64,000 bases of DNA from Szabonella alba (GTDB lineage Bacteria; Pseudomonadota; Alphaproteobacteria; Rhodobacterales; Rhodobacteraceae), in NCBI RefSeq assembly GCF_016765775.1, contig NZ_JAESVN010000001.1, positions 496,001 to 560,000 on the forward strand. The letters are read 5' to 3'. The notes below the pieces were generated by a model that did not search any database, was not told where the DNA came from, and worked only from the letters and a program-made list of their open reading frames with translations. A program made the translations under genes and the position numbers. Below, piece after piece: positions 1 to 64,000 of the stretch. The first letter of the stretch is position 1. The number at the start of each line of letters is the position of its first letter.

Positions 1-761
1 TTGTTTTCAAGATGGTAGATGAAGCTGCCGCCGCCTGCATTCCCGCCCAGCGGCCAGCCCATCGTATGGGTCACGCTGCCCTGACGGTGCTTGGCGGGGT
101 CGATCTCCCAGATTTCCTTCATGCCCAGCCCGTATTTCTGTGGGCATTTCCCGGCAGACAGGTCGTATTTCGCGATGACTTCTTTTGCCAGTGATCCGCG
201 CACACCTTCGGACAGGAAGACATATTTGCCCAGAAGTTCCATGCCGGGTTCATACTGGGGGCCGGGCGTGCCATCGGCGGCCAGACCCATTTCACCCGCC
301 ACGACGCCCGCCACGCGGTCGCCGTCATAGACCAGCGCGGAACAGGCCATGCCCGGGAAGATCTCGACCCCCAGCGCCTCGGCCTGTTCGGCCATCCAGC
401 GGCAGACATTGCCCATCGAGACGATATAATTGCCGTGATTGTTCATCAGGGGCGGCATCGGCAAGTTCGGGATGCGCAGTTGCCCGGCAGGACCGAGCAG
501 GTAGAAATTATCCTCGGTCACCGGGGTGTGGATCGGCGCGCCGCGGTCGCGCCAGTCGGGGATCAGCGCATCTAGCCCCGAAGGGTCCAGCACCGCGCCG
601 GACAGGATATGCGCCCCCACCTCGGAGCCTTTTTCCAGCAGAACGACGGACAGGTCGGGATCAAGCTGTTTCAACCGGATCGCCGCCGACAGGCCCGCAG
701 GCCCTGCGCCGACGATGACGACATCATATTCCATCTGCTCGCGCGTCACCTGACCGGACAT
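1..761 (-). CDS. Electron transfer flavoprotein-ubiquinone oxidoreductase, 3' part outside window
   Basis: Inner-membrane flavo-iron-sulfur enzyme that passes electrons from ETF (fed by acyl-CoA and amino-acid dehydrogenases) to ubiquinone. The first 253 codons are visible, translated from the ATG at 761 with GGGGAAG just upstream. The N-terminus has the FAD-binding Rossmann motif VVIVGAGPAGLSAAIRLKQL at about residues 13-32, followed by LEKGSEVGAHILSGAVLDP and CRWMAEQAEALGVEIFPG, and later CPQKYGLGMKEIWEID and GWPLGGNAGGGSFIYH, all typical of ETF-QO. The C-terminal membrane-associated and 4Fe-4S parts lie beyond the left edge. The acyl-CoA dehydrogenase at 5864-7576 is a plausible upstream electron source. 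The gene diverges from greA. Confidence 0.93.
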   Translation of the reverse strand, partial: MSGQVTREQMEYDVVIVGAGPAGLSAAIRLKQLDPDLSVVLLEKGSEVGAHILSGAVLDPSGLDALIPDWRDRGAPIHTPVTEDNFYLLGPAGQLRIPNLPMPPLMNNHGNYIVSMGNVCRWMAEQAEALGVEIFPGMACSALVYDGDRVAGVVAGEMGLAADGTPGPQYEPGMELLGKYVFLSEGVRGSLAKEVIAKYDLSAGKCPQKYGLGMKEIWEIDPAKHRQGSVTHTMGWPLGGNAGGGSFIYHLEN

Positions 762-1044
762 GGCTTCCCCCTGACTGCTGGCTTTTCCGCTTTCCTGCCG
801 GGTTTGCCCGAACCTCTCCCTGCGGTCAATCGTGACGTCCCGGCGCGATGCCGCAATGCGGCGTCAAATTTCCGGCAGGGGTGGGGGACCGTGCGGGCGG
901 ACCCGCCGCTTCCGGCACTTCCTTGCCACGGGCATCGCCAAGCCTGTTGCAATTGCCGGATTGGTGGTGTTGGGTAACGGAAAGGGAACCTCTGAAGGGT
1001 CATGGCCGGTCGGCTGTGGCTCTCTTGTTTTTGAGTGAAGGCCG
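762..1044. other. Divergent intergenic region between ETF-QO and greA
   Basis: This 283-bp gap must carry promoters for both flanking genes. Short overlapping frames can be read but they lack ribosome binding sites and family resemblance. I see no strong palindrome. The part near 945-985 (TTGCAATTG followed by GTTGGGTAAC) is the least GC-rich and is the likeliest place for the greA promoter. Confidence 0.4.
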
Positions 1045-1515
1045 ATGGAAAAAATACCGATGACCCGCGCCGGAAATGTGGCACTGGACGGGGAACTCAA
1101 GCAGCTTAAATCGGTCGAGCGGCCGGAGGTGATCCGGGCAATCGCCGAGGCGCGCGAACATGGCGACCTGTCGGAAAATGCCGAATACCATGCCGCGCGG
1201 GAAAAGCAGAGCTTTATCGAGGGCCGCATCAAGGAGCTTGAGGCGATCCTGTCGCTGGCCGAGGTGATCGACCCCGCCAAACTGTCCGGTCCGGTGAAAT
1301 TCGGTGCGACCATCACGCTGGTCGATGAGGACACCGATGAACAGCGCACCTATCAGATCGTCGGTGAACCTGAGGCCGATCTGGAAAAGGGGCTTTTGAA
1401 CATCAAAAGCCCGCTGGCCCGTGCATTGATCGGCAAGGACGAAGGCGACAGCGTCGAGGTCAAGACCCCCGGTGGCGACCGCAGCTATGAGATTCTGTCG
1501 ATCCGATACGTCTGA
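1045..1515 (+). CDS. greA: Transcription elongation factor GreA
   Basis: Rescues backtracked RNA polymerase by stimulating cleavage of the nascent 3' end. The 156-residue length matches the family. The N-terminal coiled coil carries the tip acidic signature [20 protein letters not shown] at about residues 37-56, where the D and E residues coordinate the catalytic Mg. The C-terminal FKBP-like domain ends with [25 protein letters not shown]. The start MEKIPMT is the usual one in this group and has GTGAAGG upstream. Confidence 0.97.
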
Positions 1516-1523
1516 TCCGTCCG

Positions 1524-1587
1524 GGCAGAGAGCGGGCCAGGCAGAGAGCGGGCCGGGCAGGTGGCGGGCAGGTCAGGTGGCGGGCCG
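1524..1587. repeat. Short 16-bp-period tandem repeat downstream of greA
   Basis: GGCAGAGAGCGGGCC occurs at 1524-1538 and again at 1540-1554. CAGGTGGCGGGC occurs at 1558-1569 and again at 1574-1585. Both pairs have a 16-bp period, so the region looks like a degenerate tandem array filling the greA to 1618 gap. No T-run follows, so I do not call it a terminator. Confidence 0.55.
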
Positions 1588-1617
1588 GCGACAGCGGGCA
1601 GGGACAGGTGACCCGGG

Positions 1618-2634
1618 ATGAGTGACGCAAAGGACAGCACGACGCCGATCGGCGTGACACCGACGCCCCCGGCGGCCGATGGTCGCCCCCTGTCCGAGAT
1701 TGTTGCACTGCTGCTGGCTCTGGTCTGGGCCGGGGCGGTGGCGATGCAATTCGCGCTGGCCTCGGAAAGCGTGCTGACGGGGCCGCTCTCGATTCTGATG
1801 ACCCTGCTGGTCGTCTTCCTGCCCCTGGCGCTGATTTGGGGCATCGTCTCAACCGCCCGGACGATCCGCGCGCTGCGGGATGAGGCTGCGCGCCTGCAGG
1901 TCACGGTTGATGCGATGCGCCATGCCTATGTCATCGGGCAGCAGACGGGCACCGCGAAACCCTCGGTCGAACGCAAGATCGAGGAAATCGCGGCAGCCCA
2001 GAAAAAGACCGAAAGCCAGCTTGCGATGTTCACCTCGCGCCGCGACACGGCGCTGAGCGTTCCTTCGGCGGATCGCAAGGCGGCGCTGTCGGTGCCGGTG
2101 GCCAATTCTGCCGATGAACAGCCCGCTTTGGCGCTTGGCACCCCGGCCGAGGATCTGCGCGCGCCGCTTTCGGTGGCCGATTTCGTGCGCGCCCTGCATT
2201 TTCCCGAAAGCCCCGATGACAAGGCGGGATTCCGCGCGCTGCGTCTGGCGCTGGAGGATCGCAAATCCTCACGCCTGATCCGCGCGGCGCAGGATGTGCT
2301 GACCCTTCTCAGTCAGGAGGGCATCTATATGGATGACCTCAAGCCCGAACGCTGCCGCCCCGAGATCTGGCGCCGGTTTGCCGCCGGTGAACGGGGCCGC
2401 GCGATTGCGGGGCTGGGTGGGGTGCGGGACCGGTCCAGCCTTGCGCTGACCGCCGCGCGGATGCGTGAGGACCCGGTTTTCCGCGACGCGGCCCATCACT
2501 TCCTGCGCAGTTTCGACCGCACCTTTGCCGAGTTCGAGACCAATGCATCGGATGCCGAACTCGCCGATCTGACCGAAACCCGCACTGCGCGGGCCTTCAT
2601 GCTGTTCGGTCGGGTGACGGGGATATTCGACTGA
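1618..2634 (+). CDS. Conserved hypothetical protein with two N-terminal membrane helices
   Basis: The 338-residue product is not assigned a function. After a short Pro-rich N-terminus, two hydrophobic segments at about 26-48 (IVALLLALVWAGAVAMQFAL) and 57-79 (LSILMTLLVVFLPLALIWGI) form a hairpin in the inner membrane. A charged helical stretch at about 80-140 (TIRALRDEAARLQVTVDAM, IEEIAAAQKKTESQLAMF) probably makes a coiled coil. The C-terminal 150 residues are soluble and helical. It lies 100 bp after greA on the same strand. The upstream DNA has a GGGACAGGTG stretch that may serve as ribosome binding site for the ATG at 1618. Confidence 0.75.
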   Translation: MSDAKDSTTPIGVTPTPPAADGRPLSEIVALLLALVWAGAVAMQFALASESVLTGPLSILMTLLVVFLPLALIWGIVSTARTIRALRDEAARLQVTVDAMRHAYVIGQQTGTAKPSVERKIEEIAAAQKKTESQLAMFTSRRDTALSVPSADRKAALSVPVANSADEQPALALGTPAEDLRAPLSVADFVRALHFPESPDDKAGFRALRLALEDRKSSRLIRAAQDVLTLLSQEGIYMDDLKPERCRPEIWRRFAAGERGRAIAGLGGVRDRSSLALTAARMREDPVFRDAAHHFLRSFDRTFAEFETNASDAELADLTETRTARAFMLFGRVTGIFD

Positions 2635-2654
2635 CCGCACGCATCGGCGGTCAG
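2631..2654. terminator. Stem-loop spanning both stop codons of convergent genes
   Basis: CTGACCGC (2631-2638) and GCGGTCAG (2647-2654) form a perfect 8-bp stem with an 8-nt loop. The TGA of the 1618 gene and the TGA of the 2651 gene both fall inside the stem arms. There is no T-run, so termination activity is uncertain. Confidence 0.4.
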
Positions 2655-3256
2655 GGCCAGCGGTCATCATCCCCCAGCGGGCGCACCATCGCCAGACTGG
2701 CCTGAAAGCCGAAGGCATGACCGATCAGCCCCGCCCGGTCATGCCGCAACACGACAAATCCCAGCCGTTCATAAAGCGCCCTTGCGCGGCGGTTGGCGTC
2801 GATCACATCCAGCCGGATTGATCCATAACCCCGCGCGCGCCCTTCGGCAAAGACCGCCCGCATCAGGGCCGTGCCGATGCCCTGTCCGCGTGCGGGCCGT
2901 GCAACGCAGATCCCGTCCAGCAGGAATCGGCGGTTTTCCACCTCGCGCTGCAGATGGTTCAGCAGCGCGCCACGCCATAATCCACCCCATCGGCCATAGA
3001 CCGCGCGCAGATCGGCGGCACTGCCGCCCGCAAAGGACCCCTCGGGCGATTTGAACCCGGCAAGGCCCAGCAGGCGGCCCGCATCATCCATGGCGTGAAA
3101 ACAGTGGTCTGGCCGGATCGTGCGCGCCAGAAAGGCCAGCGCCTGATCCTCGGGGCCCAGAACGGCCCCCAGCTTGCCCCCGAAGGCGTCCCAGTAGATC
3201 TGCGCCGCCTCGGGGATCCGCGCCTTGGGCAGACCCCGCAGGATGGCGGCGCGCAT
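2651..3256 (-). CDS. GNAT family N-acetyltransferase
   Basis: Predicted acetyl-CoA-dependent N-acyltransferase of 201 residues; the acceptor is unknown. The acetyl-CoA pyrophosphate loop (motif A) is RPARGQGIGTALM at about 122-134, followed by the motif B region IRLDVIDANRRARALYERLGF at about 145-165, both characteristic of GNAT folds. It starts 6 nt after the stop of the upstream lipoprotein gene (3263-3877), so the two are likely co-transcribed. The substrate cannot be inferred from context. Confidence 0.85.
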   Translation of the reverse strand: MRAAILRGLPKARIPEAAQIYWDAFGGKLGAVLGPEDQALAFLARTIRPDHCFHAMDDAGRLLGLAGFKSPEGSFAGGSAADLRAVYGRWGGLWRGALLNHLQREVENRRFLLDGICVARPARGQGIGTALMRAVFAEGRARGYGSIRLDVIDANRRARALYERLGFVVLRHDRAGLIGHAFGFQASLAMVRPLGDDDRWP

Positions 3257-3262
3257 CGGAAC

Positions 3263-3877
3263 TTATTCCAGCCGGGGATCGCCCGCCTGCACCAGCAGGA
3301 CACCATGATTGTCGTTGGTGTCATTGTCGGTATAGGTCTTTGAGCGCACGCCCGGGATCTGGCCGAAATCGGTCATCAGGCGGTCCGGGAACCACGAGGA
3401 TCCAAGGTGTTCAAACCCGGGCAAGCCGCGCAGCACCGATGAGGTCGCGACCGTGCATTGCGCCTTGGGCACCGCGCCATAGGCCATGACCCGCTGCAGC
3501 GCCAGTTCCGCGACTTCGGGCGAGACCTCGATCACCTGTTCGACCACGTCATAGGTCTCGCGCGCATGGTAATCGATGTAGAAATCGACCATCAGCGGGG
3601 TCATGCCGAAATGCACGTCATTGCGTTCGGGCAGGCGTGGATGGTGCCATGTTCCGGCGGGATCGAACATCACACGCTGCGATCCGTTGATCATCAGCGC
3701 CGAATGGGCGCCGCTGCCGTCGCGGGTGGTCAGAACAGTGTAAAGCGTGATGGTCGCGGGGCCGGGATGGACATAGCGCGCAGCGGCGACATCCGTATCC
3801 GGGGCCCATTTCGGTTCGGCGGCCCCGCAGGCCCCGAGGATCAGAAGTGCCGCAAGGCACAGGAAGACGCGACGCAT
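3263..3877 (-). CDS. Predicted outer- or inner-membrane lipoprotein, function unknown
   Basis: The 204-residue product begins MRRVFLCLAALLILGACGAA, a lipoprotein signal peptide with the lipobox LGAC and Cys17 as the lipidation site. AAGGA lies 6 nt before the ATG. In the mature part, GSGAHSALMI (His) precedes AQCTVATSSVL (Cys), an order that resembles permuted papain-like NlpC/P60-LRAT folds. That resemblance is my inference from motif order only. It is the first gene of a two-gene unit with the GNAT enzyme. Confidence 0.78.
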   Translation of the reverse strand: MRRVFLCLAALLILGACGAAEPKWAPDTDVAAARYVHPGPATITLYTVLTTRDGSGAHSALMINGSQRVMFDPAGTWHHPRLPERNDVHFGMTPLMVDFYIDYHARETYDVVEQVIEVSPEVAELALQRVMAYGAVPKAQCTVATSSVLRGLPGFEHLGSSWFPDRLMTDFGQIPGVRSKTYTDNDTNDNHGVLLVQAGDPRLE

Positions 3878-3974
3878 CGGATATCCTTGAAAATGGCTTG
3901 CAGCAGTCTGGCGCTTGGGGCCCGGTCCGGCGCAGGGTCCGGTCCGGCACCCCGCAAGGGCCGGAAAGGCGCGA

Positions 3975-4151
3975 TCAGGCGTTCACAAGCGCCATGAAGA
4001 CCAGAATGCCGATCGAGATGCCCGCACCCCATGTCGTCATGCGGACAAACCCGGCAAAGGTCTTTTCCTGAACGGAAATATCCATCGTGCCATGTTCATG
4101 TTCGGCTGCGTGCCCATGGTCATGCCCGTGATCATGCTTGTGGTCGGCCAT
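3975..4151 (-). CDS. aa3-type cytochrome c oxidase subunit IV-like small protein
   Basis: Small single-helix accessory subunit of the bacterial aa3 cytochrome c oxidase family. The product has a His-rich cytoplasmic N-terminus (MADHKHDHGHDHGHAAEHEH), the family signature MDISVQEKTFAGFVR, and one transmembrane helix near the C-terminus (GAGISIGILVFMALVNA). I prefer the ATG at 4151 because AGGGG lies 9 nt before it. The in-frame ATG at 4160 has AGGGG directly abutting it. The His cluster could bind metal, but the family core is only the tail. Other oxidase genes are not in the window. Confidence 0.85.
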   Translation of the reverse strand: MADHKHDHGHDHGHAAEHEHGTMDISVQEKTFAGFVRMTTWGAGISIGILVFMALVNA

Positions 4152-4236
4152 CTGGTTCATCCCCTGTTCAGGTCGGTTTCCTGCGCTTTAGCCGATTCAT
4201 CCCGGGCTGTCACGCAGGATGCGCGGCGGCGCGGCG

Positions 4237-4818
4237 TCATGTCCCGCCGGTTTTTCCGCCTTTGGCGGGATTTTTGTCGGCGGGCGGCTTTTCGGCGGGT
4301 GGCTTGGTGTCTGAACCGGCTTTGCCGCGTCCACGACGCACGGTCTGGGGGCGATCTGCGCCCTTCATCTCGGTCACAAGGCGGAACCCGATGCGGCGGG
4401 CGGGCTTTTCCTCGGGGCTTTCCTTGGCCACGGCAATCAGGGCGACATTCAACTGGGTCACATGCTGGATGACCTGCATCCGCTGTCCGCCCTGATTGCG
4501 CCCGTAAAAGGTGATGATATCGGGGTCGAAATGCCCGATTCCCTCGATCCGCAGCACGCCGGCCTCGTTTCCGGCATAGCCCATGGCGATTTCCTGATCG
4601 CGGTCCAGCTGTTCCTCAAAGTTCTTGAGATAAAGGATCAGGCGTTGATAGGCCCATTCGGCGGGGCTTTTCTGGCTGACGGGACGATCCGCCAGAACCT
4701 CGGGCAAGGGCTGTTCCTCGACCGTTTCAGGCGCCTCCGGGTCGCAATGCACGACGCGGGCCAGCGGCAGGGCCGTGCGCTCATGGGCTTCGGCAAGGGT
4801 TGCGATTTCATCGGTCAT
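4237..4818 (-). CDS. DUF6173-like conserved protein
   Basis: The 193-residue protein has a central conserved block (SPAEWAYQRLILYLKNFEEQ, then EIAMGYAGNEAGVLRIEGIG and FDPDIITFYGRNQGG) that I recognise as a rhodobacterial family of unknown function (DUF6173, from memory). The C-terminal 35 residues are a low-complexity Lys/Pro/Gly tail. I start it at the ATG at 4818, which overlaps the stop of the upstream gene as ATGA and has AGGTGG 6 nt before it. A start 10 codons earlier exists but lacks a binding site. It is the last gene of an acyl-CoA dehydrogenase/hydrolase operon. Confidence 0.72.
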   Translation of the reverse strand: MTDEIATLAEAHERTALPLARVVHCDPEAPETVEEQPLPEVLADRPVSQKSPAEWAYQRLILYLKNFEEQLDRDQEIAMGYAGNEAGVLRIEGIGHFDPDIITFYGRNQGGQRMQVIQHVTQLNVALIAVAKESPEEKPARRIGFRLVTEMKGADRPQTVRRGRGKAGSDTKPPAEKPPADKNPAKGGKTGGT

Positions 4819-5867
4819 TGCGGTCCACCTGTCCGGGTCCAGCGCCATGCGCCATCGGCGCCCATGGTCCGCGCGATCTGCCCCAGATGCAAGAGGTGGT
4901 TGAGATGGGCCACGGCCTCAACCAGCGCCAGACCATAGGCATCGCCCTCGATCTGCCGCCCGAAAATCGGGATGAAACAGTCGCTTGCGCGGCGCGGTTC
5001 GGTCAGATGATCCAGCAGGCGGGCCAGCGCGCCCTCGTGATTCTCGATCATCTGGCGCAGGCGCAGGGGCAGGCCGGTGAAGGGCAATTTATGGCCCGGA
5101 AGCACCAGTTGACCGGGCTGCGCATGGGGCAGGAAGGCGCGGCAACTCTGCAGCCATTCGGCCAGCGGATCGGCCAGCGGTTCGGTCGGATAGACGCCGA
5201 TATTGGCCGAGATCGAGGGCAAGAGCTGATCGCCGCCAATCACCAGCGGGCCGCCCATCTGCCACAGGGTCGCCTGTTCGGGCGCATGGCCGTCGCCGGT
5301 GCGCACCAGCCAGTCCCGCCCACCAAGGCGCAGCTGGTCACCCTGCCGGATGCGGGTGAATCCGGGCGGAAGCGGGGCCACCACATCGGCAAAATTGAAG
5401 GGGCGTTCGTTTCGGCGCTTTTCCAGCAGCGCCGGGTCCATTCCCGCGCCCTGCCAGAACGCGATCTGCTCCGGTGAAGGGCGGTCCTGTTCGTCCAGCA
5501 CCAGCATCCGCGCATAGATCCATGCCGTCCGCGTGGTCAGAAGCTCTGCCCCTTTCGACTGAAACCAGCCTGCAAGACCGATATGGTCGGGGTGGTGATG
5601 GGTGACCAGCACCCGCGCGATGGGCCGCCCCGCCAGCGGCCCGGCCAGCAGGCTTTCCCAGACCGCGCGGGATTTACGGCTGTCAAAGCCGGTATCGACC
5701 AGCGTCCAGCCGTCGGGATCGTCCAGCGCGAAGACATTCACATGATCCAGCGCCATCGGCAAAGGCAGCCGCATCCACAGCACACCTTCCGCAACTTCAA
5801 TCGCTGTTCCGGTGTCGGGCGGGCTGTCCCAGGGATATCTGATCCTGCCCGTCCGGTCCTGTTTCAC
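4815..5867 (-). CDS. MBL-fold metallo-hydrolase
   Basis: Metallo-beta-lactamase-fold hydrolase of 350 residues with the dinuclear zinc motif THHHPDHIG (HxHxDH) at about residue 92, plus later GDGHAPEQ and GGDQLLP that supply further metal ligands, and LPGHKLPF near the end. The start is the GTG at 5867, which overlaps the stop of the acyl-CoA dehydrogenase gene as GTGA. A longer frame reading back to 6113 is only overlap with that gene. Tight coupling to an acyl-CoA dehydrogenase suggests a thioester or lactone substrate, but this is inference. The glyoxalase II-like class covers many substrates. Confidence 0.88.
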   Translation of the reverse strand: MKQDRTGRIRYPWDSPPDTGTAIEVAEGVLWMRLPLPMALDHVNVFALDDPDGWTLVDTGFDSRKSRAVWESLLAGPLAGRPIARVLVTHHHPDHIGLAGWFQSKGAELLTTRTAWIYARMLVLDEQDRPSPEQIAFWQGAGMDPALLEKRRNERPFNFADVVAPLPPGFTRIRQGDQLRLGGRDWLVRTGDGHAPEQATLWQMGGPLVIGGDQLLPSISANIGVYPTEPLADPLAEWLQSCRAFLPHAQPGQLVLPGHKLPFTGLPLRLRQMIENHEGALARLLDHLTEPRRASDCFIPIFGRQIEGDAYGLALVEAVAHLNHLLHLGQIARTMGADGAWRWTRTGGPQ

Positions 5868-7576
5868 GCCGCCAGATCCCCGTCGCTGAGCGCGTAAAGA
5901 CCCGATGCCCCCTCGCGCATCTGCTGGATAAGCCCGCCATGGGCCGGAAGCAACCGTTTCACCGCGATCCGGGCCAGCCGGGTGCGGGGGCCGTCCTCGC
6001 CTTCGGCCATCGCGGCCTTCAGGTGACAATGCGCCCCCAGAACCAGCGCGAAGGCGCGCAAGTAAGGCACCGCCCCGGCAAAACGGTCGTTCATCTCCTG
6101 CGCGACCAGCCATTCGGTCGCCTCGCGCAGCGATTCGGCGGCATTCCAGACGGCGGTGGCCATATTGGGATAGGCGCCGCGCACCGAATGGGCGTTCTGT
6201 TCTACCTCTTCGATCAGGCGGAACGCCGCCTCACCGCCATCCATCATCTTGCGGCCCACCAGATCCATCGCCTGAATGCCGTTCGTGCCCTCATAGATCG
6301 CGGTGACGCGCACATCGCGCAAATATTGCGCCGCGCCGGTCTCCTCGATGAAGCCCATACCGCCATGCACCTGCAGGCCAAGGCTGGCGACCTCGATGCC
6401 GGTATCGGTGCCGAAGGCCTTGGCAATCGGCGTCAGCAGCGCCGCGCGGGCCTTCCATTCCGCCGATCCGGTCGCATTGCCCATGTCGATGGCAACCGCA
6501 CAGGCCAAGGCGATGGCGCGGGCGGCAAAGGTCTGGGCCTTCATCTCGGCCAGCATGCGGCGCACATCGGCATGGGCCGCGATGGTTTCGGCCCCCGGCA
6601 CCGGGGTCTTGCCCTGACGGCGCTCCATCGCATGGGCCAAAGCGTGCTGATAGGCCCCTTCGGCCACGGAAATGCCCTGCACCCCGACGCCAAGGCGGGC
6701 ATTGTTCATCATGGTGAACATGGCCGCCATGCCCTTGTGCGGCTCGCCGACCAGCCAGCCTGTCGCCCCGTCATATTGCATCACCGCGGTGGGCGATCCG
6801 TGCAGGCCCATCTTGTGTTCAAGGCTGACCACGGCAAGGCTGTTGCGCGCGCCGGGATTGCCGTCGGCATCGGGCAGGAATTTCGGCACCATGAACAGGC
6901 TGATCCCCTTGGTGCCGGGTGCCCCGTCGGGCAGGCGGGCCAGCACCAGATGGCAAATATTGGCGGTGAAGTCGTTATCGGCCCATGAGATATAGATTTT
7001 CTGCCCGGTTATCGCATAGCTGCCATCGCCCTTGGGCTCGGCCTTGGTGCGCAGCGCGCCCACGTCCGACCCGGCCTGCGGTTCGGTCAGGTTCATCGTG
7101 CCGCACCATTCGCCCGAAACCAGTTTCGGGATATAAAGCGCCTTCATCTCATCGCTGGCATGATGTTCCAGCGCCTCGATCTGGCCTTGTGTCATCAGCG
7201 GGTTCAGTTGCAGCGACAGGCAGGCCGAGCCCATCATCTCATTCACCGCACTGGTCACGGTCATCGGCAGGCCCATGCCGCCGAATTCGGGATCGGCGGC
7301 GATGGAGACCCAGCCGCCTTCGACAATCGCGCGGTACCCTTCGGCAAATCCGGGGGAGGTGCGCACCACCCCGTTTTCCAGCCGCGCCGGATGCTGATCG
7401 CCCGGGCGCTGCAAGGGGGCCAGCACGGTTTCACACAGCTTTCCCGCCTCGGCCAGCACCGCCTCGACCGTATCCGCCGTCGCCTCGGCAAAGCGGTCAG
7501 TGGCGGTCACCTGATCGAAGCCCACGACATGATCGAGGATATAGCGAAAATCGCCGAGGGGCGCGCGGTAGGGCAT
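5864..7576 (-). CDS. Acyl-CoA dehydrogenase, DmdC-like
   Basis: FAD-dependent dehydrogenase of 570 residues that oxidises an acyl-CoA to its 2-enoyl-CoA and reduces ETF. The long form has the usual N-terminal helical, beta and C-terminal helical domains plus an extra C-terminal domain. Visible motifs are GEWCGTMNLTEPQAGSDVG (flavin/substrate), KIYISWADND, and VHGGMGFIEETGAAQYLRDV, followed by the catalytic Glu in IYEGTNGIQAMDLV. The N-terminus MPYRAPLGDF and overall length resemble 3-methylmercaptopropionyl-CoA dehydrogenase DmdC, but general fatty acyl-CoA dehydrogenases of the same subfamily look alike, so the substrate is open. First gene of a three-gene coupled operon. Confidence 0.9.
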   Translation of the reverse strand: MPYRAPLGDFRYILDHVVGFDQVTATDRFAEATADTVEAVLAEAGKLCETVLAPLQRPGDQHPARLENGVVRTSPGFAEGYRAIVEGGWVSIAADPEFGGMGLPMTVTSAVNEMMGSACLSLQLNPLMTQGQIEALEHHASDEMKALYIPKLVSGEWCGTMNLTEPQAGSDVGALRTKAEPKGDGSYAITGQKIYISWADNDFTANICHLVLARLPDGAPGTKGISLFMVPKFLPDADGNPGARNSLAVVSLEHKMGLHGSPTAVMQYDGATGWLVGEPHKGMAAMFTMMNNARLGVGVQGISVAEGAYQHALAHAMERRQGKTPVPGAETIAAHADVRRMLAEMKAQTFAARAIALACAVAIDMGNATGSAEWKARAALLTPIAKAFGTDTGIEVASLGLQVHGGMGFIEETGAAQYLRDVRVTAIYEGTNGIQAMDLVGRKMMDGGEAAFRLIEEVEQNAHSVRGAYPNMATAVWNAAESLREATEWLVAQEMNDRFAGAVPYLRAFALVLGAHCHLKAAMAEGEDGPRTRLARIAVKRLLPAHGGLIQQMREGASGLYALSDGDLAA

Positions 7577-7707
7577 GGGGGTCTCCTCTCCCGTTCAGGT
7601 GCGCTTGCTGCCGCACTTGGCAATCGGCAGGCGCGGCCTTAAGAGCCGTGTTGCGACCAAGAGTAACCCAAGGGCATTCCCCTTCAAGGCCAACGCTGCG
7701 TCACGAC

Positions 7708-8664
7708 ATGACCGAGACCCCGACCCTTTCCCCCGATGCCGAAGGGATCGCCCGCGCGGCGGGCCTGTTGTGCGATGGCGGTCTGGTCGCCTTTCCGACC
7801 GAAACCGTTTACGGGCTGGGGGGCGATGCGCGCGACGACCGGGCGGTGGCGCGGATCTTCGAGGCCAAGGGCAGGCCGCATTTCAACCCGCTGATCGTGC
7901 ATCTGCCCGACCTTGCGGCGGTGGAACGGATCGCGCTGCTGGATGACCGCGCGCGCGCCGTGGCGGAACGGTTCTGGCCGGGGCCGCTGACGCTGGTGCT
8001 GCCGCTGCGGCCCGATGCGGGGATTTCACCTTTGGTGACGGCAGGGCTGAATTCGGTGGCGGTCCGTGTTCCCGTCCATCCGGTTGCGCAGGCGCTGCTG
8101 CGGGATTTCGGCGGACCGCTGGCCGCGCCCTCGGCCAATCCGTCGGGCCGCGTCTCACCGACCCGGGCCGCCCATGTGCTGGAGGGGCTGGCAGGGCGCA
8201 TCGCGGCGGTGGTCGATGGCGGTGCCTGCGCCGTGGGGGTGGAAAGCACGATTCTGGGGCTTGTGGACACGCCGGTCCTGCTGCGTCCGGGCGGTGTCCC
8301 GGTCGAGGCGCTGGAGGCGTTGCTGGGACCGATTGCCAGCGGGGGGGATGCGGCGAAACCTTCCTCCCCCGGACAGCTTCTGTCGCATTACGCGCCCGAG
8401 GCGCCGGTGCGTCTGAACGTCACCGCACCCGAGGCGGGAATGCTGTTCGTCGGTTTCGGCCCGGGGGCAGGGCAGGGCGCGGGGGGCCTGAGCCTGTCGC
8501 CCTTGGGCGATCTGGTCGAGGCGGCGGCGGCGCTGTTCCATCTGCTGCGGCAGGCCGATGCGCTGGCGGCGGGCCGGGTGATCGGCTTTGCCCCGGTCCC
8601 CGAGACGGGGCTGGGCCGCGCGATCAATGACCGGCTGCGCCGCGCCGCAGCCCCGCGCGGCTGA
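7708..8664 (+). CDS. sua5: L-threonylcarbamoyladenylate synthase (Sua5/YciO/YrdC family)
   Basis: Makes threonylcarbamoyl-AMP from Thr, bicarbonate and ATP for the t6A37 tRNA modification. The YrdC core occupies about residues 10-200 with AFPTETVYGLGGDA, KGRPHFNPLIVH (K-x-R-P), RFWPGPLTLVL and APSANPSGRVSPT. The C-terminal Sua5 domain begins at SPGQLLSHYAPEAPV, so this is the two-domain Sua5 type rather than the short TsaC. The ATG at 7708 fits the family N-terminus. A longer upstream frame overlaps the divergent dehydrogenase gene and has no similarity. Confidence 0.93.
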   Translation: MTETPTLSPDAEGIARAAGLLCDGGLVAFPTETVYGLGGDARDDRAVARIFEAKGRPHFNPLIVHLPDLAAVERIALLDDRARAVAERFWPGPLTLVLPLRPDAGISPLVTAGLNSVAVRVPVHPVAQALLRDFGGPLAAPSANPSGRVSPTRAAHVLEGLAGRIAAVVDGGACAVGVESTILGLVDTPVLLRPGGVPVEALEALLGPIASGGDAAKPSSPGQLLSHYAPEAPVRLNVTAPEAGMLFVGFGPGAGQGAGGLSLSPLGDLVEAAAALFHLLRQADALAAGRVIGFAPVPETGLGRAINDRLRRAAAPRG

Positions 8665-8701
8665 GACAGATACACCGGCGCGGGCAGGGGACTGCTGTCG
8701 G

Positions 8702-9706
8702 TCAGTCGTCGTGATCGACACGCATCACGATCTTGCCGATATGGCCCGGGCTTTCGATCCGTCGATGCGCCTGGGGGGCGTCCTGCAGCGTGAAATCGCT
8801 GTCCATCACCGGGCGCAGCGCGCCCCGCGCAATCATCGGCCAGACATGGGTTTCAAGCTCGGTCGCCAGTCGCGCCTTGGCCAGATCCGATTGCGGGCGC
8901 AGGGTCGATCCGGTGATCGTCAGCCGCCGCGTCATCACTTCGGCAAAGTTCAGCTCGACCTTCGATCCGGTCAGAAAGGCGATCTGCACCAGTCGCCCGT
9001 CATCGGCCAGCGCCTTGATATTGCGCGGCAGATAGCTGCCACCGACCATGTCGAGGATCAGATCCGCGCCGTCTGCCGCGCGCATCCGGGCCGCGAAATC
9101 CTCATCCTTGTAATTGATCGCGACCTCGGCCCCCAGCGACAGGCAGGTTTCGCATTTTTCATCCGAACCGGCGGTGGCAAAGACCCGCGCGCCAAGTGCC
9201 CGCGCGATCTGGATGGCGGTCGTGCCGATGCCCGAGGTGCCGCCATGGACCAGAAACCGTTCTCCCCCTTTCAGACTGCCACGCTGCACCACATTGGTCC
9301 AGACCGTGAAACAGGTCTCGGGCAGGCAGGCCGCCTCACGCAGGGTCAGGCCCTCGGGGACCGGCAGGGCGTGATCGGCCCGGGTCAGCGCATATTGCGC
9401 ATAGCCGCCGCCGGGCAGCAGCGCGCAGACCGCATCGCCCGGCCTCCAGCGCGTGACCCCCGGCCCCACTGCCGCGACATGGCCCGCGCATTCCAGCCCC
9501 GGCAGGGCCGAGGCATTGGCGGGCGGATTGTAAAGCCCCGCCCGCTGCAGCGCATCGGGGCGGTTCACCCCGGCCCATGCGACGCGGATCACGATCTGGC
9601 CATGGCCGGGCACCGGCACTGGCACGGTGATCGGGCGCAGCACCTCGGGCCCGCCGGGCTGGGCGATTTCCATGGCCTGCATCGCTTCGGGGAGGGAGGC
9701 TGTCAT
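8702..9706 (-). CDS. NAD(P)H-quinone oxidoreductase, zinc-less MDR family
   Basis: Medium-chain dehydrogenase/reductase of the PIG3/quinone oxidoreductase type, 334 residues. The N-terminal GroES-like domain has VAWAGVNRPDALQRAGLY and LPGLECAGHVAAVGPGV. The Rossmann domain has FLVHGGTSGIGTTAIQIARA (AxxGxxG type) and FATAGSDEKCETCLSLGA. The zinc-binding cysteines of alcohol dehydrogenases are absent, as expected for this branch. GGAAGAA lies 8 nt before the ATG at 9706. Likely reduces quinones or enones; the physiological substrate is unknown. Confidence 0.88.
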   Translation of the reverse strand: MTASLPEAMQAMEIAQPGGPEVLRPITVPVPVPGHGQIVIRVAWAGVNRPDALQRAGLYNPPANASALPGLECAGHVAAVGPGVTRWRPGDAVCALLPGGGYAQYALTRADHALPVPEGLTLREAACLPETCFTVWTNVVQRGSLKGGERFLVHGGTSGIGTTAIQIARALGARVFATAGSDEKCETCLSLGAEVAINYKDEDFAARMRAADGADLILDMVGGSYLPRNIKALADDGRLVQIAFLTGSKVELNFAEVMTRRLTITGSTLRPQSDLAKARLATELETHVWPMIARGALRPVMDSDFTLQDAPQAHRRIESPGHIGKIVMRVDHDD

Positions 9707-9772
9707 AATGGGGTTCTTCCTTCATTCCTGCGGGGGGCCAGTAATTGCGGGGCCTGTTCTTCCGGTGCCGGA

Positions 9773-10489
9773 TCAGCGCCAGCGTCCGGGCAGGGCCTCT
9801 GCCGGGTCTTTCTCAGCGGGGTGGGGGGCTACGGGATCGGCTTCGCGCGCTCCGGGCCGGTTGCGCATTATTCGCGCCAGCGGATTGTCGCGCAGCCCCG
9901 CCTTGAATTTTTCGATCCGCATGACATCGGCGATGCGGCGGTCGATGAATTCGGCGGTCGCGGCCTGTCCGGCGCTGCCATCGCCCAGCCAGTAGAGTAC
10001 GGTTGCCCCATAGACCGCCGAAAGCGCCGCGCGTTTCGAATACCAGTTCAGATCGCGGGATGTGTCGCCAAGCGCATGCCAGATCGCATCGGCCGTGCCC
10101 CAGAGCGCGCGCGCCCCTTCGCCCGCATGATGCGGCAGGGCAAACAGCGTCATCCCGCGCCGCACCGTCTCGGGGTCGTCGATCACCTCAAGCCTTGTGC
10201 GGATCGCAAAGGCGACCTTTTCACTGTAGCGCATACCGGTCAGGTCGGCGGCCTCCATCCGTTCGGCCATGCGCGCATCGCCCGCCCGGTGAAAGGCCAG
10301 CGCCAGATCAAGCCCGCCCCGTGGGTAAAGGGCGCGGGCCAGTGCCTCGGGCTGACCCGATTCTGTGATGGCCGCGCGAAATGTGGCCTCGGACCAGCCG
10401 TCAAAGGCCACATGGGGCAGGGCGGCCTCAAGGATCGCGGCCCCGGCCCGTGCCATTCCGTCCTGTTCCTGCGTCCCTGAATCCTGCAT
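9773..10489 (-). CDS. COQ9 family ubiquinone biosynthesis protein
   Basis: COQ9-like lipid-binding accessory protein that supports the hydroxylation and amination steps of ubiquinone synthesis, peripheral to the inner membrane. The 238-residue product has a TetR-like helical N-terminus (ILEAALPHVAFDGWSEATF) and the conserved C-terminal COQ9 region (HALGDTSRDLNWYSKRAALS, then VYGATVLYWLGDGS). The start is the ATG at 10489, with a perfect AAGGAGG 6 nt upstream. A longer frame to 10624 lacks similarity. It diverges from rpsU. Confidence 0.92.
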   Translation of the reverse strand: MQDSGTQEQDGMARAGAAILEAALPHVAFDGWSEATFRAAITESGQPEALARALYPRGGLDLALAFHRAGDARMAERMEAADLTGMRYSEKVAFAIRTRLEVIDDPETVRRGMTLFALPHHAGEGARALWGTADAIWHALGDTSRDLNWYSKRAALSAVYGATVLYWLGDGSAGQAATAEFIDRRIADVMRIEKFKAGLRDNPLARIMRNRPGAREADPVAPHPAEKDPAEALPGRWR

Positions 10490-10647
10490 TCTGATCCTCC
10501 TTGCCGTGCCCCGAACCTGCCGCGAACCTGCCCCGCATCTGCGCTGCATCCGCCGCCTGCGCGGGTGGACAGGTCTTTTGCAGTTTGATATAGGCCGCGA
10601 GCCTGCACAATCGTGCAAATTCAACTTAGGAAGGTGGTGACAACCAC

Positions 10648-10854
10648 ATGCAGGTCAGCGTTCGTGACAATAACGTCGAACAGGCCCTCCGCGCCCTGAA
10701 GAAAAAACTTCAGCGTGAAGGCGTGTTTCGCGAAATGAAGCTCAAGCAACATTTCGAGAAGCCCTCCGTCAAGAGAGCCCGGGAGCAAGCCGAAGCTATC
10801 CGCCGTGCGCGCAAACTCGCGCGCAAGAAGGCGCAACGCGAAGGCGCGCTTTAA
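10648..10854 (+). CDS. rpsU: 30S ribosomal protein S21
   Basis: Small basic ribosomal protein of 68 residues, present on the platform of the 30S subunit. The sequence [20 protein letters not shown] and the [16 protein letters not shown] block are diagnostic, and the tail is Arg/Lys rich. GGAAGG lies about 15 nt upstream and GGTGG closer to the ATG. It is followed by an intrinsic terminator, consistent with a monocistronic unit. Confidence 0.97.
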
Positions 10855-10903
10855 GGTCGCAAGACGTGATGCGATGCTGGGACGGGCGACCGTCCTGACG
10901 ATC

Positions 10904-10936
10904 AACCCCCGATGCCGCAGGGCGCCGGGGGTTTTT
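10904..10936 (+). terminator. Rho-independent terminator of rpsU
   Basis: AACCCCC(G) at 10904-10911 pairs with (C)GGGGGTT at 10926-10933 around a GC-rich loop and runs into TTTTTC. It lies 50 bp after the rpsU stop. Confidence 0.85.
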
Positions 10937-10996
10937 CATTGCGCGCCGGCCGGGGGGCGTCGGAAGGCTGCCCCGACCTGCACGGGTTTTGGCAGG

Positions 10997-11062
10997 AGGG
11001 GGCGCTGCCCCCTCTTTGGCTTTGCCAAATTCACCCCCGGGATATTTTGGGACAGAAAAAGG
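10997..11062 (+). repeat. Dispersed hairpin repeat, copy 1
   Basis: AGGGGGC-GCT-GCCCCCT (10997-11013) and TTTGGC-TTT-GCCAAA (11015-11029) form two consecutive hairpins. They are followed by the core CACCCCCGGGATATTTTGGG and GGACAGAAAAAGG up to 11062. The same order of elements recurs at six other intergenic sites in this window. The rest of the 10855-11189 gap holds only the rpsU terminator and presumably the psd promoter. Confidence 0.75.
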
Positions 11063-11189
11063 AGAGCGGCCCGGAGCCTTGTGCGGCCGCCCGGTGTCCG
11101 GGCGGGCCTTTGATTGTGGGGGGGCTTTTGGTTGTCTTGTCGCAGGAAGCGTGTAAAACGGCGCTTTCCATCCTGACGAAAGGTCGCCG

Positions 11190-11888
11190 ATGTCCGCCAG
11201 CATGATGTCCACCGTTCTGAAGCCCATGCATCGCGAGGGCTGGAAATTTGTGCCGGTCTTCGGCGCGGTCACGGTGCTGCTGTTTCTGCTGTGGCAACCC
11301 TTGGGCTGGATCGGGGTCGGACTGACGCTCTGGTGTTATTATTTCTTCCGCGATCCGAAGCGGGTGACGCCGCTGCGTGAGGGGCTGGTGATTTCACCTG
11401 CCGACGGGGTGATATCGCTGATCGAACCGGCCGCACCGCCGCCCGAACTGGGCATGGGGGCCGAACCGCTGACGCGGGTTTCGGTGTTCATGAATGTGTT
11501 CAACTGCCATGTGAACCGGGCGCCGGTGCCCGGACGGATCACGAAAATCGCCTATCGTCCGGGCAAGTTTCTCAATGCCTCGCTGGACAAGGCCAGCGTC
11601 GACAATGAACGCAATGCGCTGGTCCTGCGGATGGAGGACGGGCGCGATGTCGCCGTGGTGCAGATCGCCGGTCTGGTCGCGCGGCGCATCCTGTGCGAGG
11701 TGCCCGAGGGCGCGGTGCTGCAGACCGGGGACCGGTTCGGCATGATCCGTTTCGGATCGCGGGTCGATGTCTATCTGCCGCAGGGGGTGGAGCCGCTGGT
11801 CTGTCTGGGCCAGACCATGGTGGCGGGCGAAACCGTGCTGGCCGATCTGACCTCGGGTGAGCCGCGCCGCACGGGGCGGGAGCGCTGA
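11190..11888 (+). CDS. psd: Phosphatidylserine decarboxylase proenzyme
   Basis: Pyruvoyl-dependent inner-membrane enzyme converting phosphatidylserine to phosphatidylethanolamine. The 232-residue short form has a hydrophobic N-terminal segment ([19 protein letters not shown]), the conserved FFRDPKR and SPADGVI motifs, and [17 protein letters not shown]. The self-cleavage site is the Gly-Ser of [11 protein letters not shown] near residue 188, which yields the pyruvoyl alpha chain. It lies 3 nt before pssA, which makes its substrate, so the two form a phospholipid operon. Confidence 0.96.
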
Positions 11889-11891
11889 GCG

Positions 11892-12647
11892 ATGGCCGAG
11901 CGCAAGCGCGAGACCCTCAGCCTTGTGATGCTTCTGCCCAATATGGTCACGATCCTTGGGCTGTGCGCGGGGCTGACGTCGATCCGTTTCGTGCTGGTGG
12001 GGCGCTATGACATTGCGGCGATGCTACTGGTCTTTGCGGCGCTGATCGACGGGCTGGACGGGCTGCTGGCGCGGCGGCTGAACGCTGCAAGTTCGATCGG
12101 GGGCGAATTGGACAGCCTGTCGGATTTCGTCAATTTCGGCGTGGCCCCGGCGATTCTGGTCTTTCAGTTTGCCCTTGCCCGCGATTTTGCGACCGGCTGG
12201 ATGTTCGTGCTGATCTATGCCTGCTGCTGTTGCCTGCGGCTGGCGCGGTTCAACGTCACGCGGGATGTACCGCTGCCGGTGGGGGCCAAGCCCTTCTTTC
12301 TGGGGGTTCCGGCCCCGGGCGGGGCGATGCTGGCGCTTTTGCCGCTGTTCCTGACGCAATACGGCGTGGTCGATGCGCGCCAGCATCCGTTTCTCTACGG
12401 GCTGTGGATGGCGCTTGTCGCATGGCTGATGATCTCGAAAGTGCCGACGCCCTCATCGAAATCGCTGCGCATTCCGCGCGACAAGTCGGTGCTGGTCCTT
12501 CTGGGTGCTGCCGTAATCGTCGGGCTGATGGTGACGCGCTTCTGGCTCTTGCTGTCGCTTCTGGATATCGCCTATGCGGCGTTGATCCTTTACGCGGTTC
12601 TGAACCATGTCCGACGCCGCCTCAGACGGCAATCGCGGTCGTCCTGA
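11892..12647 (+). CDS. pssA: CDP-diacylglycerol--serine O-phosphatidyltransferase
   Basis: Integral membrane CDP-alcohol phosphatidyltransferase (251 residues) that makes phosphatidylserine from CDP-diacylglycerol and serine. The active-site signature appears as DGLDGLLARRLNAASSIGGE followed by LDSLSD at about residues 50-75. Six to seven hydrophobic segments follow the family topology. It directly follows psd and its 3' end overlaps the 3' end of the convergent Lrp-type gene by 26 bp. Confidence 0.95.
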   Translation: MAERKRETLSLVMLLPNMVTILGLCAGLTSIRFVLVGRYDIAAMLLVFAALIDGLDGLLARRLNAASSIGGELDSLSDFVNFGVAPAILVFQFALARDFATGWMFVLIYACCCCLRLARFNVTRDVPLPVGAKPFFLGVPAPGGAMLALLPLFLTQYGVVDARQHPFLYGLWMALVAWLMISKVPTPSSKSLRIPRDKSVLVLLGAAVIVGLMVTRFWLLLSLLDIAYAALILYAVLNHVRRRLRRQSRSS

Positions 12648-13104
12648 CCACGGTGCGCAGCGCGAAGGAGGACTGCATCTGCGCCACGCCGGGCAGGCGC
12701 GACAGATATTGCCGGTGAATGCGGGAGTAATCCTCGGAATCGCGGGCGATGATCTTCAGCAGATAATCCGCCGCCCCCGCCATCAGATGACATTCCAGCA
12801 GGTCGGGCAGGCGCGCGACCTCACGCTCGAAAGCGTCCATCAGCTCTTCGGTCTGGCCTTGCAGGGTGATCTCGACGAACACAGTCGTCGGCCTGCCCAT
12901 ACGCCGCGCGTCCAGAAGCGCCACATAGCCCGAGATGAAACCGTCCTGTTCCAGACGCTGCACCCGTCTGTGGCAGGCAGAGGGTGAAAGGTTCACGCGT
13001 TCGGAAAGTTCGGCGTTTGTGACGCGCCCTTCGCGCTGAAGTGCGGTCAGGATGCGGCGGTCTGTTGCGTCAAGCTCGGGTTCCAGGGGTAATCCTTTCG
13101 TCAA
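12622..13104 (-). CDS. Lrp/AsnC family transcriptional regulator, probable regulator of ald
   Basis: Feast/famine regulator with an N-terminal HTH (ELDATDRRILTALQREGRV, NAELSERVNLSPSACHRRVQ at about 10-48) and a C-terminal RAM ligand domain (VEITLQGQTEEL, HLMAGAADYLLKIIARD). It diverges from alanine dehydrogenase, the usual arrangement for an alanine-responsive activator of ald. The longest frame opens with TTG at 13104 without a ribosome binding site. An in-frame CTG at 13086 is preceded by AAAGGA with 6-nt spacing and may be the real start, giving a product beginning (M)EPELDATD. Confidence 0.9.
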   Translation of the reverse strand: MTKGLPLEPELDATDRRILTALQREGRVTNAELSERVNLSPSACHRRVQRLEQDGFISGYVALLDARRMGRPTTVFVEITLQGQTEELMDAFEREVARLPDLLECHLMAGAADYLLKIIARDSEDYSRIHRQYLSRLPGVAQMQSSFALRTVVRTTAIAV

Positions 13105-13220
13105 CTGGCACTTCTACAGAACAATCTTCGTCAAACGCAGAATGACGCGCCCGAGAATTCAAAGCAATCCCTCTTGATGCGCGCAAGGATGGAAGGAGAA
13201 GCACAACAGGGAGAAACAAA
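13097..13220. promoter_or_regulatory. lrp-ald intergenic control region with direct repeats
   Basis: TTCGTCAA occurs at 13097-13104 and again at 13127-13134, a spacing of 30 bp, or about three helical turns. Such phased sites suit the octameric wrapping typical of Lrp proteins. AAGGAG (about 13192) and GGGAG precede the ald ATG at 13221. Confidence 0.45.
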
Positions 13221-14342
13221 ATGCTGATCGGTTGTCCCAAAGAGATCAAGCCACAGGAATTCCGGGTCGGCATGACGCCCGATGCTGCGCATGAGGCCGT
13301 GGCCCATGGCCACAAGGTGCTGATCGAGACCGCAGCCGGGCTTGGCGCGGGATTTACCGATGACGATTACCGCGCGGCGGGTGCCGCCATTGCGGAAACG
13401 GCCGAACAGGTCTTTGCCGAGGCGGAAATGGTGGTGAAGGTGAAGGAACCGCAGGCCGTAGAACGCAAGCGCCTGCGCGCCGGTCAGGTGCTGTTCACCT
13501 ATCTGCATCTGGCCCCCGATCCCGACCAGACGCGTGATCTGCTGGACAGCGGCGTGACGGCAATCGCCTATGAGACCGTGACCGACCGTCAGGGCGGGCT
13601 GCCGCTGCTGGCCCCGATGTCCGAGGTGGCGGGCCGTCTTGCGCCGCAGGTCGGGGCATGGACGCTGCAAAAGGCCAATGGCGGGCGCGGGGTTCTGATG
13701 GGCGGCGTGCCCGGCGTGGGGCCCGCACGGGTGCTGGTCATCGGCGGCGGGGTCGTGGGCACCCATGCCGCCCGGATCGCCGCCGGAATGGGCGCGGAGG
13801 TAACCGTGCTGGACCGTTCGCTGATCCGGCTGCGCTATCTTGATGATGTGTTCGGCGGACAGTTCAGGACCGGCTATGCCACGGCGGGCCGCACCGCCGA
13901 TCTGGCGCGCGAGGCGGATATGATCATCGGCGCGGTGCTGATCCCCGGCGCGGCGGCGCCCAAGCTGATTTCCCGCGCGCAGCTCGCCGATCTGAAACCC
14001 GGCGCGGCGCTGGTCGATGTCGCCATTGATCAGGGCGGTTGTTTCGAGACCTCCCGCGCCACCACGCATGAGGATCCGGTCTATGACGTGGATGGCATCA
14101 TGCATTACTGCGTGGCCAATATGCCGGGGGCGGTGGCGCGCACCTCGACGCTGGCACTGGGCAATGCGACGCTGCCCTTCCTGCTGGCGCTGGCCGACAA
14201 GGGCTGGCGGCAGGCCTGCGCTGATGACCCGCATCTGCTGGCGGGCCTCAACACCCATGCGGGCAAGCTGACCTATGCCGCGGTGGGGGAGGCGCTGGGC
14301 CTGCCCGTGCAGGACCCGCAAGAGGCGCTGCGCGCCGCCTGA
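13221..14342 (+). CDS. ald: Alanine dehydrogenase
   Basis: NAD-dependent oxidative deamination of L-alanine to pyruvate and ammonia. The 373-residue length matches the family. Substrate residues fit Lys75 (VKVKEPQ) and His96 (FTYLHLAPDP). The Rossmann loop is VIGGGVVGTHAARIAAGMGA, and AIDQGGCFETSRATTHEDPV plus MPGAVARTSTLALGNATLPF close the active site. It diverges from an Lrp-family regulator, which suggests alanine-inducible expression. Confidence 0.97.
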   Translation: MLIGCPKEIKPQEFRVGMTPDAAHEAVAHGHKVLIETAAGLGAGFTDDDYRAAGAAIAETAEQVFAEAEMVVKVKEPQAVERKRLRAGQVLFTYLHLAPDPDQTRDLLDSGVTAIAYETVTDRQGGLPLLAPMSEVAGRLAPQVGAWTLQKANGGRGVLMGGVPGVGPARVLVIGGGVVGTHAARIAAGMGAEVTVLDRSLIRLRYLDDVFGGQFRTGYATAGRTADLAREADMIIGAVLIPGAAAPKLISRAQLADLKPGAALVDVAIDQGGCFETSRATTHEDPVYDVDGIMHYCVANMPGAVARTSTLALGNATLPFLLALADKGWRQACADDPHLLAGLNTHAGKLTYAAVGEALGLPVQDPQEALRAA

Positions 14343-14350
14343 ACGAAAAA

Positions 14351-14376
14351 CGCCCGCCGGACCGTTCCGGCGGGTG
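14351..14376. terminator. Bidirectional terminator between ald and mscL
   Basis: CCCGCCGG (14353-14360) pairs with CCGGCGGG (14367-14374). On the minus strand the stem is followed by CGTTTTTCG, giving a strong intrinsic terminator for mscL. On the plus strand only a weak T tract (GGATTTC) follows. Confidence 0.8.
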
Positions 14377-14400
14377 GATTTCAGGGCCGGTTCCGGTGGA

Positions 14401-14835
14401 TCAGCTCTTGGCCGCCAGCAGGTCGCGGATCTGGGTCAGCAGTTCCTCTTGCGTCGGGCCCGAGGGCGCAGAGGGCACGGCCTGATCTTTCTTCACGGCC
14501 GAATCCTTGATGCGGTTCACGAATTTGACCAGCATGAAGACCACGAAGGCGATGATCAGGAAGTTGATACAGGCGGTGATGAAGGCGCCATAGGCAAAGA
14601 CGGCGGCCCCGGATTCGCGCGCGGTTTCCAGCCCGACATTGTCAGGCACGGTGCCGCTCATCACGACATACATGTTGGTGAAGTCGATCCCGCCGAGGAT
14701 CAGACCGATGATCGGGTTGATCAGATCGCCGACCAGTGAACTGACGATCGCAGTGAAGGCGGCACCGATGATGATGCCGACCGCCAGATCCATCACATTG
14801 CCCTTGGCGATGAAGGCCTTGAATTCCTGAAGCAT
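14401..14835 (-). CDS. mscL: Large-conductance mechanosensitive channel
   Basis: Homopentameric inner-membrane channel that opens on hypo-osmotic shock. The 144-residue product has the amphipathic N-terminal helix ([20 protein letters not shown]), TM1 with the [19 protein letters not shown] pore motif, a periplasmic loop, TM2 ([18 protein letters not shown]) and a C-terminal bundle helix ([11 protein letters not shown]). It is convergent with ald and shares its terminator. Confidence 0.96.
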
Positions 14836-15000
14836 GGTCTCTGTCCCTTGCTATGCCTTTTCCGGCTCTTTGCGTGTTGTGACATGCCGCAGGCCCCAGT
14901 GGCGGGTGCGGCGCTTTCGATGCGCGCAATATGGCATGGAATCGCGCAACCGACAGGGGAAAATCTTTGGCGCAGACGCACCGAAACTGCCGCGATGCAA

Positions 15001-15642
15001 TCAGCGCAGCGCGTTCAGCCCGGCATCGGGCAGGGTGCAGTCCCGCCGCACATCACGCCCGCAGTCGCGCGGCTCAAGGTCGCGGGTCAGGCAGATGCGC
15101 ACCTCCTGAACCAACCCTGCGCGGCAGGTCACCGTGACCATGTCGCGGGTCAGCCGGGGATCGGCCTCAAGAAAGGCATCCTCGATCACGCGGGCGGGCA
15201 GCTCCAGATCCTGCGTGACCTTGGAAAACACCTCGGGCATCCGAACGGCATCAAACGCGTCGCGCGACAGGGCGAAATAATCCTGCGGGGGCAACCCGCT
15301 GCAGCGGCCATGTTTTTTCCACTGATACCAGGCCAGCCCGCCGCTGCCCATGATATCGGCCATGGCGGCACTTTCGCGGCGGGACGGGTCACGCTGGCCC
15401 GTGCGGCACCATTCCGGCCAGCCGGTTTCGTGCTGCGGCCAGAGCCCGTGCAGGGTGAATCCCAGATCGCGGCCCGGAAGGCACTGGTCCTCGCCACGCG
15501 CGTCACCCTCCAGCGCGCACCAGTTGGATGACCAACTGAGTGCCATCACATAATAGTCGAAATCCCCCGCCCGGTCCGGTTGCGCTGCTACCGGACCTGC
15601 CAAAAGCGTGACAATCCCTGCCACTACCGCAAATAGACGCAT
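15001..15642 (-). CDS. Secreted ribonuclease T2 family protein
   Basis: Periplasmic or secreted endoribonuclease (213 residues) that cleaves RNA through 2',3'-cyclic phosphates. A Sec signal peptide covers residues 1-20 (cleavage after GPVAA). The CAS1 motif FTLHGLWPQ has the catalytic His. CAS2 reads WYQWKKHGRCSG, so the second His and Lys are present while the canonical Glu of EWxKHG is Gln. Six or more Cys can form the family disulfides. GGAGG lies 9 nt before the ATG. The gene appears monocistronic. Confidence 0.9.
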   Translation of the reverse strand: MRLFAVVAGIVTLLAGPVAAQPDRAGDFDYYVMALSWSSNWCALEGDARGEDQCLPGRDLGFTLHGLWPQHETGWPEWCRTGQRDPSRRESAAMADIMGSGGLAWYQWKKHGRCSGLPPQDYFALSRDAFDAVRMPEVFSKVTQDLELPARVIEDAFLEADPRLTRDMVTVTCRAGLVQEVRICLTRDLEPRDCGRDVRRDCTLPDAGLNALR

Positions 15643-15767
15643 TTTCTCTTTCCTCCGGCCCGTTCAGCCATTATATGCAGCCCGGACTTCCCCGAAAACG
15701 AGAAGACGCGAGGCCCTGCCCGCAGCCGTTTTCCCGGCATGGGGAGGAATTGTAAAGGAGTGTCCCG

Positions 15768-16520
15768 ATGTCGAAACCCCTGATGTCCAAGGCGACCGCC
15801 GTCTGGCTGGTGGACAACACGACCCTGACCTTCCAGCAGGTCGCGGATTTCTGCGGAATGCATGAACTGGAAGTGCAGGGCATCGCCGATGGCGACGTGG
15901 CGACCGGGGTCAAGGGCTTCGATCCCGTGGCCAACAACCAGCTTGAAGCGATCGAGATCGAGCGCGGTCAGGCCAATCCGTCCTATCGGCTGAAGCTGAA
16001 ATACAACGCGGCCGCCGTGGGTGAGGAAAAACGCCGCGGCCCGCGTTACACCCCGCTGTCCAAGCGGCAGGACCGCCCGGCGGCAATCCTGTGGCTGGTG
16101 AAGTTCCACCCCGAACTGACCGATGGTCAGGTGGGCAAGCTGGTCGGCACCACCAAGCCCACGATTCAGTCGATCCGGGAACGGAGCCACTGGAACATTG
16201 CCAATATCAGCCCCATTGACCCAGTTGCCTTGGGCCTGTGCCGCCAGTCGGAACTGGATGCCGCCGTGCAGGTGGCCGCACGGCGCAAGGCCTCCGAAGG
16301 GTCGGTCATGTCGGATGACGAACGGCGCAAGCTGGTGTCCACCGAACAAAGCCTTGGCATGGCACCCGAGCCGAAGATCCCGTCTTCCATCGCCGGGCTG
16401 GAAAACTTCTCGCTGAGCGAGCAGGAAGAAAAGGCAGCCGATTATTCGGATGCCGACAGCTTCTTCAACCTGCCCGAAGCGGATGAGGATGAGGACGACG
16501 AGGACAGCCCGGTCCGGTGA
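15768..16520 (+). CDS. trcR: Cell cycle transcriptional regulator TrcR (DUF1013)
   Basis: DUF1013 protein, conserved across alphaproteobacteria and associated with cell-cycle control; 250 residues. The conserved block runs from MSKATAVWLVDNTTLTFQQV through FCGMHELEVQGIADGDVATG to YTPLSKRQDRPAAILWLVKF and VGTTKPTIQSIRERSHWN, the last being an HTH-like recognition segment. The C-terminal 50 residues are very acidic (EADEDEDDEDSP). AAAGGAG precedes the ATG with 7-nt spacing. A strong terminator follows. Confidence 0.92.
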   Translation: MSKPLMSKATAVWLVDNTTLTFQQVADFCGMHELEVQGIADGDVATGVKGFDPVANNQLEAIEIERGQANPSYRLKLKYNAAAVGEEKRRGPRYTPLSKRQDRPAAILWLVKFHPELTDGQVGKLVGTTKPTIQSIRERSHWNIANISPIDPVALGLCRQSELDAAVQVAARRKASEGSVMSDDERRKLVSTEQSLGMAPEPKIPSSIAGLENFSLSEQEEKAADYSDADSFFNLPEADEDEDDEDSPVR

Positions 16521-16578
16521 TCCCGGGGCGCAGGGTAGGTTTCGGGTCGCATGATCCGCGCCAAGCCAGGAAATGCAC

Positions 16579-16606
16579 AAAGGCCCCGGAGCGCTCCGGG
16601 GCCTTT
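16579..16606. terminator. Bidirectional terminator between trcR and recR
   Basis: A perfect 28-bp palindrome: AAAGGCCCCGGAGC at 16579-16592 is followed by its exact complement ending in GGGGCCTTT. The A-run and T-run flank the stem on either strand, so it can serve the convergent trcR and recR transcripts. Confidence 0.85.
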
Positions 16607-16640
16607 GCCGTTCCGGGCGGACAGGATCAGCGCTTGGCGG

Positions 16641-17240
16641 TCAGAGCTTGCGCCGCGCGCGCAAGGCGGCCCCGATCGTGCCATCGTCAAGGTAATCCAG
16701 TTCTCCGCCCACGGGCACGCCCCGGGCCAGTGAACTGACCTCAACCCCCGAAGGCTCCAGCGCCTCGGCGATGTAATGCGCGGTGGTCTGGCCGTCGACG
16801 GTGGCATTCAGCGCAAGGATCACCTCACGCTGGCCTTCCTGCTGCACCCGGGTCAGCAATTCGGGGATGCGCAGTTCATCGGGCCCGACCGCGTCCAGCG
16901 GCGACAGGGTGCCGCCCAGCACATGATAACGCCCCTTGAAGGCGCCGCCGCGTTCCATCGCCCAAAGATCGGCAACATCCTCGACCACGCAGATCTCGCC
17001 CGTCTCCCGGGCCGGATCGGCGCAGATCGCGCAGATCTCGCCCGCGCCGATATTGCCGCAGATCGTGCATTCGCGCGCGCTTTGGGCCACCTGCGCCATG
17101 GCGCGGGCCAAGGGTTCCATCACCGAGCCGCGTTTCTTCAACAGCAGCAGCACCGCACGCCGGGCCGAACGCGGCCCGAGACCGGGCAGCCGGGCCATCA
17201 GGTCGATCAGATGTTCGATATCGCGCGGCGTTTCGGTCAT
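16641..17240 (-). CDS. recR: Recombination mediator protein RecR
   Basis: Part of the RecFOR pathway that loads RecA on gapped DNA. The 199-residue protein has the N-terminal HhH ([20 protein letters not shown]), a C4 zinc finger ([16 protein letters not shown]) at about 57-72, and a Toprim domain ([15 protein letters not shown] ... [15 protein letters not shown]). It sits downstream of ybaB and dnaX, the classical dnaX-ybaB-recR order. Confidence 0.97.
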
Positions 17241-17258
17241 TTGTCAGATCTGCATCGT

Positions 17259-17603
17259 TCAGAAGGGCAGTTTCATGCCCGGCGGCAGACCCAGCCCTTC
17301 GGTCAGCTTTTCCATCTCGCTGCGCGAGCGTTCGGCAGCTTTGCCCTGTGCATCCTTGATTGCGGCAAGGATCAGATCCTCGACCACTTCCTTTTCCGAG
17401 GCGACGAAGATCGAAGGGTCGATCTCAAGCCCTGTCAGTTCACCCTTGGCGGTGGCACGGGCGCGCACCAGTCCCGCACCGCTTTCGCCGATCACGACGA
17501 TGCTGGCCAGATCGTCCTGCATCTGCGCCATCTTCGTCTGCATTTCCTGTGCGGTCTTCATCATCTTGGCCATATCGCCAAGCCCGCCCAAACCTTTCAG
17601 CAT
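17259..17603 (-). CDS. ybaB: YbaB/EbfC family nucleoid-associated protein
   Basis: Small dimeric DNA-binding protein (114 residues). The N-terminal helix is Met/Gln rich (MMKTAQEMQTKMAQMQDDLA), followed by ARATAKGELTGLEIDPSIF and a C-terminal helix with KAAERSRSEMEKLTEGLGLP. It lies between dnaX and recR, as in most bacteria. GGAG occurs 7 nt before the ATG. Confidence 0.95.
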   Translation of the reverse strand: MLKGLGGLGDMAKMMKTAQEMQTKMAQMQDDLASIVVIGESGAGLVRARATAKGELTGLEIDPSIFVASEKEVVEDLILAAIKDAQGKAAERSRSEMEKLTEGLGLPPGMKLPF

Positions 17604-17663
17604 TCTGCCTCTCCATCGTTTCCTGCGGCCCTGACGGCCATGCAGCCCTGTTCCGTTCCGGGT

Positions 17664-19463
17664 TCAGCCCTCTTCGAACGGATCCCATTCATCCTCGACC
17701 TCCGGCAGGGCCTCGGCGGCGGCCTCGATCTGCGGTTTGCGGATCTCGCGGATCTTCGCGCCCGGAAAGGCCGCGATCACCGCCTGCACCAGCGGATTTT
17801 CCGCCATCACCCGCGCGCGGGCTGCCGCCTCATCGCCGTCGCGGGTTTGGGCGATGGTCGCCGCACCGCCCGAATTGACCAGCGTGACGGCCCAGCGGCT
17901 GCGGGTCCAGTTCTGCAATTGCTGCGCCAGACGGGCGGCCAGATCGCGCGGCGCGTCGTCGGTCGGCTGGAACTCGATCCGCCCGGGCGAATATTTCGCC
18001 AGCCGCAGGCAGGTTTCTACCTCGACCAGCAGTTTCACGTCGCGCCGGTCGCGGATCAGGTCGACGACATGATCGAAACTGACAAAACCGGCCAGCCCCG
18101 GGGCCTCCTGCGCGGCGAGTGCCGGTTGCGCGCCCGACATCGTGGCGCCCATCGCCGGGCCGCGCGGCGGGGCCATCGCGGGGCCCATGGCACCCGTTCG
18201 CGCCGCATGGGTCATCCCGCCCCCGCCGCCCCCTGCCGGGGCGCCGCCGCCCGCAGGCGGGTTGGGGGGCGGGGCAGGCGGCGGGGCCTCGGATTGCAGG
18301 CGGCGGATCAGGGTTTCGGGATCGGGCAGATCGGCCACATGGGTCATGCGGATCACCGCCATCTCGGCGGCCATCATCGCATTGGGCGCGATCCCCACCT
18401 CTTCCAGCGCCTTGAGCAGCATCTGCCACAGCCGCGACAGCACCCGCATCGGCAGACGGCCAGCCATGTCCAGCCCGCGCGTGCGTTCATCGGGGGGCGT
18501 GGTCGGGTCATCGGCGGCCTCGGGCGTGATTTTCAGTACGGAAACCCAATGCGCGATTTCCGCCAGATCGCGCAGCACCGCCATCGGATCGGCCCCGGCG
18601 GCATATTGGCCCGACAGTTCCGCCAGTGCCGCCGCCGCATCGCCCCGCAACACCATGTCAAAGAGATCCAGCGTGCGGCCCCGGTCGGCTAGCCCCAGCA
18701 TGGCGCGGACCTGTTCGGCGCTGGTTTCGCCCGCACCATGGGCAATCGCCTGATCCATCAGGCTCATTGCATCGCGGACAGATCCTTCGGCGGCGCGGGT
18801 GATCAAGGCCAGCGCCTCGGGGGCAAGGCTTGCGCCCTCCAGCCCGGCCACGCGGGCAAGATGGGTCATCATCACCTCTGGTTCAATCCGGCGCAGATCA
18901 AATCGCTGGCAGCGTGACAGCACGGTGACCGGAACCTTGCGGATCTCGGTGGTGGCGAAAATGAATTTCACATGGGCGGGCGGTTCCTCAAGCGTCTTCA
19001 GCAGCGCGTTGAACGCGCCGGTGGACAGCATGTGGACCTCGTCGATGATATAGATCTTGTAGCGCGCCGAGGCCGCCCGGTAGTGAACGGAATCAATGAC
19101 TTCGCGGATATTGGCCACCCCGGTATTCGAGGCCGCATCCATTTCCAGCACATCGACATGCCGGCCTTCGGCTATCGCGCGGCAGGGCTCACAGACCCCG
19201 CAGGGTTCGGTTGTCGGGCCGCCGGTTCCATCAGGGCCGATGCAGTTCAGCCCCTTGGCCACGATCCGCGCCGTTGTCGTCTTGCCCACCCCCCGCACGC
19301 CCGTCAGCATGAAGGCATGGGCGATCCGGTCGGCGGCAAAGGCGTTTTTCAGCGTGCGCACCATCGCCTCTTGCCCGATCAGATCGGCAAAGGTGGCGGG
19401 GCGGTATTTCCGGGCCAGAACCTGATAGGCAGGCGGCGCGGTCATGGGGGGGCTGTCGGTCAT
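17664..19463 (-). CDS. dnaX: DNA polymerase III subunits gamma/tau
   Basis: Clamp-loader ATPase, 599 residues. Walker A is LTGVRGVGKTTTARIVAKGL, the zinc-binding cysteines are in GLNC and CGVCEPC, Walker B is YIIDEVHML, and sensor 1 with the SRC motif is ATTEIRKVPVTVLSRCQRFD. A Pro/Gly/Ala-rich linker at about 420-480 joins a tau-like C-terminal domain ending in DEWDPFEEG. The ATG at 19463 (GGAAG upstream) is preferred over the ATG at 19445, which has no binding site. A frame extending to 19829 is not coding. No obvious A-rich slippery site for a short gamma form is seen. Confidence 0.95.
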   Translation of the reverse strand: MTDSPPMTAPPAYQVLARKYRPATFADLIGQEAMVRTLKNAFAADRIAHAFMLTGVRGVGKTTTARIVAKGLNCIGPDGTGGPTTEPCGVCEPCRAIAEGRHVDVLEMDAASNTGVANIREVIDSVHYRAASARYKIYIIDEVHMLSTGAFNALLKTLEEPPAHVKFIFATTEIRKVPVTVLSRCQRFDLRRIEPEVMMTHLARVAGLEGASLAPEALALITRAAEGSVRDAMSLMDQAIAHGAGETSAEQVRAMLGLADRGRTLDLFDMVLRGDAAAALAELSGQYAAGADPMAVLRDLAEIAHWVSVLKITPEAADDPTTPPDERTRGLDMAGRLPMRVLSRLWQMLLKALEEVGIAPNAMMAAEMAVIRMTHVADLPDPETLIRRLQSEAPPPAPPPNPPAGGGAPAGGGGGGMTHAARTGAMGPAMAPPRGPAMGATMSGAQPALAAQEAPGLAGFVSFDHVVDLIRDRRDVKLLVEVETCLRLAKYSPGRIEFQPTDDAPRDLAARLAQQLQNWTRSRWAVTLVNSGGAATIAQTRDGDEAAARARVMAENPLVQAVIAAFPGAKIREIRKPQIEAAAEALPEVEDEWDPFEEG

Positions 19464-19622
19464 GCGCTTCCGGAAGATTCGATACCGCGTCACGTTAGGC
19501 CGGGACAGTCCCCGCGTCCACCCGACCCGGGGCCTGCCAAAGGCTGCGACCTGCGGAAAGCCGCTTTCCCCGGCGGCGGAAACCGCTAGGCTTGGAGCCG
19601 ACGGAAACAGCGGGTCAGCGCG

Positions 19623-19931
19623 ATGTCGAAGGTGCAATCGGTCCGGTTCATGCTGGTCCTCTGGGCGGTGCTGTTCGGCGGCTCGCTGGTGCTGCGCGCC
19701 ATGGCCGGGGCCAGTGGCACGCCCGATGGCGCCATCGGGCACGGGCTGGCCGTTGTGGCGGCGCAACTGATGGCGGCGATGGCGGCGGTGATCTGCTGGC
19801 GCTTTGCCGGGACGCTGCACGCCGGTCATCCAATGCGCCGTGTGGGGCAGGTGCCGCTGGCGGTGACGCTGCTGGTGCTGTGCTATCTGCTGTGGTCCGT
19901 TCTGGGGGCCGCGATGCGGGGAAGGGCGTGA
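19623..19931 (+). CDS. Small hypothetical membrane protein
   Basis: The 102-residue product has three hydrophobic segments: SVRFMLVLWAVLFGGSLVLR (7-26), AIGHGLAVVAAQLMAAMAAV (38-57) and VPLAVTLLVLCYLLWSVLGA (77-96). I do not recognise the family. Its stop overlaps the ATG of the next gene (TGATG), so the two are coupled. Confidence 0.68.
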   Translation: MSKVQSVRFMLVLWAVLFGGSLVLRAMAGASGTPDGAIGHGLAVVAAQLMAAMAAVICWRFAGTLHAGHPMRRVGQVPLAVTLLVLCYLLWSVLGAAMRGRA

Positions 19932-20416
19932 TGGAGGGGGAAGCGCCCGGGATCACCACGCTTGCGCTGGCCGGGGGATGGCTGGGGCTGACGGCCTTTC
20001 CTGCGCCGGGTGAGGCACTGGCGCGGTTGCTGCACTGGCGACCCGATCTGGTGCTCAGCCTGACCCCGCTGGAGGAAATGGCACTACTGGGCGGTTCGGA
20101 TCTGCCGCCACGGTTGGCGGCGGGCAAGATCGGCTGGCTTCATCTGCCGGTTGCCGATTTCGGAACGCCCGGCCCCGATGCCGCATGGCCCGTGCTGTCG
20201 GCGCGGATCCGGGCGCGGCTGGCAACCGGCGGGCGGGTCGTGATCCATTGCCGCGCGGGATGCGGGCGGACGGGGATGATTGCGCTGCGGCTGATGGTCG
20301 AGACGGGCGAGGCGCCCCTGCCTGCACTGGCCCGGCTGCGTGCAGTCCGGCCCTGTGCGGTCGAAACCGATGCGCAATATCGCTGGGCCGCCACTGATCA
20401 GCCCGCCACAGGGTGA
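19931..20416 (+). CDS. Dual-specificity/tyrosine phosphatase-like protein
   Basis: The 161-residue cytoplasmic protein has the cysteine phosphatase P-loop VVIHCRAGCGRTGMIALRLM (HCx5RTG) at about 101-120 and an upstream general-acid candidate Asp in LPVADFGTPGPD, placing it in the DSP-like protein phosphatase group. The ATG at 19931 has GGAAGGG 5-6 nt upstream and overlaps the stop of the membrane-protein gene by one base. The substrate is unknown. It lies upstream of pstS but is separated from it by 288 bp with a hairpin at 20426-20461 (GGGGCCGGT / ACCGGCCCC). Confidence 0.85.
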   Translation: MEGEAPGITTLALAGGWLGLTAFPAPGEALARLLHWRPDLVLSLTPLEEMALLGGSDLPPRLAAGKIGWLHLPVADFGTPGPDAAWPVLSARIRARLATGGRVVIHCRAGCGRTGMIALRLMVETGEAPLPALARLRAVRPCAVETDAQYRWAATDQPATG

Positions 20417-20603
20417 TTCCCCTATGGGGCCGGTACTGCGGTTGCCTGCAGCACCGGCCCCCCGAATCGCCCCGATTCGCGCAGATGAAGCGCAGCATTG
20501 CCGGATTTTTGAGGCCAGGCGGGCGTCATCCTGCCGTTGGGTAAGGCATGATTCCCCTTGTTTCCGGCTTCACCCCGTCCGCATTGCGCCCGACAAACCG
20601 GCA

Positions 20604-20646
20604 CTTGTCATGGAACCGTTACACGGATGTTGCACAAGGTTCACAG
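20604..20646 (+). promoter_or_regulatory. Candidate Pho box upstream of pstS
   Basis: TTGTCAT (20605-20611), GGAA, then CCGTTAC (20616-20622) resembles the PhoB consensus of two CTGTCAT-like half-sites 11 bp apart. The 11-bp register continues with TGTTGCAC and GGTTCACA. The first half matches 6 of 7 positions and the second only about 4 of 7. The location about 85 bp before the pstS ATG is appropriate. Confidence 0.5.
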
Positions 20647-20704
20647 CCCATCATTAGGCAGCGGATCAGGCCACAAGGCTGCCAATGCCAGACAGGAGAC
20701 TGTG

Positions 20705-21757
20705 ATGACGAATAAGATGCTCACCTCGGCGATTGCGATGATCGCGCTTTCGGCCGGAGCTGCCGCCGCACGCGATCAGGTTCAGATCACCGGTTCCTCG
20801 ACCGTTCTGCCCTATTCCACCATCGTCGCCGAAGCTTTCGGTGAAAACTTCGATTTTCCCGCACCGGTCGTTGAAGGCGGTGGTTCGGGTGCCGGTCGCG
20901 CCAAGATGTGTGAAGGCGTCGGCCCGAACACCGTGGATATCGCCAACTCCTCCTCGCGCATCACGCAGCGCGACCTTGACACCTGCGCCGCGAATGGCGT
21001 GGGCGAGGTCATGGAAGTCCGTTTCGGCTATGATGGCATCGTGTTCGCGTCCGACGTGAACGGCGCGGAATTCGCCTTCACGCCCGGCGACCTTTACAAC
21101 GCAGTCGCGGGTCAGGTCGCCAAGGACGGCGCGATTGTCCCGAACACCTACGCCCAGTGGTCGGAATTCAACACGAATCTGCCCGCCCAGAACATCCTTG
21201 TTCTGTCGCCCGGCACCAAGCACGGCACCCGTGAAGTCTATGACGAGCGCGTGATCCTTCTCGGCTGCAAGGAAACCGGCGCTTATGACCTGTTCCTGGC
21301 CGTCGCAACCGGGGATGACGACCGTGCCAAGCAGCGCGCCGCCAATGGCGAATGCACCAAGCTGCGCACTGATGGCCGCAATGTCGATATCGACGGCGAC
21401 TATACCGAGACGCTGGCGCGTCTGGATGCCGACAAGGATGCTGTGGGCGTGTTCGGTCTGTCCTTCTACCAGAACAACACCGACAAGCTGCGTGTGGCCA
21501 CGATGGGCGGGGTCGTCCCCTCGACGGAATCCATCGCCTCGGGTGAATATCCGGTGTCGCGTCCGCTGTTCTTCTACGTCAAAACGGCGCATCTCGATGT
21601 GATCCCGGGCCTGCAGGAATATGTCGAGTTCTTCGTGTCCGATGACATGGCCGGCCCGGATGGTCCGCTGGCGCAATATGGTCTGGTGTCCGACCCGGAA
21701 CTGGCGGCGACGCAGGCGATGGTCGCTGACCGCACGCCGATGGCTCCGCTGAACTGA
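20705..21757 (+). CDS. pstS: Phosphate ABC transporter substrate-binding protein PstS
   Basis: Periplasmic high-affinity phosphate receptor, 350 residues, with a Sec signal peptide (MTNKMLTSAIAMIALSAGAAAA). The mature protein starts RDQVQITGSSTVLPYSTIVA, where the Ser/Thr loop binds phosphate, followed by VEGGGSGAGRAKMCEGVGPN and SPGTKHGTREVYDERVI. AGGAG lies 7 nt before the ATG at 20705. The upstream frame is not translated. First gene of pstSCAB-phoU-phoB. Confidence 0.96.
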   Translation: MTNKMLTSAIAMIALSAGAAAARDQVQITGSSTVLPYSTIVAEAFGENFDFPAPVVEGGGSGAGRAKMCEGVGPNTVDIANSSSRITQRDLDTCAANGVGEVMEVRFGYDGIVFASDVNGAEFAFTPGDLYNAVAGQVAKDGAIVPNTYAQWSEFNTNLPAQNILVLSPGTKHGTREVYDERVILLGCKETGAYDLFLAVATGDDDRAKQRAANGECTKLRTDGRNVDIDGDYTETLARLDADKDAVGVFGLSFYQNNTDKLRVATMGGVVPSTESIASGEYPVSRPLFFYVKTAHLDVIPGLQEYVEFFVSDDMAGPDGPLAQYGLVSDPELAATQAMVADRTPMAPLN

Positions 21758-21765
21758 TCCTGCTG

Positions 21766-21795
21766 CGGCGTCCCGGTCTGACCGGGACGCCGTTT
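21766..21795 (+). terminator. Stem-loop between pstS and pstC
   Basis: CGGCGTCCCGGT (21766-21777) and ACCGGGACGCCG (21781-21792) form a perfect 12-bp stem with a CTG loop followed by only TTT. It begins 9 nt after the pstS stop. Such a leaky terminator or 3'-end stabiliser would give more PstS than membrane components. Confidence 0.75.
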
Positions 21796-21830
21796 CCACA
21801 ATGCCCGATATCCGGGCCGGGGATTTCCTG

Positions 21831-23291
21831 ATGTCGGTTTTCATTCTGATCCTTGCCCTGCTGGTCATCGGACTTGCGGGCTTCGTGCTGTGCCGCGCGC
21901 GCGCTGTGGCCTCGGTGCAGGGCAATGTGCGCCAGCTTCACTCGCTGCCGGGCTATCACGGCTGGCATGGGTTCATCATGGGGGTGCTGCCGGGGTTGGC
22001 GGTGCTCGTGCTCTGGGTCATCGCCCAGCCGATGGTGATCGAGCGCAACCTGTCGAATTACTTTCCCACCGCACAGTTCGAGGATGCCGCACAGCGCACA
22101 TTGCTGATGGCCGATGTGCGCCGCGTGGCCGCCGGTCTGGATACCGCCGTGGCCCGGGGCGCGATGAACGCCGAGGAGTCGGTGACGCTGAGCACCGATA
22201 CAGGATCTGTGCGCGACCGCCTGGCCTCGGTCGGGGTGGCGCTGGGGGCCGAGGTGACGCCGCAGGTGCTGGAGGCCGCACAGGCCTATCGCGCGCAGGC
22301 CGCGACTGGGGCGCTGTGGCGCACGGTGCTGACGCTGGCGGTTGCGGGTGTCGCCTTTCTTTGGGCCCTGCGCCTGACGCAGGGCGAATTCCGCGCCCGC
22401 AACCGGGTTGAAACCGTGATTCTGGGGCTTCTGATGCTGGCCTCGACCATTGCTATCCTGACAACCATCGGAATTGTGCTGTCGATGTTGTCGGAAACCA
22501 TCCGCTTTGCCTCGATGTATCCGATTGCGGATTTCTTCTTCGGCCTGACATGGTCACCCAATTTTCAGGGCAACAGCGAACTTGGACTGCTGCCGCTGCT
22601 GTGGGGCACGTTGTATATCAGCCTTGTGGCGATGATCGTCGCCGTGCCCATCGGCTTGTTCACCGCGATCTATCTGGCCGAATATGCCTCGGCCCGGGTG
22701 CGGTCGGTCGTCAAGCCGCTGATCGAGATCATCGCGGGGATTCCGACCGTCGTGTTCGGCCTGTTCGCGCTGGTCACGGTCGGCCCGCTGATCCGCGACT
22801 GGCTGGCCGTGCCCAGCGGTCTGGGATCGTCGGGGTCGTCGGTGATGACCGCCGGTCTGGTGATCGGCATTCTGAACATTCCCTTCATCTCATCGCTGGC
22901 CGATGACATCATCAACGCGGTGCCGCAATCGTTGCGCGACGGATCCTATGGCATGGGGGCCACGCGGTCCGAAACCGTGCGGCAGGTGATCCTGCCCGCC
23001 GCCCTGCCGGGGATCGTCGGCGCCGTGCTGCTGGCCGCAAGCCGCGCCATCGGTGAGACGATGATCGTCACCATGGGGGCAGGGGCGGCCGCGCGGCTTG
23101 ACCTCAACCCTTTCGAGGCGATGACCACCATCACCGTGAAGATCGTCAGCCAGCTGACCGGCGATACCGAGTTCAACTCGCCTGAAACGCTGGTCGCCTT
23201 CGCCCTTGGCATGACGCTGTTCGTCATCACGCTGGGGTTGAATGTCTTCGCCCTCTACATCGTGCGCAAATATCGGGAGCAATACGAATGA
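21831..23291 (+). CDS. pstC: Phosphate ABC transporter permease PstC
   Basis: Inner-membrane permease, 486 residues, clearly longer than the roughly 320-residue enteric PstC. The extra N-terminal half has a first TM (SVFILILALLVIGLAGFVLC), a second (GVLPGLAVLVLWVIAQP) and a helical periplasmic region. The C-terminal half has the BPD transport domain, with the cytoplasmic EAA-type loop at DGSYGMGATRSETVRQVILP. The ATG at 21831 (GGGGA 7 nt upstream) is preferred over the ATG at 21801, which has no binding site. Overlaps pstA by 4 bp. Confidence 0.93.
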   Translation: MSVFILILALLVIGLAGFVLCRARAVASVQGNVRQLHSLPGYHGWHGFIMGVLPGLAVLVLWVIAQPMVIERNLSNYFPTAQFEDAAQRTLLMADVRRVAAGLDTAVARGAMNAEESVTLSTDTGSVRDRLASVGVALGAEVTPQVLEAAQAYRAQAATGALWRTVLTLAVAGVAFLWALRLTQGEFRARNRVETVILGLLMLASTIAILTTIGIVLSMLSETIRFASMYPIADFFFGLTWSPNFQGNSELGLLPLLWGTLYISLVAMIVAVPIGLFTAIYLAEYASARVRSVVKPLIEIIAGIPTVVFGLFALVTVGPLIRDWLAVPSGLGSSGSSVMTAGLVIGILNIPFISSLADDIINAVPQSLRDGSYGMGATRSETVRQVILPAALPGIVGAVLLAASRAIGETMIVTMGAGAAARLDLNPFEAMTTITVKIVSQLTGDTEFNSPETLVAFALGMTLFVITLGLNVFALYIVRKYREQYE

Positions 23292-24649
23292 CCGACGCGA
23301 CCGCAGGCGGAATGTCCGCCGGACCCGACCGCAGATCGGCCTCTCTGCTGACCGCCGATCCCCTGATGCGCCGCCGCAATGCGGCCGAAACCCGGTTCCG
23401 TCTTTACGGCGTCGCGGCGATCATGATCAGCCTTTCGATGCTGTTCATCATGCTTTGGACGATCTTTTCCGACGGGGTCTCGGCCTTCCGCCAGACCAGC
23501 TTGACCATGGCCGTCACACTGGATGCCGAACGGCTGGACCCGCAGGGCAATCGGGCGCGCGATGACATGATGAAGGTCACGACAATCGGCTATACCAACC
23601 TTCTGAACGATGCGCTGAAATCCTATATGGAGGCCCGCGGCATCGACACCGGTGAGGTCAGCGACCGCGAGCTTTCGGCCTTCATCTCACGCGATACGCC
23701 TGCGCAACTGCGCAATCAGGTCATTGCCAATCCTGATATGCTGGGACAGACGATTGAGGTGAAAGGCTTTGCCACGGGCCGGATCGACGGCTATTTCAAG
23801 GGCCGCGTCACGCGGGAGACCGCGCAGGTCGATACCAATATCTCGGTCGCGCAGCTTGAACTGGCCGACCAGATGCGTGAGGCCGGAATCCTGACCGTCG
23901 GCTTCAACTGGAAATTCCTGACCAATACCGACGCCTCTGACCAGCGCCCCGAAGCGGCCGGTCTGGGCATCGCGATCATCGGTTCGGCCTATATGATGCT
24001 GCTGGTCGCGGTTTTCGTGCTGCCCATCGGGGTTGCCGCCTCGATCTATCTTGAAGAATTCGCGCCCAAGAACCGCTGGACCGATCTGATCGAGGTCAAT
24101 ATCTCGAACCTCGCCGCCGTGCCGTCCATCGTCTATGGGATCCTCGGGCTTGCGATCTTCATCAATTTCGCGAAGTTCCCGCAATCGTCGCCGCTGGTGG
24201 GGGCGCTGGTGCTGACGCTGATGACGCTGCCCACGATCATCATCGCGACCCGGGCCGCAATCCGCGCGGTGCCGCCCTCGATCCGCGATGCGGCGCTGGG
24301 GATCGGGGCCTCGAAGATGCAGACCGTGTTTCACCATGTGCTGCCGCTGGCCGCCCCCGGCATCCTGACCGGCACCATCCTTGGCCTTGCCTCGGCCCTT
24401 GGGGAAACAGCGCCGCTGTTGCTGATCGGCATGGTGGCCTTCGTTGCCAATTACCCCTCGGGACCGCTGGAGGGCGGGATGCTGGAACCCGCGACCGCGC
24501 TGCCGGTGCAGGTCTATTCCTGGGCCTCGCGGTCCGATCCGGCCTTCATTGAAAGGTCTTCGGGTGCGATCATCGTGCTTTTGGCCTTCCTGCTGGTCAT
24601 GAACATCATCGCCATCGTGCTGCGTCGCCGCTTTGAACGCCGCTGGTAA
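23288..24649 (+). CDS. pstA: Phosphate ABC transporter permease PstA
   Basis: Partner permease, 453 residues. The N-terminal about 200 residues (after [19 protein letters not shown]) form the periplasmic extension seen in alphaproteobacterial PstA (DUF3333 type). The transport domain follows, with [39 protein letters not shown] and the EAA loop [20 protein letters not shown]. The ATGA overlap with pstC couples translation. Confidence 0.94.
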
Positions 24650-24662
24650 GGACACCAAGATT

Positions 24663-25460
24663 ATGAATGATATGAGAATCGTGGAGAGAGCCGTGGAAAC
24701 CCGCAACATCAAGATTTCCGCCCGCGGCGTGCAGGTCCATTATGGTGACAAACATGCGCTGCGCGATGTCGATGTGGATATCCTCGACAATACCGTGACC
24801 GCCTTCATCGGCCCCTCGGGCTGTGGCAAATCCACCTTCCTGCGCTGTCTGAACCGGATGAATGACACGGTGGCGGTGGCGAAGGTTTCAGGCACGATCC
24901 TGCTGGATGGCGAAGATATCTATGACCGCCGCGTCGATCCGGTGCAGTTGCGCGCCAAGGTCGGCATGGTGTTCCAGAAACCGAACCCCTTTCCCAAGTC
25001 GATCTATGACAATGTGGCCTACGGCCCGCGTATCCACGGCCTGACCCGCAACAAGGCCGAACTGGATGAGGTGGTCGAAGCCTCGCTGCGCAAGGCGGCG
25101 CTGTGGAACGAGGTCAAGGACCGCCTGCAGGAGGGCGGCACGGGTCTGTCGGGCGGCCAGCAGCAGCGGCTTTGCATCGCCCGGGCGATTGCCACCTCGC
25201 CCGAGGTTCTGTTGATGGATGAACCCTGTTCGGCGCTGGATCCGATCGCGACCGCGCAGGTCGAGGAATTGATTGACGAATTGCGCGCCAGCTTCTCGGT
25301 GGTGATCGTGACCCATTCCATGCAGCAGGCCGCCCGTGTCAGCCAGCGCACGGCGTTTTTCCACCTTGGCAATCTGGTCGAATATGGGGAGACGGGTGCG
25401 ATCTTCACCAAACCCAGCGATCCGCGCACCGAAAGCTATATCACCGGCCGGATCGGCTGA
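24663..25460 (+). CDS. pstB: Phosphate ABC transporter ATP-binding protein PstB
   Basis: ATPase of the Pst transporter, 265 residues. It has Walker [21 protein letters not shown], the Q-loop in [20 protein letters not shown], signature [18 protein letters not shown], Walker [17 protein letters not shown] and the H-loop [14 protein letters not shown]. The ATG at 24663 is chosen because the longer frame opens with TTG inside pstA. AAGGA lies about 11 nt upstream. Confidence 0.96.
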
Positions 25461-25470
25461 GGAGGCAGAA

Positions 25471-26193
25471 ATGATGACGACCGAACCCCATATCGCCAGC
25501 GCTTTCGACCGCGATCTTGAGGCGATTCAGGCCATGATGCTCAAGATGGGCGGACTGGTGGAGGCCGCACTGCTGGATGCCGCGCAGGCGCTGGAAACCC
25601 GCGACGACGATCTGGCCGAACGGGTGCGCCGGGGCGACAAGGCCATCGACGCGCTGGAGGAACAGATCAATATCGAGGCTGCGCGCCTGATCGCGCTGCG
25701 CGCACCGACGGCGGGCGATCTGCGCACGGTGCTGACGGTGATGAAGATCGCCGCCAGTCTTGAACGCTGCGGCGACTATGCCAAGAACCTTGCGAAACGG
25801 TCGTCGGTCCTGTCGCAGATGTCGCCGATCAGCGGTTCGGCCGGGGCGATCCGGCGCATGGCCAAGGCGGTCGAAGTGCTGCTGCGTGAATCGCTGGACA
25901 GTTTCGTGCAGCGCGATGCGCGGCTGGCGGCGGATGTGCGGCTGCGCGATGCGGAAGTGGACCAGATGTATAACGCGCTGTTCCGCGAGTTCCTGACCCA
26001 TATGATGGAAGACCCGCGCAACATCACCGCCTGCATGCATCTGCATTTCATCGCCAAGAATATCGAACGCGTGGGCGACCATGCAACCGGGATTGCGGAA
26101 CAGGTGATCTATCTGGTCTCGGGTGCATTGCCCGAAGAGGCGCGGCCCAAGGATGACCGCACCTCGACCGCGTTGCCACCGGGGGCGAAGTGA
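25471..26193 (+). CDS. phoU: Phosphate signaling regulator PhoU
   Basis: Negative regulator linking the Pst transporter to the PhoR-PhoB system and controlling phosphate influx. The 240-residue protein shows two three-helix repeats, with the metal-binding signatures ERCGDYAKNLAKR and ERVGDHATGIAEQ (E/D-xx-x-D) at the end of each repeat. GAGGAGG lies 5 nt before the ATG at 25471. Overlaps the phoB start. Confidence 0.95.
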   Translation: MMTTEPHIASAFDRDLEAIQAMMLKMGGLVEAALLDAAQALETRDDDLAERVRRGDKAIDALEEQINIEAARLIALRAPTAGDLRTVLTVMKIAASLERCGDYAKNLAKRSSVLSQMSPISGSAGAIRRMAKAVEVLLRESLDSFVQRDARLAADVRLRDAEVDQMYNALFREFLTHMMEDPRNITACMHLHFIAKNIERVGDHATGIAEQVIYLVSGALPEEARPKDDRTSTALPPGAK

Positions 26194-26885
26194 TGTCGCC
26201 CGCCAGCCAACCCACGGTCCTGCTGGTCGAGGATGAGCCGGCGCAACGCGAGGTCCTGTCCTACAACCTTGAGGCAGAGGGCTTCCGCGTCGTGCAGGCC
26301 GTGGATGGCGAGGAGGCCATGCTGATGGTCGAGGAAGCCACGCCCGACATCATCGTGCTGGACTGGATGCTGCCCAATGTCTCGGGCATCGAGGTTTGTC
26401 GTCGGCTGAAGATGAACCCCGAAACCCGCGGCATCGCGATCATCATGCTGTCGGCCCGGGCCGAAGAGGTGGACCGGGTGCGCGGGCTTGAAACCGGGGC
26501 GGATGACTATGTCATCAAACCCTATTCCGTGGTCGAACTGATGGCGCGGGTGCGTGCGCAACTGCGCCGGACGCGCCCCTCGACCGTGGGGCTGGTGCTG
26601 GAATTCGGCGATATCCGTCTCGATACCGAAACCCACCGGGTCTATCGCGCCGACAAGGTGCTGAAACTGGGACCGACCGAGTTTCGTCTGCTGACGACCT
26701 TCATGGAGAAACCGGGCCGGGTCTGGAGCCGCGACCAGTTGCTGGACCGGGTCTGGGGCCGCGATATCTATGTCGATACGCGCACGGTGGATGTCCATAT
26801 CGGCCGTTTGCGCAAGGTGCTGATGCAGCATGGCGGCGAGGATCCGCTGCGCACGGTGCGCGGTGCGGGTTATGCGCTGGGGTGA
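26193..26885 (+). CDS. phoB: Phosphate regulon response regulator PhoB
   Basis: OmpR-family response regulator, 230 residues. The receiver domain has the acidic pair in LLVEDE, phospho-acceptor Asp57 in IVLDWMLP and Lys109 in VIKPYS. The C-terminal winged helix has KLGPTEFRLLTTFMEKPGRV and TVDVHIGRLRKVL. I start at the ATG at 26193. A GTG one codon earlier is also possible. Its stop-start overlap with phoU (TGATG) couples the genes. The kinase gene phoR is not in the window. Confidence 0.95.
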   Translation: MSPASQPTVLLVEDEPAQREVLSYNLEAEGFRVVQAVDGEEAMLMVEEATPDIIVLDWMLPNVSGIEVCRRLKMNPETRGIAIIMLSARAEEVDRVRGLETGADDYVIKPYSVVELMARVRAQLRRTRPSTVGLVLEFGDIRLDTETHRVYRADKVLKLGPTEFRLLTTFMEKPGRVWSRDQLLDRVWGRDIYVDTRTVDVHIGRLRKVLMQHGGEDPLRTVRGAGYALG

Positions 26886-26911
26886 AGCCGTGATCCTTGG
26901 CTGAACGGGGC

Positions 26912-26987
26912 AGGGGGGCTGTCTGCCCCCCTCGGATTTGCAAGACGCAAATCCTCACCCCCCGAGGATATTTCCGGACAGAAAAAG
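26912..26987 (+). repeat. Dispersed hairpin repeat, copy 2
   Basis: AGGGGGGC (26912-26919) pairs with GCCCCCCT (26925-26932). A second hairpin is GGATTTGC (26934-26941) with GCAAATCC (26947-26954). The core CACCCCCCGAGGATATTT and GGACAGAAAAAG follow, ending at 26987. It occupies the gap between phoB and the 3' end of ychF and may double as a terminator. Confidence 0.75.
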
Positions 26988-27006
26988 CGCGCGCCGGAAG
27001 GCTGGA

Positions 27007-28104
27007 TCAGCCGCTGAACAGGAAATGCAGCACGTCGCCGTCCTTGACCTCATAGGTCTTGCCCTCGACGCGGAATTTCCCGGCTTCCTTGGCGCCTGTT
27101 TCACCCTTGCCCGCGATGTAATCATCATAGGCCACGGTTTCGGCGCGGATGAAGCCCTTTTCAAAGTCGCCATGAATCACGCCTGCCGCTTGCGGGGCCA
27201 GCATGCCTTTGGTGATCGTCCAGGCGCGGGCCTCTTTCGGACCGACGGTGAAATAAGTCTGCAATCCCAAAAGCTGATAACCCGCGCGGATCAGACGGTC
27301 GAGCCCGGCCTCTTCCAGCCCCATCTCGGTCAGGAACATTTCGGCCTCATCGGCGGAAAGCTGGCTGATCTCTTCCTCGATCCGGGCAGAAATCACCACG
27401 CTGCCTGCGCCCTGTGCGGCGGCCATTTCGGCCACGCGGGCGGATTGGCTGTTGCCTGATCCGGCCGAAGCCTCTTCGACATTGCAGACATAGAGAACCG
27501 GTTTCGAGGTCAGAAGCTGCAACAGCCGCCAGTTGCGCAGATCATCCGGGGCGACATCGACCGTGCGGGCGGGGCGGCCGCTTTCCAGCGCCTTCTGCGC
27601 CACGGCCAGCAGTCGGTCCTGATCGGCGGCTTCCTTGTCATTGCCCTTCAGCTTGCGCGCAAGATTGGCGCGGCGGCGTTCAATCGAGTCGAGATCGGCC
27701 AGCATCAGTTCGGTCTCGATGGTCTCGGCATCGGCCACGGGGTCGATCCGGCCCTCGACATGGGTGATATCGCCATCCTCAAAGCAGCGCAGCACATGGG
27801 CGATGGCATCACATTCGCGGATATTGGCCAGAAACTGGTTGCCCAGCCCCTCACCCTTGGAGGCGCCACGCACCAGCCCGGCAATATCGACAAAGGTCAT
27901 CCGCGTCGGGATGATCTGTTTCGATCCGGCAATCGCGGCCAGCTTTTCCAGCCGCCCGTCGGGCACGGCCACATCGCCGACATTCGGCTCGATCGTGCAG
28001 AAGGGGAAATTGGCAGCCTGCGCTGCCGCCGTGCGGGTCAGTGCGTTGAACAGCGTCGATTTGCCGACATTCGGCAGACCCACGATTCCCATTCTGAATC
28101 CCAT
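27007..28104 (-). CDS. ychF: Redox-regulated ATPase YchF
   Basis: Obg-family P-loop NTPase with ATP preference that associates with ribosomes and responds to oxidative stress. The 365 residues include G1 [19 protein letters not shown] at the N-terminus, G3 [20 protein letters not shown], a central coiled coil (about 130-190) and a C-terminal TGS domain ending in [13 protein letters not shown]. The NVEE motif replaces NKxD, which is characteristic of YchF. Confidence 0.97.
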
Positions 28105-28197
28105 GACGCATCCCCTTGCAAAACTCCGCCGCTACATAGGCGGACGGGCGTTCCTGCGCAAGCAAGGGCTTTACCGGCGCGGGGAGTTGCAGTTAAA

Positions 28198-28209
28198 GTT
28201 GATATCAAC
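28198..28209. promoter_or_regulatory. Perfect palindrome upstream of the VOC gene
   Basis: GTTGATATCAAC is a 12-bp perfect inverted repeat in an AT-richer patch between the divergent ychF and VOC genes, 18 bp before the VOC ATG. It looks like an operator for a dimeric regulator. No regulator gene is adjacent. Confidence 0.45.
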
Positions 28210-28227
28210 ATTATTTCGGAGGATCCC

Positions 28228-28641
28228 ATGCGCATAACCCCCTATCTGCATTTTGAAGGCGGCTGCGAAGCGGCGATGTCCTTTTATGCCGCCACATTCG
28301 GCGCAGCCCTGCCCGAGTTCTTCCGCTTTTGCGACATTCCCGGCGGTTCGCCCGAAATGGCCGCTTCCCGCAAGATCTGCCATGTCAGCCTGACCCTGCC
28401 CGGGGGCGGAGAATTGTTCGCATCGGATTTCCCGCCGGGTGTGGCGGGCGATGCGCAAAAGGCGGTTTCGGTGCATCTGTCCCTGCCGACAGTGGCCGAG
28501 GCGCAGGCGCTGTTTGTCGGATTGTCCGAAGGGGGCGACGGGATCATGCCCTTCGCGCCCACCTTCTGGTCGCAGGGCTTCGGCATGGTGCGGGACCGGT
28601 TCGGCACGCATTGGATGGTTTCAGGTCCCGAGGTGGGCTGA
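28228..28641 (+). CDS. VOC/PhnB-like glyoxalase-fold protein
   Basis: The 137-residue protein has the PhnB/3-demethylubiquinone methyltransferase-like VOC pattern: [20 protein letters not shown] at the start, [20 protein letters not shown] in the middle and [20 protein letters not shown] at the end. CGGAGG lies 6 nt before the ATG at 28228. Longer frames reaching into ychF are not coding. The reaction is unknown. Members of this family are often poorly defined. Confidence 0.85.
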
Positions 28642-28732
28642 CCACCCTGCGCGTCCTGTTCCTGCCGCGCGCATGGCTTGCCTTTTCAGGCAGGCTGCCG
28701 CATGACGGTGGGATCAGAGCCGGAGGAAACCC

Positions 28733-29524
28733 TTGACCCGCATCGACCAGACATTCGCCCGCCTGCGTGCCGAGGGACGCAAGGCTTTCGTGTCCTATAT
28801 CATGGCCGGAGATCCCGATACCGCGACCTCGCTTGCCGTGATGAAGGGCTTGCCGGGGGCCGGGGTGGATATCATCGAACTGGGCATGCCCTTCACCGAT
28901 CCGATGGCTGATGGCCCGACGATTCAGCTGGCCGGGCAGCGCGCGCTGGACGCAGGCCAGACGCTGGAAAAGACGCTGGCCATGGCTGCGGAATTTCGCA
29001 AGGGCGATGACCGCACGCCGCTGGTGATGATGGGCTATTACAACCCGATCTATTCGCGCGGTGTGGACCGCTTTCTGACCGATGCCAAGGCGGCGGGAAT
29101 TGACGGTCTGATCGTGGTGGACCTGCCGCCCGAGGAAGACGACGAATTGTGCATTCCGGCGCAGAAGGCGGGCCTGAACTTCATCCGGCTGGCCACGCCG
29201 ACGACCGATGATGCGCGCCTGCCGAAAGTGCTGCAGAACACTTCGGGCTTTGTCTATTACGTCTCGATCACCGGGATCACCGGGGCGGCGGCGCCTGAGG
29301 CCGCCGATGTCGCGCCCGAAGTGGCGCGGATCAAGGCCGCGACCGATCTGCCGGTGATCGTGGGCTTCGGCATCACCACACCGGAGGCGGCCGAGGCCAT
29401 TGCGGGCATCGCGGATGGCTGCGTCGTCGGTTCCGCCATCGTCAAGGATATCGGTGAGGGCAGGCCGGTGGCCGAGGTTCTGGCCCGTGTCGCAGCCCTT
29501 GCCGAAGGCGCGCATCGGGGCTGA
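28733..29524 (+). CDS. trpA: Tryptophan synthase alpha chain
   Basis: Cleaves indole-3-glycerol phosphate to indole, which is channelled to TrpB. The 263-residue TIM barrel has the catalytic Glu and Asp in [20 protein letters not shown] and the phosphate site in [20 protein letters not shown] plus VGSAIVKDI. The start codon is TTG at 28733 with GGAGG 6 nt upstream. Other trp genes are not adjacent. A terminator follows. Confidence 0.96.
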
Positions 29525-29569
29525 AATCCGGCATTTGTGGCGGCGCCTCCCGCAGGTGCGCGCAATTGA

Positions 29570-29601
29570 AAAGGCCCGGCACTGCCGGGCCTGATTTTTT
29601 T
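29570..29601. terminator. Terminator downstream of trpA
   Basis: AGGCCCGGC (29572-29580) and GCCGGGCCT (29584-29592) form a 9-bp stem with an ACT loop followed by GATTTTTTT. The A-run on the other side (GAAAAGG) also gives a T-run on the minus strand, so it may serve the convergent DHDPS-like gene as well. Confidence 0.88.
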
Positions 29602-29624
29602 GGGTCTGGTCAACTCAGGAAGCC

Positions 29625-30536
29625 TTACTTACCCCAGTTCAGCACCAGCGGATCCAGTGGCCGCAGGATATCCAGCAATGCCGCGCGCGTATCGGGATGC
29701 AAGGGCTGGATCGGGTGGCGCGAGAAGTCCGATTTGATGACCCCGCCCGCCATCATCGCTGCCTTGGCCGAGCGGAAACCGCATTGCCGGTTCTCGAAAT
29801 TCACCGCCGGAAGGATGCGGTTATAGGCGGCTTCGGCCTCGGGTTTGCGGCCCGCATACCAATGGGTCAGCACCGGCTTGATCTGGTCGGAAATCATGGC
29901 CGAGGTCATCGAGCCGGTCGCGCCGGCCTGAAGATCGGCCAGCAGGGTGATCGCCTCTTCACCGTCGAACGGGCCCTCGATCGCATCGCCACCTTCGGCG
30001 ATCAAGGCGCGCAGCTTGGCGGCGGCCTGCGGCACCTCGATCTTGAACAGTTTCACCATCTCGATTTCGCGCGCCATCCGCACCAGCAGCGGCACCGGCA
30101 GATCGACGCCCGCCAGCGGCGCATCCTGCACCATGATCGGGATGCCGACGCGGCCCACGGCCTCAAACTGTTCAAAGCTTTGCTGTGCCGTGCCTTTCAG
30201 CAGCGCGCCGTGATAGGGCGGCATCATCATGACCATGGCCGCGCCCAGATCCTTGGCCAGTTTCGCGCGCTCCACCACAATCGGGGTGGCAAAATGGCTG
30301 ATTGTCACGATGACCGGAACGCGGCCCGCGACATGATCAAGGCACAGCCGTGTCAGCGCCTCGCGCTCGGCATCCGAGATCAGGAACTGTTCCGAGAAAT
30401 TGGCAAGAATGCAGATCCCGTCCACGCCCTGATCAATCATCAGGTCCAGAACGCGGCGCATCCCGGGCAGATCAAGCGTGCCATCCTCATGGAAGGGGGT
30501 AGGGGCTACGGGCCAGATGCCGGTATAACGGGCCAT
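29625..30536 (-). CDS. Dihydrodipicolinate synthase/N-acetylneuraminate lyase family protein
   Basis: Class I aldolase or dehydratase of the DHDPS superfamily, 303 residues. It starts MARYTGIWPVAPTPFHEDGT and has GVDGICILANFSEQFLISDA in place of the usual GTTGE motif, so it is not a housekeeping DapA. The Schiff-base Lys is in VKLFKIEVP. GATGSMTSAMISDQIKPV is the usual C-terminal core motif. Relatives include 2-keto-3-deoxy sugar acid dehydratases, which would fit, but the substrate is open. It diverges from the aminotransferase gene across a GntR-type operator candidate. Confidence 0.82.
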   Translation of the reverse strand: MARYTGIWPVAPTPFHEDGTLDLPGMRRVLDLMIDQGVDGICILANFSEQFLISDAEREALTRLCLDHVAGRVPVIVTISHFATPIVVERAKLAKDLGAAMVMMMPPYHGALLKGTAQQSFEQFEAVGRVGIPIMVQDAPLAGVDLPVPLLVRMAREIEMVKLFKIEVPQAAAKLRALIAEGGDAIEGPFDGEEAITLLADLQAGATGSMTSAMISDQIKPVLTHWYAGRKPEAEAAYNRILPAVNFENRQCGFRSAKAAMMAGGVIKSDFSRHPIQPLHPDTRAALLDILRPLDPLVLNWGK

Positions 30537-30594
30537 GGGGTTTTCCTCCTCGGTGAATCGTGTCGCTGCATGGCATAGCAGGTTCGGAGGGTTC

Positions 30595-30604
30595 TGGTAT
30601 ACCA
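30595..30604. promoter_or_regulatory. GntR-type operator candidate
   Basis: TGGTATACCA is a perfect 10-bp palindrome of the kind bound by FadR-subfamily GntR regulators (TGGTnnACCA). It lies between the divergent DHDPS-like gene (start 30536) and the aminotransferase gene (start 30627), where it could control both. Confidence 0.5.
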
Positions 30605-30626
30605 AATTTGCAGCCCGACGCGCCCG

Positions 30627-32066
30627 ATGGACGCCGACCCCCGCTTGGATATAGTCAGGTGGCAGAAATTGCGGGGCAGGTTTGGCGGGGCGGTGACGGT
30701 GGATCAGATTGCAGGAATTGACAGCGGACGGTTGCGGGCCTTTGCCCGGGCCGAGGCCGCGCGCTTTGCAGCACAGCGCCCGCAGACACGCGCGGCACTG
30801 GAGGCCGGGGCGGATGCCTTTCTGGACCGGGTGCCGATGCATTGGATGCGCGACTGGCCAATGCCCTTTCCGCTGCTGGTGAAAACGGCCAGGGGCGCGC
30901 GGCTGGAGGATCTGGACGGGTTCGGGATCGACGATTTCTGTCTGGGCGATACCGGGTCGATGTTCGGCCATTCGCCGCCCCCCGTGGCGCGCGCGATCCG
31001 CAAACAGGCGCGGCGCGGCCTGACCTATATGCTGCCGACCGCAGCGGCGCTGGAGGCGGGGCGGCTGCTGTCGGATGTGTTTGGCGCCTTCCGCTGGCAG
31101 GTGGCGACTACCGCGACCGATGCCAACCGCTTTGCCATCCGGGTGGCGCGGGCGGTGACGGGGCGGGCGAAGATCCTTGTCTTCAACGGCTGCTATCATG
31201 GCACGGTCGATGATGTGATGGTTGCGTTGCAGGACGGGCGCACCGTGGCGCGGCCGGGGCTGGTGGGGCAGGTCGCGGATCTGACGGCGGGGGCCGTCGC
31301 GGTGGAATTCAACGATCTGGCGGCGGTCGAGGCGGCGCTGGCGGGGGGTGAGGTGGCGGCGATCCTGACCGAGCCGGTGATGACCAATTCCTGCATGGTG
31401 CTGCCCGAACCGGACTTTCTGCAGGGTTTGCGCGCGGCGGCGGACCGGCATGGCGCGCTGCTGATCGTGGATGAGACGCATACGATATCGTCCGGGCTGG
31501 GCGGCTATGCGCGGGGACAGGGCCTGCGCGCCGATATTCTGGTGGTCGGCAAATGCGTGGCGGGGGGCCTACCCTGCGCGGTCTGGGGCCTGTCGGATAC
31601 GGTGGCGGCGCGGTTTCACGTCTATGATGCCGCGCGCGCGCCGGGCCATTCCGGCATGGGCACCACGCTGTCGGCCAATCCGCTGCAATTCGCGGCGCTG
31701 CGGGCCACTCTGGCCGAGGTGATGACACAGGCGAATTACGCAAGGATGGAGCGGCGCGCGGCGCGGCTGGCCGAGGGGCTGACGCGGGTGATCGCCGCCC
31801 ATGGCCTGCCCTGGCATGTGGTGCGCGTGGGCGCGCGGGTGGAATTCATCTGCGCGCCGGGGCCCTTGCGCAACGGAACCGAGGCCGCCGCCGCCCATCA
31901 GCCGGAACTTGAGGCCGCACTGCATGTCGGGCTGGTCAATCGCGGCTGCCTGATCGCGCCGTTTCACAACATGATGCTGGCCAGCCCGGTGACGACCAAG
32001 GCGCAGGTTGACCGCCTGATCGCCGCTTTCGATGAAATCCTGACCGAATTGACGAGGCAAGAATGA
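30627..32066 (+). CDS. Class III pyridoxal-phosphate aminotransferase
   Basis: PLP enzyme of the class III (omega-aminotransferase / glutamate semialdehyde aminomutase) group, 479 residues. The cofactor site is visible as VFNGCYHGTVDDVMV, the Asp in LLIVDETHTI and the PLP Lys in VVGKCVAGGLPCAVWG. HSGMGTTLSANPLQ closes it. GDTGSMFGHSPPPVARAI is typical of this clade. The ATG at 30627 is the first. A GTG at 30693 may be the true start, because the first 22 residues look non-conserved. Its stop overlaps the start of the glutamine-synthetase-like gene (ATGA), so the products likely act together. Confidence 0.88.
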   Translation: MDADPRLDIVRWQKLRGRFGGAVTVDQIAGIDSGRLRAFARAEAARFAAQRPQTRAALEAGADAFLDRVPMHWMRDWPMPFPLLVKTARGARLEDLDGFGIDDFCLGDTGSMFGHSPPPVARAIRKQARRGLTYMLPTAAALEAGRLLSDVFGAFRWQVATTATDANRFAIRVARAVTGRAKILVFNGCYHGTVDDVMVALQDGRTVARPGLVGQVADLTAGAVAVEFNDLAAVEAALAGGEVAAILTEPVMTNSCMVLPEPDFLQGLRAAADRHGALLIVDETHTISSGLGGYARGQGLRADILVVGKCVAGGLPCAVWGLSDTVAARFHVYDAARAPGHSGMGTTLSANPLQFAALRATLAEVMTQANYARMERRAARLAEGLTRVIAAHGLPWHVVRVGARVEFICAPGPLRNGTEAAAAHQPELEAALHVGLVNRGCLIAPFHNMMLASPVTTKAQVDRLIAAFDEILTELTRQE

Positions 32067-33454
32067 CTGATGCAGCAAGCCCCTCGGGCAGCAGCCCGGC
32101 CGAGGCCGAAGCCTTCCTAGCGGCCCATCCCGATATTGAGGCGGTGGATATCGTCTTGCACGATTCGAACGGAATTGGCCGGGGAAAGATCATTCGGCGC
32201 CATGAGCTTTTGTCGTTTTACAACAATGGACGGCATTTGCCGATTTCGATTCTGGGCCTCGACATCTGCGGCGAGGATGTCCATGAAACCGGGCTGATCT
32301 GGGATCAGGGCGATGGTGATCTGCGGGCCTGGCCGGTCCCCGGCACCTTGACGCGGCTGCACAATACCAATCCGCCCCGGGCCGAGGTGTTCATGTCGCT
32401 CTATGATCTGGACGGGGCGCCGATGACATCTGACCCCCGTCACGCACTGGCGCGGCAGGTCGCGGCGCTGGCGGCGGAAGGGTTGCATCCCGCCGGGGCG
32501 TTTGAACTGGAATTCTTCCTGCTGGACAAGGAGCGCGGCCCGGATGGCCGGGTGCGTCCGGCGCGCGATGTGCTGGACGGGCGCAGCAGCGACAAGACCG
32601 AGGTCTATTCCGTCGATCACCTGCACGGGATGCTGCCGCTGTTTTCTGATATCTACAAAGGCGCGGAACTGGCGGGCATCACCGCCGAGACGCTGATCTC
32701 GGAATATGCGCCGGGCCAGTATGAACTGACGCTGAATTACCGCAGCGATGTGATGCAGGCGGCGGATGATCTGATGCGGCTGAAACGCATCGTGCGGGCG
32801 CAGGCGCGGGCGCATGGGGTGACGGCCTGTTTCATGGCCAAACCTGTGGAGGACTATGCCGGATCGGGTATGCATTTCCATGTGTCCATGCAGGACAAGG
32901 CCGCGCGCAATGTCTTCATCGAGGCGCAGGAGGGGGAATGGTCCCCGATGATCCTGCACGCCCTTGGCGGGCTGCGCGCGACGATGGGGGAATCGATGCT
33001 GGTCTTTGCGCCGCATGCCAATTCATGGCGGCGCTTTGCCAGCCAGTCCTATGCGCCGGTTTCGCCCTCATGGGGGGTGAACAACCGCTCCGTCGCGCTG
33101 CGCATCCCGGCGGGCGATATCAAGGCGCGGCGGATCGAGCATCGTCCGGCCGGGGTGGATGCCAATCCCTATCTGGTGGCGGCAACCGTGCTGGCGGGTA
33201 TCCGTCACGGGCTGGCGCATCGCATTGATCCGGGGCCCGAGACAACCGGCAACGGCTATGAAGGGTCGGATGATCTGCCGATGCCCGCCGACTGGCGCGA
33301 GGCGATCCGCGCGGCACAGGGATCAGCCTTTCTGAAGGATGCGCTGGGGCCGGACATGCACCGCACCTTCTGCGCGATCAAGGCGGCGGAACAGGCCCGG
33401 GTGGCGCGCACCATTTCGGGCGTGGATTACGATCTGTATCTGCATACGGTCTGA
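32063..33454 (+). CDS. Glutamine synthetase family protein (gamma-glutamyl ligase-like)
   Basis: ATP-dependent ligase of the glutamine synthetase fold, 463 residues, closer in motifs to PuuA-like gamma-glutamylamide ligases than to GlnA. Metal-binding motifs are FELEFFLLD and YAPGQYELTL, with GSGMHFHVSM. The ATP/glutamate region is ANSWRRF, NNRSVALRIPAGD and RIEHRPAGVDANPYLVAATV. There is no GlnA-type adenylylation loop visible. Coupled by a 4-bp overlap to the aminotransferase, it probably glutamylates an amine that the pathway degrades. The amine is unknown. Confidence 0.88.
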   Translation: MTDAASPSGSSPAEAEAFLAAHPDIEAVDIVLHDSNGIGRGKIIRRHELLSFYNNGRHLPISILGLDICGEDVHETGLIWDQGDGDLRAWPVPGTLTRLHNTNPPRAEVFMSLYDLDGAPMTSDPRHALARQVAALAAEGLHPAGAFELEFFLLDKERGPDGRVRPARDVLDGRSSDKTEVYSVDHLHGMLPLFSDIYKGAELAGITAETLISEYAPGQYELTLNYRSDVMQAADDLMRLKRIVRAQARAHGVTACFMAKPVEDYAGSGMHFHVSMQDKAARNVFIEAQEGEWSPMILHALGGLRATMGESMLVFAPHANSWRRFASQSYAPVSPSWGVNNRSVALRIPAGDIKARRIEHRPAGVDANPYLVAATVLAGIRHGLAHRIDPGPETTGNGYEGSDDLPMPADWREAIRAAQGSAFLKDALGPDMHRTFCAIKAAEQARVARTISGVDYDLYLHTV

Positions 33455-33507
33455 TCCCCGCAACGGGATGTGAGGGGCGGACAAGCGGATTGCGCGGGCA
33501 GGCCTGA

Positions 33508-33530
33508 ATTGGTAAGCCGATTTTACCAAT
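33508..33530. promoter_or_regulatory. Inverted-repeat operator candidate upstream of the LldD-like gene
   Basis: ATTGGTAA (33508-33515) and TTACCAAT (33523-33530) are perfect inverted half-sites separated by 7 nt, 46 bp before the ATG at 33576. The TTGGT/ACCAA half-sites match those of FCD-class GntR regulators such as LldR and PdhR. The 7-nt spacer is longer than usual. Confidence 0.5.
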
Positions 33531-33575
33531 ACCCTGTTCCGCCCACCCCTCTGCCCCTGTCCAAGGACCGCCGCC

Positions 33576-34745
33576 ATGCCCGTCATCACCGAAATCGCCG
33601 ATCTCAAGCGCATCTACAAGCGGCGCGTGCCGAAGATGTTCTACGATTACGCGGAAAGCGGCAGCTATACCGAACAGACCTTCCGCGCCAATACCGAGGA
33701 TTTCGCGAAGATCCTGCTGAAGCAGAAGGTCGCGGTCGACATGTCGGGCCGCAGCACCGAAAGCACGATGATCGGCGAAAAGGTGTCGATGCCGGTGGGA
33801 CTTGCACCGGTCGGTCTGACGGGAATGCAATCGGCGGATGGGGAAATCAAGGCGGCCCGCGCGGCCGAGAAATTCGGCGTGCCCTTCACGCTGTCGACGA
33901 TGTCGATCTGTTCCATCGAGGATGTGGCGGCCCATACGACCAAACCCTTCTGGTTTCAGGTCTATACGTTGAAGGATGAGGATTTCATGCGCCGCCTGTT
34001 CGAACGCGCGCGGGCGGCGAATTGTTCGGCCATCGTCATCACCGTCGATCTGCAGCTTCTGGGCCAGCGGCACAAGGATCTGAAGAACGGTCTGTCGGCA
34101 CCCCCGAAATTCACCCTGAAATCCATGGCCAATCTTGCGACCAAGGTCGGTTGGGGGCTTGAGATGCTGGGCACCAAGCGGCGGTTCTTCGGCAATATCG
34201 TGGGCCACGCCAAGGGCGTCACCGACCCCTCCAGCCTGTCAAGCTGGACGGCGGAAGCCTTCGATCTGACACTGGACTGGAAGCGGATCGCGCGGTTCAA
34301 GGAAATGTGGGGCGGCAAGGTGATCCTGAAGGGCATCATGGATGCCGAGGATGCAAAGATGGCGCTGTCGGTCGGGGCGGATGCGATTGTGGTGTCCAAC
34401 CATGGCGGGCGGCAGCTTGATGGCGCGCTGTCCTCGATCCGTGCCCTGCCGCGTATCGTCGATGCGGTGGGCGACAAGGTGGAAATCCATATGGACAGCG
34501 GCATCCGGTCTGGTCAGGACGTGCTGAAGGCGCTGGCGCTTGGGGCCAAGGCCACTTATGTCGGCCGGTCCTTCGTCTACGGTCTGGGCGCGATGGGCGA
34601 GGCCGGGGTGACCAAGTCACTTGAGGTGATCCGCAAGGAACTCGACATCACCATGGCGCTATGCGGGGAACGCGACGTCAAGGCGCTTGGGCGTCACAAC
34701 CTGCTGATCCCCAAAGGGTTTGAGGGCGACTGGCAGGACGGCTGA
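33576..34745 (+). CDS. lldD: FMN-dependent alpha-hydroxy acid dehydrogenase, L-lactate dehydrogenase-like
   Basis: Flavoenzyme oxidising an L-2-hydroxy acid such as L-lactate and feeding the respiratory chain. The 389-residue TIM barrel has SMPVGLAPVGLTGMQ, WFQVYTLKDEDFMRRL, the Lys in VILKGIMDAEDA, the catalytic His in SNHGGRQLDGALSS, and the FMN phosphate site IRSGQDVLKALALGAKATYV. Lactate is the commonest substrate, but mandelate- or glycolate-type activity cannot be excluded. The upstream GntR-like palindrome suggests substrate induction. It follows the aminotransferase-ligase pair on the same strand. Confidence 0.88.
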   Translation: MPVITEIADLKRIYKRRVPKMFYDYAESGSYTEQTFRANTEDFAKILLKQKVAVDMSGRSTESTMIGEKVSMPVGLAPVGLTGMQSADGEIKAARAAEKFGVPFTLSTMSICSIEDVAAHTTKPFWFQVYTLKDEDFMRRLFERARAANCSAIVITVDLQLLGQRHKDLKNGLSAPPKFTLKSMANLATKVGWGLEMLGTKRRFFGNIVGHAKGVTDPSSLSSWTAEAFDLTLDWKRIARFKEMWGGKVILKGIMDAEDAKMALSVGADAIVVSNHGGRQLDGALSSIRALPRIVDAVGDKVEIHMDSGIRSGQDVLKALALGAKATYVGRSFVYGLGAMGEAGVTKSLEVIRKELDITMALCGERDVKALGRHNLLIPKGFEGDWQDG

Positions 34746-34746
34746 T

Positions 34747-34808
34747 CTTTTTCTGTCCCTCATTGTCCGGGGGGGAGGCGCGGAACGCGACGGGGGGCAG
34801 CGCCCCCC
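34747..34808 (-). repeat. Dispersed hairpin repeat, copy 3 (inverted)
   Basis: Read on the minus strand, GGGGGGC-GCT-GCCCCCC (plus 34792-34808) leads into a short GCG-TTCC-CGC hairpin, CCCCCCCGGACAATGAG and GGACAGAAAAAG (plus 34747-34758). It has the same order as copies 1 and 2 but the opposite orientation. It lies between the convergent lldD and argE genes. Confidence 0.7.
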
Positions 34809-34840
34809 ACCTTGACCCCCGAACCCTGCCGCCCGCCGGG

Positions 34841-35995
34841 TCAGAACCCCGCGACGCAGCGTTCGGTCAGCCGGGCCAGCATCTCCTCGCAGCGGTCGAT
34901 CTCGCTGTCTTCGATGAATTCGTCGGGCGTATGGCCCTGCGTCATCGCGCCGGGACCGCAGACCACGGTGGGCAGGCCCAGCCGTTCGGCGAACATGCCG
35001 CCCTCGGTGCCATAGGACACCTTGCCGTGCGAATTGCCCCCGGTCAGCGATTTGACGAAGCCCACGACATCGGCATCGGGGGCGGTGCCCAGCCCGGGAT
35101 AATCCCAAAGCCGTTCGATCGTGATTGCGGCCTCGGGGAAGGTTTCCCGCAGGGGCGCGGTGATCGCGGATGCGCGCCGTTCCAGCTCGGCGATCAGCAG
35201 CGCCGGATCATGCCCGGCCAGTGACCGTATTTCCATGTCGATCACGGTCTGATGCGCCACGACATTGACCTGCACCCCACCGCTGATCTTGCCGACATGC
35301 AGCGTGGTATAGGGCACGATATAATCGGGGTCGAAAGGGCCATCACTGGCAATCTGGGACTGCAGGTCACGCACCGCCCCGATGAAATCGGATGCCAGAT
35401 GGATCGCGTTCAGGGCCAGCGGTGCCGCCGAGGAATGGCCGCCCCGCCCGGTGCAGGTGACGCGCAGCGCGACCTTGCCCTTATGGCCGATGGCGGCCTC
35501 CATGCTGGTCGGCTCGCCCACGATGCAGAGACGCGGCTGCACCGCCCAGCCCTTCATCGCGTCAATCATGGACCCGACACCGCGACAGCCCACTTCCTCG
35601 TCATGCGACAGCGCAAGGATCAGTGGCACCTGCAGGTCGCGGCCCTTCGCGTCGATCACCGCGCGGATGGCGCAGGCGACGAAAGCCTTCATATCGGTGG
35701 TGCCGCGCCCGTAAAGCCGGCTGCCCTCGCGCGTCAGTCGGAAGGGCGGGCGCGTCCAGTCCTGCCCCTCGACCGGGACGACATCGACATGGCCCGACAG
35801 GATGACGCCGGGGCGGTCGGCGGGGCCTATGACGGCCCAGAGATTGGCCTTTTCCCCGGTCGGGTCGGGGATCAGATGGCTGTCGATGCCATGCTGCGCC
35901 AGATGGTCCCGGACAAAGCCGATCAGGTCGAGATTGGAACGATGGCTGACCGTGTCAAAGGCGATCAGCCGGTCAAGAAGGGCGCGGCTGTCCAT
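34841..35995 (-). CDS. argE: Acetylornithine deacetylase (M20 family)
   Basis: Zinc-dependent hydrolase of N2-acetylornithine in arginine synthesis, 384 residues. Metal-site motifs are VILSGHVDVVPVEGQDW (His-x-Asp), YGRGTTDMKAFVACAIRAV (Asp), LSHDEEVGCRGV (catalytic Glu-Glu), IVGEPTSMEAAIGHKG and a C-terminal MTQGHTPDEFI His. The dimerisation domain starts with TGRGGHSSAAPLALNA. AGGAG lies 5 nt before the ATG. A related M20 amidohydrolase activity is possible. Confidence 0.92.
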   Translation of the reverse strand: MDSRALLDRLIAFDTVSHRSNLDLIGFVRDHLAQHGIDSHLIPDPTGEKANLWAVIGPADRPGVILSGHVDVVPVEGQDWTRPPFRLTREGSRLYGRGTTDMKAFVACAIRAVIDAKGRDLQVPLILALSHDEEVGCRGVGSMIDAMKGWAVQPRLCIVGEPTSMEAAIGHKGKVALRVTCTGRGGHSSAAPLALNAIHLASDFIGAVRDLQSQIASDGPFDPDYIVPYTTLHVGKISGGVQVNVVAHQTVIDMEIRSLAGHDPALLIAELERRASAITAPLRETFPEAAITIERLWDYPGLGTAPDADVVGFVKSLTGGNSHGKVSYGTEGGMFAERLGLPTVVCGPGAMTQGHTPDEFIEDSEIDRCEEMLARLTERCVAGF

Positions 35996-36080
35996 GGGGG
36001 CTCCTGCTGATTTGTCCCTGTTCTAGCGGATCGGGGCGCGACCCGGAAGGGCAGGCGTGGCGCGGGCTGTGGTTTCGGAT

Positions 36081-36115
36081 GCCTCCTGCGGAGGTATTCG
36101 CCTCCGGGATGAAAG
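36081..36115 (+). repeat. Dispersed hairpin repeat, short variant copy 7
   Basis: GCCTCCTGCGGAGGTATTCG followed by CCTCCGGGATGAAAG resembles the core plus tail of copy 5 (GAGGTATTTGGGCC, GATGAAAGG) but lacks the G-run hairpin. It lies in the gap between argE and the ABC permease gene. Confidence 0.45.
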
Positions 36116-36140
36116 CATGCGCAGGACCAACCGGGGCCGG

Positions 36141-38660
36141 TCAGTCCTGCGCGCGCAGCACCTGCGCGGGGCGCGCGGCAAGGGGGCGCAGGGCAAAGAC
36201 CAGCCCGGCCAGCAGCGTGGCGAGAAGGCCCCCCAGCACGATGGCAATGGCCGAGACCGGTTCAAACCGGTAGGTGCTGTCCATCACGAAGGTCATGACG
36301 CCCCATCCCGCCACGGCCCCCGCCGCGATGGCGACGATCCCTGCCGCAGCCCCGGTCAGGGCGGCGCGCAGCGCGAATCCCGCAAGGATGCGCCCCCGCG
36401 TCGCGCCAAGCGTCTTGAGCACCGCCGCCTCATAAAGCCGCGCGCGTTCCCCCGCCGCCGCCGCACCGATCAGCACGACAAAACCGGTGATCAGCGTGGC
36501 CCCTGCCGCCCAGGCGGTGGCGGTGGCAAGGCTCCGCAGCGCCTCGGCCACGCGGTCGATGGCGTCACGCACCCGCACGGCGGTCAGATTGGGATAGGCG
36601 CCCGCCAGATCGCGCAGGATCGCGGCCTCGGCAGCCTCGGTCGAATAGACCGTGGCGATATGGGTATGGGGCGCGCCCGCCACCGCGCCGGGGTTCAGCA
36701 GCATCACGAAACCGATCCCCCCGGTCGAGAAGTCGACCGCGCGGAAACTGGTGATCTCGGCCTCGATATCGCGGCCAAGGATATTGACGGTGACGCGGTC
36801 GCCCAGTTTCAGTCCCATTTCATCAGCCTCTTCCTGCGCGAAGGACAAAAGCGGCGGGCCGGAATAATCGGCCTCCCACCACGCGCCTGCCGTGATGCGC
36901 GTGCCGTCGGGCGGGGTGGCGGCATAGGTCACGCCCCGGTCACCGCGCACCACCCAGTGATCGCCTGCGACATCCCGCGCGTCCTGACCGTTGATCTGCG
37001 TCACCACGCCGCGCAGCATGGGCGCGGTATCGACGCGGGACACCTCGGGATCATCGGCCAGCCGGTCCAGAAAACCGTCGATCTGGTCATTCTGGATATC
37101 AATAAAGAAATAGGACGGCGCGACGCCGGGCAGGTCGCGGTCAATGGCGGCGCGCAAATTGGCGTCGATCTGGCCGACGGCGGCCAGCACCGACAGGCCC
37201 AGCCCCAGCGACAGGATGACGGGAACAGCCTCTTGCCGCGGGCCACCGATGGCCGCCAGCGCGCTGCGCAGGGCAACACGGCCCCGGGTCAGCCCGGTGC
37301 GGGCCAGCGCGCGCGCCGCGCGGCGCAGGCCAAGGGCCGCCAGCAGCAGAAGGACCAGCGCGCCCGCAATCCCCACCGCCGACCACAGCGCCAGAACCGG
37401 GATGCCCGAAAACAGCGCCGCCCCGCCGATCAGCGCCGCGCCGACCAGCCCCAGCGTGACCCAATGAACCGGCGCGGGCCAGACCTGCGGCCCGTCACCG
37501 CCCCGGTAAAGGGCGGCGGCGCGAACCTTTTCGCTGCGCGCCAGCGGCCAGAGCGTGAACAGGAACGCGGTCGCCGCGCCGTAAAAGGCGGCCTCGGCCA
37601 TGGCGGCGGGGGAGATGGCAAACACCACCGGCAGCGGCAGGGTCGCCGTCAGCAGCGGGGCCAGCAGCAGCGGCACCGACACCCCGATGGCAAGACCGAT
37701 GGCCACGCCAAGCGCTGTCAGTGCCGCGATCTGGATCAGATAGATCTGGAAGATCAGCCGCCCCGTCGCGCCAAGGGTTTTCAACGTGGCAATCGTGGCG
37801 GTCTTGCCGTCCAGATAGGCGCGCACCGCCGCGGCAACCCCGACCCCGCCCACGGCCAGCCCGGCCAACCCGACCAGCACAAGGAAGGACCCGATCCGGT
37901 CCACGAAACGCGCAACCCCCGGAGTTGCGCGGCGGCTGTCGGTCCAGCGCAGGCCGCTGTCGCGGAAGGTGCTTTCCGCCTCGTCGCGCAGCGCATCAAG
38001 ATCGGCTCCGGGCGGCAGGATCAGGCGATATTCGGTCTCGAACAGCGATCCGGGCGCCAGAAGGCCGGAATTTACGAGATCTTCGGTCAGGACCAGCGTG
38101 CGCGGGCCCAGCCCGAACCCGCCTGTCGCGCTGTCGGGTTCGGTGACAATGGTGGCGCCAAGGCGGAAGCGTTGCGTGCCAAGCGCGAATTCCGCCCCCG
38201 GCTCCAGCCCCAGCCGGTCAACCAGAACCCGGTCCATGACCGCGCCGGGAAGGCCGTTTTCAGTTGCAAGCGCCCGGTCCAGCGGCATTGCGGGATCCAG
38301 AACCATCGTGCCCAGCAGAGGATAGGCGCTGTCGACGGATTTGACCTGCGTCAGGGCGCGGTCTTCCCCCACCACGGCCATCGACCGGAAATCGACCACC
38401 TCGGACACCCCGGTCGCGATCCGGTCCATGAAGGCGCGTTCTTCGGGATTGGCATAGCGATAGGTGAATTCCAGTTGCGCATCGCCCCCCAGCAGGACCG
38501 CGCCCTGATCGCTCAGCCCGCGCTCCACCGCGCTGCGCACCATGCCGACGGCAGTGATCGCCGCGACGCCTAGCGCCAGACAGGCCAGAAAGATGCGAAA
38601 GCCGCGCAGGCCCCCGCGCAATTCGCGGCGCGCCAGCCGGGCGGCAAGCGCAAGGCTCAT
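36141..38660 (-). CDS. FtsX-like ABC transporter permease (YbbP type)
   Basis: Large inner-membrane permease of the MacB/FtsX class, 839 residues. An N-terminal TM (FRIFLACLALGVAAITAVGM) is followed by a big periplasmic domain, then TM groups near 270-400 (VLVGLAGLAVGGVGVAAAVR, YLIQIAALTALGVAIGLAIG), a second extracytoplasmic domain at about 480-690 and a C-terminal TM triplet. This ten-TM duplicated layout matches YbbP. It overlaps the ATPase gene by 4 bp (ATGA). In enterobacteria the same trio stands next to tesA, as here. The transported substrate is unknown, possibly a lipid-linked compound. Confidence 0.9.
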   Translation of the reverse strand: MSLALAARLARRELRGGLRGFRIFLACLALGVAAITAVGMVRSAVERGLSDQGAVLLGGDAQLEFTYRYANPEERAFMDRIATGVSEVVDFRSMAVVGEDRALTQVKSVDSAYPLLGTMVLDPAMPLDRALATENGLPGAVMDRVLVDRLGLEPGAEFALGTQRFRLGATIVTEPDSATGGFGLGPRTLVLTEDLVNSGLLAPGSLFETEYRLILPPGADLDALRDEAESTFRDSGLRWTDSRRATPGVARFVDRIGSFLVLVGLAGLAVGGVGVAAAVRAYLDGKTATIATLKTLGATGRLIFQIYLIQIAALTALGVAIGLAIGVSVPLLLAPLLTATLPLPVVFAISPAAMAEAAFYGAATAFLFTLWPLARSEKVRAAALYRGGDGPQVWPAPVHWVTLGLVGAALIGGAALFSGIPVLALWSAVGIAGALVLLLLAALGLRRAARALARTGLTRGRVALRSALAAIGGPRQEAVPVILSLGLGLSVLAAVGQIDANLRAAIDRDLPGVAPSYFFIDIQNDQIDGFLDRLADDPEVSRVDTAPMLRGVVTQINGQDARDVAGDHWVVRGDRGVTYAATPPDGTRITAGAWWEADYSGPPLLSFAQEEADEMGLKLGDRVTVNILGRDIEAEITSFRAVDFSTGGIGFVMLLNPGAVAGAPHTHIATVYSTEAAEAAILRDLAGAYPNLTAVRVRDAIDRVAEALRSLATATAWAAGATLITGFVVLIGAAAAGERARLYEAAVLKTLGATRGRILAGFALRAALTGAAAGIVAIAAGAVAGWGVMTFVMDSTYRFEPVSAIAIVLGGLLATLLAGLVFALRPLAARPAQVLRAQD

Positions 38661-39343
38661 GCAGCGGCCTCCAGCGCGTCGATACGGCCATCGGCAAGGC
38701 GCACCACCCGCGAACAGCGCGCGGCCAGATCGGGCGAATGGGTGACCATCACCAGTGTTGCGCCATGGCGGTCATGCAGACCGAACAGCAGATCCATGAT
38801 GGCCGCCCCATTGACCCCGTCAAGATTTCCCGTCGGCTCATCTGCCAGCAGGATCGCGGGGCGGGGGGCGGCGGCGCGGGCAAGGGCGACGCGCTGCTGT
38901 TCGCCTCCTGACAACTGACTGGGGTAATGGTCCATCCGCGCGCCCAGCCCGACCGAGCGCAATTCCGCCTCGGCGCGGGCGAATGCGTCCTGCTTGCCCG
39001 CCAGTTCCAGCGGCAGGGCGACATTTTCCAGCGCGGTCATCGTCGGAATGAGGTGGAAAGACTGGAACACCACCCCCATATTCCCCCGACGGAAGCGCGC
39101 AAGGGCATCTTCATCCATCGCGGTCAGATCCTGCCCAAGCGCCTTGACCGACCCACCCGTGGCGCGTTCCAGACCGCCCATCAGCATCAGGAGCGAGGAT
39201 TTGCCCGACCCCGAAGGCCCGATCAGCCCCAGCGTCTCACCGCGTGCCACATCCAGCGTGATGCCGCGCAGAATGTCCACCGGGCCCGCATTGCCCGCCA
39301 GTGTCAGCCGCGCATCCTTCAGCGCCAGAACGGTCTCGGTCAT
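38657..39343 (-). CDS. ABC transporter ATP-binding protein (YbbA/LolD type)
   Basis: ATPase partner of the adjacent permease, 228 residues. Walker A LIGPSGSGKSSLLMLMGGLE, Q-loop MGVVFQSFHLIPTMTALENV, signature YPSQLSGGEQQRVALARAAA, Walker B ILLADEPTGNLDGVNG and H-loop VMVTHSPDLAARC are intact. The ATG at 39343 is used because the 22 residues before it are not conserved. It diverges from the tesA-like esterase gene. Confidence 0.92.
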   Translation of the reverse strand: MTETVLALKDARLTLAGNAGPVDILRGITLDVARGETLGLIGPSGSGKSSLLMLMGGLERATGGSVKALGQDLTAMDEDALARFRRGNMGVVFQSFHLIPTMTALENVALPLELAGKQDAFARAEAELRSVGLGARMDHYPSQLSGGEQQRVALARAAAPRPAILLADEPTGNLDGVNGAAIMDLLFGLHDRHGATLVMVTHSPDLAARCSRVVRLADGRIDALEAAA

Positions 39344-39410
39344 GGTTTCTGCCCTGTTGTCATGCCTTTCCCCTGCATATGGGGCGAAAGCGCTTTTCCG
39401 CAACCGCACA

Positions 39411-40067
39411 ATGGCGCTGATCCTCGGGCTGGGGCTGCTTCCCGCGGTGGCGCAGGCGCAAGAGGCGGCGGAAGTGCCTGTTATTGTGGCACTTGGCGAC
39501 AGTCTGACGCAGGGCTACGGCCTTCCCGCCGATCAGGGATTTGTGCCGCAGTTGCAGGACTGGCTGACCGCGCAGGGCGTCGGTGCCGGGATCGTGAATG
39601 CAGGTGTTTCCGGCGATACAACGGCGGGCGGGGCGGCAAGGCTGGACTGGTCGCTGTCGGGCGATGTCGATGCGCTGATCGTCAATCTGGGCGGCAATGA
39701 CCTTTTGCGCGGGCTGGATCCGGATGTCAGCCGCGCCAATCTGGAAAAGATCATGGATGGGGCTGCGGCGCGCGATCTGCCGGTCCTGCTGGTCGGGCTG
39801 TCCGCACCCGGCAATTACGGGGCGGATTTCAAGACGCGCTATGACGCGATTTTCCCCGATCTGGCCGAACGCTTCGACGCGCTCTTGATGCCCGATTTCC
39901 TTGCCCCTCTACGCGATGCGGGTGGTGAGGCGGCAGCGGCGGCGCGCTTCATGCAGGCCGATGGCATCCATCCCAGTGCCGAAGGCGTGGCGGTCATCGT
40001 GGAAAGTATCGGCCCGCAGGTGGTTGACCTCATCGGGCGGGTGTCGCAGCCGGATGCGGGCGGCTGA
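39411..40067 (+). CDS. Periplasmic SGNH/GDSL esterase, TesA-like
   Basis: Arylesterase/thioesterase I-type hydrolase, 218 residues, with a short signal sequence ending PAVAQA. Block I VALGDSLTQGYGLP holds the nucleophile Ser, block III LGGNDLLRG the oxyanion Asn, and block V DGIHPSAEG the catalytic Asp-His pair. The signal peptide lacks N-terminal positive charges from this ATG. No better in-frame start is present. Divergent placement next to ybbA-ybbP is conserved in many proteobacteria. Confidence 0.9.
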   Translation: MALILGLGLLPAVAQAQEAAEVPVIVALGDSLTQGYGLPADQGFVPQLQDWLTAQGVGAGIVNAGVSGDTTAGGAARLDWSLSGDVDALIVNLGGNDLLRGLDPDVSRANLEKIMDGAAARDLPVLLVGLSAPGNYGADFKTRYDAIFPDLAERFDALLMPDFLAPLRDAGGEAAAAARFMQADGIHPSAEGVAVIVESIGPQVVDLIGRVSQPDAGG

Positions 40068-40231
40068 ACCGCTGGCAGGCATCGGCGGGTTGCAATCGGC
40101 TGGTTGCCGTGACCGGCGCAGGGCCATTCGGGGCTTGCGGCAAGCCGTCGAAGGCGTAGGTTGTCACCGCATTGTGACTCCGACCCCCAAGCGTCCGTCC
40201 CCTGTTCCGGGCGCCCATCAGTGAGACCGAA

Positions 40232-41707
40232 ATGACCCTGTCTGATCAGACCAGCCCCGCCAATGCCACCCCCGCCAGTTCCTCGGCGCAAAAGGCGCTG
40301 CTGGCCGATCTGGCGGCGACCATCGGAGCGGGCCATGTGCTGACCGGGGCCGATATGTCGGGCCATACCGGCGACTGGACGGGCAAATACACCGCCGAAC
40401 CCGTGGCCGTGATCCGGCCCGGATCGACGCAGGAAGTGGCCGAATGTGTGAAACTGGCCGCCCGCCACGGTGTTGCCATCGTGCCCGTTTCGGGGCGCAG
40501 CGGGCTGGTCGGCGGGGCGATGACGCAGGGCGGGCTGATGATCTCGGTCGAACGGCTGAACCGCATCCGCGAGGTCCGTGCCGGGTCACGGCTGGCAATG
40601 GTCGAGGCCGGGGTGATCTTGTCGCGCCTGCATGAGGCCGCCGAGGACGAAGGGCTTTATTTCCCGCTGTGGTTCGGGGCGCGCGGCTCTGCCATGATCG
40701 GCGGCGTGCTGTCGACCAATGCGGGCGGCTCGAATGTGCTGCGCTATGGGTCAACCCGCAGTCTTTGTCTGGGGCTTGAGGTGGTTCTGGCCGACGGGCG
40801 GGTGCTGAACCTGATGTCGGAACTGCACAAGGACAATTCCGGCTATGACCTGAAACAGATGTTCATCGGGGCCGAGGGCACGCTGGGCATCATCACCGCC
40901 GCCGTGGTGAAACTGGTGCCCAAACCGCGCGCCTATGCGACGGCAACGCTTGCGGCCGCCAGCCTTGGCGATGCGCTGCGCCTGCTGAACCGGCTGCAGG
41001 CCGAGACGGGTGGGCTGGTCGAGGCTTTCGAATATATGCCCATGGTCTATATGGACCGGCTGGAAGAGGTGCGCCCCGATATCCGCCAGCCTTTCGCGCC
41101 GAAACAGGCGGTCAATATCCTTGTCGAACTGGGCGCCACCGCGCCGCGCGACGTGACGCTGGCCGAGGATGGATCGCTGCCGCTGACGGGCCTTCTGGAA
41201 GAAGTACTGGCCGCCATGATGGAGGAAGGGCTGGTTCTGGATGCCGAGATCGCCAGCACCGAACAGCAGCGCCGCCTGATGTGGGAGCGGCGCGAACTGT
41301 CCGCCGAGGTCACCTTTGCCCGCAAGCCGCTGATCGACACGGATGTGTCGCTGCCGCTGGAAAAGATCGAAACCTTCCTTGCCGTCATGGCGCGGCGCCT
41401 GCCCGAACTGGATCCGGGTGCCACATCGCTTTGCGTGGCGCATCTGGGCGATGGCAATGTGCATTACACGGCCTTTCCCACCCGCGACGATCCCGCGCTT
41501 TACGATGCGGTCGTCTCGGCGGTTGAGGATGAGGTTGCGGCCCTGCATGGCAGTTTTTCGGCGGAACACGGCGTGGGCCTGTCGAAACGCAATTCCATGG
41601 CGCGGCGCAAGGATCCGGTTGCGCTGGACGTGATGCGCGCCGTGAAGGCGGCACTGGACCCCGAGGGGCGCATGAATCCCGGCAAGGTCATTCCGGCGCG
41701 CGGCTGA
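40232..41707 (+). CDS. FAD-binding oxidoreductase, D-lactate/D-2-hydroxyglutarate dehydrogenase type
   Basis: VAO-family flavoenzyme, 491 residues, oxidising a D-2-hydroxy acid. The FAD domain carries VIRPGSTQEVAECVKLAARH, PVSGRSGLVGGAMTQGG, ISVERLNRIREV and LSTNAGGSNVLRYGSTRSL, with GAEGTLGIITAAVVKLVPKP. The substrate domain has CVAHLGDGNVHYTAF and SAEHGVGLSKRN, whose His residues bind metal and substrate. There is no partner GlcE/GlcF, so a single-subunit dehydrogenase is likely. Its 3' end overlaps the 3' end of the convergent kinase-like gene by 20 bp. Confidence 0.9.
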   Translation: MTLSDQTSPANATPASSSAQKALLADLAATIGAGHVLTGADMSGHTGDWTGKYTAEPVAVIRPGSTQEVAECVKLAARHGVAIVPVSGRSGLVGGAMTQGGLMISVERLNRIREVRAGSRLAMVEAGVILSRLHEAAEDEGLYFPLWFGARGSAMIGGVLSTNAGGSNVLRYGSTRSLCLGLEVVLADGRVLNLMSELHKDNSGYDLKQMFIGAEGTLGIITAAVVKLVPKPRAYATATLAAASLGDALRLLNRLQAETGGLVEAFEYMPMVYMDRLEEVRPDIRQPFAPKQAVNILVELGATAPRDVTLAEDGSLPLTGLLEEVLAAMMEEGLVLDAEIASTEQQRRLMWERRELSAEVTFARKPLIDTDVSLPLEKIETFLAVMARRLPELDPGATSLCVAHLGDGNVHYTAFPTRDDPALYDAVVSAVEDEVAALHGSFSAEHGVGLSKRNSMARRKDPVALDVMRAVKAALDPEGRMNPGKVIPARG

Positions 41708-42437
41708 TCCTGTCCAGTGCCGGGGCCACGGCGCGCAGGTCGCGGGACTTGCCGCCCAGCCACAGCACGGCCCCTGTCAGCGGTTTCAGCCAGAAGAACC
41801 CGCGCGCCATCCGCGCCGCCTGCGCCCAGACATCGGGCGCCTCGGCGCGATAGGCCGCGATGGCCGCCTCGCGCAGCGCCGCACCGTCAATTCCGGACGG
41901 CAGGTTCAGGGTATCAGCATGAAGGCTGTGCACGAAGATCAACAAATCCAGTGCGCGCGCCCGCAGGCTGCGCCGCCGTTCCGAGAACCGCTCAAGATCA
42001 ATGAAGCGCGCCTCGGACCCATTCCAGCAGATATCGCGGATCGCAGGGCGGCCATGGGCATGACCTGCCCGGTGCAACCGGCCAAGCGCGCGCCCCCCCG
42101 CATGGAAGGCGGGCAGGCGCTGGTCGGTCTCCTGCCACAGCAGGCTGCGCAGCGTCTCGCCCAGATCGGGGGTCACGAACCAGTCCGGCCCTTCCGCGAT
42201 CACCGGCGCGACCGGCAGGCCCAGATCGCCCAGCAGGCGCAGCCCTGCGCGCTCCCGCGCGAAACCCGTTTGCCCGTCCCCCTTCTGTAGCCGCATACGC
42301 CCGGTCAGTCGCTCGGCCCGTTTCAACCAGACCCGTTGCCCGTCGGTCAGGCGCAGCGCCCTGATCCGCACGGGCAGGTCAGCCAGAGCCAGCCGCAGCG
42401 CGGGGCCAAGATCATCGGGGGTGGAACTGTCGGTCAT
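41688..42437 (-). CDS. Kinase-fold protein (BUD32/InaA-like) with altered catalytic loop
   Basis: The 249-residue protein looks like a small eukaryotic-type kinase: VWLKRAE supplies a Lys, RERAGLRLLGDLGLPVAPVI a C-helix region, and GRALGRLHRAGHAHGRPAIR then FIDLERF resemble the catalytic and DFG regions. The loop reads HGRPAIRDICW, so the catalytic Asp of HxDxxxxN is Arg and the Asn is Asp. I recall HGRP-type loops in other proteobacterial members, so this may define a family rather than a dead copy. Substrate unknown. Confidence 0.72.
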   Translation of the reverse strand: MTDSSTPDDLGPALRLALADLPVRIRALRLTDGQRVWLKRAERLTGRMRLQKGDGQTGFARERAGLRLLGDLGLPVAPVIAEGPDWFVTPDLGETLRSLLWQETDQRLPAFHAGGRALGRLHRAGHAHGRPAIRDICWNGSEARFIDLERFSERRRSLRARALDLLIFVHSLHADTLNLPSGIDGAALREAAIAAYRAEAPDVWAQAARMARGFFWLKPLTGAVLWLGGKSRDLRAVAPALDRISRAPE

Positions 42438-42559
42438 CGCAATCCGTCACCGGGGCGGGGTGCCCTCTGGCGGCTAAGATAACAATTCGAAGACCGGAAT
42501 GTAACTGTCGCGTGTCGATTTGACGACAGATGCGGCGGGACGGGCGACGAGGCGCGGCG

Positions 42560-43519
42560 TCAGCCCCGCCAGTCGAAAAAGCCCTGCGGCGCGCGTGCCT
42601 TCAGCCTTGCTGCCAGTTCGCGGCCCATGGCGGCACCATCTTCGACCGGGCCCCGGATCGCATCACTCAGCGCCTCGGAGCCGTCGGGGCGCAGGATTTC
42701 TCCGCGCAGCCAGATCGTGCCCCCCTCCAGCAGTGCCAGCCCGGCAATCGGCGTTTCGCAGGATCCGTCTAATGCGGCCAGAAAACTGCGCTCGGCAGCC
42801 AGTTGCAGCCCGGTGGGAATGTCATGCACCGGCTCCAGCAGGGCCGCAACCCTTGCATCATCGCTGCGCCGCTCCACCCCGATCGCGCCCTGTGCCACGG
42901 CGGGCAGCATCACCTCAGGTTCAATCGCGGATCGCGCGACATGCGCCATGCCCAGCCGGGTCAGCCCTGCCATGGCAAGGAAGGTCGCCGCCGCCACCCC
43001 GTTTTCCAGCTTTTGCAGTCGCGTCTGCACATTGCCCCGAAACTCCACCAGCCGCAGGTCGGGGCGGCGCAATGCGAGTTGTGCCCGCCTGCGCAGCGAG
43101 GATGATCCCACCACCGCGCCTTGCGGCAGATCCTCCAGCCCTGCCGCGACCGGTGACAGGAAGGCATCACGCATATCGGCCCGCGCCAGATGGCAATCCA
43201 GCAACAGACCGGGCGGCTGTTCGGTCGGCATGTCCTTCATCGAATGCACCGCAATGTCGATGCCGCCTGCCAGCAGCGCGTCCTCGATCTCGCGGGTGAA
43301 CAATCCCTTGTTGCCGATCTCCTTCAACGGCCGGTCAGCGGCGATCATGCTGCGGTCATCCCCGGTCACCTTGATGACCACGATCTCGAAGGCATCCTCA
43401 GGCAGATCATGCGCCGCCATCAGGCAGCGCCGCGCCTCATGCGCCTGCCACAGCGCCAGCGGCGATCCACGGGTTCCGATGCGCAAAGGACGGGCGGGGG
43501 AGGGCAGGGTCAGCATCAT
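42560..43519 (-). CDS. hemC: Hydroxymethylbilane synthase
   Basis: Porphobilinogen deaminase of tetrapyrrole synthesis, 319 residues. It has RIGTRGSPLALWQAHEARRC, KEIGNKGLFTREIEDALLAG, HSMKDMPTEQPPGL, SSLRRRAQLALRRPDLRLVE and RGNVQTRLQKL, and the dipyrromethane-anchoring Cys in DGSCETPIAGLALL. It diverges from hemE with about 95 bp between the starts, so both heme genes can share regulation. Confidence 0.97.
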   Translation of the reverse strand: MMLTLPSPARPLRIGTRGSPLALWQAHEARRCLMAAHDLPEDAFEIVVIKVTGDDRSMIAADRPLKEIGNKGLFTREIEDALLAGGIDIAVHSMKDMPTEQPPGLLLDCHLARADMRDAFLSPVAAGLEDLPQGAVVGSSSLRRRAQLALRRPDLRLVEFRGNVQTRLQKLENGVAAATFLAMAGLTRLGMAHVARSAIEPEVMLPAVAQGAIGVERRSDDARVAALLEPVHDIPTGLQLAAERSFLAALDGSCETPIAGLALLEGGTIWLRGEILRPDGSEALSDAIRGPVEDGAAMGRELAARLKARAPQGFFDWRG

Positions 43520-43614
43520 GACGCAGCCTTAGCGCGCCGCGCCGCGCCGGACAACTCACTTGACAAAGGGGCCCCGGCTTGGAACGGGATGAGGTCAGCC
43601 AAAGGAGCCTCCCC

Positions 43615-44646
43615 TTGACCGAAAAGACAATCCTGCGCGCCCTGCGGGGTGAGACCCTTCCGACGCCGCCGGTCTGGATGATGCGACAGGCCGGGCGCTA
43701 TCTGCCGGAATATCGCGCCACAAGGGCGAAGGCGGGCGATTTCCTCAAGCTTTGCTATAATCCTGAACTGGCCGCCGAGGTAACGCTGCAACCGATCCGG
43801 CGTTACGGATTCGATGCCGCGATCCTCTTTGCCGATATCCTGCTGTTGCCGCAGGCACTGGGCGCGGATCTGTGGTTCGTCACCGGTGAGGGGCCGCGCC
43901 TGTCGACCGTGACCGACATGGCGGGGGTGCAGGGGCTGCGGCCAAAGGACGCGATTCATGAAACGCTGGCCCCGGTCTATGAAACCGTGCGCATCCTGTC
44001 GCGCGAACTTCCGCGCGAAACCACGCTGATCGGTTTTGCGGGGGCGCCCTGGACGGTTGCAACCTATATGATCGCGGGGCAGGGCACGCCCGATCAGGCC
44101 CCGGCCCATCGGCTGAAAAACAGCGACCGCGCCGCCTTTGTCGCGCTGATCGACCTCTTGACGGTGGCGACGGTGGATTATCTGTCCGCGCAGATCGAGG
44201 CCGGGGCCGAGGTCGTCAAGATCTTCGACAGTTGGGCCGGAAGTCTTAAAGGCCAGGATTTCCACGATTTCGCGCTGGAACCCGCGCGCCGCATCATTGC
44301 CGATCTCAAGGCCCGGCACCCGGACATCCCCGTCATCGCCTTCCCGCGTGAGGCCGGTGACGGCTATATCGGTTTCGCCCGCGCGACCGGGGCCGATTGC
44401 GTGGCGCTGGACAATTCCGTGACGCCGGAATGGGCGGCGGAGCATGTGCAGGTCGATGGCTGCGTGCAGGGCAATCTTGCCTCACGCCATATGGTGACGG
44501 GCGGGGCGGAACTGGTGACGGAAACCCGCCGCATCGTCGCGGCCTTCCGGGGCGGGCCGCATATCTTCAATCTGGGCCATGGCATCACCCCTGATGCCGA
44601 CCCGGACAATGTCACCCGAATGATTGAAACGGTGCGAGGCGGCTGA
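43615..44646 (+). CDS. hemE: Uroporphyrinogen decarboxylase
   Basis: Decarboxylates uroporphyrinogen III to coproporphyrinogen III. The signature [19 protein letters not shown] lies near the N-terminus and [19 protein letters not shown] in the middle, with [13 protein letters not shown] at the end. The start is TTG at 43615 (protein [12 protein letters not shown]), preceded by AAGGAG with 8-nt spacing. The frame also has a TTG 12 codons earlier without a binding site. Product length 343 residues fits the family. Confidence 0.96.
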
Positions 44647-44700
44647 TCGCCGCGACAGGGTCTTTCCGCCTAGGTGAAACCACCGCCTGTCCGCTCCCTC

Positions 44701-44761
44701 ACCTGGCTGAAATACCTCGGGGGTGAACTGGCCCTGCAAGGGCCAGGAGGGGGCAGCGCCC
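44701..44761 (-). repeat. Dispersed hairpin repeat, copy 4 (inverted)
   Basis: On the minus strand: GGGC-GCT-GCCCCC, then a hairpin CTGGCCC / GGGCCAG (plus 44728-44734 and 44740-44746), then TTCACCCCCGAGGTATTTCA and GCCAGGTGAGGG. It lies in the hemE to glucosidase gap and matches the element order of the other copies. Confidence 0.7.
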
Positions 44762-44855
44762 TTTCTTACTTCATGCTGCTTTCTCCAAGCCCCAGCCCCT
44801 TGCAAGCCGCCACCTGATCGGCTCATTTGGGGGCGACGGGTGACAGGAGATGGTG

Positions 44856-46475
44856 ATGGAGTGGTGGCGCGGATCGGTAACCTATCAGATTTACCCGCGA
44901 TCCTTTCAGGACAGCAGTGGCAGCGGGGTGGGGGATCTGGCGGGCATCACCCGGCGGCTTGACCATGTGGCACGGCTGGGGGTGGATGCGGTCTGGCTTT
45001 CGCCGGTCTTTCCCTCTCCCATGGCCGATATGGGCTATGACGTTTCGGATTATACCGATATCGACCCGTCCTTCGGCACGCTGGCGGATTTCGACGCGCT
45101 GGTGGCGCGGGCGCATGATCTGGGGCTGAAGGTCATCATTGATCAGGTGCTCAGCCATTCCTCGGACCGGCACCCGCATTTCATCGAAAGCCGCGCCAGC
45201 CGCGACAATGCGAAATCCGACTGGTATGTCTGGGCCGATGCGCGTCCCGACGGATCGCCACCCAATAACTGGCTGTCGGTCTTCGGCGGGTCGGCCTGGG
45301 AATGGGATTCGCGCAGGCGGCAGTATTACCTGCATAATTTCCTGCCCAGCCAGCCCGATTTCAACTTTCACAATCCGGCTGTGCAGGACTGGCTTTTGTC
45401 GACGCTGCGCTTCTGGCTGGACCGGGGCGTGGACGGGTTCCGTCTGGATACCGTGAATTACTATTTCCACGATGCCGCCCTGCGGTCCAACCCGCCCGAG
45501 CCCGGAAATGCCCCTGCGCCCGCCGTCAATCCCTATGACATGCAGCGCCATCTTCATTCCAAGACGCAGGCAGAAAACATCGGCTTTCTGGAACGGCTGC
45601 GCGCGCTGATGGACGAATACGACGCCCGCACCACGGTTGGTGAGGTCGGTGAGGCCGCAGCCCATTCCCTGCCCATCATGGCCGAGTATACAAGGCCCGG
45701 GCGGCTGCATATGGCCTATAGTTTCGCGATGCTGGGGCCGGACTTCACCGCCGCACATTTCCGCAGCCAGATCGAGGGCTTCTACCGCGCCGCGCCCGAG
45801 GGCTGCCCCTGCTGGAGCTTTTCCAATCATGACGTGATCCGCCATGTCAGCCGCTGGTCGGACCATGGCGAGCCCGAACCGCTGGCCCGGCTGACGGCGG
45901 CGATGCTGACGGGGTTTCAGGGCTCGCTCTGCCTGTATCAGGGGGAGGAGCTGGGCCAGACCGAGACCGATATCCTTTATCATGAACTGACCGATCCGCC
46001 GGGCTTCCGCTTCTGGCCCGATTACAAGGGGCGCGATGGCTGCCGGACGCCGATGGTCTGGGATGGCTCTGCCCATGGCGGGTTCACTACCGGCAGGCCA
46101 TGGTTGCCGGTCAAGCCCGAACAGGCCGCCCGCCATGTGGCCGGGCAAGAGGGCGTTGCGGGGTCAGTGCTGGAAACCTGGCGTGCGCTGCTGGCCTTCC
46201 GCCGCGCGCAACTGGCGCTGCGGCTGGGGACCAGTGTGTTTCTGGACCTGCCTGAACCGGTTCTGGGCTTTGTGCGCCAACAGGGGAAGGCGGCTGTGCT
46301 GTGCCTTTACAACCTGTCCCCCCACCCGCAGGCGCTGACTGTTTCGGGCGCGGATGCGCTGATCGGGCCATCACAGGCGGTCACGCGCGACGGCGATGCC
46401 CTGCGGCTGGGGGCGAATGGCTTTGCCTTCCTGTCGCTGCCGGATGGAGGCAGGGGGCTGTCGGTTCGAGGCTGA
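44856..46475 (+). CDS. GH13 alpha-glucosidase
   Basis: Retaining alpha-glucosidase of GH13, 539 residues, acting on short alpha-glucosides. The N-terminus MEWWRGSVTYQIYPRSFQDS is typical. Conserved regions are DQVLSHSSDRHPHF, DGFRLDTVNYY (nucleophile Asp), TVGEVGE (acid/base Glu) and SFSNHDVIRHV (third acid). The ATG at 44856 has AGGAG with 6-nt spacing. At the ATG at 44850 the AGGAG abuts the codon. No sugar ABC transporter or regulator adjoins it here, unlike agl operons. Confidence 0.93.
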   Translation: MEWWRGSVTYQIYPRSFQDSSGSGVGDLAGITRRLDHVARLGVDAVWLSPVFPSPMADMGYDVSDYTDIDPSFGTLADFDALVARAHDLGLKVIIDQVLSHSSDRHPHFIESRASRDNAKSDWYVWADARPDGSPPNNWLSVFGGSAWEWDSRRRQYYLHNFLPSQPDFNFHNPAVQDWLLSTLRFWLDRGVDGFRLDTVNYYFHDAALRSNPPEPGNAPAPAVNPYDMQRHLHSKTQAENIGFLERLRALMDEYDARTTVGEVGEAAAHSLPIMAEYTRPGRLHMAYSFAMLGPDFTAAHFRSQIEGFYRAAPEGCPCWSFSNHDVIRHVSRWSDHGEPEPLARLTAAMLTGFQGSLCLYQGEELGQTETDILYHELTDPPGFRFWPDYKGRDGCRTPMVWDGSAHGGFTTGRPWLPVKPEQAARHVAGQEGVAGSVLETWRALLAFRRAQLALRLGTSVFLDLPEPVLGFVRQQGKAAVLCLYNLSPHPQALTVSGADALIGPSQAVTRDGDALRLGANGFAFLSLPDGGRGLSVRG

Positions 46476-46496
46476 TCGAAACGCTTGGAGCAGGCG

Positions 46497-47312
46497 CTAT
46501 TGCGCCAGCCCCTGCGCGATCAGGTAATCCGCGCCGCGACGCAGGCCGCGAAGGTCATTCACCTCAAGGATCAGCCTTGGATTGTGACGCAGCTTGCCAA
46601 GGGCGGCAAAGATCGCACGCCAGTTCAGCGGCCCGTCGCCCGGATGCCAGTGCCGGTCGGCAAAACCGTCACTGTCCTGCAGATGAACATGGTCCAGCCG
46701 CTTGCCCGCCGCCTTGACATACAGATCCACCGGCGGCCCGCCCAGAGTGACATGGGCATATTGGGCATGTCCTGTATCGAGGGACACCTTCAATGCCGTT
46801 GAACCCAGCGCATCGACAATGCGGCAGCGCGCGGCGGGGTCGACATCCTCGATATTCTCCATCACCAGCGTGACGCCCGCGCCCTCGGCGCGGTCCAGCA
46901 CCGGGCCCAGCAGATAGCGCAGCCTCTCGATCTGGATCAGCGCCTCATTCGGGTCATCCTGATGGCCGCCATGATCCCAGCCGGTGACCGGGGAATGCAC
47001 GACCATCTGCGTCGCCCCCACCGCCTCACACACTCCAAGACATTGCAGCAGCCGTTTCTGCACGATCAACGCCACTTCCGGGTCGGCTGTATCCAGCGCA
47101 AAGCCGATATAGGGCCCATGCAGGCCGATCCGCCCCTGCAGCCCGTCGATCAGGCGTTTCGTGCGCTCAATGGCCGGGGTCAGATCGCCGGTCAGCGCGC
47201 GCGCGGTGCAGAAGCTCTGGATTTCCAGATCGCGGGGGGCGGACAGCATCCAATCGCGATGCAGCTCCAGCATGTCAAGCGTCAGGGCAGCGCCAAGGAC
47301 GGGCAGGGTCAA
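46497..47312 (-). CDS. Sugar phosphate isomerase/epimerase-like TIM barrel protein
   Basis: AP-endonuclease family 2 / xylose isomerase-like TIM barrel, 271 residues. Likely metal-ligand motifs are LHGPYIGF (His), VVHSPVTGW (His), LVMENIEDVD (Glu), SLDTGHAQY (Asp-His), LDHVHLQDSDGFADRHWHPG (His, Asp, His) and ILEVNDL (Glu). The start codon is TTG at 47312, overlapping the stop of the upstream gene as TTGA, with GGGAG 7 nt before it. The substrate is unknown. Translational coupling to a MaoC-Pta protein is notable. Confidence 0.82.
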   Translation of the reverse strand: MTLPVLGAALTLDMLELHRDWMLSAPRDLEIQSFCTARALTGDLTPAIERTKRLIDGLQGRIGLHGPYIGFALDTADPEVALIVQKRLLQCLGVCEAVGATQMVVHSPVTGWDHGGHQDDPNEALIQIERLRYLLGPVLDRAEGAGVTLVMENIEDVDPAARCRIVDALGSTALKVSLDTGHAQYAHVTLGGPPVDLYVKAAGKRLDHVHLQDSDGFADRHWHPGDGPLNWRAIFAALGKLRHNPRLILEVNDLRGLRRGADYLIAQGLAQ

Positions 47313-48706
47313 TGCAGGTCTCCCTCAGGGGTGGTGGACAGGCGGGCGTGATGGATGGCGGCGATTGCGCAGGAGGCAAGCCGCGCCATCGTACTGTCGG
47401 ATCGGGAATTCAGGATCACCGGCACTTTCGCGCCCATCACCAGTCCCGCCGATTCCGCATGGCTGAGATAGGCAAGCTGTTTTGCCAGCATATTGCCCGC
47501 ATCAATGCCCGGCACGATCAGAACCTCGGCCCGGCCCGCCACTTCCGATGTCAGGCCCTTGGTGCGGGCGGCGGCAAGGGACACGGCATTGTCCATCGCC
47601 AGCGGCCCGTCGACATAGCCCCCGGTGATCTGCCCGCGTTCGGCCATCTTGGACAGAAGCGCTGCGTCAAGCGATGACGGGATCGCGGGGTTCACCGTTT
47701 CCACCGCCGACAGCACTCCGACCCGGGGCCGGGCAATGCCGATCGAGATGGCAAGATCGATGGCATTCTGCACGATATCGACCTTGGTCGGCAGGTCGGG
47801 CGCGATGTTGATCGCCGCATCCGAAACCAGCAGCGGATGATCCAGCCCCGGCACATCCATCACGAAAATATGGGTCAGCTTGCGCCCGATGCGCAGGCCC
47901 CGGTCACGGTCGACAAGGGCGCGCAGCATTTCATCGGTATGCAGATGCCCCTTCATCACCGCATCGGCACGGCCCTCATGGACCAGCGCCACGGCGCGGG
48001 CGGCGGCCTCGGGTGCCGATCCGCAGTCGATGATCTCCACCCCCTCCAGATCCGCGCCAAGCGCCTTGGCCGCCGCAGTGATCCGTGCGTTGCGCCCGAC
48101 AAGGATCGGGGTGATGATCGTATGGCGCTGCGCCATCAGCGCGCCGCCCAGACTGTCGGCGGTTTCAGGGCAGATCACTGCAACGCGTAGGGGGGGCAGC
48201 GGGGCGGCAATGGCCAGCAGCGCCTCAAAATGCCGGTGGCGGCGCACGGTAAGGCCCGGCAGGGATGAGCCGTCGACCCGGTATTTCCGCAGGGGCAGGC
48301 GCACGGTCACCTCACCGGTCAGGACCGGCTCTTCGCCCGGCAGGCGCAGCACCTCGGCGGCAAGCGTGGCGCTGTCGGGCGACAGGGCCGTGACGGTGAC
48401 GGTGGTGCGCAACTCCTCACCGGCATGGGCGCGGGTGTGAAAGCGGTAATTCTGCGCCAGCGTCACGATGCCCGGACCGGGAAGCTGCGTGCCAAGCAGG
48501 GCCGTGACAAGGCTGGCGGCAAAGGCGGAAGGCACCAGCGCCTCGGCCTGCCCGTCGCCATCGCCGTCCAGCCCCGGCAGATGCAGCGGATTGTGATTGC
48601 CGGTGGCGGCGGCAAAGATGAACAGGTCATCGGTCGTGCAAAGCCGCGTGGACGAGGCGCTTTGCCCCAGCCGCAATTCGTCAAACAGGTGGTTTTCAAG
48701 GATCAT
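47309..48706 (-). CDS. Bifunctional enoyl-CoA hydratase/phosphate acyltransferase
   Basis: Fusion of an N-terminal MaoC-like hot-dog domain (about 1-150; FIFAAATGNHNPLHLPGLDG, then VPSAFAASLVTALLGTQLPG) with a C-terminal phosphate acetyl/butyryltransferase domain (about 170-460; ADAVMKGHLHTDEMLRALVD, KLTHIFVMDVPGLDHPLLVS, ITGGYVDGPLAMDNAVS). The hydratase acts on 2-enoyl-CoA and the second domain exchanges acyl-CoA for acyl-phosphate. Such fusions usually precede an acetate/butyrate kinase. Here the next gene is a sugar isomerase-like protein instead. Confidence 0.9.
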   Translation of the reverse strand: MILENHLFDELRLGQSASSTRLCTTDDLFIFAAATGNHNPLHLPGLDGDGDGQAEALVPSAFAASLVTALLGTQLPGPGIVTLAQNYRFHTRAHAGEELRTTVTVTALSPDSATLAAEVLRLPGEEPVLTGEVTVRLPLRKYRVDGSSLPGLTVRRHRHFEALLAIAAPLPPLRVAVICPETADSLGGALMAQRHTIITPILVGRNARITAAAKALGADLEGVEIIDCGSAPEAAARAVALVHEGRADAVMKGHLHTDEMLRALVDRDRGLRIGRKLTHIFVMDVPGLDHPLLVSDAAINIAPDLPTKVDIVQNAIDLAISIGIARPRVGVLSAVETVNPAIPSSLDAALLSKMAERGQITGGYVDGPLAMDNAVSLAAARTKGLTSEVAGRAEVLIVPGIDAGNMLAKQLAYLSHAESAGLVMGAKVPVILNSRSDSTMARLASCAIAAIHHARLSTTPEGDLH

Positions 48707-48836
48707 CCGGCAGGCCCCCGCAAGCTGCGCACAGTCTGACGCGGACGCGCGGTGCAGGCAAGGGCTGCAAGCGGGGGCGCGGGTGGAGTATTCGGGCCGT
48801 CGGGCGGGGCGACAGTCCCTTTGTCAGATCCGTCTG

Positions 48837-49034
48837 TCAGACCGGGGCGGCGGCAAAGCCGATGGCGGCAAGGGCCGCGATCACCGCTTGCGGGCTGGCC
48901 TGCGTGTCAATCTCCGCGCGCCGGGCGGGCAGGTCGATATGGGTTGCGGCCTGCGGATCAAGGGCTGCGACTGCGGATTCAATCGCCGACCTGCAATGGC
49001 CGCAGGACATGTCGGGTATGGAAAGGGTCAGCAT
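48837..49034 (-). CDS. copZ: Copper chaperone, heavy-metal-associated domain
   Basis: CopZ-like metallochaperone, 65 residues, with the Cu(I)-binding motif PDMSCGHC and the ferredoxin-like fold pattern through VIAALAAIGFAAAPV. I use the ATG at 49034 because GGAG lies 7 nt upstream. An ATG six codons earlier has no binding site. It diverges from copA and has its own MerR-type promoter candidate. Confidence 0.9.
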   Translation of the reverse strand: MLTLSIPDMSCGHCRSAIESAVAALDPQAATHIDLPARRAEIDTQASPQAVIAALAAIGFAAAPV

Positions 49035-49065
49035 CACAGCACTCCGGGTCATCGGTTCGGGATCC

Positions 49066-49096
49066 AGATGGACACTTCCGGTGGCAGGAAGGTCAA
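49066..49096 (-). promoter_or_regulatory. CueR-type promoter candidate for copZ
   Basis: On the minus strand, -35 TTGACC is followed by the 19-bp spacer TTCCTGCCACCGGAAGTGT, which contains the CTTCC/GGAAG dyad, and then CCATCT as -10. A 19-bp spacer with a central dyad is the hallmark of MerR-family activation. Confidence 0.6.
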
Positions 49097-49124
49097 GCCC
49101 CTTGCGAAATATCGCCCGCCACCC

Positions 49125-49155
49125 TTGACCTTCCTGTGACTGGAAGCCTTATCTC
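49125..49155 (+). promoter_or_regulatory. CueR-type promoter candidate for copA-cueR
   Basis: TTGACC (-35, 49125-49130), a 19-bp spacer TTCCTGTGACTGGAAGCCT with the dyad CTTCC-N7-GGAAG, and TATCTC (-10, 49150-49155). The layout matches CueR-regulated copA promoters and lies 35 bp before the copA start. Confidence 0.7.
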
Positions 49156-49189
49156 CGATACCGAACAGACGAAACCCGGAGGGTTCGCG

Positions 49190-51604
49190 ATGGACGGATA
49201 CAGTTTCACGGTTGACGGAATGAGCTGCGCGGCCTGTGTGGGCCGGGTGGAGCGTGTCCTGTCCGCAGTTGACGGCGCCGGGCAGGCGCGGGTCAATCTG
49301 GCCGCAGGCCGCGCCTCGGTCAAAGGCGGCGCTGCGACGGATCTGGCGGCGGCCCTGTCGCGGGCGGGGTTCACGGCGCGGGAGGATCATCTGCGCCTGT
49401 CGGTGACAGGCATGGACTGCGCCTCCTGCATCGGGCGGGTCGAGGCGGCGCTGACGGCCTTGCCCGGTGTGACCGAGGCCCGGGTCAATCTGGCAGCTGG
49501 AACCGCAGATGTTCGATTTTTGGCGGGTTCATTGACAGTAAATACCTTGATTTCCGCCATTTCCGGAATTGGATATGTCGCAAATCTGCAAGAAAAATCT
49601 GCCTCCACCCCGGATGCCAGCCTGCCCTTGCGGCGCGATTTCTGGCTGGCGGCGCTGCTGGCCCTGCCGGTTTTCCTGTCGGAAATGGGCGGGCATGTTG
49701 TTCCCGCCCTGCATCACGGACTGCATGGGGTGATCGGACAACAGGGGCTTTGGATCCTGCAATTCCTGCTGACCACGCTGCTGCTGATCGGGCCGGGGCG
49801 GCAGTTTTTCATCCGGGGCTGGGCCGCATTGCGCCATGCGGCGCCGGATATGAATGCCCTTGTAATGATCGGCACCGGTGCGGCATGGATCTATTCCAGC
49901 ATCGCCACTTTCGCGCCTGCGCTGCTGCCCGCCGCGTCGCGCGCGGTCTATTTCGAATCGGCGGCGGTGATCGTGACGCTGATCCTGCTGGGCCGCTGGA
50001 TGGAAGCGCGCGCCAAGGGCCAAAGCGGGGCCGCGATTGCCCGGCTGGTCGGGCTGCAACCGCGTCAGGCGCTGGTCGAAACCGATGGCGGAACTGAGGA
50101 ACGCCCCATCGCCGCCCTGCATCCCGGCGATATCCTGCATCTGCGCCCCGGGGAACGGGTTGCCGTGGATGGCGCGGTGATCGACGGAAATTCATGGCTG
50201 GATGAGGCCATGCTGACCGGAGAGCCGCAGCCCGTGGCCAAGGGTCCGGGCGATGCGGTGACGGGCGGCACGGTCAACGGCACCGGCGCGCTGCGCTATC
50301 GCGCGATGCGGGTCGGGCAGGATACGGTTCTGGCGCAGATCATCCGGCTGGTCGCGGATGCGCAGGGCGCGCGGTTGCCGGTGCAGGATCTGGTGAACCG
50401 GATCACCGGCTGGTTCGTGCCGGCGGTTCTGGCCGTGGCGCTGGCGACGGTCGGGCTGTGGCTGCTCTTCGGCCCCGAGCCGCGTCTGACCCATGCGCTG
50501 GTCGCAGGTGTGGCGGTGCTGATCGTGGCCTGTCCCTGCGCGATGGGGCTGGCGGTGCCGGTCTCGATCATGGTGGGGACGGGCCGCGCGGCGGAACTGG
50601 GCGTGCTGTTCCGGCGCGGCGATGCGCTGCAGGCGCTGCAGGGCATCGGCATACTGGCGCTGGACAAGACCGGCACCCTGACCGCAGGCCAGCCCGAACT
50701 GACCGATATCGCGCTGGCCGGGGGGGAGGATGAGCCGGCGATTCTGGCCGCCATTGCCGCCATCGAGGCGCGGTCCGAGCACCCGCTGGCCCGCGCGATA
50801 TGCCGCGCGGCAAATGCGCGGGGGCTGGACCTGCCCGCGGTCACCGCCTTCACTGCGCTGCCCGGCCATGGGGTCAGCGCCGAGATTGCGGGCGCGCGCT
50901 GGATCATCGGGGCGGATCGTCTGATGCGCGCCGAAGGGGTGGAGACCGCGCCGCTGTCGGACCGCGCAGACGGTTGGGCCGCCGAAGGGCGCAGCCCGGT
51001 CTATGCCGCGCGCGACGGGCGGATTGTGGCGGCGCTGGCCGTGGCTGATCCGGTGAAACCCGGCACGCCCGAGGCGCTGGCCCGCCTGCGCGCCTTGGGG
51101 CTGCGGCTGGTCATGGTGACCGGCGACAACCGCGCCGCGGCGGCGGCGATTGCTGCAAGGCTGGGGCTGGATGAGGTCCGCGCCGAGATCCTGCCCGAAG
51201 GCAAGGTTGCGGTTCTGGCCGAACTGATGCAGCAGGGCCGCACCGGGTTTGTCGGCGACGGCATCAACGATGCCCCGGCGCTGGCCCGGGCGGATGTCGG
51301 CATCGCCATCGGCACCGGCACCGATGTCGCGATGGAAAGCGCCGATGTCGTGCTGGTCTCGGGCGATCTGCGCGGCGTGGTTGCCGCACTGGAGATCAGC
51401 CGCGCCACGATGCGCAATATCCGCCAGAACCTGTTCTGGGCCTTCGGCTATAATATCGCGCTGATCCCGGTCGCGGTGGGGCTGTTCTATCCCGCCTTCG
51501 GGATGCAGCTTTCGCCCATGCTGGCGGCAGGCGCCATGGCGGCCTCGTCGCTGCTGGTGCTGGGCAATGCGCTGCGGTTGCGGTTTGCAGGAGGACGGGC
51601 ATGA
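49190..51604 (+). CDS. copA: Copper-exporting P1B-type ATPase
   Basis: Inner-membrane Cu(I) efflux pump, 804 residues. Two N-terminal HMA domains carry CAAC (residues 13-16) and CASC (77-80). Eight TM helices follow the P1B plan, with the transmembrane metal site CPC in VACPCAMGLAVP, the TGE loop in LDEAMLTGEPQPV, phosphorylation site DKTGTLT, HP in SEHPLARAI, and VGDGINDAPAL. The ATG at 49190 has GGAGG with 7-nt spacing. The longer upstream frame overlaps copZ and is not coding. Coupled by ATGA to cueR. Confidence 0.97.
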   Translation: MDGYSFTVDGMSCAACVGRVERVLSAVDGAGQARVNLAAGRASVKGGAATDLAAALSRAGFTAREDHLRLSVTGMDCASCIGRVEAALTALPGVTEARVNLAAGTADVRFLAGSLTVNTLISAISGIGYVANLQEKSASTPDASLPLRRDFWLAALLALPVFLSEMGGHVVPALHHGLHGVIGQQGLWILQFLLTTLLLIGPGRQFFIRGWAALRHAAPDMNALVMIGTGAAWIYSSIATFAPALLPAASRAVYFESAAVIVTLILLGRWMEARAKGQSGAAIARLVGLQPRQALVETDGGTEERPIAALHPGDILHLRPGERVAVDGAVIDGNSWLDEAMLTGEPQPVAKGPGDAVTGGTVNGTGALRYRAMRVGQDTVLAQIIRLVADAQGARLPVQDLVNRITGWFVPAVLAVALATVGLWLLFGPEPRLTHALVAGVAVLIVACPCAMGLAVPVSIMVGTGRAAELGVLFRRGDALQALQGIGILALDKTGTLTAGQPELTDIALAGGEDEPAILAAIAAIEARSEHPLARAICRAANARGLDLPAVTAFTALPGHGVSAEIAGARWIIGADRLMRAEGVETAPLSDRADGWAAEGRSPVYAARDGRIVAALAVADPVKPGTPEALARLRALGLRLVMVTGDNRAAAAAIAARLGLDEVRAEILPEGKVAVLAELMQQGRTGFVGDGINDAPALARADVGIAIGTGTDVAMESADVVLVSGDLRGVVAALEISRATMRNIRQNLFWAFGYNIALIPVAVGLFYPAFGMQLSPMLAAGAMAASSLLVLGNALRLRFAGGRA

Positions 51605-52002
51605 ATATCAAACAGGCCGGAGAGGCGGCGGGACTGCCCGCCAAGACGATCCGCTATTATGAAGAGGTGGGCCTGATCCGACCCTTGCGTGGGGCCAATG
51701 GCTATCGCCATTTTCGCGAAAGCGATGTGCACAAGCTGGGCTTTCTGGGCCGGGCGCGCGCCCTTGGCTTCACCATCGAGGATTGCCGGCTGCTGCTGTC
51801 GCTTTATGAGGACAAGACCCGCGCCAGTTCCGAGGTGAAGGCCATTGCCAGCCGGCATCTGGCGCAGATCAGCCACAAGATTGCGGAACTGCGCGCGATG
51901 GAGGCAACATTGTCGCATCTGGTCTCCTGCTGCGCGGGGGATGCCCGGCCCGATTGCCCGATCCTTGGCGATCTGGCACCGCCGCCGAACCAGCCTGCAT
52001 AA
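51601..52002 (+). CDS. cueR: Cu(I)-responsive MerR-family regulator CueR
   Basis: Copper sensor that activates copA, 133 residues. The N-terminal HTH reads MNIKQAGEAAGLPAKTIRYY and the wing YEEVGLIRPLRGANGYRHF. The dimerisation helix is followed by the Cu(I)-binding loop with Cys111 and Cys119 (C-x7-C, CAGDARPDC), the CueR spacing. It overlaps the copA stop by 4 bp and converges on the regulator at 52009. Confidence 0.94.
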   Translation: MNIKQAGEAAGLPAKTIRYYEEVGLIRPLRGANGYRHFRESDVHKLGFLGRARALGFTIEDCRLLLSLYEDKTRASSEVKAIASRHLAQISHKIAELRAMEATLSHLVSCCAGDARPDCPILGDLAPPPNQPA

Positions 52003-52008
52003 GCCCGG

Positions 52009-53625
52009 CTACATAAGCTTGCGCAACTGCCCCAACAGGCCGGTGCTGCGCAGCGTGCGGACCGGGTAATCGGGATCGCCCAGCATTCGGTCAAGGGTAA
52101 AGCCGGGTTCGATCTCTTCCAGCCGTTCCTTCATGCTGTTCGCGCGGTCCAGATCGCCCTGATGGGCGTAAAGCGACAGAAGATAGCGGTAAGCGGGGCG
52201 CAGCGAGGGCGCGGCAAAGGCGGCCGCCTCGGCGGCACGGATCGCCTCGGGCAGGCGGCCGGTCGCGACGCAGACCGTGGCGTGATGCGCGTCCCACCAA
52301 TGCCGGAAGGTGGACCGGCTGGCATGGCTGCGGCCCAAAGCCGACATGCGGTAGGCTTCCTCGCCATCCCCGGCCAGCATCTTCGCCACCGCCATGGCCT
52401 GCAGCGCGAACGGATTGCGGGGGTTTTCTTCAAGGGCTGCCAATGCGGCCTGACCGGCGGCCACCGCATCGCCGAACAGCATGGCGCGGGTCTGTGAGAC
52501 CAGCGCCTTGACCGTGGCATTGCCGTCCTGCCGCTCCATCGCATGGGCGGTCAGTGACAGGGCTGCATCATGCAGTTCGGGCTTGCGCGCCTGCCCCAGT
52601 TCGATGGCCTTGACCATCTGCAACAGCCCGCGCCATGCCAGATGCACGGTGTTGCCCTCGACCTCCCATGCCTGTTCCATCAGGCGGTCTGCTTCGGCCA
52701 GTTGCACCTCGTTGAACGAGAACATCTTGTGCAGCGCCAATTGCCCCAAGGCCGCCGATTTCGGCGCGTTGCGCGCCACGCCCAGAACATGCGGCACCCG
52801 TGCCACGGTCCGCTCGGCGGCCTCCCACGCGGTCTGGACCAGCGCCTCGGACCCCGCAAGCGCGGTTGCCGTGCCGGTGAAACGGCAGTCCCGGGAATAC
52901 AGCACCCGACCCGAGGCCAGATGCACGATCTTGATGAAGGCAAGGCAGATGCCGTTATCCTCGATCACATTGCAGTTGATTTCCAGATCTGCGGCGGGCC
53001 GCACGGTTCCGCCCCCGTTCGGGGCGATGGTGCAAGCTGTCAGATGCTCGGCAATATCGGCGGCGATGCGGGCTGAGATGATTTCGGCCACGATCCCCGA
53101 CCCTGTGCCGGGCAGGTTGGCCGTGGTGCAACGCAATGTGACGGGTTCGCCCGCGGGCGTCACATCGGCGCGGATCAGGCCCGCAACCACCGCAGCACCT
53201 GATGCCGCGCGATGCTCGGCCTCCCGCCAGCGCAGGAAGGCCGGATCCCGCACCGAGACGCCTTCCAGCAATTCGCCGCCGGTCTCGGCTGCCGGGCAAA
53301 GGCGCAGGGCGCCGGGGTGCAGCGACAGCCATTCGCGATCGGCGATCAGAATATCGTCATGGGCCCCAAGCGCCTTGCGCAGATCGACCAGCGCCTGCCG
53401 CAGGCTGCCTGCCGCCTGTTGCGGGCCCCGGTCACTCCAGAGCCGTTCCTCGATCCAGCGGCGGCTGCGGCGCTGATCGGGGGCAAGGGCCAGCATGGCA
53501 AGGATCGCGCGCGACTTATGCGGGCGCAGGGACAGATCCTGCCCGTCCTTCAGGGATCGCAGGGTGAACGGGCCGTAAAGGCCAAGCTCCACCACTGCCG
53601 GCTCCGGGGCCCGCTCCGCGTTCAT
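52009..53625 (-). CDS. SARP/BTAD-like transcriptional regulator with C-terminal TPR-like region
   Basis: The 538-residue protein opens with an OmpR-like winged helix (LGLYGPFTLRSLKDGQDLSL, HKSRAILAMLALAPDQRRSR) and SLRQALVDLRKALG (about 10-95), the pattern of SARP/AfsR-type activators. The middle (about 160-290) resembles a FlgO/TolB-like sensor region (GSGIVAEIISARIAADIAEH, SGRVLYSRDCRF). The C-terminal about 250 residues are TPR-like helices (PRNPFALQAMAVAKMLAGDG, PEAIRAAEAAAFAAPSLRPA). It diverges from the Gly-Thr-Gln haloperoxidase-like gene across 206 bp and may control it. AGGA lies 6 nt before the ATG. Confidence 0.82.
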   Translation of the reverse strand: MNAERAPEPAVVELGLYGPFTLRSLKDGQDLSLRPHKSRAILAMLALAPDQRRSRRWIEERLWSDRGPQQAAGSLRQALVDLRKALGAHDDILIADREWLSLHPGALRLCPAAETGGELLEGVSVRDPAFLRWREAEHRAASGAAVVAGLIRADVTPAGEPVTLRCTTANLPGTGSGIVAEIISARIAADIAEHLTACTIAPNGGGTVRPAADLEINCNVIEDNGICLAFIKIVHLASGRVLYSRDCRFTGTATALAGSEALVQTAWEAAERTVARVPHVLGVARNAPKSAALGQLALHKMFSFNEVQLAEADRLMEQAWEVEGNTVHLAWRGLLQMVKAIELGQARKPELHDAALSLTAHAMERQDGNATVKALVSQTRAMLFGDAVAAGQAALAALEENPRNPFALQAMAVAKMLAGDGEEAYRMSALGRSHASRSTFRHWWDAHHATVCVATGRLPEAIRAAEAAAFAAPSLRPAYRYLLSLYAHQGDLDRANSMKERLEEIEPGFTLDRMLGDPDYPVRTLRSTGLLGQLRKLM

Positions 53626-53831
53626 GGTCTATCCTGCCTTCCCGGCTGAACCGTTCCGCCATTCTCCGGCACCCCTTAACCCTGCGTGACACACACCCGA
53701 CCGGACAGCAAACCGGCACCCATTCCCAAACGTCAAAATACCGCAAATTCTGTCACTTGGACAAAAAGGATTTTTGCAGCCCTGACGCGTCCAGCCTAGA
53801 CTGCCCCTGCGCGGCGCGAAAGAGGTTAAGA
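53626..53831. promoter_or_regulatory. Divergent control region between SARP-like regulator and GTQ-repeat gene
   Basis: The 206-bp gap includes an AT-richer patch (about 53730-53776: AAAATACCGCAAATTCTGTC, TTGGACAAAAAGGATTTTTG) that likely holds promoters in both directions. TTGGACAAAAAGG could be a -35-like region for the repeat gene. I see no clear tandem SARP box of 11-bp or 22-bp repeats. Confidence 0.35.
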
Positions 53832-54929
53832 ATGGCATATTCCGGCACCCAGGGAACTCAGGGCACGCAAGGGACGCAGGGCACCCAGGGGACGCAAGGG
53901 ACCCAGGGGACGCAGGGCACCCAAGGAACACAAGGGACGCAGGGAACCCAAGGCGCGGGCGGCTCCTCGGGCCCCTATCTTTCGCTGGCGCTGGCCACGA
54001 CGCGCGACGGGATCGCACGGCACTGGACCGGGGCGGGCGGACAGGTGCCGGACCGGCCCACCCCGGGCGGATGGGACGGGTTCCGGCGCATGCAGGACGG
54101 ACCGCAGGCGGCGGTGCTGGATTACGAACTGGGCGCGCTTGCCGGGCTGGACCTGTCGCAACCGCAGGCGGGGGCGGTCACCAGCCCGGTCACCGGCGGC
54201 GCGGCGGTGGTCAATCTGACGCGGCCCGTCTTCGATCAGGCCTTTGTCGATGCGCAGATGGCCCTGATGCGCAGCTATGCCGATCTGCGCATCGACCGGA
54301 TGGCGGAAATTCAGGTTCAGACCGGGGATTTCCTGTCCTTCTTCGGGGCGCAGGCCTATCTTGACCGGGTGGCGACGAAACGCACGCTGGATCTGATCGG
54401 GGCGCTTTTGCGGATGATGGGACGGCTGGAAATGCGGCTTAAGCTGCATTTCGATTTTCCCCGCCCGGTCACCGTCAGCGATGAAATGCAGCCGATGATC
54501 CAGACGCCCGGCCATGGCGCCTGGCCCAGCGGTCACGCGACCGAGGCCTTTGCGGTCGCGGTCCTGTTCTCGGCGCTGAAGGCCGGAAGCGGCATTGACG
54601 CGCTGGCCGAGGTTCAGGCCCGCAGTCAGCCGATGCGCCTTGCAGCCCGGATCGCGACCAACCGCACCATTGCCGGTGTGCATTACCCCAGCGACAGCAT
54701 GGCCGGGGCCGTTCTGGGCATCGGCACGGCGGAACTGCTGACCAACTGGTTGTCGGGCGCAACTGCGACCCCGGCGCGCGCCTTCAATGGCACCGCTTTC
54801 CTTGAGGATTTCACGCTGGATACGCTGGAATCCGTGCTGCCCGCGACGGGCATGATCGCCTTTACCGCGCCGCCACCGCCGCTTCTGGCGGATCTGTGGC
54901 AGATCGCGCGGGATGAATGGGTGCGCTGA
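53832..54929 (+). CDS. Gly-Thr-Gln repeat protein with vanadium haloperoxidase/PAP2 domain
   Basis: The 365-residue product begins MAYS, then twelve GTQ triplets (residues 5-40), then GAGGSSGPY and a large helical domain. The C-terminal half has the vanadium haloperoxidase/acid phosphatase signature in order: K204-x6-R211-P (KLHFDFPRP), WPSGHATEAFAVA (PSGH at 232-235) and R278-x5-H284 (RTIAGVHYPSD). All ligand residues for vanadate or phosphate are present. There is no signal peptide or membrane segment. AGAGG lies 6 nt before the ATG at 53832. It could be a haloperoxidase or a phosphatase. The repeat is collagen-like in period (Gly-X-Y). Confidence 0.85.
   Translation: MAYSGTQGTQGTQGTQGTQGTQGTQGTQGTQGTQGTQGTQGAGGSSGPYLSLALATTRDGIARHWTGAGGQVPDRPTPGGWDGFRRMQDGPQAAVLDYELGALAGLDLSQPQAGAVTSPVTGGAAVVNLTRPVFDQAFVDAQMALMRSYADLRIDRMAEIQVQTGDFLSFFGAQAYLDRVATKRTLDLIGALLRMMGRLEMRLKLHFDFPRPVTVSDEMQPMIQTPGHGAWPSGHATEAFAVAVLFSALKAGSGIDALAEVQARSQPMRLAARIATNRTIAGVHYPSDSMAGAVLGIGTAELLTNWLSGATATPARAFNGTAFLEDFTLDTLESVLPATGMIAFTAPPPPLLADLWQIARDEWVR
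53844..53951 (+). repeat. Twelve-copy 9-bp coding repeat (Gly-Thr-Gln)
   Basis: Twelve consecutive codon triplets encode GTQ without a single amino-acid change. The DNA units differ by synonymous changes (GGC/GGG/GGA, ACC/ACG/ACT/ACA, CAG/CAA), so the repeat is not a fresh slippage product. Confidence 0.95.
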
Positions 54930-54962
54930 CGACAGCTTCCCCAGAGCTGATGCGCATTCTGG

Positions 54963-55009
54963 AAAGGACCGCTGTATATGTCCCTCAGCGGTCCTTTTCT
55001 TTTTTCTTT
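54963..55009 (+). terminator. Terminator after the GTQ-repeat gene
   Basis: AAAGGACCGCTG (54963-54974) and CAGCGGTCCTTT (54986-54997) form a 12-bp stem followed by TCTTTTTTC. It lies about 35 bp after the stop and separates this gene from the convergent peptidase gene. Confidence 0.88.
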
Positions 55010-55078
55010 CCGGTTCTGTGCGGGCCGGAAACCGGGGCAGGCACGCGGACCAAATGACCCGCGCCCCGCGATTCCCGG

Positions 55079-57328
55079 TCAGACCAGTGCGGGAACCGGG
55101 ATGCCGGTCCCGGTCAGGATCCCCGCGCCTTGCCGGTCCTGCCAGTGTGGATCGGCCGCTTCGCCGTAAAGGGCCACCAGCGCTGCCGCCTCGGCAGCAC
55201 CCGGCTGTTCGGGGAAGGTGCCATTGTCCAGTGCGGTCGCGATGACCCGGCTGACCCGCGCCGCCGCGACCGATGTGCCATTCGCAACCCGGCCCGAACC
55301 GGAAAATGTGCCAGCCGCGACCAGCCCCGTCAGGGCGGTGCCCCGGTCCCCCGGCGCGGAAAGCGTGGGCGCGGCCCGGGTGCGCGCCGATCCCGTGGCG
55401 GAATAGGGCGCGGGGGGCAGGTCTGTTAGGTCGACCGCCGCCGCAACCGCATGCACGCAATCCGAACGCGCGGTGACGAAACTGGAATGGCTGGCCCCGC
55501 GGGTTATCGGGCAATCGCTGCCCGGTGCCGTCCAGTCGGCGCTTTCGGGATCCCAGTCATGGGCGCGCGGATGGTCTAGATAGCTTTGCCTGCCATTCGT
55601 GCGGTATCCGTTCGGTGTATCGCCGCGCTGCACCTCCAGCCGCAGCGGCAGCGGACCGCCACGCAGGATGCCCAGGCCGATTGTCCAGCCGCCCGCCGGA
55701 GTGCGGATCAATCCGCGTTCCGCCTCGGTCGGGGCCATGGCCAGCACGGCATGGGCGGGCGTCACCACGCCGGGCGCGCTGGAGCGCGCGCCAAGATGAT
55801 AGAACCGCCCGACCAGCCTGCCCGAGACGTCGCGGATCGCGCGGCTGCTATTGGCCGGGACGCCGCCCAGATCCACTGGCCGCGCGCCCGGTCCGGGCGC
55901 GGTCAGATGCAGCGCCAGCCGTGACAGATCAGCCGGATCATCCGGGCGGACCTCTAGATAGCTTGCCGCGAAATCATCGGGCTGCAGACGCCATGTGATC
56001 GCTTCGTCATGGCCGGGGGCCAGTGTCAGATGCGCGCCCTGATTGGCCAGCCGCGCATTGCCCCAGGCATAGACCACGCGCACCCGGCGGCCATGGCGGG
56101 CCTGCCAGTCGGCGGCCATCCGGGCGATCAGCGCCTCGATGGCCTTGCTGCCGTCCTTGGGACCCGCAAAGGTGGCAAAGGAAATATTGATGACGACGGG
56201 GCTGTCGCGATTGATGCGCAGCGCCTGTTGCAGGATCCAGCGGACCCCTGCGACGATGCAGGGTTCAAGCTGGGTTCCGGCGGTATTGTCCACCGCCTCG
56301 GGCGGCAGTTGCACCGCCAGAAGCGGCCAGTCCCCTGCGGGGTCATTGCGATCGGGATCGGCGCCTGCGGCCAGATCCAGCACATGGGTGCCATGGCTGA
56401 ACCCCTGTTCGGTCGCGCGATGCGCCCCCGGTCCATAAAGCTGCAGGTTCAGCGCGCGATAGACCGCGCCTTCATCCAGGGCCGCCCCCCGCGCCAGCAG
56501 CGCGTCGATCTCGGGCCGGTGCAGAACCTCACCCGTCTGCCTGTAGGCCGCGCCGAAGGCTGGGGCGGGCACGGAGCGGAACGCCTGCAGCCAGATCGCG
56601 TGAAACCGCGTGCGATAGGCGGCGGCCCCGCCATCGCGGCTGTCGCGGCGGCAGAAGCGACGGTTGAGAAAGCCGATTCCGTCATCAATCACCGCGACGA
56701 TCGGGGCGGCGGGGCGCTGGGCGCAGCCGCAGTCGGGTGGCGGGCACAGTGTCAGCGGTTCAGCGCCCCGGGTGATCGGGCGGCAGGGATGCAGCACCTC
56801 CAGCACGCCCGCGAACCGGCGCTGGAATTCGGCCAGACCGAAGTCGGACCAGTAGACCGTGAAGGGTTCATCTGCGGGGGATGTCGCGCGGTCGGTCGGT
56901 GTGGCTCTGGCCTGTTCTGCCGTCTCGCGCGCGATCTCTGCGGCATCCTCGGGGTCAAGGAACACCGCCCCCTCGGCCATGGCCCGGATCAGGGCCGCGC
57001 GCGCGTCGGGCCGGTCACCGCTCCAGTCACCGGGCCGGTCACCGGGTTGGCTGGGGCACAGCCGCACGAGTGCCGATTGCAACGGGCCGGGACCGGTTTG
57101 TGCGGGGCCTGTGGCGGTGCCGGCCCTGCGCTGTCCTGCGCTGCGCCCCCGGCCATCGGCGCGACGGGTGTTATCGCCCCGCCCGCCAGCATCCCGGCCG
57201 TCCTCTTCTTGCGCGTTATCGCCCGAAAGGTGGTCCTCCCGGTCGCGGGCCAGTTCGGCCGCCCAGTGAAGATAGGCGCTTTCTGCCGGGGCAAGCGGGT
57301 CCGGTCTGGCGGGATCATCAGGGGTCAT
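55079..57328 (-). CDS. S8 family serine peptidase (subtilisin-like), no signal peptide
   Basis: The 749-residue protein carries an S8 triad: Asp in IVAVIDDGIGFLN (about 215), His in FSHGTHVLDLAAG (about 312), Ser in VANGTSVAAARVS (about 686), with the oxyanion Asn in VVYAWGN (about 424). The Asn-Ser spacing is about 260 residues, so a large insertion sits there. No Sec signal is visible. The N-terminal 150 residues are polar, rich in Asp/Arg/Gly, with GDRPGDWSGDRPD repeats. The ATG at 57328 has GGAG 6 nt upstream. Earlier ATGs lack one. It is convergent with the GTQ-repeat gene. Confidence 0.85.
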   Translation of the reverse strand: MTPDDPARPDPLAPAESAYLHWAAELARDREDHLSGDNAQEEDGRDAGGRGDNTRRADGRGRSAGQRRAGTATGPAQTGPGPLQSALVRLCPSQPGDRPGDWSGDRPDARAALIRAMAEGAVFLDPEDAAEIARETAEQARATPTDRATSPADEPFTVYWSDFGLAEFQRRFAGVLEVLHPCRPITRGAEPLTLCPPPDCGCAQRPAAPIVAVIDDGIGFLNRRFCRRDSRDGGAAAYRTRFHAIWLQAFRSVPAPAFGAAYRQTGEVLHRPEIDALLARGAALDEGAVYRALNLQLYGPGAHRATEQGFSHGTHVLDLAAGADPDRNDPAGDWPLLAVQLPPEAVDNTAGTQLEPCIVAGVRWILQQALRINRDSPVVINISFATFAGPKDGSKAIEALIARMAADWQARHGRRVRVVYAWGNARLANQGAHLTLAPGHDEAITWRLQPDDFAASYLEVRPDDPADLSRLALHLTAPGPGARPVDLGGVPANSSRAIRDVSGRLVGRFYHLGARSSAPGVVTPAHAVLAMAPTEAERGLIRTPAGGWTIGLGILRGGPLPLRLEVQRGDTPNGYRTNGRQSYLDHPRAHDWDPESADWTAPGSDCPITRGASHSSFVTARSDCVHAVAAAVDLTDLPPAPYSATGSARTRAAPTLSAPGDRGTALTGLVAAGTFSGSGRVANGTSVAAARVSRVIATALDNGTFPEQPGAAEAAALVALYGEAADPHWQDRQGAGILTGTGIPVPALV

Positions 57329-57520
57329 GGTGCGCTCCGTCATCGGGTCCGGATGACGAAAAGGACTCCGCATCCGGACCTTACTATGAAAGCCCGGATG
57401 CGGTCCGGTCAAACCCGGCGAGAGGGAGGGCCGGATTTTGACGCAGCTTTCACGCGCCGCAGCCCTTGCCGCCTGCCCAAAAGGCCGGACGCCTGCGGCA
57501 AGAGCGGCGGAGCGCGGGGA

Positions 57521-57742
57521 TCACTTGGTCAGGATCAGCTTTCCGGCGCGGGTGATGCGCAGGGCGTAGATCTGGCCGTCCAGTTCAATCCGCGCAAGGC
57601 TGCCGCCCCGGGTCAGTTGCCGGGCCTGATGCACCGGCAGGGACTCGGTCCCCGCTGCGGGCAGCGCAAGGCGCGGGCGCGCAGGCGTTGCGGGCAGCCC
57701 CCGGGCAAGGGTGATCTGGGCGGGATCGGGGCGCGCGTTCAT
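57521..57742 (-). CDS. hemP: HemP-like heme uptake protein
   Basis: Small HemP/HmuP-type protein, 73 residues. The diagnostic C-terminus is LARIELDGQIYALRITRAGK followed by LILTK, as in hemin uptake proteins that support expression or function of heme receptors under iron limitation. The N-terminal half is variable. It overlaps the 48-residue upstream ORF by 4 bp. No heme receptor or hmu transport genes are adjacent. Confidence 0.82.
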   Translation of the reverse strand: MNARPDPAQITLARGLPATPARPRLALPAAGTESLPVHQARQLTRGGSLARIELDGQIYALRITRAGKLILTK

Positions 57743-57885
57743 GTCCGTCCCTCCAGCCGGTCAAACCAATGGGCGATCAGCCCGCCCGAGGGCAGATGGC
57801 CGTCAAGCGAAAGGCGCAGCATTTCAGTCAGGTCAGGGGCTGGAACGCGTGCCGGCGCAGGGGGGGAAGTCAGGACTTTCTCCAT
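57739..57885 (-). CDS. Small ORF translationally coupled to hemP
   Basis: A 48-residue product, MEKVLTSPPAPARVPAPDLT followed by EMLRLSLDGHLPSGGLIAHW and FDRLEGRT. I do not recognise a family. The ATG at 57885 has GGAG with 6-nt spacing, and its stop overlaps the hemP start (ATGA), which argues that it is translated. Frames extending further upstream to 58173 are unlikely to be coding because they run through an AT-rich promoter-like patch. Confidence 0.6.
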   Translation of the reverse strand: MEKVLTSPPAPARVPAPDLTEMLRLSLDGHLPSGGLIAHWFDRLEGRT

Positions 57886-58154
57886 GAGGGTCTCCGCTGG
57901 AAAATGGGTTCCGGGCTGACCATCGGGCTGGCTTGGATTGACCCAACCATGGCGCGAATCGCATCGCTTGTAAATCCTGATTATTTTACTCTGAAAAATT
58001 TTTTGCCACTTCGGCCCGGGTTCGGCCTTGCCGCCCTCGCCCGACTTTCGTTGCCGTGCCTCCATTGCCCTGCCTCCATTGATCGCCGGGTCCATGCTGC
58101 CCATATCGCGGGCTGTTGGCGCGCAAGCCGCGCAGATCATTGCAGGAGACTGGT
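57886..58154. promoter_or_regulatory. AT-rich divergent promoter region between the hemP unit and the DUF533 gene
   Basis: The patch at about 57965-58010 (GCTTGTAAATCCTGATTATT, TTACTCTGAAAAATTTTTTG) is among the most AT-rich DNA in the window. That fits a promoter for the hemP unit, which is usually iron-controlled. I find no convincing Fur, Irr or RirA box by eye. Confidence 0.4.
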
Positions 58155-58901
58155 ATGAAAGACGCGAAATCACTTCTGGACGGGCTGCTGGGGCAACTTG
58201 GCGGGGTCGGAGGGGCGGCTTCGGGTGGCGGCGGCGTCGGCGGTGCGCTGGACCGGGCAGGCGGGCTTGCGGGCCGGGCCAAGGGCGCCTGGGACGGTCA
58301 GTCGGGTCTGGCCAAAGGGGCGATTGCGGGCGGTCTTCTGGGGGTTCTGCTGGGAGGGAAATCCACCCGGCGCATGGCGGGCTCCGCGCTGAAGGTCGGG
58401 GGGGCGGCGCTGATCGGCGGTCTGGCCTACAAGGCGTGGCAGGACTGGCAGGCAGGCAAATCGGCCAGCGCGCAGCCGCAGACCGGCCCGGTTGAACTGC
58501 CTGCCCCCGAGGGCACAGTGTTCCTGCCGTCGGATGCCGGCGCGGCGGATGAACTGGCCACGCGGCTGCTGCGGGCGATGGTGGCGGCGGCCAAGGCCGA
58601 TGGTCATGTCACCCCGGCTGAGCGTCGCCGCATCGAGACGCAGTTGCAGACGCTGGGGCTGGGGACCGAGGCGCAGGCGCTGATCGGTGCCGAACTGGAC
58701 GCGCCGCTGGATGTGGGCACGATTGCCGCGCTTGCGCGGGGACCCGAGGAAGCCGCCGAAATCTATGCCGCGTCGTTGTTGGTGGTCGACCCCGATGCCC
58801 CGGCCGAAAAGGGCTATCTGGCGATGCTGGCAGCACGCCTGCAGCTTGAACCGGGATTGGTCGAGCATCTTCACGCCAAGGCCGCCGCGCTGGAGGCTTA
58901 A
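58155..58901 (+). CDS. DUF533/TerB-like tellurite-resistance family protein
   Basis: The 248-residue protein has a Gly/Ala-rich N-terminal half with a possible membrane-associated glycine-zipper (AIAGGLLGVLLGGKSTRRMA, GGAALIGGLAYKAWQDWQAG) and a C-terminal TerB-like helical domain (RLLRAMVAAAKADGHVTPAE, RRIETQLQTLGL), where the acidic HVTPAE loop is typical. AGGAG lies 8 nt before the ATG at 58155. The role is unknown; related E. coli YebE-type proteins respond to envelope stress. Confidence 0.85.
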   Translation: MKDAKSLLDGLLGQLGGVGGAASGGGGVGGALDRAGGLAGRAKGAWDGQSGLAKGAIAGGLLGVLLGGKSTRRMAGSALKVGGAALIGGLAYKAWQDWQAGKSASAQPQTGPVELPAPEGTVFLPSDAGAADELATRLLRAMVAAAKADGHVTPAERRRIETQLQTLGLGTEAQALIGAELDAPLDVGTIAALARGPEEAAEIYAASLLVVDPDAPAEKGYLAMLAARLQLEPGLVEHLHAKAAALEA

Positions 58902-59282
58902 GGGGTTGATGAACAAGCCGCTTCACGTCTTGGCAAGAGAGAAATCTTTCCGCATTGCTTTGCCGCTGTGATTGTTTCGGGCAGATCAGGAAAAGCACCG
59001 CTTTTCCCTGCCCGCAGCCCAACACCTGCCCCTTAACCACCAGCCACACAAGAGACCAGAGGACAGCGCCTGCCCGGGCGGGGGCGAAGCACCCGCCATG
59101 GGGCGGGCGGGCGGGTGCTGTCCGGCGGCTTTTGGGGCCACCGGACGGCAAAGCTGAACCGTTCCGCGTGACCGGGGCGATGGCCCCGGCCAACGCAAGT
59201 TCTGCTGTTCTGAACATGAAATGAAGGGGCGAATGACCTTTTCAAAAGCCCGTTCCGCCTCCCGCCGCTGCCGCAGGCCCTG
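58902..59282. other. Intergenic region with two hairpins between DUF533 and bhcR
   Basis: GGAAAAGC-ACC-GCTTTTCC (58989-59007) is a perfect 8-bp hairpin that could end the DUF533 transcript. A larger imperfect inverted repeat has arms GGACAGCGCCTGCCCG (59061-59076) and CGGGCGGGTGCTGTCC (59108-59123), matching at 14 of 16 positions, and could serve bhcR. I see no convincing gene in this stretch. Confidence 0.5.
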
Positions 59283-60128
59283 TCAGGGCCGCTGGCCGCC
59301 CGTCGCCTCGGTGACGCGGTCGGCGGCCTCGACCACCAGCGCGCCGATGCGTCCGGCATCCTCCAGCCCGATGCGGAAGGCGGGGCCTGACACCGAAAGC
59401 CCCGCCACAGCCTCGGCATGAGCGTTGAAGATCGGGGCCGCGATGCAGCGCATCCCCTCGGCCCGTTCCTGATCGTCGATGGCATAGCCGCGGTCGCGGG
59501 TTCGGGCCAGATCCAGCATCAGCGCGCCCTGATCGGTGATCGACAGCGGCGTGAACCGTGCCAGCCCCTTGCGGGCCAGAATACCCGCCACCCGGTCCGG
59601 TGGCAGGAAGGCCAGCAGGGCCTTGCCAATGCCCGAAACATGCATCGGCCCCTTGGTGCCGGGCGGAAAGAAGGCGCGGATCGCCTCATGCGTTTCGACC
59701 TGACTGAGAAACAGCACCTCATCGCCGCTTTCCATACCCAGATTTGAAGTTTCCCCGGTCGCGCGCATCAGCGCATCCATCGGCTGGCGCGCGCGTTCCA
59801 CCACCTTGGTGCGGCGCAGGAAGGCCGAGCCGACGCGGAAGGCGCCGCTGCCGATATGCCAGATCTGGCCCGGTTCTTCCAGTTCCACCATCCCGTGCCC
59901 CTGCAGGGTGATCAGCGCGCGGTAAACCGTCGCGACCGGCTGGCCCGCGCGTTCGGCCAGATCCGACAGGGTCAGCCCGGGATGCACGGCCAGCACCGAC
60001 AGCAGCGCCACGCCCCGGTCCAGTGCCTGCACGCGGTTCTGGTCAGTCTTGTCATGAAAGGCCCGCGGTCGGCCACGCGGGCGGGGGGATGGTGCTGGCG
60101 CGATGTCCTCGGTCGGGGGGGGCGTCAT
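59283..60128 (-). CDS. bhcR: IclR-family regulator of the beta-hydroxyaspartate cycle
   Basis: The 281-residue protein has an IclR winged helix (ALDRGVALLSVLAVHPGLTL, DLAERAGQPVATVYRALITL) at about 34-80 and the effector-binding domain (GETSNLGMESGDEVLFLSQV, GPMHVSGIGKALLAFLPP, FNAHAEAVAGLSVSGPAFRI). It diverges from bhcA, the arrangement of BhcR in Paracoccus denitrificans, where it senses glyoxylate and controls the cluster. The assignment here rests on motif and position. Confidence 0.9.
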   Translation of the reverse strand: MTPPPTEDIAPAPSPRPRGRPRAFHDKTDQNRVQALDRGVALLSVLAVHPGLTLSDLAERAGQPVATVYRALITLQGHGMVELEEPGQIWHIGSGAFRVGSAFLRRTKVVERARQPMDALMRATGETSNLGMESGDEVLFLSQVETHEAIRAFFPPGTKGPMHVSGIGKALLAFLPPDRVAGILARKGLARFTPLSITDQGALMLDLARTRDRGYAIDDQERAEGMRCIAAPIFNAHAEAVAGLSVSGPAFRIGLEDAGRIGALVVEAADRVTEATGGQRP

Positions 60129-60219
60129 GGTGGGAAATCCTTGCGGGATGTCTGAAAATAATGCGGCGGGCCGAACATCGCCCGTCGCGATGAAAAAAGC
60201 CTTTACCCCTGTTATTGCA

Positions 60220-60270
60220 CGGAATTCCGATTTTTAAAACAGAATGAAAAACAATTTCGAAAAAATTGCA
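60220..60270. promoter_or_regulatory. bhcR-bhcA operator/promoter region
   Basis: CGGAATTCCG (60220-60229) is a perfect 10-bp palindrome. Some 22 bp further, CAATTTCGAAAAAATTG (60252-60268) is an interrupted palindrome with CAATT/AATTG ends. The stretch is far more AT-rich than its surroundings and sits between the divergent starts, as expected for BhcR binding. Confidence 0.5.
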
Positions 60271-60323
60271 CCGCAGCGGCCCGGACCCTAATCTGCCCTC
60301 AGACAGCAGCGAAAGGATTGCCC

Positions 60324-61514
60324 ATGTTCTCGCCCAATCCGGTCTTCATTCCCGGCCCGACCAATATTCCCGAGGCGATCCGCAAAGCCTGCGACGTGCC
60401 AACGCTGGATCACCGGTCCGCCGCGTTCGGGCGGCTTTACCGTCCGGCGGTGGCGGGCGTGCGCCGCGTGCTGCGCATGGATGAGGGAGAGGTTTTCCTG
60501 TTCCCGTCAACCGGCACCGGGGGCTGGGAGGCGGCGGTGACCAATACGCTTTGCCCCGGCGATACGGTTCTGGCGGCGCGGTTCGGCATGTTCTCACAGC
60601 GCTGGATTGATCTGTGCCAGCGTCACGGCCTCAACGTGCAGGTGATTGAGGCGCCCTGGGGGGAAGGAGCGCCCATCGGCGCCATCGAAGGGGCCCTGCG
60701 CGCCGATATCGGCGGGACGATCCGCGCCGTGCTGGCAACGCATAACGAGACGGCGACCGGGGTCCGGTCGGATATCGCGGGCCTGCGCGCTGCGATGGAC
60801 CGGGCCGGGCATGGCGCGATGCTGTTCGTGGACGGCGTGTCCTCGATTGCCTCGATGCCCTTTGACATGGCGGGCTGGGGCGTCGATATCGCCGTGGCGG
60901 GCAGTCAGAAAGGCTTCATGCTGCCACCGGGTCTGGCCATTCTGGGCGTCAGCCCCAAGGCGCTGGCAGCGATGGATAGCGCAACCCTGCCGCGCGCCTT
61001 TTTCGATTTCCGCGATATGGCGCGGGCCTGTGCGGCGGGGGGCTATCCCTATACCCCTGCTGTCGGGCTGATCGCCGGGCTGTCACGGTCAATCGAGATG
61101 CTGGAGGATGAAGGTCTGGACGCGGTCTATGCCCGCCATTACCGTCTGGCCGAGGGCGTGCGCCGTGCGGTCACGGCCTGGGGTCTGCGACCCTGTGCGG
61201 CCACGGCGGATCTGCAATCGGACACCGTGACGGCGGTGGTCGTGCCCGAGGGCGCCAATGGCTCCGATCTTGTGAAGCTTGCCGCCGACAAATACGGGGT
61301 CGCCTTCGGTGTCGGGCTGGGTGAGGTGGCGGGCCGGGTGTTCCGCATCGGCCATCTGGGCATGCTGACCGATGTGATGGTGCTGTCGGGACTTGCCACG
61401 GCCGAGATGTGCATGGCCGATCTGGGCTGGACCATCCGGCTGGGGTCAGGCGTTGCGGCGGCGCAGGATTACTATCGCGGCTCGACCGGGATCGTACAGC
61501 AGGCAGCGGCCTGA
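60324..61514 (+). CDS. bhcA: L-aspartate--glyoxylate aminotransferase BhcA
   Basis: PLP class V-fold aminotransferase, 396 residues, which transfers the amino group of aspartate to glyoxylate to give glycine and oxaloacetate in the beta-hydroxyaspartate cycle. It has FIPGPTNIPEAI, HRSAAFGRLYRP, FPSTGTGGWEAAVTNTLCPG, ATHNETATG, the Asp in LFVDGVSSIASMP and PLP Lys196 in AGSQKGFM. The ATG at 60324 has AAAGGA 6 nt upstream. Serine-glyoxylate aminotransferases look similar. The neighbours bhcB, bhcC and bhcD decide the call. Confidence 0.95.
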   Translation: MFSPNPVFIPGPTNIPEAIRKACDVPTLDHRSAAFGRLYRPAVAGVRRVLRMDEGEVFLFPSTGTGGWEAAVTNTLCPGDTVLAARFGMFSQRWIDLCQRHGLNVQVIEAPWGEGAPIGAIEGALRADIGGTIRAVLATHNETATGVRSDIAGLRAAMDRAGHGAMLFVDGVSSIASMPFDMAGWGVDIAVAGSQKGFMLPPGLAILGVSPKALAAMDSATLPRAFFDFRDMARACAAGGYPYTPAVGLIAGLSRSIEMLEDEGLDAVYARHYRLAEGVRRAVTAWGLRPCAATADLQSDTVTAVVVPEGANGSDLVKLAADKYGVAFGVGLGEVAGRVFRIGHLGMLTDVMVLSGLATAEMCMADLGWTIRLGSGVAAAQDYYRGSTGIVQQAAA

Positions 61515-61528
61515 GCGGGATTACGGGA

Positions 61529-61580
61529 GGGCCGGGGGCCAGCCCCCGGACCCCCGAGGTATTTGGGCCAAGATGAAAGG
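61529..61580 (+). repeat. Dispersed hairpin repeat, copy 5, inside the bhc operon
   Basis: CCGGGGGC-CA-GCCCCCGG (61532-61549) is a perfect hairpin. It is followed by ACCCCCGAGGTATTTGGGCC and AAGATGAAAGG. It fills the bhcA-bhcB gap. Its last bases supply an ATG at 61573 and the AAAGGG that acts as the bhcB ribosome binding site. Confidence 0.75.
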
Positions 61581-61587
61581 GCCAGTG

Positions 61588-62559
61588 ATGAAGGATGTGG
61601 CAGGAATGGAAATCCCGGGTTTTGATGATGTTCTGGCGGCGGAGGCGCGGATCCGCCCCTATATCCACCGTACGCCGGTGCTGACCTCAAGCCATCTGAA
61701 TGCGCTGACCGGGGCGGAACTGTTCTTCAAATGTGAGAACTTCCAGAAGGCCGGGGCGTTCAAGGTGCGGGGTGCCTGCAATGCGGTTTTCGGGCTGGAT
61801 GAGGCGCAGGCGGCGCGCGGGGTTGCGACCCATTCCAGCGGCAACCATGCGCTGAGCCTTGCCTATGCCGCCGGACGGCGGGGGATTCCCTGCCATGTCG
61901 TGATGCCCCACACAGCACCCGAGGCCAAGAAAGAGGCGGTGCGCGGCTATGGCGGCGTCATTACGGAATGCGAGCCCTCGACCTCCTCGCGCGAGGCGGT
62001 CTTTGCCGGGGTGGCGACGCGGACCGGGGCGGAATTCGTGCATCCCTATAACGATCCGCGCGTGATTGCCGGGCAGGCCACCTGTTCGCGCGAATTGCTG
62101 GAACAGGTCGAGGGGTTGGATACCGTGATCGCGCCGATTGGCGGCGGCGGCATGGTCTCGGGCACCTGTCTGACGGTCAGTTCCATCGCGCCGGGGGTGG
62201 ATGTCTTTGCCGCCGAACCGAAAGCTGCCGATGATGCCTTCCGCAGCTTGCGCGCCGGTCATATCATCGCCGATGATGCGCCGGAAACGGTGGCGGACGG
62301 GCTGAAAGTGCCGTTGAAGGATCTGACATGGCATTTCGTGTCACGCCATGTGACCGATATCCTGACGGCCGAGGAAGATCAGATCATCGCCGCGATGAAA
62401 CTGGTCTGGAAACGCATGAAGATCGTGATGGAACCCAGTTCCGCCGTGCCGCTGGCCGTGATCCTTGCCAATCCCGGGCTGTTCCGGGGGCGGCGGATCG
62501 GGGTCGTGGTGACGGGTGGCAATGTGGATCTTGACCGGCTTCCCTGGATGAAAGGATAG
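61588..62559 (+). CDS. bhcB: beta-Hydroxyaspartate dehydratase BhcB
   Basis: PLP fold-type II dehydratase that converts (2R,3S)-beta-hydroxyaspartate to iminosuccinate. The 323-residue protein resembles serine racemase and threonine dehydratase: the PLP Lys59 in ENFQKAGAFKVRGACNAV, the substrate loop THSSGNHALSLAYA, the PLP phosphate loop PIGGGGMVSGTCL and a C-terminal VVVTGGNVDLDRLP. I use the ATG at 61588 (AAAGGG 6 nt upstream). ATGs at 61573 and 61606 are alternatives. Position between bhcA and bhcC supports the specific function. Confidence 0.94.
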   Translation: MKDVAGMEIPGFDDVLAAEARIRPYIHRTPVLTSSHLNALTGAELFFKCENFQKAGAFKVRGACNAVFGLDEAQAARGVATHSSGNHALSLAYAAGRRGIPCHVVMPHTAPEAKKEAVRGYGGVITECEPSTSSREAVFAGVATRTGAEFVHPYNDPRVIAGQATCSRELLEQVEGLDTVIAPIGGGGMVSGTCLTVSSIAPGVDVFAAEPKAADDAFRSLRAGHIIADDAPETVADGLKVPLKDLTWHFVSRHVTDILTAEEDQIIAAMKLVWKRMKIVMEPSSAVPLAVILANPGLFRGRRIGVVVTGGNVDLDRLPWMKG

Positions 62560-62563
62560 GATG

Positions 62564-63727
62564 ATGAACAGACATGTGAATTTCGAAGGACTGGAGGTCG
62601 GTTACGACATTCCCGCCCTGCCGGGGATGACTGAGGCCGAGATCCAGACCCCCTGTCTGATCCTCGATCTGGACGCGCTGGAGCGCAATATCGTCAAGAT
62701 GGGCGATTACGCGCGGGCGCATGGCATGCGGCACCGGGTCCACGGGAAGATGCACAAATCGGTGGATGTGGCGCTGCTGCAGGACCGTCTGGGCGGCTCT
62801 TGCGGGGTCTGCTGCCAGAAGGTCAGCGAGGCTGAGGCATTCGCGCGGGGCGGGATCCGCGATATTCTTGTCAGCAATCAGGTGCGCGATCCGGCCAAGA
62901 TCGACCGGCTGGCGCGGCTGCCAAAACTGGGCGCGCGCACCATTGTCTGCATCGACGAGATCGCCAATGTCGCCGATCTGTCGGACGCGGCGATGCGCCA
63001 TGGCACCGAAATCGAATGTCTGGTTGAAATCGACTGCGGCGCGGGGCGCTGCGGGGTGCGGTCCACGGCGGATGTGCTGGCGATTGCCCGCGCGGTTGCG
63101 GCGGCGCCGGGGCTGAAATTCAGCGGTATCCAGGCCTATCAGGGCGCGATGCAGCACCTCGACAGCTATGAGGACCGCCGCGCGAAGATCGACATTGCCG
63201 TGGCCATGGTGCGCGACGCGGTCGAGGCGCTGGCGGCCGAGGGTGTCGCCTGTGACATCGTTGGCGGCGGCGGCACCGGCAGCTATTATTTCGAAAGCGC
63301 CTCTGGCGTCTATAATGAACTGCAATGCGGCTCCTACGCCTTCATGGATGCCGATTACGGGCGCATCCTTGACCATGACGGCCAGCGCATCGACGCGGGC
63401 GAATGGGAAAACGCGCTGTTCATCCTGACCTCGGTGATGAGCCATGCAAAGGCGGACAAGGCGATTGTCGATGCCGGGCTGAAGGCGCAGTCGGTCGATA
63501 GCGGATTGCCGGTGATCTTCGGGCGCGACGATGTGAAATATGTCAAATGCTCGGATGAACATGGGGTGGTCGAGGACCCGCAGGGTGTGTTGAAAGTCAA
63601 TGACCGGCTGCGCCTTGTGCCGGGCCATTGCGACCCGACCTGCAATGTCCATGACTGGTATGTGGGGGTCCGCGATGGAAAGGTTGAACTGCTCTGGCCG
63701 GTTTCGGCACGCGGCAAGGCGTTCTGA
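62564..63727 (+). CDS. bhcC: beta-Hydroxyaspartate aldolase BhcC
   Basis: PLP fold-type III aldolase condensing glycine and glyoxylate to (2R,3S)-beta-hydroxyaspartate, 387 residues. It has GYDIPALPGMTEAEIQTPCL, the PLP Lys62 in RVHGKMHKSVDV, a Ser/Gly-rich phosphate site VGGGGTGSYYFESASGVYNE, and the metal-binding C-terminus PGHCDPTCNVHDWYVG typical of D-threonine aldolase relatives. The ATG at 62564 is preceded by AAAGGA with 7-nt spacing. An ATG one codon earlier is possible. Confidence 0.95.
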   Translation: MNRHVNFEGLEVGYDIPALPGMTEAEIQTPCLILDLDALERNIVKMGDYARAHGMRHRVHGKMHKSVDVALLQDRLGGSCGVCCQKVSEAEAFARGGIRDILVSNQVRDPAKIDRLARLPKLGARTIVCIDEIANVADLSDAAMRHGTEIECLVEIDCGAGRCGVRSTADVLAIARAVAAAPGLKFSGIQAYQGAMQHLDSYEDRRAKIDIAVAMVRDAVEALAAEGVACDIVGGGGTGSYYFESASGVYNELQCGSYAFMDADYGRILDHDGQRIDAGEWENALFILTSVMSHAKADKAIVDAGLKAQSVDSGLPVIFGRDDVKYVKCSDEHGVVEDPQGVLKVNDRLRLVPGHCDPTCNVHDWYVGVRDGKVELLWPVSARGKAF

Positions 63728-63733
63728 CCCTCT

Positions 63734-63813
63734 TCTCTTTCCAAATATCCCACGGGGGCGCGGGGGTGTGAACCCCCCGCTCTTTACTGCGGGCACGGGG
63801 GTGAGTCCCCCCG
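63734..63813 (-). repeat. Dispersed hairpin repeat, copy 6 (inverted), between bhcC and bhcD
   Basis: On the minus strand it reads GCGGGGGG with CCCCC arms twice (plus 63752-63780 and 63789-63813), then GTGGGATATTTGGAAAGAG (plus 63733-63751). The core GGATATTTGG matches copies 1 and 2. The 132-bp gap has no other feature apart from the bhcD ribosome binding site. Confidence 0.65.
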
Positions 63814-63859
63814 CTTTTGCCCCTTAAGTTTTGTCCCGCCGGTCAAAGGACCCTTGCCC

Positions 63860-64000
63860 ATGCTGATCCTGCCCGAAGCCCTGATTGCCGATCTTGTGAC
63901 CCCCGATGCCGCGATGGAGGCGGTGGCCGATTGCTTTCGGGCCATGTCGGACGGCAAGGCGCGGAATTTTCCGGTGGTGCGTGAGGCGCTGGGTGAGGGG
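63860..64000 (+). CDS. bhcD: Iminosuccinate reductase BhcD, 5' part
   Basis: The visible 47 codons read MLILPEALIADLVTPDAAME, AVADCFRAMSDGKARNFPVV and REALGEG, the N-terminus of an ornithine cyclodeaminase/mu-crystallin family protein. In this cluster position it is the NADH-dependent iminosuccinate reductase that regenerates L-aspartate. CAAAGGA lies 9 nt before the ATG. The gene continues beyond the right edge. Confidence 0.9.
   Translation, partial: MLILPEALIADLVTPDAAMEAVADCFRAMSDGKARNFPVVREALGEG

Follow-up and report, generated by a model that had tools for sequence, protein, structure and literature searches.

The window, a stretch of 64,000 nucleotides of Szabonella alba, contains a module of three genes. 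These encode a divergent regulator, an enzyme with an N-terminal tandem repeat, and a convergent subtilase of the S8 family (Table 1). The regulator is presumably of the SARP/BTAD kind. In the segment 48752-52002, an open reading frame that resembles, by eye, a copper-type P-type ATPase lies beside a MerR-family regulator gene (51601-52002).

Table 1. Genes and protein features of the repeat-enzyme module, in window positions.
Feature	Position	Strand	Remarks
Divergent regulator, winged-helix/TPR type	52009..53625	-	538 aa; Pfam Trans_reg_C below its cut-off
Repeat-tailed PAP2/haloperoxidase-type enzyme	53832..54929	+	365 aa; no signal peptide seen by eye
(Gly-Thr-Gln)12 array, residues 5-40	53844..53951	+	Block-mean pLDDT 46-52 over residues 1-40, without secondary structure
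First 20 post-array residues	53952..54011	+	Charge mirrors array charge across the family; window array net-neutral
Residues 154-190	54291..54401	+	Columns 154, 158, 161, 165, 166, 179, 180 and 190: charge inverse to array charge across the family
Active-site motif K204-x6-R211-P212	54441..54467	+	K204, R211 and P212 invariant in 61/61 aligned members
H228 (position of bromoperoxidase residue 411) and P232-S-G-H235	54513..54536	+	Sequence, family alignment and alignment with solved enzymes
R278-x5-H284-x3-D288	54663..54695	+	Sequence and family alignment
Subtilase (S8), Csp-like predicted architecture, convergent partner	55079..57328	-	749 aa from the chosen Met; no evident signal peptide

The enzyme gene begins with an ATG and its listed coordinates include the stop codon. 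The protein starts as M-A-Y-S-(GTQ)12, so that only the residues AYS separate the Met from the array, and seven residues (41-47) precede the first predicted helix at residue 48. The linker after the array is short and rich in Gly and Ser. The initial annotation described twelve perfect GTQ triplets at the N-terminus, followed by a domain with K-x6-RP, PSGH, and R-x5-H motifs, and all of these are present. The 12 nine-base units of the array comprise nine distinct DNA sequences, each encoding GTQ. The longest perfect tandem run of the enzyme is 37 residues, against a maximum of 10 in 2000 shuffles of the same protein, and no other run (period 2-6) in the window's 311 open frames of 100 aa or more reaches 18 residues. 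By eye, no secretion signal is seen ahead of the array. In the AlphaFold2 model the enzyme domain is confident, with block-mean pLDDT values mostly of 94-99, and the array is disordered (46-52) and undocked.

The domain belongs to the PAP2/haloperoxidase superfamily, as the initial annotation had stated. The Pfam PAP2 match has an E-value of 6.4e-16, and a His aligns with residue 411 of an algal bromoperoxidase of known structure. Residues K204, R211, S233, H235, R278, and H284 are invariant in all 61 aligned members, and G234 is found in at least 90%. This set of K, R, S-G-H, R, and H is what we take to be the vanadate pocket of vanadium-dependent haloperoxidases; it does not discriminate between the two enzyme types, since acid phosphatases have the same residues. 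H228, seven residues ahead of the His of PSGH, is also invariant (61/61) and aligns with residue 411 of the Ascophyllum enzyme 1qi9, and the acid phosphatase 7f17 has no His at the equivalent position.

Class A acid phosphatases have the signature K-x6-RP / PSGH / SR-x5-H-x3-D. The window enzyme contains all of it except the S, which is replaced by the invariant N277. The class A non-specific acid phosphatases (PhoN, PhoC, 7f17) are also the nearest solved fold to the predicted model, with Z 18.7 over 198 residues. In contrast to them, the repeat enzyme has the Asn before the second Arg and the His ahead of the PSGH His, and the window enzyme has an extra N-terminal part, the fold match starting near residue 90. 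Several array-free homologues of the class A type start with stretches that look like signal peptides by eye, and no such stretch is seen in the window enzyme. The vanadium bromoperoxidases of Ascophyllum (1qi9) and Corallina share local motifs around PSGHAT and R-x5-H with the window enzyme, and a bromoperoxidase aligns to its model over 193 residues with Z 14.2. At 556-598 residues or more, the solved algal enzymes exceed the 365 residues of the window enzyme, and we know of no vanadium bromoperoxidase with a repeat tail or a paired protease.

A first search covered 61 genomes, namely the window's own and 60 relatives, and 20 of them contained a match. A tandem repeat stands at the N-terminus of the window protein and of each of its 15 strongest relatives (E <= 2.4e-10); these 16 proteins use 15 different units, and the next match below them (L028) is without a repeat. 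A profile built from the repeat-bearing enzymes finds a match at E <= 1e-12 in 98 of 295 sampled genera of the Rhodobacter-related family, the weakest being matches by score alone, and 72 of these 295 genera, about a quarter, have an enzyme above 200 bits. Out of 121 places matched by the profile, 100 were taken with 8 kb flanks; the window, one place inside another stretch, three others, and the 16 weakest were omitted. A scan of GTDB genomes added at least 80 named loci. The closest relative among the matches listed in that scan is from Pseudorhodobacter sp. E13, with 72% identity and a (GTQ)11 array. The 182 enzyme reading frames obtained correspond to 168 distinct enzymes after identical last 250 residues are collapsed.

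An array was defined as a perfect run of at least three units and at least nine residues, and only 4 of 164 arrays are shorter than 15 residues. The fusion of array and enzyme is real and conserved, a perfect array being present in 164 of the 168 distinct enzymes. The four others are L194, which is cut by a contig end, L137, which has imperfect NTR repeats, and L096 and L154, which have none. The boundary of the family is sharp: in a set of 40 loci, some of which repeat earlier places, the array is found in 23/23 homologues above 110 bits vs 1/17 below. Several of the array-free homologues below 110 bits begin with signal-peptide-like stretches, as judged by eye. Two array-free homologues from genomes of the same bacterial class (L262 and L260), at about 100 bits, have PSDY in place of PSGH together with signal-peptide-like N-termini, and are possibly inactive or altered. 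The repeat enzymes also occur in other alphaproteobacterial families and, outside the class, in two genomes (G689 and G889) and in the betaproteobacterium Paraburkholderia phymatum. Enzyme and array are present on plasmids of Phaeobacter, Paracoccus, Rhizobium, and Paraburkholderia.

The arrays differ widely between proteins. The 164 arrays contain 99 different units of 2-6 residues. Period 3 accounts for 123 arrays, period 4 for 22, period 2 for 15, period 5 for 3, and period 6 for 1. Their median size is 9 copies and 27 residues, and Cys is absent from all units. Relatives have arrays such as (NSQ)9, (NAE)7, (SR)12, (NR)13, (GGGA)11, and (QG)17 at the equivalent place. The array starts at most 11 residues from the nearest upstream ATG, GTG, or TTG in 155 of 164 cases, the commonest arrangement (74) being directly after M-x-x-x. 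A group of divergent members (L138-L140, L145-L147, L149-L153, and L157) has basic units, namely SR, NR, and NK, with NRG in L151; PSNH replaces PSGH in three aligned members of the SR/NR/NK types.

Within each array the sequence is almost perfectly uniform. Only 29 of 1592 in-register units are imperfect, spread over 25 of the 164 arrays, a count in which degenerate outer units are underrepresented because the unit span was seeded on the perfect run. The pN/pS within arrays is 0.017 at a pS of 0.65, i.e., synonymous sites are near saturation and amino-acid changes are almost absent. None of the 164 arrays has identical DNA units throughout. The unit is conserved over short distances and is lost over longer ones. 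It is common to 23 of the 24 enzyme pairs with at least 80% identity, the exception being the truncated L194; to 9 of 15 pairs at 70-80%, with L194 involved in two of the remaining pairs; to 27 of 88 at 60-70%; and to 28 of 410 at 50-60%. The tree of 184 tips has 114 unit changes. Copy number changes faster than the unit, as seen in two GGH arrays of 8 and 17 copies at 98.5% enzyme identity. The Phaeobacter plasmids (12 of 21 read) share one unit in 5-7 copies with steps of 9 bp, and in the ten compared at the DNA level the array differences, besides copy number, are only synonymous. In one clade the unit differs between proteins on both sides of a retained interruption, giving (NSQ)9-AAE-NSQ, (NHQ)10-STE-NHQ, and (SHQ)9-SHE-SHQ. 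In the 15 genomes examined with two or more copies, no unit is common to copies of the same genome; given the large number of units, this would often arise by chance. Uniformity within a protein is thus strongly selected, and the letters of the unit are nearly free. A low-complexity N-terminus can therefore be under extreme constraint.

The charge of the array is mirrored in the rest of the enzyme. This link surfaced while it was being tested whether the S8 protein and the regulator follow the repeat unit. The charge tests comprise 184 enzymes, i.e., the 164 array members and 20 further ones, and the partner tests comprise the 114 loci with all three genes. The analysis was exploratory, with hydropathy and volume tried after charge, and a clear result came from charge only. 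In phylogenetic regression (n = 184), array charge is inversely related to that of the 20 residues that follow (t = -10.2, p = 1.6e-19) and of the remaining protein (t = -4.0, p = 1e-4), with no relation for residues 20-40 after the array (p 0.78). No relation is found with the charge of the S8 protein (p 0.62) or the regulator (p 0.61) at the 114 loci. The 184 arrays comprise 126 net-neutral arrays, including that of the window, 20 acidic ones, and 38 basic ones. Per 20 linker residues, Lys and Arg number 2.3 after acidic arrays vs 0.53 after neutral ones, and Asp and Glu number 3.34 after basic arrays vs 1.19 after neutral ones. The tree has about 19 changes in the sign of the unit charge, and the linker effect persists with one protein per unit (n = 105; Spearman -0.64). 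A general constraint on net charge could be a partial source of this linker effect.

Single alignment columns give the same result. In the enzyme itself, 15 of 190 post-array columns follow array charge at p < 0.01, 14 of them with inverse sign; the null mean is 1.8, and none of 400 tree-structured permutations yields as many. On the 114 common loci the test gives 11/157 columns for the enzyme (null 1.7), and 4/288 for S8 (null 3.0) and 5/316 for the regulator (null 3.1), both within chance. The enzyme columns cluster at the positions between residues 154 and 190 listed in Table 1, and others are 45, 56, 89, 90, 305, and 321. Columns 154, 158, 161, and 165 are located on one face of the helix predicted for residues 136-166, and the invariant R156 and E159 are on the opposite face; neither this opposite face (p 0.25) nor the rest of the first face (p 0.34) has a charge trend. 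At column 161, Lys or Arg is found in 7 of the 20 acidic-array proteins and in none of the 164 others. A joint p-value for this patch would be circular, as its columns were picked on the same data, and it is not counted as evidence. Hydropathy co-varies in 7/305 columns (null 2.9, P 0.035), the six best of which are absent from the charge columns, and volume in 5/306 columns of the same protein (null 3.2, P 0.23). The divergent SR, NR, and NK types have a weaker linker effect and little patch effect. Array and enzyme thus co-evolve in cis. Charge matching cannot account for the uniformity of net-neutral arrays, which are the majority.

Corresponding tests on the partner proteins do not identify a reader of the unit. 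The similarity of S8 proteins has no clear link to the repeat unit beyond phylogeny in four identity bands (p 0.98, 0.11, 0.04, and 0.12). At the whole-protein level, unit-specific co-evolution of S8 or regulator was rejected, with partial correlations of 0.147 and 0.05 and no consistent effect across identity bands. A 'HAG/HAD/HAE' motif after the array was considered as a cleavage signal and discarded, being found in only 51 of 184 enzymes.

The S8 gene is an almost constant neighbour of the enzyme gene. In the 295 genera, 78 of 80 strong S8 copies (>250 bits) are within 3 kb of an enzyme match; one row, the second piece of one gene, was omitted from this pairing count. The two exceptions are a copy in G090, where the enzyme is on another contig, and a copy in G142, which is without an enzyme match in the list. 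Conversely, an S8 match lies no more than 3 kb from 80 of the 86 strong enzyme copies (>200 bits). The six without are from G090, from G141 and G079, and from G003, G006, and G034, the last three being SR/NR types with a different subtilase adjoining. By genus, both genes are present in 65, S8 only in 1, the enzyme only in 7, and neither in 222 (Fisher p 5e-56, a value that overstates independence owing to kinship). At the divergent SR/NR/NK-type loci a different S8 group is next door in 11 of 12 cases, confirmed as S8 by Pfam in the three tested. Initial neighbour counts at the 168 loci were S8 142, regulator 140, both 125, and neither 11; they are low because antisense frames won in the GC-rich DNA. 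When seven genomes from the 26 loci without S8 at the first count were searched again, all seven had a strong S8.

The S8 proteins retain their catalytic residues, with D in 129, H in 131, S in 130, and the oxyanion N in 130 of 131 sequences, and the window member is probably cytosolic. Its predicted model (pLDDT 86, pTM 0.90) has CspB as the best match in the PDB, with Z 30.8 over 423 residues, and matches CspC-CspA with Z 27.2 over 472 residues, aligned from model residue 83 on. Subtilases other than Csp reach at most Z 25.5, and the next ones align over 259-338 residues. About 260 residues lie between the oxyanion Asn and the catalytic Ser of the model, an insertion that may contain a jellyroll. 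The long insertion and the structural match thus liken the partner, on its predicted model, to the clostridial proteins CspB, CspA, and CspC, of which CspA and CspC are pseudoproteases. None of the hosts of the module is, to our knowledge, a spore former. According to the CspB study, CspB is a subtilase that carries a jellyroll insertion and keeps its prodomain, its activity is needed for efficient cleavage of SleC, and in pro-SleC an N-terminal propeptide precedes a hydrolase domain (PMC3567191). The same study reports that some pro-SleC cleavage persists without CspB catalysis and considers an indirect action, so that the Csp precedent is no proof of direct cleavage (PMC3567191). Like the CspB and pro-SleC pair, the S8 protein described here is paired with an enzyme carrying an N-terminal extension. 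Unlike pro-SleC, the putative substrate is a PAP2/haloperoxidase-type enzyme and not a cortex hydrolase, its extension is a uniform tandem repeat, and its cleavage is proposed from genes and models.

The regulator, in two related sequence clusters, is present in at least 140 of the 168 loci. Two relatives of it that were tested (L287 and L293) have TPRs according to Pfam, and one of them has the winged-helix domain above the cut-off. On Phaeobacter plasmids the three genes are annotated as 'winged helix-turn-helix', 'phosphatase PAP2', and 'S8 family serine peptidase'. In Phaeobacter inhibens M647 (L290; NZ_CP081276.1) the regulator and S8 are annotated as short fragments only and the enzyme is shortened, and the module seems to be decaying. 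On a Roseibium aggregatum plasmid (L300:4062-5843) a cyclase-TPR protein is found in place of the winged-helix/TPR regulator. On pPZ01 of Paracoccus zhejiangensis (L294) the module has a type VI secretion ATPase gene (tssH) in its vicinity and adjoins a gene annotated as a calcium-binding protein. Near 21 of the 168 loci there is a gene for a repeat protein of one sequence cluster, whose single tested member is RTX-type. A gene of another sequence cluster, identified as animal haem peroxidase (PF03098) in the two tested, occurs near the repeat enzyme in 11 of 168 loci (L069, L088, L091, L095, L132, L137, L138, L139, L145, L199, and L221), including all three SR-type loci. A second peroxidase-type enzyme nearby would fit an oxidant role of the repeat enzyme. 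The 30 commonest neighbour clusters contain no exporter at a fixed position. Barring frames that overlap the enzyme, three nearby frames above 150 aa have at least five repeat units, and none of them has an N-terminal array. An anti-phage system was ruled out, as PADLOC gives no match at E <= 0.1 for enzyme, S8, or regulator. A phage gene was also considered and rejected: the 25 PHROG matches of the enzyme, among the matches listed, all fall on the repeat and its edges and are mostly to tail-fibre families, and two phage tblastn matches cover at most 30% of the query.

We tentatively favour a reading in which a soluble PAP2/haloperoxidase-type enzyme has the array as its N-terminal tail, in the manner of a propeptide. 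The tail would fold back onto its own protein or a neighbouring copy, contacting the linker and, at about residues 154-166, the exposed side of the helix. The Csp-like S8 protease would handle the array, most likely by clipping it, and the enzyme would thereby be switched on or released, a role modelled on the clostridial Csp proteases that serve pro-SleC activation. The divergent TPR-type regulator would set expression. The propeptide-like tail is the simplest joint reading, because the array co-evolves in cis, the protease is a near-constant neighbour, and the closest solved relatives of this protease serve the activation of a propeptide-bearing enzyme. The array with its constraint and turnover, the gene pairing, the Csp-like model, and the charge match in cis are results of the analysis, and from them we infer a cytosolic location, physical docking, cleavage, control of activity, and the reaction catalysed. 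The disordered and undocked array of the AlphaFold2 model is evidence against the propeptide-like tail, and with no clear relation between S8 similarity and repeat unit, a unit-specific reading by S8 is no more than a candidate.

In a wider form that we hold with more reserve, though still as a possibility, the three genes would constitute an undescribed control module. Its enzyme would have an internally uniform N-terminus written in almost any short word, the word being matched to the enzyme's own surface or to sister molecules, and a dedicated Csp-like protease would erase it. The word would be a private tag for each lineage or paralogue, and its erasure could activate an enzyme of oxidation or dephosphorylation, or set free a peptide specific to the lineage. 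The parts of the module are of known kinds (PAP2 superfamily, Csp-like subtilase, and winged-helix/TPR regulator). Searches of the open-licence literature on the module, its repeats, or Csp-like subtilases, each covering the best 8-15 matches, found no description of the module, and both the self-uniform, freely rewritten repeat tail and its pairing with a Csp-like protease appear to be new.

A doubtful but serious competitor is a tag for homotypic assembly. Identical repeats of many enzyme molecules would associate into an oligomer, fibre, or condensate, matching strands would select uniformity, and the units would diverge so that paralogues and species stay unmixed, with S8 releasing or clearing the assemblies. 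Arrays that are uniform within proteins and free between them agree with this, as does the lack of a common unit between copies in the 15 multi-copy genomes, and the inverse charge of the domain also fits contacts between neighbouring molecules. However, strongly charged arrays such as GHE, NAE, SR, and NR should repel each other in register, periods of 2, 3, 4, 5, and 6 permit no single packing, and with 99 units paralogues are rarely alike by chance anyway.

It is unlikely that the array is a permanent flexible tail that is never cleaved. Such a tail would serve stability, solubility, or access to the active site, or would be a low-complexity tract that slips in AAA+ unfoldases, and the charge match in cis would only prevent it from sticking elsewhere. 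The array is predicted to be disordered, and low-complexity tracts can slip in unfoldases. One study reports that the tail sequence of a substrate alters unfoldase grip (PMC6677533). Many low-complexity sequences should serve such a purpose, yet substitutions in single units are almost absent, and the tight pairing with one protease subfamily is unexplained by a permanent tail.

A peptide signal is less probable again. Short oligopeptides cut from the array by S8 would be ligands of the TPR regulator, and the unit would define a pherotype, in the manner of RRNPP systems and multi-copy pheromone precursors. Identical units in multiple copies that diverge between lineages are in line with a signal, as are the frequency of the regulator and the TPRs of the Roseibium protein in its place. 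In contrast, the commonest neighbour clusters include no exporter at a fixed position, the charge and whole-protein tests link no unit to the regulator, and units of 2-3 residues would be very short signals.

The collagen-like reading of the initial annotation, with a triple helix that trimerises or displays the enzyme, is very improbable and was rejected on the comparison of units across the family. The window member matches Pfam Collagen at 27.2 bits, which is exactly the cut-off, and it scores 21-24 bits against NCBIfam collagen-like models with cut-offs of 325-500. The window repeat resembles the Gly-x-y repeats of the bacterial collagen-like proteins Scl1/Scl2 and Lcl, whereas the family does not preserve Gly-x-y: of the 164 arrays, 85 have period 3 with any Gly and 79 do not, 49 have no glycine, 41 are not of period 3, and Pro occurs in only 7 of the 164 units. 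The window protein also has no visible signal peptide. The fusion and the superfamily proposed in the initial annotation thus stand, and its collagen-like repeat and trimerisation are not supported by the family. Neutral microsatellite noise from slippage, which the steps of 9 bp in copy number (Phaeobacter, GGH) might suggest, can be discounted almost entirely and was ruled out by the pN/pS and the Phaeobacter strain comparison, as was the strain-specific noise raised in the initial annotation, given the array in nearly all members and one unit common to 12 Phaeobacter plasmids.

A Gly-x-y match in one protein therefore need not imply collagen. The family poses a sharp question, namely what selects for perfect uniformity in a repeat that may use almost any letters, and about a hundred natural tag variants are at hand for it. 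If the likeness to Csp holds, this protease architecture extends beyond spore formers and the module provides a directly testable pair of protease and substrate. The repeat enzyme and its near-constant adjoining protease gene point to an undescribed way of controlling an enzyme.
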